34,427 nt of DNA from an uncultured Bacilli bacterium. Lineage in GTDB: Bacteria; Bacillota_I; Bacilli_A; RF39; UBA660. The translations under genes and the position numbers were made by a program. The stretch spans positions 1 through 34,427 of the forward strand of contig CALVYE010000003.1 in assembly GCA_944372025.1 (NCBI GenBank), written 5' to 3'. Positions within the stretch are counted from its first letter, which is position 1. Every line of letters starts with the position of its first letter. The notes under the pieces were generated by a model. It did no database searches and was not told the origin of the DNA. It saw only the letters and a program-made list of their open reading frames with translations. Of this stretch, positions 1 through 34,427 are shown in pieces.

Positions 1-676
1 ACATTCCTCCACCAATTAAAATATAATCTGCTATTTCTGTTAAATTTTCTATAACTTTTATTTTATCAGATACTTTTGCACCACCAAGAATTACAACAAA
101 AGGTCTTTTAGGTTTTGTTATAGCTGGTTCTAGAATGGATAACTCTTTTTCGATTAAGAATCCTACCCCACTATCAATATTAGAAGCTATTCCAACATTT
201 GATGCATGTTCTCTATGGGCAGTACCAAAAGCATCATTTATAAAAATATCTCCCAAGCTTGCCCAATATTTTCCAAGTTCAACATCATTGGTGCTTTCTT
301 TTTTACCATCAATATCTTCAAAACGAGTATTTTCCATCAAAATTACATCGCCATTTTTCATATCAGATATTGCATGTTCTAATTTTTCTCCACGTGTTTC
401 ATTAATAAAAACAACTTTTTTGTTTAATAACTTTTCTAATCTATTAGCAACAGGTTTTAAACTTTTTGTTTTTTTATCCTCTTCAGTTTTAACTTTACCT
501 AAATGTGACATAAGAATCACTTTAGCACCATGGTTTATAGCATATTCAATTGTCGGTATACTTTGAATAATTCTATTATCATCTGTGATTTTTCCATCTT
601 TCATAGGTACATTAAAATCGCATCTTATTATTATTTTCTTATCTTTTAAATCAAAGTCTTTAATACTCTTTTTCAT
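1..676 (-). CDS. pgk: Phosphoglycerate kinase (3' end cut by the window edge)
   Basis: Glycolytic enzyme interconverting 1,3-bisphosphoglycerate plus ADP and 3-phosphoglycerate plus ATP, in the cytosol. Only about the first 225 codons are present; the protein runs off the left edge. The N-terminus reads [14 protein letters not shown], followed by the substrate-loop motif RCDFNVP. Further on come the family motifs [21 protein letters not shown] and, near the edge, LGGAKVSDK. The start is an ATG with a GGAGG ribosome-binding site nine bases upstream. It follows gap in the usual gap-pgk order but is separated from it by a terminator-like hairpin and has its own extended -10 promoter. Identification is secure; the nucleotide-binding C-terminal domain is mostly outside the window. 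Confidence 0.96.
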
Positions 677-707
677 ACTAAGTATCCTCCAGTCACTTTC
701 ACTATAT

Positions 708-738
708 AAAGTATACCATACTTTATTGATTAAGAAAA
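708..738 (-). promoter_or_regulatory. pgk promoter with overlapping dyad
   Basis: Reading the minus strand, an extended -10 TGG-TATACT lies at 715-710, with only a weak -35 (TTTTCT, 738-733) 17 bp upstream. A 7-bp inverted repeat AAAGTAT/ATACTTT with a 3-bp spacer (708-724) covers the -10, so a repressor site is possible. The promoter is inferred from consensus similarity only. Confidence 0.5.
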
Positions 739-760
739 TAACAATTTTGTCATATAAATA

Positions 761-793
761 AAACTGTTGACAGATGTTTTCTATCAACAGTTT
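761..793 (-). terminator. Intrinsic terminator after gap
   Basis: A perfect 10-bp stem (AAACTGTTGA at 761-770 with TCAACAGTTT at 784-793) is followed on the minus strand by a T-rich tract (TTTTATTTAT). It lies between gap and pgk, so it probably ends or attenuates the gap transcript. The + strand also has a run of T after the stem, but no + gene reads into it. Confidence 0.7.
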
Positions 794-825
794 TTGGATA
801 ATTTAAATATAAATATTTCCAAATA

Positions 826-1833
826 TTATATACTCATCCAATATTTAGCAGTTCTTACCATTTGATATGAATAACTCATTTCATTATCATACCAAGCAAT
901 TACTTTTACCATTTGTTTACCATCAACTTCGATTATTTGGGTACTTAATCCATCGATTAAGGAACCATATGAAGATCCGATTATATCAGAAGAAACTATA
1001 GGATCTTCTGTATATCCAAGAGTTTCATTAGTATTTTGTTTAAACATTTGATTAAGTTCTTCAACACTAACATTTTTATCTAATTCTAAACTTAAATCAA
1101 TTACTGATCCTGTTGAAACAGGTACACGTAATGCTATTCCATCTAATTTTCCAACTAAACTTGGTATAACTGCACCAATTGCACTAGCTGCACCAGTAGA
1201 AGTTGGCACAATATTTTCAGCAGCAGCTCTTCCACGACGAGATTTTATACCTTTTTTATGTGGTACATCTAAGGTTGCTTGATCGTTAGTATATGCATGT
1301 ACAGTAGTCATAAAACCACGATTAATTGTGTAATTATCTTCTAATAATTTTACTACAGGAGCAAGACAATTTGTCGTACAACTAGCAGCCGAAATAATTT
1401 GTTCTCTACCATCTAATATATCATGATTAACATTATAAACAACTGTTTTTAAATCTCCCTTAGCAGGAGCAGAAATTATTACTTTTGAAGCACCAGCATC
1501 AATATGAGCATGCGCCTTATCGTAACTTGTAAAATGTCCTGTACATTCAAAGACTATGTCGATACCTAATTCTTTCCAAGGTAAATTACTTGGATCCTTT
1601 TCAGCATAAATTCTAATATCATTATTACCTACAACAATTGAATTACTTGTATAACTTATTTCATCTTTTCTATAACCTCTGTGTGAAGTATCATACTTCA
1701 ACAAGTATGATAATGATTCAGGATCACTTAAATCATTAATTGCAACTATATCAAAATTTGGATCTTCTTCCATAATTCTAAATACTAATCTACCAATTCT
1801 TCCAAAACCATTTATCGCAACTTTTATTGCCAT
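826..1833 (-). CDS. gap: Glyceraldehyde-3-phosphate dehydrogenase (NAD-type)
   Basis: Oxidises and phosphorylates glyceraldehyde-3-phosphate to 1,3-bisphosphoglycerate in glycolysis. The 335-aa length is typical. The Rossmann motif GFGRIGR lies at residues 8-14. The active-site motif SAASCTTNC has its nucleophilic cysteine near residue 152, and the partner histidine is in TTVHAYT near 179. The C-terminal signature WYDNEMSY is present. The Asp of INDL after the second strand is the usual mark of NAD preference. A start eight codons further up (1857) is possible, but only the ATG at 1833 has a ribosome-binding site (AAAGGATATGATAAG before it). It is probably co-transcribed with the upstream nucleoside kinase-like gene, 35 bp away, and precedes pgk. 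Confidence 0.97.
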   Translation of the reverse strand: MAIKVAINGFGRIGRLVFRIMEEDPNFDIVAINDLSDPESLSYLLKYDTSHRGYRKDEISYTSNSIVVGNNDIRIYAEKDPSNLPWKELGIDIVFECTGHFTSYDKAHAHIDAGASKVIISAPAKGDLKTVVYNVNHDILDGREQIISAASCTTNCLAPVVKLLEDNYTINRGFMTTVHAYTNDQATLDVPHKKGIKSRRGRAAAENIVPTSTGAASAIGAVIPSLVGKLDGIALRVPVSTGSVIDLSLELDKNVSVEELNQMFKQNTNETLGYTEDPIVSSDIIGSSYGSLIDGLSTQIIEVDGKQMVKVIAWYDNEMSYSYQMVRTAKYWMSI

Positions 1834-1868
1834 CTTATCATATCCTTTCATATTCATTTTAACAAAAA

Positions 1869-3533
1869 TTATTCATAAAAACAACTCTTGCCTATAAATT
1901 CTCTCAAGATAGAATCAGATGGTATTCCATCTGTAGGTATAGGGAAAAACATTCTTAAAAATCTTATTAATCTTTTTGCATCTTCATAATATGGAGAATT
2001 AATATCTATTCCAAAAAGTAATGGTTCAACATAAACTTTTAAAACACCAATTTCATAAATAAGTGCGGTGTTAAATACATAGTCTGCCTCATCTTGATAT
2101 GGAAAAACATATATTTCTTCGCCAGCTCTTACTTTTTCCCACATTTTAAGAGTAGCCTCAACATTGTGCCCGCGAGTTCTATTATCTCTTATAATTCTTC
2201 TTAGAAGTCTTACATCACTTGTAGAAATATGATTATAACTATCAATACTAAGTGGGGTAAAAGGCCCAATATATATTTTAACTTTTCTATCTCTTGGAAT
2301 TTCACTTGTTAATTTTTCATTAAGTGTATGTAGTCCTTCAATGACAAGAATATCGTTTTCTTTTAATCTCAAAAATCTATTATTATATTCTTTCTCACCT
2401 TTTACAAAATTAAAAGTTGGTAAGGACACTTGTTCTCCTTTTATTAATTGCTTTAATTGTTGATTAAATAATGAAATATCTATGGTGTCGATACTTTCGT
2501 AATCTGGGTCTCCATTTTTATCTTTTGGTGTGTCTTGTCTATCAACAAAATAATCATCCGTTGATAAAACGTGAGGATTAAGTCCTGTTGCTCTCAAATA
2601 CATACAAAATTTATGTGCGGTAGTTGTTTTTCCTGAAGAAGAAGGACCGGCTATTAAAATTATCTTTATATTGTCTTTTTTAGCATAAATATTATCTACA
2701 ATACGTAATAAATCTTTATTTTGAATAAGTTCATTCATTCGTATAAAATCATTTATTTTTCCATTAGAAACAATGTCATTTAATTCACCAACATTATTTA
2801 CTTTCATAATGTCTATCCATTTTCCATATTCATCAAAGACATCTATTATTTTTTCATGATGTTGATACTCTGGAATTGAACCATCACCTCTTAAAACTGG
2901 AAAACGAAGTACAATTACATTATTATCTAACATAGTTAGTGCAAATTTATTAAGAACACCTGTGGATAAAGGTAAATGACCATAAAAATATGCATAATAA
3001 CTTTTACATTTGTTTATTGTCACTAAATCGCCTGTAACTGTTTTTAAATTCAAAATTTTTTCATATTGTCCCGTTTTTTTATAAAAATTAATTACATCGC
3101 TTTTAGTAACACTTATAGTTTCTATTTGTAAATCTAGATTTACAAGTTCTTTGAATTTATCATATATTTGTTTAAAAATTGTATCATCTATTTTTTTTGG
3201 AGAAATTATTCTACAATATATTCCTCTATCAATTGAATGTTCAAAAGAAATATCGGATTTCATACCTAGAACTTCTTTAATAGTAATTAAAAATATAAAT
3301 TTGAGACCATTAACGTACATCTTATTTCCATCACGATGCATATAGTCTATAAATTCAATACTGCAACTTTTAGTCACTTTTTTATCTAAAGTCATCAATT
3401 GATTATTTACTTTAAAAGCTATTATATCTCTTTCATAGTTTTCCTTAAAATATTTGCTAAGCTCTAAACCAGTTATTCCTTTAGGAAATTGTTTGACTAT
3501 ACCATCTATGGTAATATTAATGTTACTATTCAT
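1869..3533 (-). CDS. TGS-domain/uridine kinase-family fusion protein
   Basis: A 554-aa protein whose C-terminal part is a P-loop kinase of the uridine kinase/phosphoribulokinase family. The Walker A motif GPSSSGKT is at residues 296-303, followed by STDDYF and the lid/substrate region VIEGLHTLN. The N-terminal part (about 1-70) looks like a TGS domain. Residues about 70-230 resemble the second additional domain of threonyl-tRNA synthetase, including a YYAYFYGHLPLSTG region. This domain layout is known in Bacillota and Thermotogae proteins annotated as nucleoside kinase. The true substrate is not settled, and I see no zinc-binding HxxxH/C-rich editing site, so editing activity is unlikely. The start ATG has a GAGGG site just upstream. 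It shares a 115-bp intergenic region with divergent clpP. Confidence 0.85.
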   Translation of the reverse strand: MNSNINITIDGIVKQFPKGITGLELSKYFKENYERDIIAFKVNNQLMTLDKKVTKSCSIEFIDYMHRDGNKMYVNGLKFIFLITIKEVLGMKSDISFEHSIDRGIYCRIISPKKIDDTIFKQIYDKFKELVNLDLQIETISVTKSDVINFYKKTGQYEKILNLKTVTGDLVTINKCKSYYAYFYGHLPLSTGVLNKFALTMLDNNVIVLRFPVLRGDGSIPEYQHHEKIIDVFDEYGKWIDIMKVNNVGELNDIVSNGKINDFIRMNELIQNKDLLRIVDNIYAKKDNIKIILIAGPSSSGKTTTAHKFCMYLRATGLNPHVLSTDDYFVDRQDTPKDKNGDPDYESIDTIDISLFNQQLKQLIKGEQVSLPTFNFVKGEKEYNNRFLRLKENDILVIEGLHTLNEKLTSEIPRDRKVKIYIGPFTPLSIDSYNHISTSDVRLLRRIIRDNRTRGHNVEATLKMWEKVRAGEEIYVFPYQDEADYVFNTALIYEIGVLKVYVEPLLFGIDINSPYYEDAKRLIRFLRMFFPIPTDGIPSDSILREFIGKSCFYE

Positions 3534-3561
3534 AATATCCCTCTATTCTTTTATATATTAT

Positions 3562-3590
3562 ATTTTATCAGATTATTAGAATTTTGTCAT
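3562..3590 (-). promoter_or_regulatory. Promoter of the TGS/kinase-gap operon
   Basis: Minus-strand -35 ATGACA (3590-3585), 17-bp spacer, and extended -10 TGA-TAAAAT (3567-3562), about 30 bp before the start codon. Its -35 occupies almost the same bases as the predicted -35 of the divergent clpP promoter. Confidence 0.55.
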
Positions 3591-3613
3591 ATAATTTGTT
3601 GCATAAATTATCT
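3584..3613 (+). promoter_or_regulatory. Candidate clpP promoter
   Basis: -35 TTGTCA (3584-3589) and a weak -10 TTATCT (3608-3613) with an 18-bp spacer. A second possibility starts from TTGCAT at 3599 with -10 CTAAAT. I see no perfect CtsR heptad repeat (GGTCAAA-type) here, so classical CtsR control of clpP is not supported by the sequence. Confidence 0.4.
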
Positions 3614-3648
3614 ATTTAAAACTAAATATATTAGTAGGTGATGAAAAT

Positions 3649-4227
3649 ATGAATTTAGTTCCTACAGTTATTGAAAAAAGTAATTATGGAGAAAGAGCAT
3701 ATGACATTTATTCTAGATTATTAAAAGATAGAATAATAATTTTAAGTGGTGAAATTGATGATAATTTAGCAAATAGTATAATTGCTCAAATTCTTTATTT
3801 AGACTCTATAAATCATAATGATATTAATATGTATATAAATTCTCCAGGCGGTTCTATAACAAGTGGTATGGCGATATATGATACAATGAATTTTGTTAAA
3901 AGCAAAGTCTCTACAACATGTATAGGCATGGCTGCATCAATGGGTGCATTTTTATTGTCTTGTGGAGAAAAAGGCATGAGATATATTTTGCCAAATGCAG
4001 AAGTTATGATACATCAGCCTTTAGGTGGTGCGAAAGGGCAGGCAACTGAAATAAAAATAGCTGCTGAACGAATTTTAAAAATGCGAGATAAATTAAATAA
4101 AATTTTATCTGAAAATACAGGACAAAATATTGAAAAAATAGCAAACGATACCGAAAGAGATAACTTTATGGATGCAGAGGAAGCATTAAAGTATGGTTTA
4201 GTTGATAAAATTCTAAATAAAAACTAA
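3649..4227 (+). CDS. clpP: ATP-dependent Clp protease proteolytic subunit
   Basis: Serine peptidase that forms the double-heptamer chamber working with ClpX/ClpC ATPases in protein quality control. The length, 192 aa, is normal. The catalytic triad is visible at Ser97 (GMAASMGA), His122 (VMIHQPLGG) and Asp171 (ERDNFMDA). The N-terminal loop [23 protein letters not shown] is degenerate but recognisable. The start is well supported by an AGGTGATG ribosome-binding site. This is the only plus-strand gene in the window. It converges on rpsR, and a single palindrome containing both stop codons ends the two genes. Confidence 0.97.
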
Positions 4228-4248
4228 TTGAATTTCTTCAATTAGTTT
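4221..4248. terminator. Bidirectional terminator shared by clpP and rpsR
   Basis: A perfect 12-bp inverted repeat (AAACTAATTGAA at 4221-4232 with TTCAATTAGTTT at 4237-4248, loop TTTC). It is flanked by T-rich tracts in both directions. The clpP stop (4225-4227) lies in one arm and the rpsR stop (4242-4244, complement) in the other. Confidence 0.85.
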
Positions 4249-4457
4249 TTAAATGGTATTAAAGCCATGAATCTAGCTCTTTTAACTTGGTTAGCAATAT
4301 ATCTTTGATGTCTTGCACATGCACCAGTGATTCTTCTAGGTAAAATTTTACCATTGTCACTTATATATTTTTTAACTATTTCAACATCTTTATAGTTAAC
4401 ATCTTTTCCAGCACACATTTGACATATTTTTTTTCTTCTTCTATGAAATTCTGCCAA
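4242..4457 (-). CDS. rpsR: 30S ribosomal protein bS18
   Basis: Binds 16S rRNA as a heterodimer with bS6 in the platform of the 30S subunit. It is 71 aa with the family signature around residues 28-60 (a [15 protein letters not shown]-type segment, then CARHQR). Cys12, Cys15, Cys47 and His50 could form a zinc site, so this looks like the zinc-binding version. Translation apparently begins at a TTG codon preceded by GGAGGG. It is the last gene of the rpsF-ssb-rpsR operon and ends inside the shared terminator palindrome. Confidence 0.97.
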
Positions 4458-4479
4458 GGTAATCCCTCCTTTTTATTTA

Positions 4480-4941
4480 TTAAAATGGTAAGTCATCATC
4501 ACTAATTTCAATTTCTGAGCCAAAATTAGCAAATGGATCTTCTTCTACATTAGTAGTAGTAACAGGTGGTACACTTTGTTCTTCAAATTCATTAGACGTA
4601 GATGATACTCTATTTTGAGATTGACTCTTAGATTCTAAAAATTGAACACTATCAGCTACAACTTCTGTAACATACACTCTTTTTCCGTCGTTACCTTCAT
4701 AATTACGAGTTTGAATTCTACCTTCAACTGCAACTAAGCTACCTTTTCCTATATATTTTTTTACGTTTTCTGCTTGTTTTCTCCATACAATAACGTTAAT
4801 AAAATCTGCTACTCTTTCACCATTTTGATTTTCAAATGGTCTATTCACTGCTACAGTAAAATTTGCAACAGGTACGTTACTAGATGGATATCTTAAATCT
4901 GGATCTCTCGTTAATCTTCCTATTAAAACAACTTTATTCAT
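4480..4941 (-). CDS. ssb: Single-stranded DNA-binding protein
   Basis: Binds and protects single-stranded DNA in replication, recombination and repair. It is 153 aa with an N-terminal OB fold (about 1-105, starting [17 protein letters not shown]). A polar low-complexity linker follows, and then the acidic tip DDDLPF that recruits partner proteins. The start is an ATG after GAGG. It sits between rpsF and rpsR, the classical Bacillota arrangement that couples ssb to the two ribosomal proteins, with 16 bp to rpsF and 22 bp to rpsR. Confidence 0.97.
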
Positions 4942-4957
4942 GACTAAGGCCTCATTC

Positions 4958-5248
4958 CTACTTTTCTAAATTGATAATTAAATGACGAATAATATCTTCA
5001 TTGATTAAAGCTAAACGATCAAATTCTTTAATTGCTTTATCGTTTTCTGCTTCTAAATTAATTAAAAAATAGTATCCTGTATTATATTTTTTAATTTCAT
5101 AAGCTAATTGTTTTTGACCTAATTCTTTAGATTCAGTAACATTCGCACCATTATTTTTTAAAATTTGTACAAAATCTTCGTTTACTTTTTTAATTGCGCT
5201 CTCTTCTAAATCAGGTCTAACAATATACATGATTTCGTATTTTGTCAT
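4958..5248 (-). CDS. rpsF: 30S ribosomal protein bS6
   Basis: Partner of bS18 on the 30S platform. It is 96 aa, the usual length, with an N-terminal [14 protein letters not shown] strand and the conserved [19 protein letters not shown] region. There is no C-terminal glutamate tail. A strong ribosome-binding site (AAAAGGAGGTG) precedes the ATG. First gene of rpsF-ssb-rpsR, with a good promoter at 5314-5342 and a roughly 60-nt leader that can fold in two ways. Autoregulation by S6:S18 is known in many bacteria and is plausible here. Confidence 0.97.
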
Positions 5249-5249
5249 T

Positions 5250-5307
5250 TATGACACCTCCTTTTGGTCTACTGGCAATTACTTGCAAGGAGTAAATTAA
5301 TACTCGC
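5250..5307 (-). promoter_or_regulatory. Structured rpsF leader (candidate S6:S18 autoregulatory RNA)
   Basis: In the leader, CUCCUU (5292-5287) can pair with AAGGAG of the ribosome-binding site (5263-5258), hiding it. The same anti-SD bases overlap the 3' arm of another hairpin, GAGUA (5305-5301) with UACUC (5294-5290), which would free the site. A small GCAA-GUAA-UUGC hairpin lies in between. S6:S18 leaders are known for this operon, but I do not see the conserved CCG signature clearly, so the family assignment is tentative. Confidence 0.4.
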
Positions 5308-5313
5308 TTAAAT

Positions 5314-5342
5314 ATTATAACAAAGTAAAAAAAATATGTAAA
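5314..5342 (-). promoter_or_regulatory. rpsF operon promoter
   Basis: Minus-strand -35 TTTACA (5342-5337), 17-bp spacer containing a run of eight T, and -10 TATAAT (5319-5314). The -35 lies in the 3' arm of the preceding gene's terminator hairpin. Confidence 0.7.
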
Positions 5343-5357
5343 TATCTTTTTACATAT
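5327..5357 (-). terminator. Terminator of the parA-to-ywaF operon
   Basis: A perfect 9-bp stem ATATGTAAA/TTTACATAT (5334-5342 and 5349-5357, 6-nt loop), followed on the minus strand by eight T. It overlaps the spacer and -35 of the rpsF promoter. Confidence 0.75.
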
Positions 5358-5375
5358 TAATTTTATTCTTTTTTT

Positions 5376-6095
5376 CTATTTTTTTTCTTTCAAAAGTAGT
5401 GTTGGCAAGTAGGCAATTAATACTGACAAAAATCCAGCCATTTCTAGCCAAAATATTGGATAATTAAAATCTTTTATAAATGGAAACATCTCAATTATAA
5501 AATCGGGTAATTTATCTGTCATAATATAATTTGTCTTAAAAAATATATTAAAAATAAAAACAATTATAAAAACAATATTTGCATAAATCATAGAAAGGAA
5601 CATATCTTTTTTATTTACTTTCCAATCTAAAACAAAGAGACAATACATACTACAAATTATAAAAAATAAATGACTGATATACCATTGCCAAAACATAAAT
5701 CTATCAGGACCTACAATTAAATCAGGAAAAACAATTGCTGGTAATGGACCAGCAAAACTGAAAAAATAAATGATTTTAAACCATTTTTTCTTATTAGTAT
5801 ATAATATGTACATAAACAAAAAACCACTAATAAAACAAAAATGTAAAGGCAAATGATATTTATAGCTATAAGTTCCCATTATTATTTCTGATATATAATA
5901 TATAAGCATATTTAAAAGCATTATACTCGCCATTAAATATCTCATAAATTTATCATGATATTTCAATTTTTTAATTTTATTACGAGCGATGTATATTAAG
6001 ATAATAATAATTAAAGATAAAATAATGCTTAATAAATGAATTAGTCCATAATTTTCAAAAACAAAAATACCAGGTAGCTTAGAAAAAAATTTCAT
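5376..6095 (-). CDS. YwaF/TIGR02206-type integral membrane protein
   Basis: A 239-aa membrane protein with about seven hydrophobic segments. It carries the motifs typical of the YwaF (TIGR02206, TMEM164-related) family: LPLHFCFISGF near residue 80 and FWQWYISHLFFI near residue 135, with conserved histidines in or near the membrane. The biochemical function of the bacterial family is not known to me. It starts 8 bp after the ychF stop. Only a weak ribosome-binding site is visible (TTTAAAGTATAAT), so translation may be coupled to ychF. It is the last gene before a strong terminator. Family call is fairly confident; function is unknown. Confidence 0.75.
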   Translation of the reverse strand: MKFFSKLPGIFVFENYGLIHLLSIILSLIIIILIYIARNKIKKLKYHDKFMRYLMASIMLLNMLIYYISEIIMGTYSYKYHLPLHFCFISGFLFMYILYTNKKKWFKIIYFFSFAGPLPAIVFPDLIVGPDRFMFWQWYISHLFFIICSMYCLFVLDWKVNKKDMFLSMIYANIVFIIVFIFNIFFKTNYIMTDKLPDFIIEMFPFIKDFNYPIFWLEMAGFLSVLIAYLPTLLLKEKK

Positions 6096-6103
6096 ATTAT
6101 ACT

Positions 6104-7204
6104 TTAAACATTAAATCTAAAATAGCAAATATCCCCATCTTGCATTACATATTCTTTTCCTTCAAGTCGCATTTTTCCTTTTTCTTTAACTATTTTTTCG
6201 CTTCCACATTCGATTAAATCATCATAGCTCATTACTTCAGCCTTTATAAAACCTCTTTGAAAATCAGAATGTATTATTCCTGCACACTCTGGAGCTTTCA
6301 TTCCACGTTTAAATGTCCATGCTCTCACTTCTTTTTCGCCAGCTGTAAAGAAAGTTGCTAAACCTAGTAAATGATAAGTTGCATTTATTAGTTTGTCTAA
6401 ACCACTTTGATTAATTCCAAGTTCTTCTAGAAATAATGCTTTTTCATCATCAGGTAATTCGCTTAATTCAGACTCAACTTTCGCACATAAAATGACAACT
6501 TCTGCATTTTCTTTTTTAGCATATTCTTTTACTATTTCAACATATTTATTTTCCCTAAAACTAATTTCTGATTCTTTTATGTTTGCTACATATATGAAAG
6601 GTTTTAAAGTTATTAAATTGAAAGCTTTAATCATTGCAAGTTCATCAGATGTATACTCTAAAAATCTAGCAGGAATATTTTTATTTAGAGCTTCTTTTAT
6701 TCTTACTAATAAATTATATTCAGCTACTACATCTTTTTCTTTTGTAGTCTTAGCTTTCTTTTCAATACGTAATATTCTATTTTCAATGATATCTAAATCT
6801 GAAATAATAAGTTCTGTATTTATTATTTCAATATCTCTTATAGGATCAATTCCACCCTCCACATGAGTAATATTTTCATCTTCAAAACAACGTACCACTT
6901 CACAAATTGCATCTACTTCACGTATATGTGATAAAAATTTGTTACCTAAACCTTCTCCTGTTGATGCACCTTTTACAAGTCCAGCGATATCCGTAAATTC
7001 AAAAGTAGTAGGTACTAAACTGTCAGGTATATACATTTCATTTAATACATCTAATCGTTTATCTGGAACTGTTACAACTCCAACATTAGGATCAATAGTT
7101 GCGAAGGGATAATTTGCAGCTAAAATATTTTTTTTAGTTATTGCATTAAATAAAGTTGATTTACCAACATTAGGTAAACCAACTATTCCAGCAGTTAAAC
7201 TCAT
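6104..7204 (-). CDS. ychF: Redox-regulated ATPase YchF (Obg-family)
   Basis: An Obg-like P-loop protein that prefers ATP and interacts with ribosomes in stress responses. It is 366 aa. The G1 motif GLPNVGKST is near the N-terminus, with the switch region [14 protein letters not shown] and [10 protein letters not shown] following. The C-terminal TGS domain includes [14 protein letters not shown] and ends in [11 protein letters not shown]. The ATG at 7204, preceded by AAGGAGGT, is the start; longer readings would overlap abgT without a ribosome-binding site. In B. subtilis it also lies between rpsF and the parAB (spo0J-soj) region, so this is conserved context. Confidence 0.96.
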
Positions 7205-7217
7205 AATTCTTACCTCC

Positions 7218-8795
7218 TTATAGTGTAGGATAAACACCTGGTCCAATTGGTAAGCCTATTATATACCAAATAACAATAAGTATCAAGAAAGTTAAAGCAA
7301 ATATTAATGCATAGGGCATCATATAACTAAATGATTTTTTCATAGTGACTACTTCATCATTAGTATTATAAATTTGAAGAAATGCTAAATAAATAACATA
7401 GTATGCTAATAAAGGAGTTAATATATTTATTGGTGAAGCAGCACTTCTATATATAACTTGAACAAATTCAGGTGATATATTTGATTGCATAAATATTGGT
7501 ACAATAGTAGGTGCGATAATCGACCATTTTAAAGTAGGAGAAGTTAATAAGAAACTTCCTAACATTATAATTATAAAGAATAAAATAACTAAAGGTAGTC
7601 CCGTAATATTTAAATCTCTAATCATTTCTATTAAGGAAATATTGATAATTGTACCTATATTTGTCTTTTTAAATATAGCGATAAATTGAGAAGCAAAGAA
7701 AAGTAAGATTATTAAGTATCCAATATTATTTTTAGAAGCTGTTATAAAATCAATTATATCATTATCATTTTTAATAGTTTTAGAACCTAACCCATATGCT
7801 ATTCCTGATATGAATAATATTGCAGAAACAATAACTACTAGTCCTTGTTGAAAATATGAATTAGCTCCTAATAATTGATTTATATAACCTTCACTTGCAG
7901 TATCTAATAGTAATCCTGCACCAGGCAAAGGACAATTTGGAATTATCATATAAATAAATGCTATTAGTAGTACTATGTCAGCAAGTGCAGTAAATAATAA
8001 TCCTCTTTTTTGTCTTCTATCTAAGATTTGAATTTCATCTATGTCATCTTTTTTATTAGGTAATTTAGGTAAAATAATTTTTTCAGTTATTATAGTGCCT
8101 ATTATTGAGATAATTATAGTAGCAATTAAGATGTAAAAAATATTTCCAAAAAGAGGTACGTTGTACTTAGAGTCAAGAATTTGAGCTCCTGCATTTGTAT
8201 ATAAAGCCAATGAAGTATCAAATGAACTAACAAATGCACTTACTCCATATCCGCCAGCTACACCAGCAAAGGCTGCAACAATTCCTGCAATAGGATTTCG
8301 TTTTTGCAACGAAAAAATAATCGCACCTAAAGGAATTAAGAAAACATATCCTAAATCGGTAAATAAAGATGATATAACGCCCAATAAAACAAGTATGAAT
8401 GTAAATACCCATTTTGGAGATGTTTCTTTTCTAATTAGTGATAGAGCTTTAAAAAGTCCTGATTTTTCTGCTACTGTTACACCAATAAAAGCAATTAGTA
8501 TCATACCAAGAGGCGCAAATGAAACAAAGTTAGAAACAAAATTACTTATTATATATTGTAACCCTTTAGTATTTAATAAAGATTCAACCTCTATTACTTG
8601 TGTTTCCAATTTTCCTGTTACCGAATTAAGTGAACTATAACTTCCTTGTGATAACCAAGAAAAAGGATATTTATTGTTAATTTCTATTTTTCCTAAAAAG
8701 CTTAAAACCGCACTTAAAATAATTGTACCGACTATTAAAATAATAAAGACAGTTATAGGACTAAGTGTTTTTTTCTTTTTGTTTTTTCTTGCCAT
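7218..8795 (-). CDS. AbgT-family transporter
   Basis: A 525-aa polytopic membrane protein with a Lys-rich N-terminal cytosolic tail and about 11-13 membrane segments. It matches the AbgT family, whose founder takes up p-aminobenzoyl-glutamate; other members are proposed to export sulfonamides by proton antiport. Supporting motifs are NFVSFAPLGMILIAFIGVTVAEKSG near residue 90 (with the conserved VAEKSGL), AGVAGGYGVSAFVSSFDTSLA near 180, and a C-terminal half with LLTSPTLKWSIIAPTIVPIFM. The ATG follows GGAGGAATTTTAATA, and the gene begins 2 bp after DUF951. It is not part of the B. subtilis block, so it looks inserted between the DUF951 gene and ychF. The substrate is not determinable here. Confidence 0.85.
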   Translation of the reverse strand: MARKNKKKKTLSPITVFIILIVGTIILSAVLSFLGKIEINNKYPFSWLSQGSYSSLNSVTGKLETQVIEVESLLNTKGLQYIISNFVSNFVSFAPLGMILIAFIGVTVAEKSGLFKALSLIRKETSPKWVFTFILVLLGVISSLFTDLGYVFLIPLGAIIFSLQKRNPIAGIVAAFAGVAGGYGVSAFVSSFDTSLALYTNAGAQILDSKYNVPLFGNIFYILIATIIISIIGTIITEKIILPKLPNKKDDIDEIQILDRRQKRGLLFTALADIVLLIAFIYMIIPNCPLPGAGLLLDTASEGYINQLLGANSYFQQGLVVIVSAILFISGIAYGLGSKTIKNDNDIIDFITASKNNIGYLIILLFFASQFIAIFKKTNIGTIINISLIEMIRDLNITGLPLVILFFIIIMLGSFLLTSPTLKWSIIAPTIVPIFMQSNISPEFVQVIYRSAASPINILTPLLAYYVIYLAFLQIYNTNDEVVTMKKSFSYMMPYALIFALTFLILIVIWYIIGLPIGPGVYPTL

Positions 8796-8797
8796 TA

Positions 8798-8983
8798 TTA
8801 AAATTCCTCCACTTTCTTTAGTTTTTTATTAAATTCTATCCTTGTTAACATAACACTTCTACCACAATTTATACATTTTATTTTTATGTCCGAACCAATA
8901 CGAGTAATTTGCCATTTATTAGTTCCACAAGGATGTTGTTTTTTCATAATAACGATTGAGTTTAATCTATAATTTTGCTCCAT
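8798..8983 (-). CDS. DUF951 (YyzM-like) small cysteine protein
   Basis: A 61-aa protein starting MEQNYRLNSIVIMKKQHPCG, with the family core HPCGTNKWQITRIGSDIKIKC and then CGRSVML. The three cysteines suggest a small zinc or nucleic-acid-binding protein, but no function is established. An ATG at 9031 would give 77 aa but overlaps mscS more deeply; the chosen start has a GGAGG site inside the end of mscS. The 17-bp overlap with mscS points to translational coupling. A DUF951 gene (yyzM) also lies near parAB-ychF in B. subtilis. Confidence 0.85.
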   Translation of the reverse strand: MEQNYRLNSIVIMKKQHPCGTNKWQITRIGSDIKIKCINCGRSVMLTRIEFNKKLKKVEEF

Positions 8984-9782
8984 TATGAACCTCCAATTGT
9001 GGGAAAGGTATTTTAATTTTATTTTTATCAAATTCGTTTTTAACAGCCTTTAAAATTTCACGTTTAACTGAAAATTGTTGCATAGGTTTAGTTATAAGAG
9101 ATAATCTAAAAACAACATATGAATCTGATAAGTTTTCTACACCTAGTACACTAAGTTCTTTTATATCTTTAAACTTGTTACTTAAATTAGTACAAAGCTC
9201 TTCTAATATTTGTTGAACTCTTTCTAAATCTTCATTATAATCAACACTTATATCTATCATTTCTAGAGTGTCTTCTTTACTATAATTTATTACATAATCT
9301 ATATTACGATTAGAAACCATCATTATTTCCCCGGTGTATTTCTTTATTCGTGTAGTTTTAAGTCCTAAATCGATAACTTCACCTTTAAAATCATTTATTT
9401 CGATAGTATCTCCCACAGAGAATTGATTTTCAATTATTATGAAAATTCCCGAAAATAAATCTTTTAAAATATCTTGAAGCGCAAGTCCTACAACAACACC
9501 AACAACTCCTAAACCAGCAAGAAGTGTAGTTGTTTTTAAGCCAAATGCATTTAATATAACAATTATGCCTATAAAAAGTAATACATATTTTAATATATTA
9601 GTAAATAGACTTTTTAAAGTATTAACTTTTCTAATATCAACATGAACTGTTTTGTGTCTTACATTTAAAACTTTATCTATAATATTTTTAAGTACGATAT
9701 ACAATATAAAAAGTAAAATTAATATTATAACAGTTCTAATTACTACTTCACTAAGGATGAATTCAAATATTTTTTCTAACAT
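8967..9782 (-). CDS. Small-conductance mechanosensitive channel (MscS family)
   Basis: A 271-aa inner-membrane channel thought to open on hypo-osmotic stress to release solutes. Three membrane segments are seen at about residues 12-32, 60-82 and 86-108. The third is the glycine/alanine-rich pore helix (LLAGLGVVGVVVGLALQDILKDL). The beta domain follows with FSVGDTIEINDFKGEVIDLGLKTTRIK, then the C-terminal alpha/beta domain. Closest in type to B. subtilis YkuT-like proteins. It begins 9 bp after parB with a GGAGG ribosome-binding site. B. subtilis has another membrane gene in this interval, so location alone does not assign orthology. Confidence 0.93.
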   Translation of the reverse strand: MLEKIFEFILSEVVIRTVIILILLFILYIVLKNIIDKVLNVRHKTVHVDIRKVNTLKSLFTNILKYVLLFIGIIVILNAFGLKTTTLLAGLGVVGVVVGLALQDILKDLFSGIFIIIENQFSVGDTIEINDFKGEVIDLGLKTTRIKKYTGEIMMVSNRNIDYVINYSKEDTLEMIDISVDYNEDLERVQQILEELCTNLSNKFKDIKELSVLGVENLSDSYVVFRLSLITKPMQQFSVKREILKAVKNEFDKNKIKIPFPQLEVHNGAKL

Positions 9783-9791
9783 ATATACCTC

Positions 9792-10676
9792 CTAATCTAC
9801 TTTAATATTTAAAATTTCCAAAATTCTGTCTAAATCTCTCGCAGAATCAAAAGATATTTCTATTTTTCTGTCTGTTATTTTAACTTTTGTACCCAATTTA
9901 TCTTTTAAGATTTCTTCTACATATATGTATGGTCGATTCGTTTTCTTTTTCAAAGTACTTATAGGACTTGATTTAGTGTACTTTTCTTCATTTGTTAGTT
10001 CTTCTAGCTGTCTCACACTCAAATCCTCGTCTACTATTTTGTTTGCTAAAATTTCTACTTGTTCAGGATTTTCTAATTTACTAAGAACTCTTGCATGTCC
10101 CATAGAAATCTTTTTGCTATTAATCATTTGTTTAACATTATTTGGTAATCTAAGTAGTCCTAACATATTAGTTACATGACTTCTACTTTTACCTATTCTT
10201 TTGGCAAGCTCATCTTGAGTTATATTTAAAGCATTTATTATATCTCTATATGCTTTAGCTTCTTCAATTGAAGTTAAATCTTCTCTCTGAAGATTTTCTA
10301 ACAGTGCGATTTGCATCATATCTTCATCTGAGAAATCTTTAACAATTGCAGGTATAGTTTCTAATCCAGCCTTAATACTAGCTTTTACTCTTCTTTCTCC
10401 TGCGATAATATCATAACCTTTAATACTTTTTTTAACTATTATTGGTTGAAATACTCCATGTTCTTTAATTGAAGCGGCTAATTCATCTAAAGCTGTTTCA
10501 TCAAAGTAAGTTCTTGGTTGATATGGATTACTTCTAAGTTCTGATAATTTAACCTCAATTATTTCATCTTTAGAAGCATTTTCTAATATTTTGTCTTCAA
10601 CCTGTGAAAAATCTAAAATCTCATTATTGAATAGCTGTTCTAATCCTTTACCTAGTGCTCTACGCTTTTGTTCCAT
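9792..10676 (-). CDS. parB: Chromosome partitioning protein ParB (Spo0J)
   Basis: CTP-dependent DNA clamp that loads at parS and spreads, recruiting ParA and SMC. It is 294 aa. The N-terminal domain has LRSNPYQPRTYF, the CTP-binding motif GERR (in YDIIAGERRVKA) and ENLQREDL. The parS-reading helix-turn-helix (LTQ..LAKRIGKSRSHVTNMLGLLRLP) follows. A C-terminal dimerisation domain ends the protein. Two perfect parS sites are present at the right edge of this window. A TTG nine bases further up (10685) sits too close to the GGAGG, so the ATG is preferred. It overlaps the end of parA by 17 bp. Confidence 0.97.
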   Translation of the reverse strand: MEQKRRALGKGLEQLFNNEILDFSQVEDKILENASKDEIIEVKLSELRSNPYQPRTYFDETALDELAASIKEHGVFQPIIVKKSIKGYDIIAGERRVKASIKAGLETIPAIVKDFSDEDMMQIALLENLQREDLTSIEEAKAYRDIINALNITQDELAKRIGKSRSHVTNMLGLLRLPNNVKQMINSKKISMGHARVLSKLENPEQVEILANKIVDEDLSVRQLEELTNEEKYTKSSPISTLKKKTNRPYIYVEEILKDKLGTKVKITDRKIEISFDSARDLDRILEILNIKVD

Positions 10677-11451
10677 TTCTTTCAATGACCTCCTTAGCTA
10701 GATTAATATAGGCTTCAGTTCCTCTACTTTTAGGATCGTAAGCAAGTATCGGTTTACCATGTGAAGGCGCTTCTGTAAGTCTTATTAATCTAGGTATTAT
10801 TGTATCGTATACTCTTTCTTTAAAATAACTCCTAATATCTTCTACTACTTCAAGTCCTAAATTTGTTCTAGAATCTAACATAGTAAGAAGAACACCCTCA
10901 ATATCTAAATTAGGATTTAAGTTGCGTTGTGCTAACATAATACTGTTAAGTAATTGCATAATTCCTTCAAGTGCAAAAAATTCACATTGAACAGGAATAA
11001 TAACTGAATCACTAGCAGTTAAAGCATTTGTTGTTAAAATTCCTAATGAAGGTGGACAATCAATCAAAATAAAATCATAATTATCACGAATATCATTTAA
11101 TTTTGATTTTAATTGTTCCCCTTTAGAAAATCCTGTTTGATAACGGCTTTTTTCAATTAGTTCAATATCTACTCCTGCTAGATTAATTGTTGCAGGTACT
11201 ATATGTAAGTTTTTAAATTTAGTCTTTACAATTACATCTTGCATATTTGATTTTCCAATTAAAACATCGTAGATACTTTTATCTATATCTCCTTTATTTA
11301 TTCCTACTCCAGTTGTTGTATTACCTTGAGGATCTAAATCTATTAGTAACACTTTTTTGCCTAGATAACCTAATGATGCTGATAAATTAATACTCGTCGT
11401 TGTTTTTCCTACTCCACCCTTTTGATTTACCATTGATATAACTTTACCCAT
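10660..11451 (-). CDS. parA: Chromosome partitioning ATPase ParA (Soj)
   Basis: Deviant Walker A ATPase that forms dynamic DNA-bound dimers and, with ParB, organises the origin region and regulates DnaA. It is 263 aa, the short chromosomal (Soj) type without an N-terminal helix-turn-helix. KGGVGKTTTSINL lies at residues 11-23, the Walker B-type DPQGNTTTG follows, and then YDFILIDCPPSLG. The start ATG has an AGAGGTG site. It is first in the parA-parB-mscS-DUF951-abgT-ychF-ywaF run and has its own promoter just after the ftsH terminator. The neighbours gidB and noc, usual partners in B. subtilis, are absent here. Confidence 0.97.
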   Translation of the reverse strand: MGKVISMVNQKGGVGKTTTSINLSASLGYLGKKVLLIDLDPQGNTTTGVGINKGDIDKSIYDVLIGKSNMQDVIVKTKFKNLHIVPATINLAGVDIELIEKSRYQTGFSKGEQLKSKLNDIRDNYDFILIDCPPSLGILTTNALTASDSVIIPVQCEFFALEGIMQLLNSIMLAQRNLNPNLDIEGVLLTMLDSRTNLGLEVVEDIRSYFKERVYDTIIPRLIRLTEAPSHGKPILAYDPKSRGTEAYINLAKEVIERNGTKA

Positions 11452-11484
11452 TTAAAACACCTCTTTTGGATTATCCGTATATAT

Positions 11485-11513
11485 ATTTTACCAGAAATTC
11501 TATAAATGTTAAA
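11485..11513 (-). promoter_or_regulatory. parA operon promoter
   Basis: -35 TTTAAC (11513-11508), 17-bp spacer, extended -10 TGG-TAAAAT (11490-11485) on the minus strand. It lies between the ftsH terminator and the parA ribosome-binding site. Confidence 0.6.
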
Positions 11514-11545
11514 TGGTTTTTAAGAGATTTAAAAAAATAATTAAA

Positions 11546-11571
11546 AGAAGAACTATTTTTTTAGTTCTTCT
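11546..11571 (-). terminator. ftsH terminator overlapping the stop codon
   Basis: A 10-bp perfect stem AGAAGAACTA/TAGTTCTTCT (11546-11555 and 11562-11571) is followed on the minus strand by TTTAATTATTTTTTT. The 5' arm encodes the last residues of FtsH, and the stop codon (11553-11555) is in the 3' arm. Confidence 0.8.
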
Positions 11572-13526
11572 ATGATTTCTTCTTTAGACATTTTTGTGTA
11601 ACCTTTAATTTCATGTTTTTTAGCAAGTTCTTTTAATTCTTCCAAAGTCATGTCTTCAAGTTTTTCCTCAGATTTATCAGCTTCATCTTCAGGCATTTTT
11701 CCGTTTTTAACTAAGTAATCAATTTGTTCTTTAGTTAATGTTTCGTGTTCTAATAAAGATTGTGCGATTAAATCTAGTAAATCTCTATTTTCTTTAATTA
11801 TTTTTTTAGTTACTTCATAACATTCATTTATTATTTTACGTTGTTCTTGGTCTATTTCAAATGCAACTTGACTTGAAAAATTACGACTTTTAGTATAATC
11901 TCTACCTAAAAATACATTGCCTGATTCTCTTTGTTCAAATTGTACAGGTCCTAAATCACTCATACCATACTCAGTTACCATAGCACGTGCAATTTTTGTT
12001 GCTTTTTCAAAGTCATTATGTGCACCTGTAGTTATTTCATTAAATACGGTTTCTTCTGCAACTCTACCTGCAAGTAATCCGCTAATTGTATGCAATAATT
12101 CATTTTTAGTTTGTAGGTAGGTTTCTTCTTTTGGAAGCATTAAGTTATATCCACCAGCTGCACCTCTTGGAACGATTGTAATTTTTTGAACTTCATTTGC
12201 TCCATCTAATTTTAAACCTAAAACTGCATGACCAGCTTCATGATATGCTACAACTTTCTTTTCTTTATCTGTATATTTTTTAGATTTTTTAGCAGGTCCC
12301 ATAAGAACTCTATCATGAGCTTCATCGATTTCAGCCATAGTTATAACATTTTTATTTCTTCTAACTGCAAGTAAAGCTGCTTCATTTAGAAGATTTTCCA
12401 AATCAGCCCCACTGAAACCTACAGTTCTTTTAGCAATATTTGATAACTTAACATTTTTAGCAAACGTTTTGTTTTGTGCATGTACTTCAAGAATTTCTTC
12501 TCTACCCTTTACATCAGGAAGATTAACCGTAACTTGTCTATCAAATCTACCTGGTCTTAAAAGTGCAGGATCCAATACATCAGGTCTATTTGTAGCTGCA
12601 ATAATAATTATACCTTCGTTTTCTCCAAATCCATCCATTTCAGTTAACAATTGATTTAAGGTTTGTTCTCTTTCATCATGACCACCGCCAAGACCTGCAC
12701 CTCTTTGACGACCAACTGCATCAATTTCATCTATAAATATTAGACATGGTGCATTTTGTTTTGCTTGTTTAAACATATCTCTAACACGGCTAGCACCAAC
12801 ACCAACAAACAATTCAACAAAGTCTGAACCACTTATGTAATAGAATGGCACGTTAGCTTCTCCTGCAACAGCTCTTGCAAGTAAAGTTTTACCTGTACCA
12901 GGAGGACCCACTAACAATACTCCCTTAGGTATTCTAGCACCTAGTCTTTGGAATTTTTTTGGATTTTTCAGAAAATCAATTAACTCTTTTACTTCTTCTT
13001 TTTCTTCTTTTAAGCCTGCAACTTTATCAAATTTAATTTTTTTACTATCTTCATTTAATTTTGCTCTACTTCTACCAAAGTCCATTGATTTATTAGCGCC
13101 GCCCAATTGACGTGTAAAAATAAAGAATGTTGCTCCTATCAATAATAACATTGGAAATAGGTTAATAAATACTACCCAAAATGAATTTGAAGATGGATCA
13201 GTTTGAGTAACAATTGTAAAATCATACTCATCATTAGCTTCAATTATTTTTGCAATTACTTCATCAGATAGTGGAACTCTAACAAAGAAACTTTCATTTT
13301 CATTATAACCCTTTAATTTACCAGTTAATTCATATACCCTAGCATTTGTTTTAGGGGTAATATTCATTTCATCGATTTTCCCTTTATCAAGTTCAGTAAT
13401 AAACTCATTATAAGTTAAAACATTTACTTTATTATTCATACTACTAACAAAATATAAAATTGTTAGTATAAGAATAAATAAAAATAAATATGGTAATAAG
13501 CTTTTTTTAATACTATTTTTCTTCAT
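11553..13526 (-). CDS. ftsH: ATP-dependent zinc metalloprotease FtsH
   Basis: Membrane-anchored hexameric AAA+ protease that degrades misfolded membrane proteins and regulators. It is 657 aa. Two membrane segments (about 10-28 and 117-138) flank an extracytoplasmic domain. The AAA module has Walker A GPPGTGKT (207-214), Walker [10 protein letters not shown] (262-270) and the SRH region [20 protein letters not shown]. The zinc protease motif HEAGH is at 429-433. The acidic/lysine-rich tail ends with a SAP-like segment ([12 protein letters not shown]). Its ATG overlaps the end of tilS by 14 bp and has a GGAGG site. The tilS-ftsH linkage matches B. subtilis, but the intervening hprT gene is missing. 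Confidence 0.98.
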
Positions 13527-14868
13527 GTTTTTCCTCCTTTTTTAATTTATACCTAACTATTATATCATACTTTTCTTGTTTTGATTTATCATATTTAGAC
13601 TTTTTTATTCCAGGTATCCAAAGTATCTTTGAATTAGCATCTACTAATAGTGGATATTTTTCTCTTTTAGACTTTGGAATCTTTGAATTTATAAAAATAT
13701 CTTTAACCTTTTGAGTGCCATTTAACCCCTTTACAGATATTTTATCGCCTTGTTTTTTAGTTCTAATATATAAGGGAAGGTTTATTTCTTCACTATTTAA
13801 TCTTATACAATAATTTGAAGTATCATCACTATTTTTAACTATTTCTATTATTTTGTTATTTTCCAAAATCAGTTTATCATTTAATTCTTTATATAAAGGT
13901 TTAAATTTATTTTTAACTTTGTTCACTTTTAAAATATCATACTCTTTTATGATTATTATATCGTGTGGTAAACTAATTGAAGAATTAGATTTTGATGAAT
14001 TACACAAATCTATTATGTTTTGGACATGCTTCTTTTTAATTAAATATAAACTATTCATATATATATTAGCTAAAAATCTTTCTATAAGCTTTTCTTTTAA
14101 TAAAATATCTAAAGAGTTAAATTTACTAATGATAATTTCATTATTCTTTATAATGTTAGAATATATATTTTCAACTTCTTTATTAATATAATTTTCATAT
14201 CTTAACAATTCATTATTAAATTCTAAATATTTTTTATGAATATTTTTGTCCTCTTTTTTTAAAAAGGGTAATATATATTTTCTATATCTATTTCTTGTAT
14301 AGCAATCTTTTTCATTTGACTTATCTACGACAAAAGGAATATTATTTTTTATCGCATATTCTTTTATTTCATCTTTTGTCAAAAAAACTAGAGGTCTTAA
14401 AATTTTATAACCATCCTTTTTAGAGACTATAGAAAAACCACTATAACCTTTTAAATTAGAACCACGAGTAATTCTCATTAAAACAGTTTCAATTAAATCA
14501 TCCCCGTGATGTGCGGTTAACAAATAGTTAGAATTGTATTTTTTAACAACATTATCGAAAAATTCATATCTAATATTTCGAGCTTGATTATGAAAATTAT
14601 TGTTGTTGTATTCTAAAATTTTCATGTATTCAAAGATAATATTATTTTTTAAACAATATTGTTCTAAAAAAATTTTTTCTTCTTCGCTTTCTTTTCTAAC
14701 ATTATGATTTACATGAGCACATATAATTTTAAATATATATTTACTTCTCATATCCATCAAAACATTTAGCAACACCATAGAATCTGGACCGCCTGAAACG
14801 GCGACCACAATATTAGGTTTTAAAGAAAAATCAATATTATTTTCCAAAAAATCATATACTTCTTTCAT
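13513..14868 (-). CDS. tilS: tRNA(Ile)-lysidine synthetase
   Basis: Makes lysidine at the wobble cytidine of tRNA-Ile(CAU), converting its identity from Met to Ile; essential in most bacteria. It is 451 aa. The N-terminal PP-loop motif SGGPDS is at residues 25-30. LTAHHGDDLIETVLMRITRGS follows at about 115-135, and FVVDKSNEKDCYTRNRYRKYILP carries conserved residues of the catalytic core. The C-terminal TilS domain includes GDKISVKGLNGTQKVKDIFINSKIPK. The start ATG overlaps the TGA stop of the upstream membrane ORF (ATGA), implying translational coupling, and it overlaps ftsH downstream. Confidence 0.96.
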   Translation of the reverse strand: MKEVYDFLENNIDFSLKPNIVVAVSGGPDSMVLLNVLMDMRSKYIFKIICAHVNHNVRKESEEEKIFLEQYCLKNNIIFEYMKILEYNNNNFHNQARNIRYEFFDNVVKKYNSNYLLTAHHGDDLIETVLMRITRGSNLKGYSGFSIVSKKDGYKILRPLVFLTKDEIKEYAIKNNIPFVVDKSNEKDCYTRNRYRKYILPFLKKEDKNIHKKYLEFNNELLRYENYINKEVENIYSNIIKNNEIIISKFNSLDILLKEKLIERFLANIYMNSLYLIKKKHVQNIIDLCNSSKSNSSISLPHDIIIIKEYDILKVNKVKNKFKPLYKELNDKLILENNKIIEIVKNSDDTSNYCIRLNSEEINLPLYIRTKKQGDKISVKGLNGTQKVKDIFINSKIPKSKREKYPLLVDANSKILWIPGIKKSKYDKSKQEKYDIIVRYKLKKEEKHEEK

Positions 14869-15287
14869 TGTACACCTCTTTTATCTTTAAAAATAGATAA
14901 ATCTATAATTAACATTGTACACAAAATTAAATAAATAATAAATGAATTTAAAACTCTTGTAAAATTGTATACCATGGGTTCAAATATATTTATTAAAACT
15001 AAATATACAAAAAATGTCAACAAAAAAATCTTAGATTTCATTTTTTTATTTTTAAATAACAATAATGTTAATAATTCAAATAAAATAAAAAATAATGAAT
15101 TTTTTAAGAGTAGCTCTTTATTTAAAAACAAATATAATATTGAACTATAACAAAAAATATTATATCTTTTATTAAAATAATGAAAATATAAAAAATATAA
15201 TAATAAGGATTCATTGTATATTGTAATTTTAAGGGACAGTAAAGTTATTATTAATATTAAAAATTTCTTTAATTTTTGTAAATGCAT
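14865..15287 (-). CDS. Unrecognised 140-aa membrane protein between divIC and tilS
   Basis: I do not recognise this protein. It is very hydrophobic and rich in Leu, Ile, Phe, Tyr and Asn, with about four or five predicted membrane segments (roughly 8-28, 44-60, 62-78, 86-104, 112-132) and a short charged C-terminus. It has a clear ribosome-binding site (GCAGGTGATTAT before ATG), and its TGA stop overlaps the tilS start as ATGA, so it is very likely translated. In B. subtilis this interval holds yabR and spoIIE. SpoIIE begins with about ten membrane segments, so a diverged or shortened relic of its membrane part is conceivable, but no phosphatase domain is present and the link is speculative. 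Confidence 0.6.
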   Translation of the reverse strand: MHLQKLKKFLILIITLLSLKITIYNESLLLYFLYFHYFNKRYNIFCYSSILYLFLNKELLLKNSLFFILFELLTLLLFKNKKMKSKIFLLTFFVYLVLINIFEPMVYNFTRVLNSFIIYLILCTMLIIDLSIFKDKRGVQ

Positions 15288-15334
15288 ATAATCACCTGCA
15301 TTGACATTTTACATATTAATATATAACTTTTTTG

Positions 15335-15372
15335 TCATAATAAAAAATATAATAAAAATTTATTATATTTTT
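15335..15372 (-). terminator. Candidate terminator after divIC
   Basis: A 13-bp all-A/T perfect stem (15343-15355 with 15360-15372, loop AAAT) overlaps the divIC stop codon and is followed on the minus strand by a T-rich stretch. The absence of G or C makes its efficiency doubtful; partial read-through into the membrane ORF and tilS is likely. Confidence 0.45.
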
Positions 15373-15676
15373 ATGGCATCTTTATTATAAATTCCCCATC
15401 TTTTGAATATAAGTACTTTTCTCTAGCATATCGTGCGATATATTCAGGGTCCTGCAATCTTTCAACTTCTCCTGATAGTTTTTCTTCTTCATCATCAAGC
15501 TTAGCCATTTTTTGAGTTAACTCTTTTTTTTCATTATATATTTGATAAATTTCTAAAAAATTAAGCGAAAAAACATAAGTTATTGTAACAATTAAGCAAA
15601 GTGATAGCATAGTAAAAAATATCGTCTTTTTTTTAGAAGATTTATTTTTTCTTTTGACATTTTTACTTTTCTTCAA
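15371..15676 (-). CDS. divIC: FtsB/DivIC-type septum initiation protein
   Basis: Bitopic divisome protein that forms a complex with FtsL and DivIB at the septum. It is about 101 aa: a Lys-rich cytosolic N-terminus, one membrane segment (about 20-42), then a coiled coil (YQIYNEKKELTQKMAKLDDEEEKLSGEVERLQ-like region). The family-typical end YIARYAREKYLYSKDGEFII follows. The first GTG (15685) is part of the ribosome-binding site GAGGTGAT, so translation more likely begins at the TTG at 15676. Position after yabP-yabQ matches B. subtilis, which supports DivIC rather than another FtsB-like protein. Confidence 0.88.
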   Translation of the reverse strand: MKKSKNVKRKNKSSKKKTIFFTMLSLCLIVTITYVFSLNFLEIYQIYNEKKELTQKMAKLDDEEEKLSGEVERLQDPEYIARYAREKYLYSKDGEFIIKMP

Positions 15677-15700
15677 ACCTATCACCTCTTATTATAGATA

Positions 15701-15728
15701 ATTATACCACTAAAACAAGAAATGTAAA
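15701..15728 (-). promoter_or_regulatory. divIC promoter
   Basis: -35 TTTACA (15728-15723), 16-bp spacer, extended -10 TGG-TATAAT (15706-15701) on the minus strand, about 25 bp before the divIC start. A perfect TTGACA lies farther upstream but has no matching -10. Confidence 0.6.
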
Positions 15729-15765
15729 CTGTTAAATTTAGCCAAATGTCAACAATAATGTAAAT

Positions 15766-16056
15766 TTATTTCTTAAATTTTTTAAAAATAATATCCCATA
15801 TTTTTAATTTGTAACTAACAAAATATCCTAAAATTATCGATAGAATAAAATATAAATGAATTATTCCGTTATTTATTTTTTTAATAATTATAAAGAATAT
15901 TAAGCAAGAAACTATTGAAACTAAAAAAGCACTAATTAAGTTTTCATACTTTTTGTTAGAATATAAAAATTTAGAACAGGCTTTCACAATAAAATAAAAA
16001 CAAACTCCAAAGAAAAAAGAAAAAGCAAGTGATTTTAATTGAACAATTAAATTCAT
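15766..16056 (-). CDS. yabQ: Spore cortex biosynthesis protein YabQ
   Basis: Mother-cell membrane protein needed for spore cortex formation in B. subtilis. It is 96 aa with three membrane segments (about 10-30, 41-60, 66-84). The opening MNLIVQLKSLAFSFFFGVCFYF resembles the start of YabQ proteins (an N-terminal helix with a Phe-rich stretch). It is shorter than the B. subtilis protein, which has a longer C-terminal part. Its ATG shares one base with the yabP stop (TAATG), so the pair is a coupled operon. The yabP-yabQ-divIC order is conserved in spore formers and supports the call. Confidence 0.85.
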   Translation of the reverse strand: MNLIVQLKSLAFSFFFGVCFYFIVKACSKFLYSNKKYENLISAFLVSIVSCLIFFIIIKKINNGIIHLYFILSIILGYFVSYKLKIWDIIFKKFKK

Positions 16057-16349
16057 TATTTAAAAAGTCTATTAAATATTCCGTCTTCTTTTTCTTTGGT
16101 TTTATTATCATCAATATAACTAAGAGAATTTATTTTTCCTTTTATCGATACACTCCCCTGATAAGTATCTAATTTTATTATTTCTAATTGTTCTCCTTTA
16201 ACTACTAAAAATCCCATTAAGGTTTCAATTAAAAATTCTTCATTATCAAAACTTTCTATTTTTTTTACACCAGATATTACAATATTTTTTCTTTCATTTA
16301 GTGAAATAGTATGAGTTAATATAGTTTCTAATTCCTGTATCTTGTCCAT
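16056..16349 (-). CDS. yabP: Sporulation protein YabP
   Basis: YabP/YqfC-family spore protein required for cortex formation; in B. subtilis it is expressed in the mother cell under sigma-E. It is 97 aa. The core ISGVKKIESFDNEEFLIETLMGFLVVKGEQLEI and YQGSVSIKGKINSLSY is clearly the family signature. The ATG at 16349 is chosen because AGAAGGAGAG precedes it; a more upstream ATG (16400) lacks a ribosome-binding site and would overlap the promoter. A sigma-E-like promoter lies at 16371-16398. It overlaps yabQ by one base. Confidence 0.93.
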   Translation of the reverse strand: MDKIQELETILTHTISLNERKNIVISGVKKIESFDNEEFLIETLMGFLVVKGEQLEIIKLDTYQGSVSIKGKINSLSYIDDNKTKEKEDGIFNRLFK

Positions 16350-16370
16350 TATAATCTCTCCTTCTAGTAA

Positions 16371-16398
16371 ATTATATGAACAAGTTATTATTTTATTC
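16371..16398 (-). promoter_or_regulatory. Sigma-E-like promoter of yabPQ
   Basis: Minus-strand -35-like GAATAAA (16398-16392), 13-bp spacer, and -10-like CATATAAT (16378-16371), close to the sigma-E consensus KMATATT-N14-CATACAHT. The predicted transcript would start about 15 nt before the start codon. The upstream 16401-16572 gap is AT-rich with no gene I can support. Confidence 0.5.
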
Positions 16399-16572
16399 AA
16401 ATAAAATCTTAATCATTTTTATATTTTATTAAAGGATATAGTTCCCATAATGATTTCTAGCATATTACCTATAATTTCAATATATACACAAACATTATAG
16501 TTATAAAATTCATAGAAATGATCTTGTTAAAATGTATATGTATTAAAAAGTATTATTAATATGAAAATTAAA

Positions 16573-16593
16573 AAAACTCTATAATAGAGTTTT
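16573..16593 (-). terminator. spoVG terminator
   Basis: A 9-bp stem AAAACTCTA/TAGAGTTTT (16573-16581 and 16585-16593, loop TAA) followed on the minus strand by T-rich sequence. It overlaps the spoVG stop codon. Confidence 0.8.
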
Positions 16594-16870
16594 ATTCAGT
16601 AGCTTCTTCACTTGCATCTTCTTTATTGTATTCTTCTAAAATTGCGTCTTCAAACATTTTACGAACTTCTGGATTAATTGGATGTGCTATATCTCTATAT
16701 CCACCAGTAGGTGTTTTTCTACTTGGCATTGCGATAAATAAACCATTATCTCCTTCAATTATTCTAATGTCATGAACAGCAAAGCTATCATCTAATAATA
16801 CAGATGCAATCCCTTTCATACGTGAATTTTCTTTTTCAATTTTACGTACAGTAACAGATGTGATTTTCAA
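16592..16870 (-). CDS. spoVG: SpoVG, RNA-binding regulator
   Basis: Small conserved regulator; in B. subtilis it affects asymmetric septation, and in other Bacillota it is a site-specific nucleic-acid-binding protein. It is 92 aa. The diagnostic core [40 protein letters not shown] is intact. An acidic tail follows. Translation appears to begin at a TTG codon (16870) preceded by AAGGAGAGG. It is a single-gene unit with a good sigma-A promoter and its own terminator. In B. subtilis it lies farther from veg, with ispE, purR and yabJ between; those are missing here. Confidence 0.96.
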   Translation of the reverse strand: [92 protein letters not shown]

Positions 16871-16911
16871 GTTAAATCCTCTCCTTCCAAAGCATTACGC
16901 TTCATACCTAA

Positions 16912-16940
16912 ATTATATATTAGTAAAATTAAAAAAGCAA
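16912..16940 (-). promoter_or_regulatory. spoVG promoter
   Basis: -35 TTGCTT (16940-16935), 17-bp spacer, -10 TATAAT (16917-16912) on the minus strand, about 40 bp before the spoVG start. Confidence 0.65.
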
Positions 16941-16987
16941 TTGTTTTTTGTAAAAAAAGTGTTAAATATTGCTAAAAAATCCCAAAT

Positions 16988-17200
16988 TTAGTCGAAATGT
17001 AGCTCTACTGTATGAGTAAGAACATCAGAATATGTAAAAGATTTATTTTCGGTATCAGTTTCTACAACAAAAATAAAATTATAAGATTCTTTAATAATTG
17101 CATCAAATTCTTCTATTTTGTTTCTTCCAGTGTTAAATACGATCCTAACTTTATTCCCCAAATTTTCATTTATATTCTCTTTTATTTTTTGTATTGTCAT
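16988..17200 (-). CDS. veg: Veg family protein
   Basis: A 70-aa protein of the Veg (DUF1021) family. In B. subtilis it is highly expressed and linked to biofilm regulation and to spore outgrowth. Recognisable features are the start MTIQKIKENINENLGNKVRI and the SYNFIFVV and FTYSDVLTHTVEL segments; it is a small beta-barrel-like protein. The ATG follows TAGGAG, which includes the yabG stop. It is 8 bp from yabG and likely co-transcribed with ksgA-yabG, as no strong separate promoter is seen. The yabG-veg order matches B. subtilis. Confidence 0.92.
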   Translation of the reverse strand: MTIQKIKENINENLGNKVRIVFNTGRNKIEEFDAIIKESYNFIFVVETDTENKSFTYSDVLTHTVELHFD

Positions 17201-17208
17201 ATTTTCTC

Positions 17209-18000
17209 CTATCTAGGATACCCAACATACATAGTACCTTTTGTTTTTATACCACCTATCCCGTCTGGTCCATATTTTGTTTTAGATAGAATACCTATTA
17301 AATCAATATCTTCGCTTTTATCAGATAATCCTATTGTAGATGCAATAATAGCTGGATCTAAAGCGTGAATATTGATTCTTTTTGGACTTGATGCAAAATT
17401 AGCTCCTGCTCTAATTAATTCCTCGTAATTTGATTGACATGCCCCAGCAATTATAATTAATTTATCTTGAGCTTTTTCATATTTTCTAGCCTCTTTAATC
17501 GCTTTAATAAAATTACTACTATTTCTATAAGAATTACTATCGCTTTTTTCACCTTTTTTTCGATAAAAAGCATCATGTCCTGTAATAACTACAATATCTG
17601 GATTTGTATCCTCCAGATATTTTTTTATATTACTTGCTATATCATCTTCTTTTGAATAAACACCATATGCTAAAATATTAGAATTTTTATAAAAGTTAAG
17701 ACATCTTTCTAAATAATCTTTATCTCCATCTATATGAAGTATTTTTCCTGGAAGATAAAAATATTCATTACGATTAAAAGTTTCACTAATTTTTATATTT
17801 TTAAATTTTCTGTCATCTTTCTCAATTAGTTCTTTTTCTTCCGTATTAGATAATACTAAGTCATCAACATCACTATCAGCATATAATCTTATATTTACTC
17901 CTTTTAAAAATACTGTATCTTCTTCAATATTAATTATTTTAAAAACCGTATCATTATTATGAGATTTTCTGGTGACTAAATCTCCAATTTTAAAATTCAT
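17209..18000 (-). CDS. yabG: Sporulation-specific protease YabG
   Basis: Cysteine protease that processes spore coat proteins in B. subtilis and the pro-form of a cortex hydrolase and pseudoprotease in Clostridioides difficile. It is 263 aa. The N-terminal SH3-like part starts MNFKIGDLVTRKSHNNDTVF. Conserved motifs include ILHIDGDKDYL, VVITGHDA (candidate catalytic His) and IAGACQSNYEELI (candidate catalytic Cys), and GIGGIKTKGT near the end. An ATG nine bases upstream is less likely since it overlaps the ribosome-binding site GGGTGAT. Start and ribosome-binding site lie in the 3' arm region of a strong hairpin. Confidence 0.95.
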   Translation of the reverse strand: MNFKIGDLVTRKSHNNDTVFKIINIEEDTVFLKGVNIRLYADSDVDDLVLSNTEEKELIEKDDRKFKNIKISETFNRNEYFYLPGKILHIDGDKDYLERCLNFYKNSNILAYGVYSKEDDIASNIKKYLEDTNPDIVVITGHDAFYRKKGEKSDSNSYRNSSNFIKAIKEARKYEKAQDKLIIIAGACQSNYEELIRAGANFASSPKRINIHALDPAIIASTIGLSDKSEDIDLIGILSKTKYGPDGIGGIKTKGTMYVGYPR

Positions 18001-18045
18001 CTTTATCACCCATCTAATTATATGAGTAGTAAAGATGAATTATTA
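17995..18045 (-). promoter_or_regulatory. yabG occluding hairpin with internal sigma-E-like promoter
   Basis: Two perfect 11-base arms (ATTCATCTTTA at 18040-18030 and TAAAGATGAAT at 18005-17995, minus strand) contain the yabG ATG. The stem can be extended by TACTC with GGGTG, covering the ribosome-binding site. A sigma-E-like promoter is nested inside: -35 TAATAAT (18045-18039, overlapping the ksgA stop), 14-bp spacer, -10 CATATAAT (18024-18017, in the loop). A start about six bases downstream of the -10 would give an RNA without the 5' arm. Confidence 0.6.
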
Positions 18046-18828
18046 TAGATTATTAGATATATCTGCAAAAATTTCTATTGATATTGCTTCTGCTCTTGCT
18101 GATAAATTCATATTATACTTATTTAAAATTTCTTCTATTTTTTCAAGATCATAACTTTTCAAATTATTTTTTAAAGTTTTTCTCTTATACTTAAAAGAAT
18201 CTTTTATTAATTTAAAAAACTTTTCTTCATTTTTGACATTAACTAATGGTTTTTCTCTTTTTGCTAACAATATTACTGCACTATCTACATTTGGTTTAGG
18301 ATAAAAAACATTTCGACTAACATTAAACAACTTTTTTATTTCAAAATAGTAATTCATAAATACTGTAAGAGAATTATAATCTTTTGTAGATTTTGATGCT
18401 GAAAGTCTATCCGCTACTTCTTTTTGAACCATAAATAAGCATTTATTTACAGGTATTTTATCGACTATTATTTTATTAATTATAGGTGTAGTTATATAAT
18501 ATGGTAGATTAGCGATAATATATAAATTATCATAGCTAAAATTTAAATAACTTTTAACATCTTGATCTAAGAAATCTCCATATATAACTTTTACTCCTGT
18601 TTCTTCAAATTTATTTAAATAAATTTCTAATTGTTTATCTATTTCAAAACAAATAATTTTTTTAGTTTTATTTAGAAGTTTATTAGTAAGTGCTCCTGCA
18701 CCAGGGCCTATTTCAATAACTAAATCATTTTCTGTAATATCTATAGTATTTACAATATTATTTAATATATTGTCATCCTTTAAAAAATTTTGTCCATATC
18801 TTTTTTTAAAATTAAAATCTTTGTCCAT
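18043..18828 (-). CDS. ksgA: 16S rRNA dimethyladenosine transferase
   Basis: Dimethylates two adjacent adenosines in helix 45 of 16S rRNA during 30S maturation. It is 261 aa. The N-terminus KKRYGQNFLKDDNILN is typical. The SAM-binding motif VIEIGPGAGALT follows, then the catalytic IIANLPYYITTPII motif and FMVQKEVADRL. The ATG has an AGAGG site. It has a good sigma-A promoter and leads into yabG-veg. In B. subtilis the M5 nuclease gene rnmV lies just upstream of ksgA; here it is replaced by a terminator and the 3D-domain gene. Confidence 0.97.
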   Translation of the reverse strand: MDKDFNFKKRYGQNFLKDDNILNNIVNTIDITENDLVIEIGPGAGALTNKLLNKTKKIICFEIDKQLEIYLNKFEETGVKVIYGDFLDQDVKSYLNFSYDNLYIIANLPYYITTPIINKIIVDKIPVNKCLFMVQKEVADRLSASKSTKDYNSLTVFMNYYFEIKKLFNVSRNVFYPKPNVDSAVILLAKREKPLVNVKNEEKFFKLIKDSFKYKRKTLKNNLKSYDLEKIEEILNKYNMNLSARAEAISIEIFADISNNL

Positions 18829-18855
18829 AATAAACCTCTTTTCACTTACAATAAA

Positions 18856-18884
18856 ATTATATATTAATAACTACTAATTTTCAA
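18856..18884 (-). promoter_or_regulatory. ksgA promoter
   Basis: -35 TTGAAA (18884-18879), 17-bp spacer, -10 TATAAT (18861-18856) on the minus strand. It begins at the T-tract of the preceding terminator. Confidence 0.75.
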
Positions 18885-18910
18885 CAAAAAAACAAGCTAG
18901 ATGCTTGTTT
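18883..18910 (-). terminator. Terminator after the 3D-domain gene
   Basis: An 8-bp stem AAACAAGC/GCTTGTTT (18890-18897 and 18903-18910, loop TAGAT) followed on the minus strand by seven T. It lies 2 bp after the stop codon. Confidence 0.85.
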
Positions 18911-18911
18911 T

Positions 18912-19562
18912 CTACCAACCTAACCTAACTACATCAACTGTTATATTTTTTTGTGTCGTTTCATTAGGTACACTTTTTTCACTTTCAAAAAGTAAATCTA
19001 TTTTATTCCCTTTAATAGCGCTTCCTCTATCTAATACGATAGCCAAAGTTGGTTCACTTAAAACTTTGCTATTTGAAATTCTAAATATTGTTCCGAATGG
19101 ATATTTTCTATCTGCAGCGATAATTCTTAATTTTCCATATTTAGAATCATTATAATAAATATTCCCGTTTTTCACATTTTGTCCAGCAGAAACTATACCA
19201 CTACATCCTTTACAATCAGGACCATAGCCAGTTATCGAACCAATAAAAGTATCAATAAATTTTTCTCCTACTTGTATAATTTCCGTTTGGGGTTTTTGAA
19301 CTTCGATTTTAACTCCATTATATTCAACAGTTAAACCATCCATACCCGTTTGAACTACTTTTCTTTCCATAAAATATAAATTATGATTTATCTCTTCTAT
19401 AGTTTCATGTGGCACTACATTATGTATTATGTCATCATTATATTCGGTTTCTAATGAATTAACTTTTTCAACTTTACTTGTTAGTGCAGCATAAATTGTG
19501 AATACTCCAATAGCTGAAAGTTTTATAGCAGTTCCAAATTTCTTTGGGAGCTCAATTTTCAT
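18912..19562 (-). CDS. 3D-domain cell-wall protein (YabE-like, reduced)
   Basis: A 216-aa probably exported protein: a positively charged N-terminus and one hydrophobic segment (about 11-28), then a linker. A G5-like region (VQTGMDGLTVEYNGVKIEV-type) follows, and then a C-terminal 3D domain from about residue 112. The three acidic residues that name the domain are seen in AADRKYPFGT, VLDRGSAI and IDLLF. 3D domains occur in resuscitation-promoting-factor-like and MltA-like murein lytic transglycosylases. The B. subtilis neighbour YabE has extra DUF348 repeats, which are missing here. It lies between tatD and ksgA as yabE does, so it is the likely counterpart. A disulphide pair CKGC precedes the domain core. 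Confidence 0.85.
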   Translation of the reverse strand: MKIELPKKFGTAIKLSAIGVFTIYAALTSKVEKVNSLETEYNDDIIHNVVPHETIEEINHNLYFMERKVVQTGMDGLTVEYNGVKIEVQKPQTEIIQVGEKFIDTFIGSITGYGPDCKGCSGIVSAGQNVKNGNIYYNDSKYGKLRIIAADRKYPFGTIFRISNSKVLSEPTLAIVLDRGSAIKGNKIDLLFESEKSVPNETTQKNITVDVVRLGW

Positions 19563-19605
19563 TCTTTCACCTCTTAAAACGGGTCTTATTCTAACATATG
19601 CTTAT

Positions 19606-20355
19606 TTAAAAGTCAAATAAATGATGTGTATTTTTAGTGGTAATGTTTTCCACTTCTTCAATAGATATTCCTTTTATTTGTGCAATTCTTGAAGCAATAT
19701 AAGGAATATAATAAGGATAATTCTTCTTACCTCTATGAGGCTCAGGTGTTAAATAAGGACTATCTGTTTCTAACACAATATATGATAGTGGAATGTTTTC
19801 TATTACTTTTACTATATTTTTTGCGTTTTTAAAAGTAGAAATTCCACCAATACTTATATAAATACCTAAATCAATAAATTTTTTAGCCATTTCTAAACTA
19901 CCGCTATAGCAATGCATAACAGCTCTTTTCGGTTTATTATCTTTTAATATTTCATAACAGTCATTTATAGCATCTCTACAATGAATTATAACGGGTAAAT
20001 CATATTTATTTGCTAAATTAATTTGTTTTATAAATAACTCTTTTTGTTTATCTTTTTTATCTTTATACCAATAATAATCTAAACCTATTTCTCCGATACC
20101 TATAACTTTTTTATTTATTAATAATTGTTCTAATTTTTTCAAATCATATCCATTTTCATAAATAACATTAGGTAAAAAGCCAATAGTACAATATATTTCA
20201 TTATGATTTTTAGCAAGTTCAATAGCTTTTTCGCTGCTTTCTAAGTCATATCCACTTAAAATAATATTATTAACATTATTTTCCTTACATTTATTTATTA
20301 TATTTTCGATGTTTTTTATCTCATCATCTTCTATATGACAATGTATATCTATCAT
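19606..20355 (-). CDS. tatD: TatD-family metal-dependent hydrolase/DNase
   Basis: Metal-dependent TIM-barrel hydrolase; TatD proteins have 3'-5' DNase activity and act in DNA repair or turnover. It is 249 aa. The metal ligands appear in order: DIHCH at residues 3-7, GEIGLDYYW (Glu), IIHCRDA (His), AVMHCYSGS (His), and the C-terminal VLETDSPYLTPEPHRGKKNYP (Asp). The ATG follows AGGAGTGATTTT. B. subtilis has the equivalent yabD between metS and yabE, as here. It has its own extended -10 promoter and is followed 43 bp later by the 3D-domain gene. Confidence 0.95.
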   Translation of the reverse strand: MIDIHCHIEDDEIKNIENIINKCKENNVNNIILSGYDLESSEKAIELAKNHNEIYCTIGFLPNVIYENGYDLKKLEQLLINKKVIGIGEIGLDYYWYKDKKDKQKELFIKQINLANKYDLPVIIHCRDAINDCYEILKDNKPKRAVMHCYSGSLEMAKKFIDLGIYISIGGISTFKNAKNIVKVIENIPLSYIVLETDSPYLTPEPHRGKKNYPYYIPYIASRIAQIKGISIEEVENITTKNTHHLFDF

Positions 20356-20373
20356 AAAATCACTCCTAAATAA

Positions 20374-20402
20374 ATTATATCATAAACAAAAAAAGGATTA
20401 AA
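20374..20402 (-). promoter_or_regulatory. tatD promoter
   Basis: -35 TTTAAT (20402-20397), 17-bp spacer, extended -10 TGA-TATAAT (20379-20374) on the minus strand. The -35 is inside the terminator hairpin of the previous gene. Confidence 0.6.
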
Positions 20403-20413
20403 TTAATCCTTTT
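20384..20413 (-). terminator. Terminator of the small membrane protein gene
   Basis: A 10-bp stem AAAAGGATTA/TAATCCTTTT (20391-20400 and 20404-20413, loop AAT) runs into a T-rich tract on the minus strand. The stop codon of the small gene (20403-20405) is inside the hairpin. Confidence 0.8.
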
Positions 20414-20579
20414 TGTGCTTTTCTTGATATAAAAATCTCCCAAAATAAACTATTAGCATAATCAGATATAACAAGCTGTATATTTCAAATCGTATAATAT
20501 TGATTATTGTAAATAGAATAATTCCTACTACGAAACCGCAAACTACTATCACTTTAGGATTTCTTTTCCTTGTTTGCAT
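20403..20579 (-). CDS. Small two-helix membrane protein, unknown function
   Basis: I do not recognise this 58-aa protein. It starts MQTRKRNPKVIVVCG with a basic N-terminus, has two hydrophobic segments (about 9-27 and 32-47), and a basic C-terminal tail. The ATG at 20579 has an AAGGAG ribosome-binding site; a longer reading to 20642 would run through the promoter and dyad. It has its own candidate promoter, a dyad near the predicted transcription start, and a terminator, so it is probably a real single-gene unit. A basic-hydrophobic-basic layout is common among small stress-response membrane proteins, but no function can be assigned. Confidence 0.6.
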   Translation of the reverse strand: MQTRKRNPKVIVVCGFVVGIILFTIINIIRFEIYSLLYLIMLIVYFGRFLYQEKHKKD

Positions 20580-20604
20580 AAATTTTCTCCTTATTATAGA
20601 TTTG

Positions 20605-20653
20605 TCACTTGTCGCAACAAGTGAAATATAACATAGTTCCATGTAAGAATAAA
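20605..20653 (-). promoter_or_regulatory. Promoter and dyad upstream of the small membrane protein
   Basis: An extended -10 TGT-TATATT (20630-20625) with a weak -35 TTTATT (20653-20648), 17-bp spacing, on the minus strand. Immediately downstream is a perfect 8-bp dyad TCACTTGT/ACAAGTGA (20605-20624, loop CGCA) without a T-tract. It sits at the expected transcription start, so an operator or a 5' RNA hairpin are both possible. Confidence 0.4.
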
Positions 20654-20701
20654 GAGAAAAAAGTCGAAAACATATAAATTTACATAATATTTTACAATTT
20701 T

Positions 20702-22279
20702 TTATTGTTTTTTGTTTAAATATTCGTTAATTTCTTCAATTTTTTCATCTTTTTTGATTCTGGCAAATAGCGGTTCTGGATGATTAACTGTTTTCGTTTT
20801 TTTCATACCATCAAAATTAGTTATTGAATCATACGAAGTTTCAAATGTATTTAATTGATGAAAAATCTTATTTGAAGTATCAGGTAAAAATGCACTAAGT
20901 AATACACTAGCTATTCTTATTGATTCTAATAAGTTATATAATACTGTTCCAAGTCTAGCTCTATTTTTTTCTTCATTAGCTAAAGACCATGGCATAGTTT
21001 CATCAATATATTTATTACATCTTCTAAGTAATTCAAATATATCATCTATTGCAGATGCCACTTTTAATTCTTCCATATGTTGCGTAACAATTTTTGGAGT
21101 TTCTAATGCTAAATTAATTAATTCATTATCAATTTCATTAATTTCTTTGTTTTGAGGGACAGATCCATCAAAATATTTTTCAACCATTGAAATTGTACGA
21201 TTAACAAGATTACCTAAAACATTTGCTAAGTCTGAATTTATTCTTTCAATAATTAAATCATATGTAATAGTACCATCATTTGCAAAAGGAATTTCATGCA
21301 ATAAATAGTATCTTATTTCATCTAATCCAAATAAATGAACTAAATCATCAGCATACATAACATTACCTTTACTTTTACTCATTTTTCCATCGCCTATTAA
21401 TAACCATGGATGACCAAAAATTTGCTTAGGTAATTCTAAATCTAGAGCCATTAACATAATTGGCCAATAAAGCGTATGAAATCTTAAGATATCTTTTCCA
21501 ATTAAATGTACATCTGCTGGCCAATATTTTTTAAATTTTTGTGAACTTTCACCTTCAGGATTATACCCTAAAAATGTAATATAATTTGATAAAGCATCTA
21601 ACCAAACATATATAACATGTTTTGGATCAAAATCTACTTGTACACCCCAATTAAATGAAGTTCTAGATACACATAAATCTTGTAAACCTTGTTTTAAAAA
21701 GTTATTTATCATTTCATTTTTTCGTGATTCTGGTTGAATGAATTCAGGATGCGTATTTATGTATTCTATAAGTCTATCTTGATATTTACTTAATTTAAAA
21801 AAGTAGGCTTCTTCACTTTCTTTTTTTACTTCTCTTCCACAATCAGGGCATTTTCCATCAAATAATTGAGATTCTGTAAAGAACGATTCGCAAGGAACAC
21901 AGTACCATCCTTCATAAAAACCTTTATAAATATCACCCTTATCATAAAGCTTTTTAAATATTTTTTGAACTTTTTTCTCATGTTCTTTATTAGTTGTTCT
22001 TACAAAACAATTATAGCTTGTATTCATTAAATCCCAAATTTCTTTTATTTGAGAAGCAATATCATCAACATATTCTTGTGGTGATATTCCAATTTCTTCA
22101 GCTTTTTGTTGAATTTTAATACCATGTTCATCAGTACCAGTTTGAAAATAAACATCATAACCTAATAGTCTTTTATATCGTGCGATAGAATCTGCTAAAA
22201 CAATTTCATATGTATTTCCTATATGAGGTTTAGCAGAAGTATACGCTATTGCAGTCGATATATAAAATTTCTTATTCAT
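20702..22279 (-). CDS. metG: Methionyl-tRNA synthetase
   Basis: Charges tRNA-Met with methionine in the cytosol. It is 525 aa. The N-terminus MNKKFYISTAIAYTSAKPHIGN contains the HIGH-type ATP motif. Zinc-knuckle cysteines are CVPCESF and CPDCGRE (about 127-150). The KMSKSKGN loop follows at about residue 295. The anticodon-binding helical domain is present, but the extra C-terminal tRNA-binding (EMAP-II-like) domain found in the roughly 650-aa B. subtilis enzyme is absent. A more upstream start lacks a ribosome-binding site. The ATG overlaps the end of dut by 8 bp. Both genes sit behind a T-box with a Met (AUG) specifier. Confidence 0.97.
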   Translation of the reverse strand: MNKKFYISTAIAYTSAKPHIGNTYEIVLADSIARYKRLLGYDVYFQTGTDEHGIKIQQKAEEIGISPQEYVDDIASQIKEIWDLMNTSYNCFVRTTNKEHEKKVQKIFKKLYDKGDIYKGFYEGWYCVPCESFFTESQLFDGKCPDCGREVKKESEEAYFFKLSKYQDRLIEYINTHPEFIQPESRKNEMINNFLKQGLQDLCVSRTSFNWGVQVDFDPKHVIYVWLDALSNYITFLGYNPEGESSQKFKKYWPADVHLIGKDILRFHTLYWPIMLMALDLELPKQIFGHPWLLIGDGKMSKSKGNVMYADDLVHLFGLDEIRYYLLHEIPFANDGTITYDLIIERINSDLANVLGNLVNRTISMVEKYFDGSVPQNKEINEIDNELINLALETPKIVTQHMEELKVASAIDDIFELLRRCNKYIDETMPWSLANEEKNRARLGTVLYNLLESIRIASVLLSAFLPDTSNKIFHQLNTFETSYDSITNFDGMKKTKTVNHPEPLFARIKKDEKIEEINEYLNKKQ

Positions 22280-22778
22280 TATTATCACTCTTTCTATCTG
22301 TACTACCAATACCACCTTTTCTTATACCTGTAGCATTGTCATCATCGGTAATTAAGTATTTGCTAAATATTCCCTGTACAATTCTATCACCAGCTTTAAA
22401 ATTAACTTTTTGGTTTCCTTCATTTTGAAGTTTAACAAAGATATGCCCTTCATTTGTTTCATTATTATAGTAATCACATTCAAATATACCTACTTGATTA
22501 CACATTCGTATATTATATTTAAATCCCATGCTACTCCTTATATAAAGTGCAAACATCTCATCATTTTGAAAATACACCTTGAGTCCAGTAGGTATAAGTT
22601 TTATTTCATTGGGTTCAAGAGAGAAGTCAAAAGGAGTACATATATCGTAACCTACTGAATAAAGTGTTGCACGTTTTGGTAATACAATATTATTATATGC
22701 ATCTTCTACATTATCTAAAAAACTTAAATCTTTTTTAAATTGTTCTAAGGAAATTTTTTCGAATCCTCTTGTTTTCAT
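22272..22778 (-). CDS. dut: Trimeric dUTP diphosphatase
   Basis: Hydrolyses dUTP to dUMP and pyrophosphate, preventing uracil misincorporation and feeding thymidylate synthesis. It is 168 aa. The five trimeric dUTPase motifs are recognisable: SVGYDICTPFDFSL, YIRSSMG, NQVGIFECDYYN, AGDRIVQGIF and the C-terminal P-loop-like GGIGSTDR. The cysteines and the somewhat longer N-terminus (about 35 residues before motif I) are a minor peculiarity. The ATG follows GGAGGTGGAGT just after the T-box terminator, making dut the first gene under methionine T-box control, with metG second. Confidence 0.92.
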   Translation of the reverse strand: MKTRGFEKISLEQFKKDLSFLDNVEDAYNNIVLPKRATLYSVGYDICTPFDFSLEPNEIKLIPTGLKVYFQNDEMFALYIRSSMGFKYNIRMCNQVGIFECDYYNNETNEGHIFVKLQNEGNQKVNFKAGDRIVQGIFSKYLITDDDNATGIRKGGIGSTDRKSDNNE

Positions 22779-22790
22779 ACTCCACCTCCA

Positions 22791-23004
22791 TAAAAAATAG
22801 ATTCATCCTTATAAGGACGAATCTATCGCGGTACCACCTTAATTTATAATAATAATAATAATTATACACTCAAATATTTAACGCATAATTTACGATTTTA
22901 CTCCAGAGCCATCTTCCATAATTGTATAACATCTATTTTCAGCATACCTAGACTCTCTAAAGAAATAACAATTATGTACTCTTTCCTTCATAGCAAAATA
23001 AATA
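22791..23004 (-). promoter_or_regulatory. T-box riboswitch, methionine (AUG) specifier
   Basis: The conserved T-box AAGGTGGTACCGCG lies at 22840-22827, followed by a terminator hairpin (22826-22797: ATAGATTCGTCC pairing with GGATGAATCTAT) and six T. In Stem I, AGAG-TA on the 5' side pairs with CTCT (22908-22905), and CATAATTG pairs with CAATTATG above the specifier loop. The loop contains AUG at 22912-22910 followed by G, so the cognate tRNA is tRNA-Met. Uncharged tRNA-Met would favour the antiterminator and read-through into dut-metG. Confidence 0.95.
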
Positions 23005-23011
23005 TATGCTG

Positions 23012-23041
23012 ATTATATCATAAATTTAGTTTAATTTTCAA
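23012..23041 (-). promoter_or_regulatory. Promoter of the T-box dut-metG operon
   Basis: -35 TTGAAA (23041-23036), 18-bp spacer, extended -10 TGA-TATAAT (23017-23012) on the minus strand. The -35 lies in the last codons of spoVT. Confidence 0.7.
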
Positions 23042-23564
23042 TATATTTTCCTAAAAATTGAGAAGCTACTTGTATTACTTTCTCATCGATTGCATCAATA
23101 GGAGTGTCCGTTGATAAAATAATCATAAGACCAATACATTCTCCATTGGATACAATATTATTTATAATGTATGAACAATTTTCTTTAATATCATTAATAA
23201 GTTCTATGCCTTCTATATCTGTTGATTTAGTGTTTTGCCTATTATTAATTAATTCTGACAAATAATTACTAATTTCCTTATTTTCGTATTTTCTTTTACT
23301 ATCTCCTGCTATTGCTATGAATTTATCTCTATCAGTAATTAATATGTCTTTTTTCAATGTTGTATAAATTGAATCAATATAACTTCTTATAATAAGACTA
23401 TAATCTTCAGATAAAGAATATTTTTTAAGTATTATTTGATTTAAATTATCCGTAAAAATTTCTATTGATTCACCATCTCTTATTCTTAGGTTTTTTCTAA
23501 TTTCTTTTGGTATAACAATTCTTCCTAGCTCATCAATTCTTCTTACTACTCCTGTTGCTTTCAT
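23031..23564 (-). CDS. spoVT: Stage V sporulation transcription factor SpoVT
   Basis: AbrB-family DNA-binding regulator that in B. subtilis tunes late forespore (sigma-G) gene expression. It is 177 aa, matching the usual length. The N-terminal swapped-hairpin AbrB domain is MKATGVVRRIDELGRIVIPKEI plus RKNLRIRDGESIEIF, and the C-terminal GAF-like domain includes DKFIAIAGDSKRKYENKEIS. The reading frame is open further upstream, but the ATG at 23564 has the conserved N-terminus and a GTGAGGA site. It follows the mfd terminator and so is a separate unit. mfd-spoVT adjacency is the B. subtilis order. Confidence 0.95.
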   Translation of the reverse strand: MKATGVVRRIDELGRIVIPKEIRKNLRIRDGESIEIFTDNLNQIILKKYSLSEDYSLIIRSYIDSIYTTLKKDILITDRDKFIAIAGDSKRKYENKEISNYLSELINNRQNTKSTDIEGIELINDIKENCSYIINNIVSNGECIGLMIILSTDTPIDAIDEKVIQVASQFLGKYIEN

Positions 23565-23596
23565 ATATATCCTCACTTTCTTACTACTTCTAAATT

Positions 23597-23625
23597 TATT
23601 TTGTGATATATACACCAAAATATAC
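23597..23625 (-). promoter_or_regulatory. Possible forespore (sigma-G/F-like) promoter of spoVT
   Basis: Minus-strand GTATA (23625-23621), 17-bp spacer, CAAAATA (23603-23597). This fits GHATR and six of seven positions of CATNHTA. Known biology (spoVT is sigma-G dependent in B. subtilis) makes this plausible, but AT-rich chance matches are easy here. Confidence 0.3.
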
Positions 23626-23645
23626 CAAAGTTTAATATTATTTTT

Positions 23646-23670
23646 GTGGATTTCTTTCAAATAAATCCAC
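23646..23670. repeat. Inverted repeat upstream of spoVT
   Basis: A perfect 8-bp inverted repeat GTGGATTT/AAATCCAC with a 9-bp spacer. It is not followed by a T-tract on either strand, so it is not a terminator. A TTTGGTATAT direct near-repeat lies just downstream (23631-23608). It may be an operator or a leader-RNA hairpin. Confidence 0.4.
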
Positions 23671-23720
23671 CTATAGTATAACTCGAAATATGCTATTTTT
23701 TGCTTGGTAATTTTTACCAT

Positions 23721-23747
23721 TAAAAAAAAGACAAAGTATTTTTGTCT
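23721..23747 (-). terminator. Terminator of the dnaX-to-mfd operon
   Basis: A 7-bp stem AGACAAA/TTTGTCT (23729-23735 and 23741-23747) followed on the minus strand by eight T, shortly after the mfd stop. Confidence 0.8.
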
Positions 23748-23753
23748 GTTTTT

Positions 23754-26700
23754 TTAAATGTTATCTTTTCGCATACATGTATCTAATATATTTAATAAAT
23801 CTATTAAGTAGTATATCCAGTGTTTATCAAGTTTAACAATGTCTAAAATTATTTTAATTTTTTTATTTAAATATGAAAATCTAAACATTCTAGAAATTGA
23901 ATTTGCTTGATAAAATAATTTTTCGCCATCAATTTTATTACTTAACAACTCATCTAATGAAAATTCAACAAAATTTTTAGTTTGCCTAAAGTTACGTATG
24001 TTATACTTTTTAAATAATTTCTCTAACCACTCTTCATGCATATATATTAACATGCTTTCATTAATTTTTCCAAATCTATCTTCTAATTCGTTTTTAACTT
24101 GTAAAAGGCTATCATAAGAATCTATTTGATTAATTTTATTATGAATTTCAATTTTTAAGTCTTCATCTTCTACATAACTATCAGAAATATGAGTTTCAAC
24201 ATCTATCATTGGTTTTTCATCGTTTTCTATTTCAGATAATTCTATACCCTTTAATTTTGCTACTTCTTCATTTAGCATTTTCAAATAAAGTTCAATACCA
24301 ATCGTATCAATAAATCCTGCTTGTTCACTTCCTAATATGTCTCCCGCACCTCTTATTGATAAATCACGCATAGCTATTCTAAAACCACTTCCAAGTTCAG
24401 TAAAGTTTTTAATTACTTGTAGTCTTTTTGAAGCAACTTCTCCTAAAACTTTTTTCTCATCATACATTAAATATGCATAACCTATTCTATTGCTTCTACC
24501 AACTCTACCTCTTATTTGATATAACTGGCTCAACCCAAATCTGTCTGCATTTAAAATTATTAAAGTATTTGCATTTTGAATATCTATACCTGTTTCAATT
24601 ATTGTTGTACATAATAAAATATCATATTTGTGTTCTATAAAATCTTGCATTCTTTCTTCTAATTCTTTTTTATTCATTTGTCCATGAGCATATGTTATTT
24701 TTGCATCAGGTATTAGTTTAGATAATTCATAATATTTTTTTACAATATCCTCTACACTATTATATAAAATAAAAGTTTGTCCATTTCTACTTAATTCTTT
24801 ATATACTACATCTTTTATTATGTTTTTATTTTCAGGAAGTACATAAGTTTGAACAGGATATCTATCTACAGGTGCAGTTTCAATTAAAGATAAATTTCTT
24901 ATACCTACCATAGACATTTGAAGTGTTCTAGGAATTGGAGTTGCAGATAATGTTAAAACATCTATATTGTTTTTTAAGGCCTTTATTTTTTCTTTATGTG
25001 CAACTCCAAATCTTTGTTCCTCATCAATAACGAGTAGGCCTAAATCTTTAAAAATTACATCTTTACTTAATAATCTATGTGTACCTATTATGAAATCTAT
25101 AGTTCCATTTTTTAAACCTTCTAAATTTTTTTTAATTTGTTTTGGAGTAACAAAGCGATTTAATAAACCTATATTCACAGGAAAATCTTTAAAACGTTCT
25201 AATGCATTTTGATAGTGTTGATTAGAAAGAATTGTAGTTGGGCATAAATATGCAACTTGTTTTCCTGCCATAACTGCTTTAAATATTGCTCTAAAAGCTA
25301 CCTCTGTTTTACCAAATCCAACATCACCACATAATAATCTATCCATAGGAGCTTCTTTTTCCATATCTTCTTTTATTTGTTTAATGGCTAATAATTGATC
25401 ATTAGTAGGCTTATACATAAATTCATTTTCAAACATAATTTGTTCTTCAGTATCAGGTGGAAAAGCATATCCTTTTTTAGCTTCTCTAGCAGCATATAAT
25501 TTTAAAAGATCGCTAGCAATATCTTTTACTTTTGATTTTACTCTTTGCTTTGTTTTTTCCCATTCAGTACCACCTAATTTATTTATTTTAGGTACCGCCC
25601 CTTCATTTGAAGAATATTTGCTTATTAAATCAATTTTTTCAACAGGTATATATAAGGAATCATTTCCTTTATATTGAACTTTTAAATAATCTTTCTTTAT
25701 ACCATTTTTAGTAAGGGTTGTTATACCACAATATCTTCCAATACCATGAATATCATGAACTACATAGTCACCTATCGACAATTTATTTATATCTTTTATT
25801 TTTGTTCCAAATTTATATTTGTTTTTAAAATTATGTTTTATTTCATTACTATCAAATAAATCTTTTGAACTTAAAACAATTATATTTTTATATTCGAATC
25901 CCTCATTGATACTTTTTTTAATTATATTTACAGAATTTAAAATTATGTTGTTTTCATTTGATAATATCGCATCGTTTATTATATACTCTTTAAAATTTTT
26001 AATTTGTTTGTCAGTATTTAAAGCTACGATTATTGTTTTATCACAATCTAAATAATTGTATATATCTTCTCTTATTTTTTCAATATTACCAAAATATTTA
26101 TTTACTGATTTCGAAAATATTGTTTCTTTATTATCTATCTTAATATTTGGTAATATATTATCAGTTTTCATAATAAAGATTTCATCATTAATTGATATAT
26201 CATCGAAATCATGCATATATTTTTCATTTAAATTGTTATGTACGTTATATTCTAAAATTTCACCTAATAAATTTTCATAACTATTTTTTATTTGATTATA
26301 ATCAAAATAAACTGTAATCGGGTCATAAAGATAATCTAATAAAGAACTATTTAATGAATTATCTTGAATTTCAATAAAAGGATCTATTTCAATATTATCA
26401 ATATTTTCTAAAGATAATTGAGTTTCATAATCAAAAAATCTTAGACTATCAATTTCATTATCAAAGAATTCTATTCTGACAGGATTATTTTCATTTATTG
26501 GGAATATATCAATTACAAATCCTCTTACTGCAAATTCTCCTGTTTTAGTAACAATTGATTCTTTTGTATACCCAAATAAAACAAGTTGTTCAATTAATTT
26601 TTCTCTATTTATAACATTATTTTTATTTATTATAATTTTATTTTTTAAAGTTCTTTCCTTATTTGGCAAATATTTCAAAAGGCCCATAAGATGTGTTACT

Positions 26701-27014
26701 ACAATTTTTTTACTATTTTTAATTAAATCGTTTAAAGTTGATAAACGTATACTTTTAAGTTCAGGAGAAATTGTCGCAATTCTAGTTGTCAAAAAATCAT
26801 CCATTGGGAAAAATAAAACATCATCAGTATAATTTGATAAGGCATCATATATTTTATTTGCTTCATACAGTGAGCTTGTAACGACTAAAAGACCCCTGTT
26901 TGCATATTTATATAAATTATAAATATATAGGGGTTCAATAGAATTTACTAAACCTTGGATGGCAACTTTTCCTTTTTGATAATTTATATCAAAAAAGTTA
27001 TCAAAATAACTCAT
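23754..27014 (-). CDS. mfd: Transcription-repair coupling factor Mfd
   Basis: Superfamily-2 DNA translocase that removes stalled RNA polymerase from lesions and recruits UvrA. It is 1086 aa, slightly shorter than the roughly 1150-1180 aa usual. UvrB-like N-terminal domains occur first. The RNA-polymerase-interaction domain (IGDYVVHDIHGIGRYCGI region) lies near residue 420. The helicase core has Walker A GDVGFGKTE near 563 and DEEQRFGV near 663, with RIAMRDLSIRGAGDILGSEQAGFI near 890. A shortened C-terminal TRCF domain ends the protein. The ATG follows GAGGTGAT, 17 bp after pth. The pth-mfd order is conserved, but B. subtilis yabK between them is missing. Confidence 0.97.
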   Translation of the reverse strand: MSYFDNFFDINYQKGKVAIQGLVNSIEPLYIYNLYKYANRGLLVVTSSLYEANKIYDALSNYTDDVLFFPMDDFLTTRIATISPELKSIRLSTLNDLIKNSKKIVVTHLMGLLKYLPNKERTLKNKIIINKNNVINREKLIEQLVLFGYTKESIVTKTGEFAVRGFVIDIFPINENNPVRIEFFDNEIDSLRFFDYETQLSLENIDNIEIDPFIEIQDNSLNSSLLDYLYDPITVYFDYNQIKNSYENLLGEILEYNVHNNLNEKYMHDFDDISINDEIFIMKTDNILPNIKIDNKETIFSKSVNKYFGNIEKIREDIYNYLDCDKTIIVALNTDKQIKNFKEYIINDAILSNENNIILNSVNIIKKSINEGFEYKNIIVLSSKDLFDSNEIKHNFKNKYKFGTKIKDINKLSIGDYVVHDIHGIGRYCGITTLTKNGIKKDYLKVQYKGNDSLYIPVEKIDLISKYSSNEGAVPKINKLGGTEWEKTKQRVKSKVKDIASDLLKLYAAREAKKGYAFPPDTEEQIMFENEFMYKPTNDQLLAIKQIKEDMEKEAPMDRLLCGDVGFGKTEVAFRAIFKAVMAGKQVAYLCPTTILSNQHYQNALERFKDFPVNIGLLNRFVTPKQIKKNLEGLKNGTIDFIIGTHRLLSKDVIFKDLGLLVIDEEQRFGVAHKEKIKALKNNIDVLTLSATPIPRTLQMSMVGIRNLSLIETAPVDRYPVQTYVLPENKNIIKDVVYKELSRNGQTFILYNSVEDIVKKYYELSKLIPDAKITYAHGQMNKKELEERMQDFIEHKYDILLCTTIIETGIDIQNANTLIILNADRFGLSQLYQIRGRVGRSNRIGYAYLMYDEKKVLGEVASKRLQVIKNFTELGSGFRIAMRDLSIRGAGDILGSEQAGFIDTIGIELYLKMLNEEVAKLKGIELSEIENDEKPMIDVETHISDSYVEDEDLKIEIHNKINQIDSYDSLLQVKNELEDRFGKINESMLIYMHEEWLEKLFKKYNIRNFRQTKNFVEFSLDELLSNKIDGEKLFYQANSISRMFRFSYLNKKIKIILDIVKLDKHWIYYLIDLLNILDTCMRKDNI

Positions 27015-27031
27015 ATGAGATCACCTCATCT

Positions 27032-27601
27032 TTAATTTTGTGTTTTTGAATTATATTTTGACATTAATTGGTCGAATTGTAAAGTGATAAAATCTAAAAC
27101 AATGTCTGTTGCTATGTTAATAACACTATCAATTGTTTTTCTCTCTTCTTTACTGAATTTTCCTAAAACATAATTAATTATATTATTTTCATTTTTATTA
27201 GATATACCAATTTTAAGTCTTTTGTAGTTTTTAGTTCCAAGATATTTTTCAATATTTTTTAGACCGTTATGTCCTCCTGAACTACTATTAGTTTTTAGTT
27301 TATATCTACCTATTTCTTGGTCTAAATCATCGACCACTACTAAAATATCAGATACATCTATTTTGAAATAATCAATAAATTTTCTCACTACTTCTCCACT
27401 TAAATTAACATAACTTTGGGGTTTTAATAATATTATTTTTTCTCCTTTGTAATTAAATTCATAATATATACCATTGAACTTTGATTTACTATTTACAATG
27501 TCTAGTTTACTACATAAAGCATCAATAGTATCAAATCCTATATTATGTCTAGTATGTTCATATTCTTTTCCAGGATTACCAATTCCTACAATCAATTTCA
27601 T
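27032..27601 (-). CDS. pth: Peptidyl-tRNA hydrolase
   Basis: Releases tRNA from prematurely dropped peptidyl-tRNA, an essential recycling step. It is 189 aa. The N-terminal GIGNPGKEYEHTRHNIGFDTID contains the active-site Asn and His. KPQSYVNLSGE, VVDDLDQEIGRYKLK and SSGGHNGLKNI follow, all family hallmarks. The ATG at 27601 has an AAGGTGAT site. The start lies 5 bp after the rsmI stop, and mfd follows. In B. subtilis rsmI and pth are not adjacent (abrB to ctc lie between), so this is a collapsed version of the cluster. Confidence 0.97.
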   Translation of the reverse strand: MKLIVGIGNPGKEYEHTRHNIGFDTIDALCSKLDIVNSKSKFNGIYYEFNYKGEKIILLKPQSYVNLSGEVVRKFIDYFKIDVSDILVVVDDLDQEIGRYKLKTNSSSGGHNGLKNIEKYLGTKNYKRLKIGISNKNENNIINYVLGKFSKEERKTIDSVINIATDIVLDFITLQFDQLMSKYNSKTQN

Positions 27602-27606
27602 ATATA

Positions 27607-28446
27607 TCACCTTCTATGGTATTCTTTATATATTTCATTTTTGTTAACTTTCCTATCTTTTGCAACCTTTTTTATGGCCTCTTTTTCATTAAAGCCTTTT
27701 TCTATATAATTGTTAATATGATTTAAAATAGAAATTTGAGAATAATCTTCATCGTTTTTTTTATTTCCCTCAACAATTATAACAAATTCTCCTTTTAAAG
27801 TATCACAAATAGGAATAATATTTCCCACAGTATCTCTTATCACTTCTTCATGAATTTTACTTATTTCCCGGATTAGGGAAATATTTCTATTTCCCAAAAC
27901 TTCGTAAATATTTCCCAAAGTATTTTTAAGTCTATGTGGTGCTTCATAAAAAATTAAAGTATATTCATTATTTTTTAATTTAGTTAATTCTTCTTTTTGC
28001 TTAGAACTTCTATTATTTAAAAATCCATAAAATAAAAATGGTTGCGGACTAATACCTGACATGATAAGTGCAGGAATTAAGGCATTTGCCCCAGGTAAGC
28101 ATACAACATTAAATCCATTATCTATAATAAATTTTATTGCTTCGTAACCAGGATCACTTATACCTGGTGTACCTCTATCAGATACTAAAGCTACTGTTTT
28201 TTCATTTTTTAAATATTCCAAAATTTTTTCTTTTTCAAAAAATTCATTATATTTGTGATTGGAAATAAGTGGCTTATGAATATTAAAATGGTTTAATAAT
28301 TGCTTTGTAACTCTTGTATCTTCACAAAATATAACATCAGCTTGTTCTAAAGTTTTAATTGCTCTATATGTTATATCTTCTAAATTTCCTATTGGCGTAG
28401 GCACAATATAAAGTGTTGGAGTATTATTATAACTTTTTTGAATCAT
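27607..28446 (-). CDS. rsmI: 16S rRNA (cytidine1402-2'-O)-methyltransferase
   Basis: SAM-dependent methylase of C1402 in the ribosomal decoding centre. It is 279 aa. The tetrapyrrole-methylase fold signature is clear: LYIVPTPIGNLEDITYRAIKTL, FCEDTRVTKQLL, VSDRGTPGISDPGY, CLPGANALIPALI and YEAPHRLKNTL. The gene ends in a TGA codon, direct evidence that TGA is a stop here rather than Trp. It begins with ATG after GTAGGTGATT and follows yabB as in B. subtilis, though the small GIY-YIG gene yazA that usually intervenes is missing. Confidence 0.97.
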   Translation of the reverse strand: MIQKSYNNTPTLYIVPTPIGNLEDITYRAIKTLEQADVIFCEDTRVTKQLLNHFNIHKPLISNHKYNEFFEKEKILEYLKNEKTVALVSDRGTPGISDPGYEAIKFIIDNGFNVVCLPGANALIPALIMSGISPQPFLFYGFLNNRSSKQKEELTKLKNNEYTLIFYEAPHRLKNTLGNIYEVLGNRNISLIREISKIHEEVIRDTVGNIIPICDTLKGEFVIIVEGNKKNDEDYSQISILNHINNYIEKGFNEKEAIKKVAKDRKVNKNEIYKEYHRR

Positions 28447-28456
28447 AATTAATCAC

Positions 28457-29176
28457 CTACTCGAATAATTTTTTTATATCTTCTTTATAATTACCATCTT
28501 CATCATGAACATATACAGGTTTCAAAATTCTAAGACCTGGCTTTCCATTCTTTTTTCCCTCGATTAATATTGCATTACATTCGCTATTTTCTTTTGGATA
28601 TATGAACTGTATTTTTTTAGGCTCAATGTTATTTTTTTTCATAGTTTCAATTATTTCGATTAATCTATCAGGTCTATGCACCATCGCAATTACTCCACCA
28701 TTTTTTAAAATCTTTTTAGCAATACTAAATATAATATTTAAATTAATATATACTTCATGACGCGCTATTGTTTTAATTTTATTTTTATTAATATTACTAT
28801 TTTTGGAATATTTAAAATACGGAGGATTACAAGTTATAATATCAAAAAATTCTGTTTCAAAATAATTAGATAAATTTTTAATATCATCATTTATAATTTC
28901 AATTTTGTTTTCTAAATTATTAAGTTTAATTGTTTTAACAGCCAATTCATATATTTCTTTTTGTAACTCTACACCATATATTTTTGCATTAGTCTTTGTT
29001 GATAATATAAGAGGTATTGGTGCATTTCCAGTACAAAAATCAATAATATTTTCAATATTTTTATTTATTGTTACAAAATTTGGAAGTAGAACTGAATCTA
29101 AGGAAAAACTAAACCAATCAGTATTTTGCATTATTACTAAATCATTATAATTTAGTAGTCTATTTTTTACTTCCAT
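28457..29176 (-). CDS. yabB: tRNA1(Val) adenine-N6-methyltransferase-like protein (YabB)
   Basis: SAM-dependent N6-adenine methyltransferase of the TrmN6/YabB family, acting on tRNA. It is 239 aa. SAM motif I is NIIDFCTGNAPIPLILST, followed by the acidic VELQKE. The catalytic N6-adenine motif NPPY appears in FDIITCNPPYFK, and HRPDRLIEI is also typical. The start overlaps the end of yaaT by 17 bp and its ribosome-binding site is poor, so translational coupling to yaaT is likely. The holB-yaaT-yabB-rsmI order follows B. subtilis with yabA missing. Confidence 0.93.
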   Translation of the reverse strand: MEVKNRLLNYNDLVIMQNTDWFSFSLDSVLLPNFVTINKNIENIIDFCTGNAPIPLILSTKTNAKIYGVELQKEIYELAVKTIKLNNLENKIEIINDDIKNLSNYFETEFFDIITCNPPYFKYSKNSNINKNKIKTIARHEVYINLNIIFSIAKKILKNGGVIAMVHRPDRLIEIIETMKKNNIEPKKIQFIYPKENSECNAILIEGKKNGKPGLRILKPVYVHDEDGNYKEDIKKLFE

Positions 29177-29954
29177 CCTGCTCTTCTAAAGATATTTCTA
29201 TAACACCATGTTCCGGTATCTCTACTTTATATTTTCTTTCACAAATTGAAACTGATACAACTTCTCCCTTTCCATATTCAGTATCTATCATATCACCAAC
29301 TTTAGGTAGTCCCTTTTTTGCTTCACAATAATCACAATCTTCATATTTTAGACAACATAATAGTCTGCCACAAGAACCATTTATTTTACTAGGATTAAGT
29401 GCTAAACCTTGATTTTTAGCCATATTAATTGAAACTGAATCTATATCATGCAAAAATTTTTTGCAACATAACTCATATCCACATACTCCAAGACCACCTA
29501 TGCCTTTTGCTTTATCTCTTACACCAATTTGTCTTAATTCAATTCTAGTTTTAAAAATAGATGCCAATTCTTTAGCTAATTCTCTAAAATCAACTCTATT
29601 ATCTGATGTAAACTGAAAAATTAATTGTTTTCTATCAAAAGTATAATTTGCATTTATTAAATTCATATCTAAACCATACTTTTCAATTAATTCTTTGCAA
29701 ATTTTCATAGCTTTTTTAGATTCTTGAATGTTTTTATTGTTTGTTTGAATATCTTTTTTATTTGCAATTCTTATTATTTTTTTAATTTCTAAATTTCTAT
29801 CATAGTTTTGAACATCTAACTTAGTTACACTAGCAATTTGTGTTGCTTTTTCTGTTTCAATAATTACTAAATCATTTATCTTAACATTTATATTATTAGA
29901 ATCAAAAAAATATGTTTTAGGATTGTCCTTTATATTAACACCTATTATATTCAT
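29160..29954 (-). CDS. yaaT: PSP1-domain protein YaaT (RicT)
   Basis: Subunit of the Ric (YlbF-YmcA-YaaT) complex, which in B. subtilis promotes mRNA maturation by RNase Y and supports competence and Spo0A activation. It is 264 aa. The PSP1 core has FTSDNRVDFRELAKELAS and TRIELRQIGVRDKAKGIGGLGVCGYELCC. The cysteine-rich segment (CGRLLCCLKYEDCDYC) binds iron-sulfur clusters in the family. The ATG at 29954 with GTGGAG upstream is preferred over a GTG at 29969, which would overlap holB. It starts one base after the holB stop. Confidence 0.95.
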   Translation of the reverse strand: MNIIGVNIKDNPKTYFFDSNNINVKINDLVIIETEKATQIASVTKLDVQNYDRNLEIKKIIRIANKKDIQTNNKNIQESKKAMKICKELIEKYGLDMNLINANYTFDRKQLIFQFTSDNRVDFRELAKELASIFKTRIELRQIGVRDKAKGIGGLGVCGYELCCKKFLHDIDSVSINMAKNQGLALNPSKINGSCGRLLCCLKYEDCDYCEAKKGLPKVGDMIDTEYGKGEVVSVSICERKYKVEIPEHGVIEISLEEQDGSKK

Positions 29955-29955
29955 T

Positions 29956-30825
29956 TTAATCAACTCCACTAAATTCTATTATAAACTTATCCATAAGTAA
30001 ATTTGTATTTGTATTGTACTTCAATTTTTCTTTTATATCAATAATTACATTTATTTTTTTATATATAGTATCTTTAGAGTTTAATTTAATAATATTTCCC
30101 AAAAGATTCTCAATATTTTCAAATATTTCCCAAGAATTAAATAAAATATAATTTAAAATATCTGTATATATTAATAGCATTATATCAAAACATTTTATAA
30201 TTTCTTCTCTATTCTTTACTATATTATTCCAATCGTTATCAATATAAGCAATCGTATTCTTTTTATTTTTTTCTAAAATATTTAAAAATTCAATAACTAT
30301 TTGTAATTCATCATTATTATAATCATTATTTATTTTTTTTTGTGTTTTAAAAGAAATAATTTGACAGCGGGAAATAATTGTTGGCAAAACATTTTTAATA
30401 TTACTTGTGGTAAGTATTGCAACTATTCCTTCTTCGGGTTCTTCCAAAAATTTTAATATTGTATTTGCAGCACTTAAATTCATTTTGTCAGCTTCTTTAA
30501 TAATATATACCATATATTCTGATTCTATTGATTTTTTATTAAATTGATTTTGTAAGTTTATTAATTGTTCTTTCTTTATCCATAGACCATCGGGTTCAAT
30601 TATTTTTAAATCAGGATAATTACCATTATCTATTCTATTGCAAATGTTACAATTTGTACAATCTTTTGTTTTTTTATAAGGACATACAATTTTTTTGACA
30701 AATGAAAAAACCAATTCATTATTTTCTAATGAACTGCCAAATTCAAATAAATATGCATGAGATATTTTATTGTTATTTAATGCATTTTCCAGTATTTGTT
30801 TAGATATTTCATTTGCTACAATCAT
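29956..30825 (-). CDS. holB: DNA polymerase III delta' subunit
   Basis: Clamp-loader subunit. It is 289 aa with the AAA+ delta' fold. The zinc-binding Cys cluster is CPYKKTKDCTNCNIC (about 48-62). The segment YIIKEADKMNLSAANTILKFLEEPEEG is typical of the sensor/Walker B-like region, and the degenerate P-loop (FEFGSS) fits an ATPase-inactive subunit. ISRCQIISFK provides the SRC motif for clamp-loader arginine-finger function. ATG follows AAGAGGTG. In B. subtilis holB follows tmk-yaaQ-yaaR, which are missing; here it directly follows bofA. Confidence 0.94.
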   Translation of the reverse strand: MIVANEISKQILENALNNNKISHAYLFEFGSSLENNELVFSFVKKIVCPYKKTKDCTNCNICNRIDNGNYPDLKIIEPDGLWIKKEQLINLQNQFNKKSIESEYMVYIIKEADKMNLSAANTILKFLEEPEEGIVAILTTSNIKNVLPTIISRCQIISFKTQKKINNDYNNDELQIVIEFLNILEKNKKNTIAYIDNDWNNIVKNREEIIKCFDIMLLIYTDILNYILFNSWEIFENIENLLGNIIKLNSKDTIYKKINVIIDIKEKLKYNTNTNLLMDKFIIEFSGVD

Positions 30826-30837
30826 ATTACACCTCTT

Positions 30838-31026
30838 TTAAAGAGCCACTAACAATATTACAATCAAACCAAGAAGTCCCGAGAAACCTAAACATGCAAC
30901 TACTGTAACAGTTATTATATTTATTGGTACAATTATTGATAATGGCGACATTATTAAATTAAATCCATATAAAATAAAAGCTGCTAATACTATTTTTTTA
31001 ATTACAATAAATATTTTTTTTAACAT
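30838..31026 (-). CDS. bofA: BofA-family inhibitor of pro-sigma-K processing
   Basis: Mother-cell membrane protein that in B. subtilis holds the SpoIVFB protease inactive until the forespore signal. It is 62 aa with two hydrophobic helices (about 8-26 and 34-61) and the family core SPLSIIVPINIITVTVVACLGFSGLLGLIVIL. It is shorter than the 87-aa B. subtilis protein, lacking part of the first membrane segment region. Position just after recR is exactly the B. subtilis one. The ribosome-binding site is enclosed by a hairpin and a sigma-E-like promoter overlaps the recR stop (31034-31074). Whether a SpoIVFB or sigma-K partner exists cannot be seen here. Confidence 0.9.
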   Translation of the reverse strand: MLKKIFIVIKKIVLAAFILYGFNLIMSPLSIIVPINIITVTVVACLGFSGLLGLIVILLVAL

Positions 31027-31033
31027 AATTTGT

Positions 31034-31074
31034 CCACCTCATTAATTTTTATGAGGTAGAACTATTTTTTATGA
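31034..31074 (-). promoter_or_regulatory. bofA occluding hairpin with internal sigma-E-like promoter
   Basis: A 9-bp hairpin on the minus strand (CTACCTCAT at 31059-31051 with ATGAGGTGG at 31042-31034, one G-T pair, 8-nt loop) encloses the bofA ribosome-binding site GAGGTGG. Nested sigma-E-like elements: -35 TCATAAA (31074-31068, overlapping the recR stop), 14-bp spacer, -10 CATAAAAA (31053-31046). The promoter's RNA would begin near 31040 and lack the 5' arm. Confidence 0.5.
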
Positions 31075-31668
31075 AACTTCTTTTCTATCATTAAGTGCCA
31101 TTTCTAATGTTAAAGGATCAATGTATTCTATATCTGCTCCTAATGGAATACCATGAGCAATTCGCGTTACAGTAACATCTATATTTTCAAGTAATTTTTG
31201 AATATATAATAGAGTAGTTTCTCCTTCAATACTAGGATTGATTGCGAGTATAACTTCTTTTATATTTTCTTCCTTTATTCTTCTAATTAAATATTCAATA
31301 TTTATATCTTCCGGACCTATACCATCAATTGGAGAAATAAGTCCATCAAGAACAAAATATAAACCATTATATACGGATAAATTTTCAAAAGAAAATACAT
31401 TTTTAATATTTTCTACAACACATATTGTACTTTTATCACGTGTTTCATCTTTGCATATACTACATACTTCATCTTCAGTTATATTATTGCATAATGGACA
31501 TTTTTTAATTTTAGTTTTAACATCTACTAATGCTTCTGAAAAATCTATAACATCTTCTTTTTCTAATTCATTTATTGAAAACGCATATCTTTCAGCGCTT
31601 TTTTCTCCAACTCCAGGTAATCTTTTAAAATTTTCTATTAGTCTTATAATACTGTTCGGATATTCCAT
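31069..31668 (-). CDS. recR: Recombination mediator RecR
   Basis: Ring-forming DNA-binding protein acting with RecO and RecF in gap repair. It is 199 aa. A helix-hairpin-helix is seen near the N-terminus (FKRLPGVGEKSAERYAF). A zinc finger CPLCNNITEDEVCSIC (about 57-72) follows. The Toprim domain includes ICVVENIKNVF and ends with the VTRIAHGIPLGADIEYIDPLTLEMAL signature. The ATG follows TAGGAG. dnaX-ybaB-recR is a classical operon, and it continues directly into bofA. Confidence 0.97.
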   Translation of the reverse strand: MEYPNSIIRLIENFKRLPGVGEKSAERYAFSINELEKEDVIDFSEALVDVKTKIKKCPLCNNITEDEVCSICKDETRDKSTICVVENIKNVFSFENLSVYNGLYFVLDGLISPIDGIGPEDINIEYLIRRIKEENIKEVILAINPSIEGETTLLYIQKLLENIDVTVTRIAHGIPLGADIEYIDPLTLEMALNDRKEVS

Positions 31669-31680
31669 TTAAAACAACTC

Positions 31681-31980
31681 CTACATTAATCCAGAAAGTC
31701 CTTGACCATACTTTCCAAGTCTTTTTTCAGTTTCTGCATCTACTTTTTTAAATGCATTATTAATAGCAATCATTAATGTATCTTCTAACATTTCTATATC
31801 ATCTTTATCGAATTCCATATCGCTAGAAATTTTTATACTTTTTATTTCTTTATTACCATTTACTTCAACAGTTACTGAAGAATAAGTTTCAGTAAAAATA
31901 GTATTATTTATTTCTTCTTTTTCTTTCATTACATCTTTTTGCATTTTTTGTGCTTGTTTCATTATAGCTTGTATATTCAT
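31681..31980 (-). CDS. ybaB: YbaB/EbfC-family nucleoid-associated protein
   Basis: Small dimeric DNA-binding protein (B. subtilis YaaK) of the nucleoid. It is 99 aa; family features are the basic/amphipathic N-terminus MNIQAIMKQAQKMQKDVMK, the central EVNGNKEIKSIKISSDM segment and the acidic IEMLEDTLMIAINNAFKKVD segment. The C-terminal GLSGLM is typical. The ATG follows an AAAGGTG site. It lies between dnaX (15 bp) and recR (12 bp), as in nearly all bacteria that carry it. Confidence 0.96.
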   Translation of the reverse strand: MNIQAIMKQAQKMQKDVMKEKEEINNTIFTETYSSVTVEVNGNKEIKSIKISSDMEFDKDDIEMLEDTLMIAINNAFKKVDAETEKRLGKYGQGLSGLM

Positions 31981-31995
31981 TTTATCACCTTTCCT

Positions 31996-33660
31996 TTATA
32001 TAACTTGAACTAAACTTTCTCCAAAGATATCAATTGCTTGTTCAACAATAAAATTGTTTTCCACGTTGAATATTTTTTCATATTCGATATCTTCATTTAT
32101 AAAATTATATTCAATTTTGTTTTTTATATTTTTTATATATTCTTTTTTTGTTTTTTCCCATGTATATTGATCTAATGCTACAAAATTATATTCTTTTTCG
32201 AAAACTTTTGATAATAATTTTTCAATAGTAGGTATATCTTTATTTGCTCTTTCTGACATTGAAGTATATGGATATGTAACAATTATATTTTTATCAGATG
32301 CAGCAACAACTTCACCATCTAAAAGAATTCCTGGTGCCATTCCGTATATAGTACTAACAGCATATTCTCTTATTTTCGGCCAATTTTGTTTTAAAGTATT
32401 TAAAGATATTTTATTACAAGTTGCAAATGTATTGTTTATTCTAATATTTATTAATTCATCTATATTATCAATTTTTTTTGTTTCAGTTAATTTTTCAGAG
32501 TTCTTTATATTATCATTCTTTTCTATTATAGATTCTGTATTTATTTTAATTTTTTCTTCATTTTTAATATGCGGTATATTTACTATTTCATCTTCTTGTT
32601 TTTCAATAGTATCTTCAATTTTTTCATGTACATAACTTTCATTATCTTGATTAGTAACAATTATAAATGTTTCGAGTAAAATCTTTGGATAGTTAGTTTG
32701 TTTCATTTTAGTTGATAGTTCATTTAAATCGTTTATATATTTTAGTATTTTTGTTCTATCATAATTATTTTCAATTTTATTTAGTAATATATCTCTCAAA
32801 TAAATCATTAATTCATCAATAATTTTAAATAAATCGATACCTCTGTCATTTATTTCATTTATATAATTAATATATTTATCAATCTCATTATTGTATAATA
32901 AGTTGAACAATTTTTTTATTTCATTTTTTGTTAACGAATAATTAACAAAATGAATAATTTCAGGTGTAATTTTATCATTTGTAAATGCAATTACTTTATC
33001 TAATAGTCCTATTGCATCTCGCAATCCACCATCTGTCAAAGTACTAATTTCTTTTATTGCATCATCAGTTATATTTATATTTTCTTTTTGGGCAATATAT
33101 TTAATTCTTTCAAATATTTTATTTTCAGAAATTCTATTAAAATCAAATCTTTGACATCTCGATATTATTGTAATAGGTATTTTATTCACTTCCGTAGTTG
33201 CCAAAATAAAAATAACATGTTTTGGTGGTTCTTCAAGTGTTTTTAACAATGCATTAAATGCACCAATTGAAAGCATGTGAACTTCATCTATAATGTAAAT
33301 TTTATATTTAGAAGAAGCAGGCAATAAATTAGCTTTATTTCGTAATTCTCTAATTTCATCAACACCATTATTAGATGCAGCATCTATTTCTATAATATCG
33401 ATATAATTTTTATTGTTAAATTGAATACAGGATTCACATTTATCACATGGGACACCGTTATTTTGATTATCACAATTTATCAATTTTGCTATTAGTTTAG
33501 CAATACTTGTTTTACCTGTTCCACGTGGTCCGCAAAAAAGATATGCATGAGATATTTTTCTATTATTTATTTCATTAATAATTATTTTTTTTATAATATC
33601 TTGTCCTACAATTTCATCAAATGACTTTGGACGATATTTTCTATATAAAGCTTGATACAT
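31996..33660 (-). CDS. dnaX: DNA polymerase III tau/gamma subunit
   Basis: Clamp-loader ATPase that links the loader to the polymerases. It is 554 aa. Walker A GPRGTGKT lies at residues 44-51, zinc Cys at 63, 72, 75 and 78, and YIIDEVHMLS is the Walker B box. ISRCQRFDF gives the SRC motif, and GGLRDAIGLLDK follows. The C-terminal half is a low-complexity Lys/Glu/Ile-rich linker (about 370-425) and a tau-like domain. No programmed frameshift site stands out, so only a full-length product is predicted. GTG at 33672 overlaps the GGGGTGA ribosome-binding site, so the ATG at 33660 is preferred. Confidence 0.96.
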   Translation of the reverse strand: MYQALYRKYRPKSFDEIVGQDIIKKIIINEINNRKISHAYLFCGPRGTGKTSIAKLIAKLINCDNQNNGVPCDKCESCIQFNNKNYIDIIEIDAASNNGVDEIRELRNKANLLPASSKYKIYIIDEVHMLSIGAFNALLKTLEEPPKHVIFILATTEVNKIPITIISRCQRFDFNRISENKIFERIKYIAQKENINITDDAIKEISTLTDGGLRDAIGLLDKVIAFTNDKITPEIIHFVNYSLTKNEIKKLFNLLYNNEIDKYINYINEINDRGIDLFKIIDELMIYLRDILLNKIENNYDRTKILKYINDLNELSTKMKQTNYPKILLETFIIVTNQDNESYVHEKIEDTIEKQEDEIVNIPHIKNEEKIKINTESIIEKNDNIKNSEKLTETKKIDNIDELINIRINNTFATCNKISLNTLKQNWPKIREYAVSTIYGMAPGILLDGEVVAASDKNIIVTYPYTSMSERANKDIPTIEKLLSKVFEKEYNFVALDQYTWEKTKKEYIKNIKNKIEYNFINEDIEYEKIFNVENNFIVEQAIDIFGESLVQVI

Positions 33661-33694
33661 TAAATTATTCACCCCTATCTTGATGTATAGATTT

Positions 33695-33703
33695 ATTATA
33701 ACA
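33695..33703 (-). promoter_or_regulatory. Extended -10 promoter of dnaX
   Basis: TGT-TATAAT on the minus strand (33703-33695), with no good -35. The -10 overlaps the tadA stop codon (33698-33696), so the dnaX operon probably has its own start just after tadA. Confidence 0.45.
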
Positions 33704-34157
33704 CGTTATGGATTATTTTGCGTGATTTTTTTCTTCTTTGCTGAAAAAAATCACGCAAAATAATCAAGTATTGATTTTCTGCTTTTTCATCATTAATTTT
33801 TGATTTTTTTATATTTTTTAATCCAATTTTATTCTTGTATTTTTCTTTTTCATTATCCACTAAATAATACACATTTTCTATTCTTGCTTCATTTATTATT
33901 GTTCTACACATTTCACAAGGATTCATGGTAACATATAGCGAACACCCATTTAAATTCCATGATTTTATTTTTTTTGTAGCCTTTCTTATTGCAATTATCT
34001 CAGCATGATCAAGAGGATTATGAGTTTTTTCCTTTTTATTGTATCCCCTAGATATTATTTTTGTATTTTTAACTATAATTGCACCAACGGGAACACTACC
34101 TTCTTTAATAGCCTTTTGACTCAATTTTAATATTTCTTTAATATATTGATTTTTCAT
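33696..34157 (-). CDS. tadA: tRNA-specific adenosine deaminase
   Basis: Converts A34 to inosine in tRNA-Arg(ACG), essential for wobble decoding. It is 153 aa. The cytidine-deaminase-fold zinc motif is HAEI (His51, Glu53 as the proton shuttle) with MNPCEMC (Cys81, Cys84). LDHAEIIAIRKA and SVPVGAIIV are also typical. The ATG at 34157 follows GGAGTGGTTAT; earlier in-frame starts would lie inside the SRP RNA gene. The last 20 or so codons are written by one half and the loop of a 55-nt perfect inverted repeat (33711-33765). In B. subtilis tadA also sits next to the SRP RNA gene and dnaX. Confidence 0.96.
   Translation of the reverse strand: MKNQYIKEILKLSQKAIKEGSVPVGAIIVKNTKIISRGYNKKEKTHNPLDHAEIIAIRKATKKIKSWNLNGCSLYVTMNPCEMCRTIINEARIENVYYLVDNEKEKYKNKIGLKNIKKSKINDEKAENQYLIILRDFFQQRRKKSRKIIHNVL
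33711..33765. repeat. Perfect 23-bp inverted repeat in the tadA 3' end
   Basis: Arms 33711-33733 and 33743-33765 are perfect complements (each includes TTTTGCGTGATTTTTTTC or its complement) with a 9-nt loop. It lies inside the coding sequence for the C-terminal 18 or so residues of TadA. No T-tract follows on the minus strand, so it does not look like a standard terminator. No second copy was seen in the window. Confidence 0.85.
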
Positions 34158-34170
34158 ATAACCACTCCAT

Positions 34171-34248
34171 AAAAAAAGCACACACAAATGGAGGTTATTA
34201 AGGCTGCTATTTTCCAATCCTGACCTATTTCTAACACATTTGTTGTGC
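34171..34248 (-). ncRNA. ffs: Signal recognition particle RNA (small bacterial type)
   Basis: 4.5S-like RNA that binds Ffh and targets membrane proteins. The domain IV signature is intact on the minus strand: AGGTCAGG, ATT, a GGAA tetraloop, AAT, then AGCAGCCT (34227-34200). A terminal stem GCACAACAAATG (34248-34237) pairs with CATTTGTGTGTGC (34190-34178, one bulge) and runs into seven T, so the closing helix doubles as the terminator. The RNA is only about 71-78 nt, near the mollicute minimum, and lacks an Alu domain. It lies just upstream of tadA, as scr does near dnaX in B. subtilis. Confidence 0.93.
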
Positions 34249-34254
34249 AAATCA

Positions 34255-34284
34255 ATTATATAATATTTTTATAATTAAACACAA
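34255..34284 (-). promoter_or_regulatory. SRP RNA promoter
   Basis: -35 TTGTGT (34284-34279), 18-bp spacer, -10 TATAAT (34260-34255) on the minus strand. The predicted start is seven bases on, exactly at the first G of the SRP RNA stem. Confidence 0.75.
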
Positions 34285-34325
34285 GTTTTTTTACTCTTCT
34301 ATCTTCTTTTTCTTCTCTTTCTCTA

Positions 34326-34341
34326 TGTTTCACGTGAAACA
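34326..34341. other. parS site 1
   Basis: TGTTTCACGTGAAACA, a perfect 16-bp palindrome identical to the B. subtilis parS consensus, the loading site for ParB. The cognate parAB genes are in this window at 9.8-11.5 kb. Confidence 0.93.
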
Positions 34342-34379
34342 TTGTTTTTGTTCTATCTTCTTTTTCTTCTCTTTCTCTA

Positions 34380-34395
34380 TGTTTCACGTGAAACA
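34380..34395. other. parS site 2
   Basis: A second perfect copy of the same palindrome, exactly 54 bp from site 1 and in the same repeat register. Confidence 0.93.
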
Positions 34396-34427
34396 TTGTT
34401 TTTGTTCTATCTTCTTTTTCTTCTCTT

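Follow-up and report, generated by a model that had tools for sequence, protein, structure and literature searches.

In Bacillus subtilis, sigG (spoIIIG) lies downstream of spoIIGA-sigE, and a hairpin of 20+ bp has been proposed to block the translation of read-through transcripts (PMC5942855). Hairpins also silence the early transcripts of the phage T4 late genes e, soc, 49 and I-TevI, as well as those of segB and Aeh1 mobE (PMC2988022, PMC3014915). As for the sporulation protease gene yabG, its promoters in B. subtilis and Clostridioides difficile are given as sigma-K and sigma-E/K promoters, respectively (PMC10681294).

The ability to sporulate has been predicted from gene content for an RF39-like lineage (PMC10868615). 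The window analysed here, a stretch of 34,427 nt, is contig 3 of a draft genome (1.16 Mb) from an uncultured Bacilli bacterium of the RF39 group, whose relatives are rumen, rabbit and other gut MAGs labelled ‘Bacilli’, ‘Tenericutes’ or ‘Mycoplasmatota’. This genome encodes sigma-E-like, sigma-K-like and sigma-G sporulation sigma factors. From the sequence and its predicted folding we propose, with a probability of roughly three in four (0.74), that a hairpin between ksgA and yabG makes read-through yabG mRNA translationally silent and that a promoter nested in the hairpin bypasses this lock.

The ksgA-yabG gap and its hairpin

The product of yabG, a spore-coat protease, belongs to the YabG peptidase family, scoring above the cut-offs of both models used, and the gene follows the housekeeping gene ksgA on the minus strand after a gap of 42 nt (Table 1), the gap sequence before the ATG being TAATTCATCTTTACTACTCATATAATTAGATGGGTGATAAAG. 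A preliminary description of this DNA, made from the letters alone, had reported perfect 11-bp arms directly after ksgA that could be extended over the ribosome-binding site. The perfect arms are present, although they comprise 12 pairs rather than 11, and the extension is real: of the 19 bp in the hairpin, 12 are perfect Watson-Crick pairs (18041-18030 with 17994-18005), and beyond a single C·A mismatch the helix resumes with 7 pairs, two of them G·U (18028-18022 with 18007-18013). Because these 7 pairs continue past the mismatch, both the Shine-Dalgarno (SD) sequence (18011-18005) and the ATG (18000-17998) lie inside the helix; as in hairpins of the sigG and T4 late-gene type, the translation start is thus paired within the 3' arm (18041-18022 with 18013-17994).

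Table 1. Features of the ksgA-yabG and recR-bofA loci in the window.
Feature	Position	Strand	Evidence and remarks
ksgA promoter, sigma-A-type, TTGAAA-17-TATAAT	18856..18884	-	11/12 matches, best of the scan; consensus match only
ksgA/rsmA, housekeeping, upstream of yabG	18043..18828	-	TIGR00755 260.6 bits, above cut-off
-35-like TAATAAT, overlapping the ksgA stop codon	18039..18045	-	sequence; -35-like pentamers peak at the matching distance in relatives
yabG hairpin, 5' arm	18022..18041 (18041-18030 and 18028-18022; mismatch 18029)	-	sequence and folding
-10 CATATAAT, putative sigma-E/K-type promoter	18017..18024	-	conserved in relatives; start near 18010 predicted
yabG hairpin, 3' arm, containing SD and start codon	17994..18013 (18013-18007 and 18005-17994)	-	sequence and folding
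yabG SD, GGGTGAT	18005..18011	-	sequence; kept in relatives
yabG, sporulation protease, ATG 18000-17998	17209..18000	-	TIGR02855 289.5 bits and PF05582 309.6 bits, both above cut-off
recR, housekeeping, upstream of bofA	31069..31668	-	TIGR00615 253.9 bits
bofA promoter (putative), TCATAAA-14-CATAAAAA, in the hairpin region	-35-like 31074-31068; -10-like 31053-31046	-
bofA hairpin, 10 bp over the SD	31033..31060 (31060-31051 with 31042-31033)	-	sequence and folding
bofA, second sporulation gene in the window	30838..31026	-	PF07441 30.1 bits, above cut-off; TIGR02862 below cut-off

When the 66-nt yabG region was shuffled 2000 times with its dinucleotides preserved, perfect arms of at least 12 pairs arose in 4 cases, and every pair of the hairpin had a probability of at least 0.74 when folded with 60-300 nt of upstream context. 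The folding of both transcripts, which had been suggested earlier as a check, gave an opening energy for the SD and start of 20.7 kcal/mol in the long RNA (genome mean 5.1) versus 7.5 kcal/mol in the predicted short RNA that starts after the -10. By predicted start-opening cost, yabG ranks first among 573 genes (695 kb of its own genome). Sequestration at p 0.05 was reached by 6 of 70 ordinary co-directional genes of this genome. Most of its other genes with a CATAnnnT box near the start show no sequestration, so the promoter type alone does not entail the design. The second and third ranks in start-site sequestration are held by a short-chain-dehydrogenase-like gene (L161:13840, plus strand) and an unknown 113-aa gene (L159, minus strand), located on contigs 20 and 18 of the same genome, respectively, and each preceded, at a distance of about 60 nt, by a co-directional gene; these two may share the design of yabG with other promoters.

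No terminator was found between ksgA and yabG, as had been claimed, nor was any terminator-like site seen on either strand from 16850 to 19000, and the hairpin itself is not a stem followed by a U-tract as in intrinsic terminators. A predicted sigma-A-type promoter that matches the vegetative ksgA promoter postulated earlier precedes ksgA, and RNA started there may read through into yabG, as described for upstream transcripts in systems of the sigG and T4 late-gene type. At the curated score, Rfam gave no match at the yabG hairpin; its matches in the window are a T-box leader (RF00230; 22810-23000, minus strand), which lies upstream of a dUTPase-like ORF and metG, and a bacterial small SRP RNA (RF00169; 34172-34254, minus strand).

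The hairpin is present in both other genomes analysed for the genus (L034 and L035). In the former, a sister species, an inserted trpS gene (identified from its sequence) separates ksgA from yabG (L034:1362-2456), and the hairpin remains at yabG. This bears on the idea that we are dealing with a structure of the ksgA mRNA 3' end, protecting it from exonucleases or serving as a processing site, whose overlap with yabG is accidental: its location just past the ksgA stop, with no terminator to supply a 3' end, would suit such a role, but neither the hairpin staying with yabG after the trpS insertion nor the regular cover of SD or start by the 3' arm at yabG, bofA and spoVIF (see below) would be explained, and we consider this origin very improbable.

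A predicted sporulation promoter nested in the hairpin

Promoters of the sigma-E/K class combine a KMATATT-like -35, a spacer of 14-15 nt and a CATAnnnT -10. The element TAATAAT-14-CATATAAT at the yabG hairpin is of this type, as is the consensus of 166 loci, and we assign the putative promoter to the E/K class only, rather than to sigma-E or sigma-K. The sigma-E-like -35 overlapping the ksgA stop (18045-18039) and the 14-nt spacer had both been recognized in the preliminary description and were confirmed, while its placement of the -10 in the loop was mostly right: ATAAT lies in the loop and CAT in the stem tip.

Across about 180 yabG loci of the family, the -10 CATATAAT, the SD immediately after it and a short leader are conserved, and a -35-like pentamer peaks 19-21 nt before the -10 (77 hits in 166 loci), consistent with a sigma-E/K promoter whose spacer is 14 nt long. 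Judging from this motif, transcription of yabG should begin some 10 nt upstream of the ATG, near 18010 and past the 5' arm. The conserved -10 and short leader imply that sporulation transcripts should lack the 5' arm, akin to the products of the internal promoters in systems of the sigG and T4 late-gene type. Across the family, the predicted yabG starts lie at or beside the SD, corresponding to sporulation mRNA leaders of ~10-15 nt. Of 386 genomes of the family that were searched, 327 carry yabG, and one relative has a second, diverged copy of it (G060:C30, L136).

Hairpins and terminators in relatives

To compare loci across the family, we scored 178 of 184 yabG loci for the cost of opening the SD and start in the long RNA relative to dinucleotide shuffles of the sequence upstream of the predicted start, taking p ≤0.05 as significant. 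With terminators called by a simple stem-plus-T-run rule, which is likely to misclassify some loci in both directions, significant sequestration was seen at 37 of 70 loci that are co-directional with the upstream gene and have no detected terminator, as opposed to 8 of 77 with a terminator and 1 of 21 with a divergent neighbour. The contrast between the first two classes (odds ratio 9.7, p = 3e-8, uncorrected for phylogeny) held when each genus was given one vote (14 of 32 versus 2 of 32, p = 0.001). Unshuffled opening energies showed a similar trend, with 9.5 kcal/mol for long RNAs of loci without a terminator versus 6.0 kcal/mol for those with one (p = 4e-6), while the short RNAs hardly differed (2.8 versus 2.4 kcal/mol). 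The notion that the long RNA blocks the yabG start and that RNA from the internal promoter leaves it open is thus supported computationally. Since 33 of the 70 terminator-less loci showed no significant sequestration, the hairpin is not obligatory. When the -10 was held fixed in the shuffles, the contrast fell to 16 of 70 versus 6 of 77 (p = 0.012), because the -10 itself forms an arm in many lineages; all three members of the window's genus remained significant under this regime (z of 4.0, 10.4 and 4.4).

On a YabG tree, the hairpin label requires at least 10-11 changes (gains and losses undistinguished), and the three-genome hairpin clade of the window is nested among the terminator-bearing L037, L038 and L039. 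Phylogenetically independent pairs fell about 4 to 0 in the expected direction (p = 0.125), a comparison that is underpowered. In L037 and L038, which belong to a sister genus, an intrinsic terminator sits in the ksgA-yabG gap, its stem occupying the same spacer. The loop of this terminator holds the -35 (TCATAAT) of the yabG sporulation promoter. A DNA-similarity search with the gap sequence returned mostly noise outside the genus.

These comparisons also speak to translational coupling, in which the ribosome finishing ksgA would melt the 5' arm and yabG would be translated in proportion to ksgA. The 5' arm begins 2 nt past the ksgA stop, within reach of a terminating ribosome, but significant sequestration is also seen where the gap to the upstream stop measures 84 (L166), 86 (L169), 135 (L252) or 199 nt (L077), which argues against coupling as the main function. 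Moreover, the hairpin alternates with terminators, there would be little reason to tie a spore protease to a housekeeping gene, and coupling would leave a separate sporulation promoter that omits the arm without a purpose. We regard coupling as unlikely overall, and as conceivable at loci whose arm adjoins the stop codon. A ribosome terminating at the ksgA stop would cover roughly 10 nt at the start of the 5' arm and could briefly open it, a point that counts against silencing by the yabG hairpin.

Two arm designs are seen. The 5' arm consists mostly of the -35/-10 spacer in the window's genus; in many other genera (L135, L193, L164, L013 and the L064-L111 clade) it is the box GCATATAAT that pairs with the start region ATTATATGC. 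In genera of the latter kind, the sequence on either side of the -10 varies in step with codons 2-4 (AAAAAC/GTTTTT, GGC/GCC and CGC/GCG), and variants of the -10 covary as well, for example CATAAGAT with ATCTTATG. Flank pairing at 68 terminator-less loci with a CATA-type -10 beat all 2000 permutations (z 6.8), as opposed to terminator loci (n = 40), where it did not (z 0.6). The arm sequences vary by lineage, while their pairing with the start region is kept. As to compensatory arm changes in relatives, proposed earlier as a check, covariation was found at the level of the family; within the window's genus (3 genomes) no two-sided change was seen, the arm changes there being one repaired mismatch, two U-A pairs turned into U·G (L035) and one broken pair. 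With only three genomes and no double change, covariation within the genus is uninformative.

That pairing is kept while sequences change also makes a protein operator unlikely, that is, a DNA inverted repeat bound by a regulator of the sporulation promoter, with the RNA fold incidental. The palindrome does overlap the promoter, as such a site would, but the arms differ between lineages and always pair with the start region, the inner G·U pairs and the two U-A to U·G changes of L035 preserve RNA pairing while breaking the DNA palindrome, and divergently placed yabG genes with the same promoter lack the hairpin (sequestration in 1 of 21). We give this explanation very little credence.

Recurrence at bofA and spoVIF

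The same arrangement is found at a second sporulation gene in the window, bofA, which lies 42 nt behind recR, with no terminator found before it (Table 1). Among relatives, sequestration was significant at 18 of 48 recR-linked, terminator-less bofA loci and at 15 of 24 comparable spoVIF loci of the family, terminator-bearing copies of both genes being too few for a contrast. The spoVIF design is exemplified by CCTCCTA-CATATAAT-TAAG-TAGGAGG (L356), and at spoVIF of the window's own genome (L357/L271, contig 29, near 5678) the SD lies in a hairpin and the -10 in or at its loop.

A more trivial explanation would be chance pairing in AT-rich DNA, favoured by the resemblance of CATATAAT to the complement of AT-rich start regions and then inherited in a few clades. 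The weaker contrast with the -10 held fixed and the small number of strict phylogenetic pairs would fit chance. It does not account for the top rank of yabG among 573 genes, the difference from loci that share the promoter but carry a terminator, the covariation (z 6.8 versus 0.6) or the recurrence at two further genes. Highly unlikely as an account of the hairpin, chance is excluded for the class, and less strictly for any single locus.

Discussion

In the silencing mechanism that we favour, RNA from the vegetative ksgA promoter that reaches yabG would have both arms and fold, burying the SD and AUG. In sporulation, the mother-cell polymerase (with sigma-E or sigma-K) would initiate inside the hairpin, ~10 nt before the AUG, and the resulting transcript, lacking the 5' arm, would be translated. 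The hairpin would thus stand in for a terminator, insulating a sporulation gene from a housekeeping gene. We infer all three of the read-through RNA, the precise position of the transcription start and the extent of repression. For the family as a whole, we lean towards the view that promoter-containing blocking hairpins have evolved repeatedly and serve generally in place of terminators at mother-cell genes that follow housekeeping genes (yabG, bofA and spoVIF), the -10 doubling as start-codon antisense in many lineages.

If so, one DNA element would be an on-switch and, when transcribed from upstream, an off-switch. Compact genomes set developmental genes directly after constitutive ones, and such hairpins would keep them off without a terminator or a repressor. 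As relatives use either hairpin or terminator, they offer many natural replicates for studying the evolution of gene insulation. In metatranscriptomes, the abundance of a transcript may not equal expression for hairpin-locked genes. The design also provides a rule, open to testing, by which silent read-through could be predicted in other spore-formers.

The literature searched offered no precedent for the bofA/recR hairpin and no bacterial analogues of long undecoded transcripts. The arrangement is apparently a repeatedly evolved variant of a known principle; what is new is that it serves mother-cell genes located after constitutive ones, that it alternates with terminators and recurs at three genes and across many genera, and that the -10 has a second role as antisense to the start codon. 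The yabG genes of B. subtilis and C. difficile are the same gene with a mother-cell promoter of the same class, and a read-through hairpin is not mentioned in the available part of the source (PMC10681294). The intrinsic terminator of L037 and L038 occupies the same gap with the same apparent purpose of insulation, but its stem and U-tract halt transcription, whereas the yabG hairpin would block translation. In phage T4, the late promoter likewise lies inside or next to the hairpin, early read-through RNA hides the start and late RNA lacks the 5' part of the structure; the T4 system serves a phage temporal programme rather than cell differentiation, and no common descent is suggested. Closest is sigG, also a sporulation gene placed after another transcription unit, with a hairpin that cannot form in RNA from its own promoter (PMC5942855). 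In that case, however, the preceding operon also belongs to sporulation and the gene encodes a forespore sigma factor, while yabG and bofA of the present family are mother-cell genes behind constitutive ones (ksgA, trpS and recR), with arms that vary by lineage and hairpins that alternate with terminators.

What the first reader, a model, noticed from the sequence alone, without database searches (positions are those of the whole stretch)
34297..34427. Head-to-tail tandem array of perfect parS centromere sites
Seen: two identical 54-bp units, each with a perfect parS, and the start of a third at the window edge. Known: chromosomal parS sites in B. subtilis and relatives are usually solitary and kilobases apart; tight tandem centromeres are more like plasmid partition loci. 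Inference: a concentrated ParB-loading and SMC-loading platform close to the origin, and a marker of where the origin lies (to the right). The 54-bp spacing (about five helical turns) would put all sites on the same DNA face.
Basis: partly seen in the sequence, partly recalled or inferred. Interest (0 to 1): 0.75.

Follow-up and report, generated by a model that had tools for sequence, protein, structure and literature searches.

The report
Satellite-like tandem parS centromere beside gyrA
The end of this contig is part of a head-to-tail array of chromosome-segregation sites (parS) next to the replication origin of an uncultured gut-type bacterium; its whole bacterial family keeps its parS sites in this one gap, often as fast-evolving tandem repeats mixed with binding sites of the related protein Noc, giving a bacterial chromosome a compact, repeat-built centromere.

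Summary
In detail: two identical 54-bp units, each with a perfect parS, plus a partial third, end exactly at the contig edge. Contig C35 of the same genome opens with the same repeat (two more parS) and continues into gyrA-gyrB-recF-dnaN-dnaA-oriC. The join gives at least 3 parS; the true number is unknown because the assembly broke inside the repeat. No other site in the genome is within one mismatch. Two other species of the genus carry 54-bp parS arrays at the same place, so it is not an artefact. Across 57 genomes of the family the locus is conserved: in the 41 with both flanks held, 109 of 109 exact parS lie around gyrA-tadA-dnaX. Arrays have periods from about 28 to 66 bp and up to 14 units on one contig, and they break the assembly in 21 of 57. 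In about 25 genomes exact or near-exact Noc sites lie among the parS, sometimes at fixed offset. Best reading: the single chromosomal centromere and ParB/SMC-loading platform, built as a small homogenised satellite. The helical-face idea is not supported. Clustered chromosomal parS is known (Myxococcus: 22 in about 3 kb); the short-period homogenised array and Noc-site interleaving appear to be a new variant.

The parts
34297..34427 (.). Tandem array, period 54 bp, 2.4 units, truncated by the contig end; continues on contig C35 (L005:1-77)
34326..34341 (.). parS, perfect palindrome TGTTTCACGTGAAACA (unit 1)
34380..34395 (.). parS, perfect palindrome TGTTTCACGTGAAACA (unit 2)
34342..34379 (.). 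38-bp spacer, 89% pyrimidine on this strand; sequence poorly conserved in two congeneric species although their period is also 54 bp
34172..34254 (-). Bacterial small SRP RNA (RF00169), transcribed away from the array; left border of the centromere gap
33696..34157 (-). tadA-like deaminase (the listed ORF reaches 34250, but the in-frame ATG at 34157 follows a GGAG); left-flank marker in all relatives
31996..33672 (-). dnaX, clamp-loader subunit; left-flank marker
9792..10685 (-). ParB (Spo0J-type), best PDB match B. subtilis Spo0J 6SDK; R/M/R/G at the four parS/NBS specificity positions
10660..11451 (-). ParA (Soj-type) ATPase, overlapping parB

Best explanation
The array is the chromosome's only recognisable parS centromere. 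ParB dimers (window 9792-10685) bind each parS, close as CTP clamps, slide off and build a partition complex that ParA (10660-11451) moves; the same complex loads SMC, which zips the arms outward from a point about 9 kb from oriC. Packing all loading sites into one transcription-free gap between the gyrA terminator and the SRP-RNA gene raises local ParB loading while keeping one SMC entry point. The tandem form arises by replication slippage or unequal recombination that duplicates and homogenises parS-plus-spacer units; selection holds the parS core while the spacer drifts, so period, spacer and number differ between genera. Shown: the sites, their uniqueness in the genome, the locus, the family-wide conservation, the homogenised units, and the ParA, ParB and SMC genes. 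Inferred: binding, loading, SMC entry, the mode of array turnover and its benefit.
For: Perfect parS in every unit; all exact parS of the genome are in the array and no other site is within 1 mismatch. ParA, ParB with parS-type residues (R at 173, G at 201; with PMC7383237) and SMC (981 bits with neighbours) are present. The locus is next to oriC. In 41 family genomes with both flanks held, 109 of 109 exact parS are in the same region. In 36 unbroken loci 124 parS-like sites are in the gyrA-tadA gap, 14 between tadA and dnaX, 3 in dnaX, 1 at the gyrA end. Independent arrays exist: G001 and G002 54 bp, G045 55, G003 42, G031 ten sites at 37-38 bp in an unbroken 297-kb contig, G161 ten at 42 bp, G224 fourteen at 43 bp. 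parS core variants are homogenised within an array: G035 has nine TGTTACACGTGTAACA. A stable terminator-like hairpin ends gyrA directly beside the last parS.
Against: No binding, ChIP or segregation data exist for this lineage. The C3-C35 join is by shared repeat and by synteny with relatives, not by reads. Some relatives do with 2 sites, and G033 has no parS-like site by this pattern, so an array is not obligatory.
Confidence: 0.87

Rival explanations
1. The array is a joint ParB/Noc platform: in this family Noc has been drawn into the origin region, so that the gap is a two-protein origin-organising centre (ParB for ParA/SMC, Noc for origin bridging or replication control) rather than a plain parS centromere.
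For: Exact Noc sites (ATTTCCCGGGAAAT) are few per genome and mostly in this region: 68 of 78 in genomes with both flanks held. They interleave with parS at fixed offset in G016 (eight at 44-46 bp), G055 (four at 58 bp), G006 (three at 27 bp), G058 (three at 59-60 bp). Noc homologues of the family are long (346-728 aa frames) with Q/R at 173/201, and in those read they start at the CTPase domain without the membrane-targeting helix (PMC8429893).
Against: The window's own array has no Noc site within 2 mismatches; the genome's only one is in oriC. Many family members have none in the gap. The Noc of this genome lacks the permissive lysine at 179 and 184, and a comparable ParB variant without it was non-functional (PMC7383237).
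Confidence: 0.3
2. The repeat is an assembly artefact or a neutral slippage product of one parS and its low-complexity spacer, with no function beyond that of a single site.
For: The spacer is low-complexity and 89% pyrimidine, which favours slippage; copy number differs widely between genera; a single parS is enough in P. aeruginosa (title of PMC4368675).
Against: Separate assemblies of congeners have the same 54-bp array with diverged spacers; long arrays stand unbroken in large contigs (G031). The parS core stays intact while spacers diverge. Tight pairs occur in 102 of 243 family genomes against 8 of 173 other genomes of the class.
Confidence: 0.12
3. The contig end is a plasmid or integrated-element partition locus rather than the chromosomal centromere.
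Against: The flanks are dnaX-tadA-SRP RNA on one side and gyrA-gyrB-recF-dnaN-dnaA on the other; synteny holds across the family; the repeat core is the chromosomal 16-bp parS.
Confidence: 0.01

Closest known systems
Chromosomal parS clusters bound by ParB/Spo0J (B. subtilis, Caulobacter, Pseudomonas)
   Same: Identical 16-bp palindrome, origin-proximal, with ParA, ParB and SMC in the genome
   Different: Known sites are non-repetitive and usually kilobases apart (eight over about 0.75 Mb in B. subtilis; 5-40 kb in most bacteria; PMC8357415). Here all lie within one gap of a few hundred bases, with the spacer duplicated too
Myxococcus xanthus 22-parS cluster (PMC3899335)
   Same: Many chromosomal parS packed into about 3 kb near the origin
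   Different: About 140 bp per site on average there; here the spacing is as short as about 28-66 bp with near-identical units, at a gyrA-tadA gap, and it is a family-wide trait
Noc/NBS nucleoid occlusion (B. subtilis, S. aureus)
   Same: Same 14-bp Noc-site core; Noc homologue beside rsmG; S. aureus also has an enrichment peak at dnaA (PMC5540599)
   Different: In B. subtilis and S. aureus the sites are scattered over the origin-proximal chromosome (41 in S. aureus). Here 0-8 exact sites are usual, mostly within about 10 kb of parS, sometimes in register with parS; Noc has a long linker and no N-terminal membrane helix
Plasmid iterated centromeres
   Same: Head-to-tail short-period binding sites
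   Different: Chromosomal 16-bp parS and Spo0J-type ParB, at a core-gene locus

Membership tests
Chromosomal ParABS centromere (parS) | 16-bp palindrome TGTTTCACGTGAAACA | tested here: met
   Two perfect copies in the window and two on C35
Chromosomal ParABS centromere (parS) | Close to the replication origin | tested here: met
   gyrA to dnaA and oriC on C35 directly after the array
Chromosomal ParABS centromere (parS) | Cognate ParA and ParB with parS-type specificity residues | tested here: met
   Window 9792-11451; GKSR at 170-173 and G at 201 aligned to Spo0J 6SDK; residue roles from PMC7383237
Chromosomal ParABS centromere (parS) | ParB binding and CTP-dependent spreading in vivo or in vitro | not testable with these tools
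   Needs ChIP or purified protein
SMC loading site | SMC complex encoded | tested here: met
   SMC on C59, 981 bits with neighbours; ScpA and ScpB not searched
SMC loading site | SMC enrichment or arm alignment starting at the site | not testable with these tools
   Needs ChIP-seq or Hi-C
Noc/NBS system in the same array | NBS within the array of this genome | tested here: not met
   None in the window within 2 mismatches; the only copy is in oriC
Noc/NBS system in the same array | NBS within parS arrays of family relatives | tested here: met
   G006, G015, G016, G055, G058 and others
Noc/NBS system in the same array | N-terminal membrane-targeting helix of Noc | tested here: not met
   This genome's protein starts MMEQIQYINVDDIIPNRFQPR with no room upstream in frame (542 aa stop to stop)

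The most novel reading that the evidence does not exclude
This bacterial family has a repeat-type centromere: a short-period satellite of parS, with higher-order repeats in at least one species, that is continually rebuilt by slippage or recombination at one conserved gap, evolves in concert with its parS variant, and in many genera has absorbed the sites of a remodelled, membrane-helix-less Noc. It would be a prokaryotic parallel to satellite centromeres.
Probability: 0.4. Interest if true: 0.8.

Novelty: new variant of a known kind. Interest (0 to 1): 0.62.

Why it matters
How many ParB-loading sites a chromosome needs, and why they are clustered, is an open question tied to SMC collisions (PMC8357415). 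A family of more than 100 genera in which one locus has tried site numbers from about 2 to at least 14 and spacings from about 28 to 250 bp is a natural series of experiments on it. It also offers a rapidly turning-over bacterial centromere and a case where parS and Noc sites sit in one array, where the split between the two paralogues can be studied. Practically, it explains why these genomes break beside gyrA in short-read assemblies.

Tried and rejected
Helical phasing: one short-period value per genome (29 genomes) gives R = 0.24 at 10.5 bp, p about 0.18, and 0.94 after scanning periods; rejected as a family rule. Assembly artefact: rejected because congeners and unbroken contigs carry arrays. 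Plasmid locus: rejected by synteny. A Noc site in the window: none. Conserved spacer sequence: 20-26 of 38 positions identical between congeners, against 80-83% nucleotide identity of gyrA; only weak signs of common descent. Livny et al. 2007 (parS distribution) was not in the library. Literature searches for chromosomal tandem parS or parS mixed with Noc sites found no description of this arrangement; the library is open-access only.

Full report
OBSERVATION. The window is the complete contig C3 of a 1.16-Mb genome in 98 contigs. Its last 131 bases are a perfect period-54 repeat (34297-34427) with perfect parS palindromes at 34326-34341 and 34380-34395. The contig stops in the third unit. Contig C35 begins with 77 bases of the same repeat, two more parS, and then unique sequence. 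The possible C3-C35 overlaps (55, 2 or 1 bases) give 3 or 4 parS. The lengths 77 and 77 + 54 are what a k = 77 assembly graph leaves at a repeat loop, so I read 3 as a minimum; this is inference. All exact parS of the genome are these four copies, and with two mismatches allowed the next sites are all at two mismatches, where the reversed-pattern control also gives matches.

SURROUNDINGS. Left of the array: SRP RNA (34172-34254, minus), a tadA-like deaminase, dnaX and recR. Right of it on C35: gyrA, gyrB, recF, dnaN, dnaA, an A+T-rich region with DnaA-box-like sequences, then rnpA and yidC. gyrA is transcribed towards the array and ends in a 14-bp hairpin with a T-run touching the last parS (z = -4.9); SRP RNA and dnaX are transcribed away from it. 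The array thus fills the quiet gap between two co-directional units, about 7.4 kb from dnaA. The window also holds parA-parB (9792-11451), which in B. subtilis (own knowledge) lie beside rsmG; here only a second ParB-family gene, a Noc homologue, is beside rsmG-mnmG-mnmE on C12. SMC is present.

RELATED GENOMES. Of 98 relatives searched, 51 have exact parS. I read the gyrA region of 57 family genomes. Two congeners show the same 54-bp period (G001 four sites, G002 three), both cut by contig ends, with spacers only 20-26/38 identical. Other periods: 55 (G045), 42 (G003), 43 (G007), 62-63 (G015), 62-65 with eight sites (G038), 66 (G006), 34 (G014, G047), about 28 (G004, read), 37-38 with ten sites (G031), 42 with ten sites (G161) and 43 with fourteen sites up to a contig end (G224). 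In G031 the units alternate in a three-unit pattern (37, 38, 37), a higher-order repeat. In G035 nine sites are all the variant TGTTACACGTGTAACA, as expected for concerted evolution with ParB. In the 41 genomes with both flanks held, 109 of 109 exact parS are in the region; in the 36 unbroken loci the sites lie almost all between gyrA and dnaX. The assembly is broken between gyrA and tadA in 21 of 57, far more often than contig lengths of tens of kilobases would predict, so array lengths are under-counted.

HOW UNUSUAL. Tight pairs (14-mer cores 18-48 bp apart) occur in 102 of 243 family genomes. In a class-wide sample they occur in 8 of 173 genomes outside the family, all in one other small-genome family and mostly about 8 kb from the start of a one-contig genome. 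Longer arrays were rare in that list: most records hold one pair, and the richest, an uncultured Bacilli MAG (L092), has dnaX, tadA and gyrA flanks as here. Published parS sets are spread over 5-40 kb in most bacteria and 0.75 Mb in B. subtilis (PMC8357415); M. xanthus has 22 in about 3 kb (PMC3899335).

NOC SITES. Relatives' arrays contain a second palindrome, ATTTCCCGGGAAAT, the core of the B. subtilis/S. aureus Noc site (consensus recalled, its identity in the two species is in PMC5540599). In G016 eight of them precede eight parS-like sites by 44-46 bp; G055, G006 and G058 show other fixed offsets. In genomes with both flanks held 68 of 78 exact copies lie in the fetched region, 14 of them inside dnaX. 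The present genome has one, in oriC, as do G001, G002 and G045 at the same distance from dnaA. The Noc homologues of the family are long (346-728 aa frames), with the C-terminal profile end matched far downstream in several; they carry Q and R at the Noc-type positions, and those read begin at the CTPase domain, without the membrane-targeting helix seen in sister families (PMC8429893, PMC7383237).

MECHANISM. Shown: sequence, place, uniqueness, conservation, protein set. Inferred: ParB loads at each parS as a CTP clamp, spreads over the origin region, is moved by ParA and loads SMC. A single cluster gives many loading sites but one SMC entry point, which fits the view that clustering limits SMC collisions (PMC8357415). 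Spacing does not follow the helix repeat, so the sites need not share a face; this agrees with independent clamp loading rather than a phased assembly. The tandem form is best explained by slippage or unequal recombination with selection on the parS core.

VERDICT. The finding is real and better than stated: a family-wide, repeat-built chromosomal centromere. It belongs to the known ParABS kind; its satellite-like form and the mixing with Noc sites appear undescribed in the papers I could search.

Noticed in passing
L037:4684-6297 (genome contig C12): Noc homologue of 537 aa with a long Asn/Pro/Gln-rich linker containing near-identical ~41-aa repeats, no N-terminal membrane helix, and T179/D184 where Noc usually has a permissive lysine (Q173 and R201 kept).
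   Followed up: partly
L005:9161-9174: The only exact Noc site of the genome lies in oriC between dnaA and rnpA; G001, G002 and G045 have one at the same distance from dnaA.
   Followed up: partly
L212 (G016) about 5840-7920 of the reverse complement: Eight composite elements, Noc site then parS-like site at 44-46 bp, with a conserved A+T-rich linker; all exact parS and Noc sites of that genome are in this gap.
   Followed up: partly
G024:C1:89140-90102: A separate tandem array of about 12 exact Noc sites with a period near 79 bp, away from the contig that carries that genome's parS.
   Followed up: no
dnaX of at least 12 relatives (e.g. L247, L249, L264): Exact Noc sites inside dnaX, about 280-460 bp from the 3' end of the homologous part; G039 has three parS in dnaX.
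   Followed up: no
L222 (G035): Nine copies of an altered parS, TGTTACACGTGTAACA, about 105-185 bp apart; the matching ParB may have changed specificity.
   Followed up: no
window 9792-11451: parA-parB have left their usual place beside rsmG and noc and sit between an mscS-like gene and ftsH-tilS.
   Followed up: partly
window 22810-23000 (-): T-box leader (RF00230, 96.5 bits).
   Followed up: no
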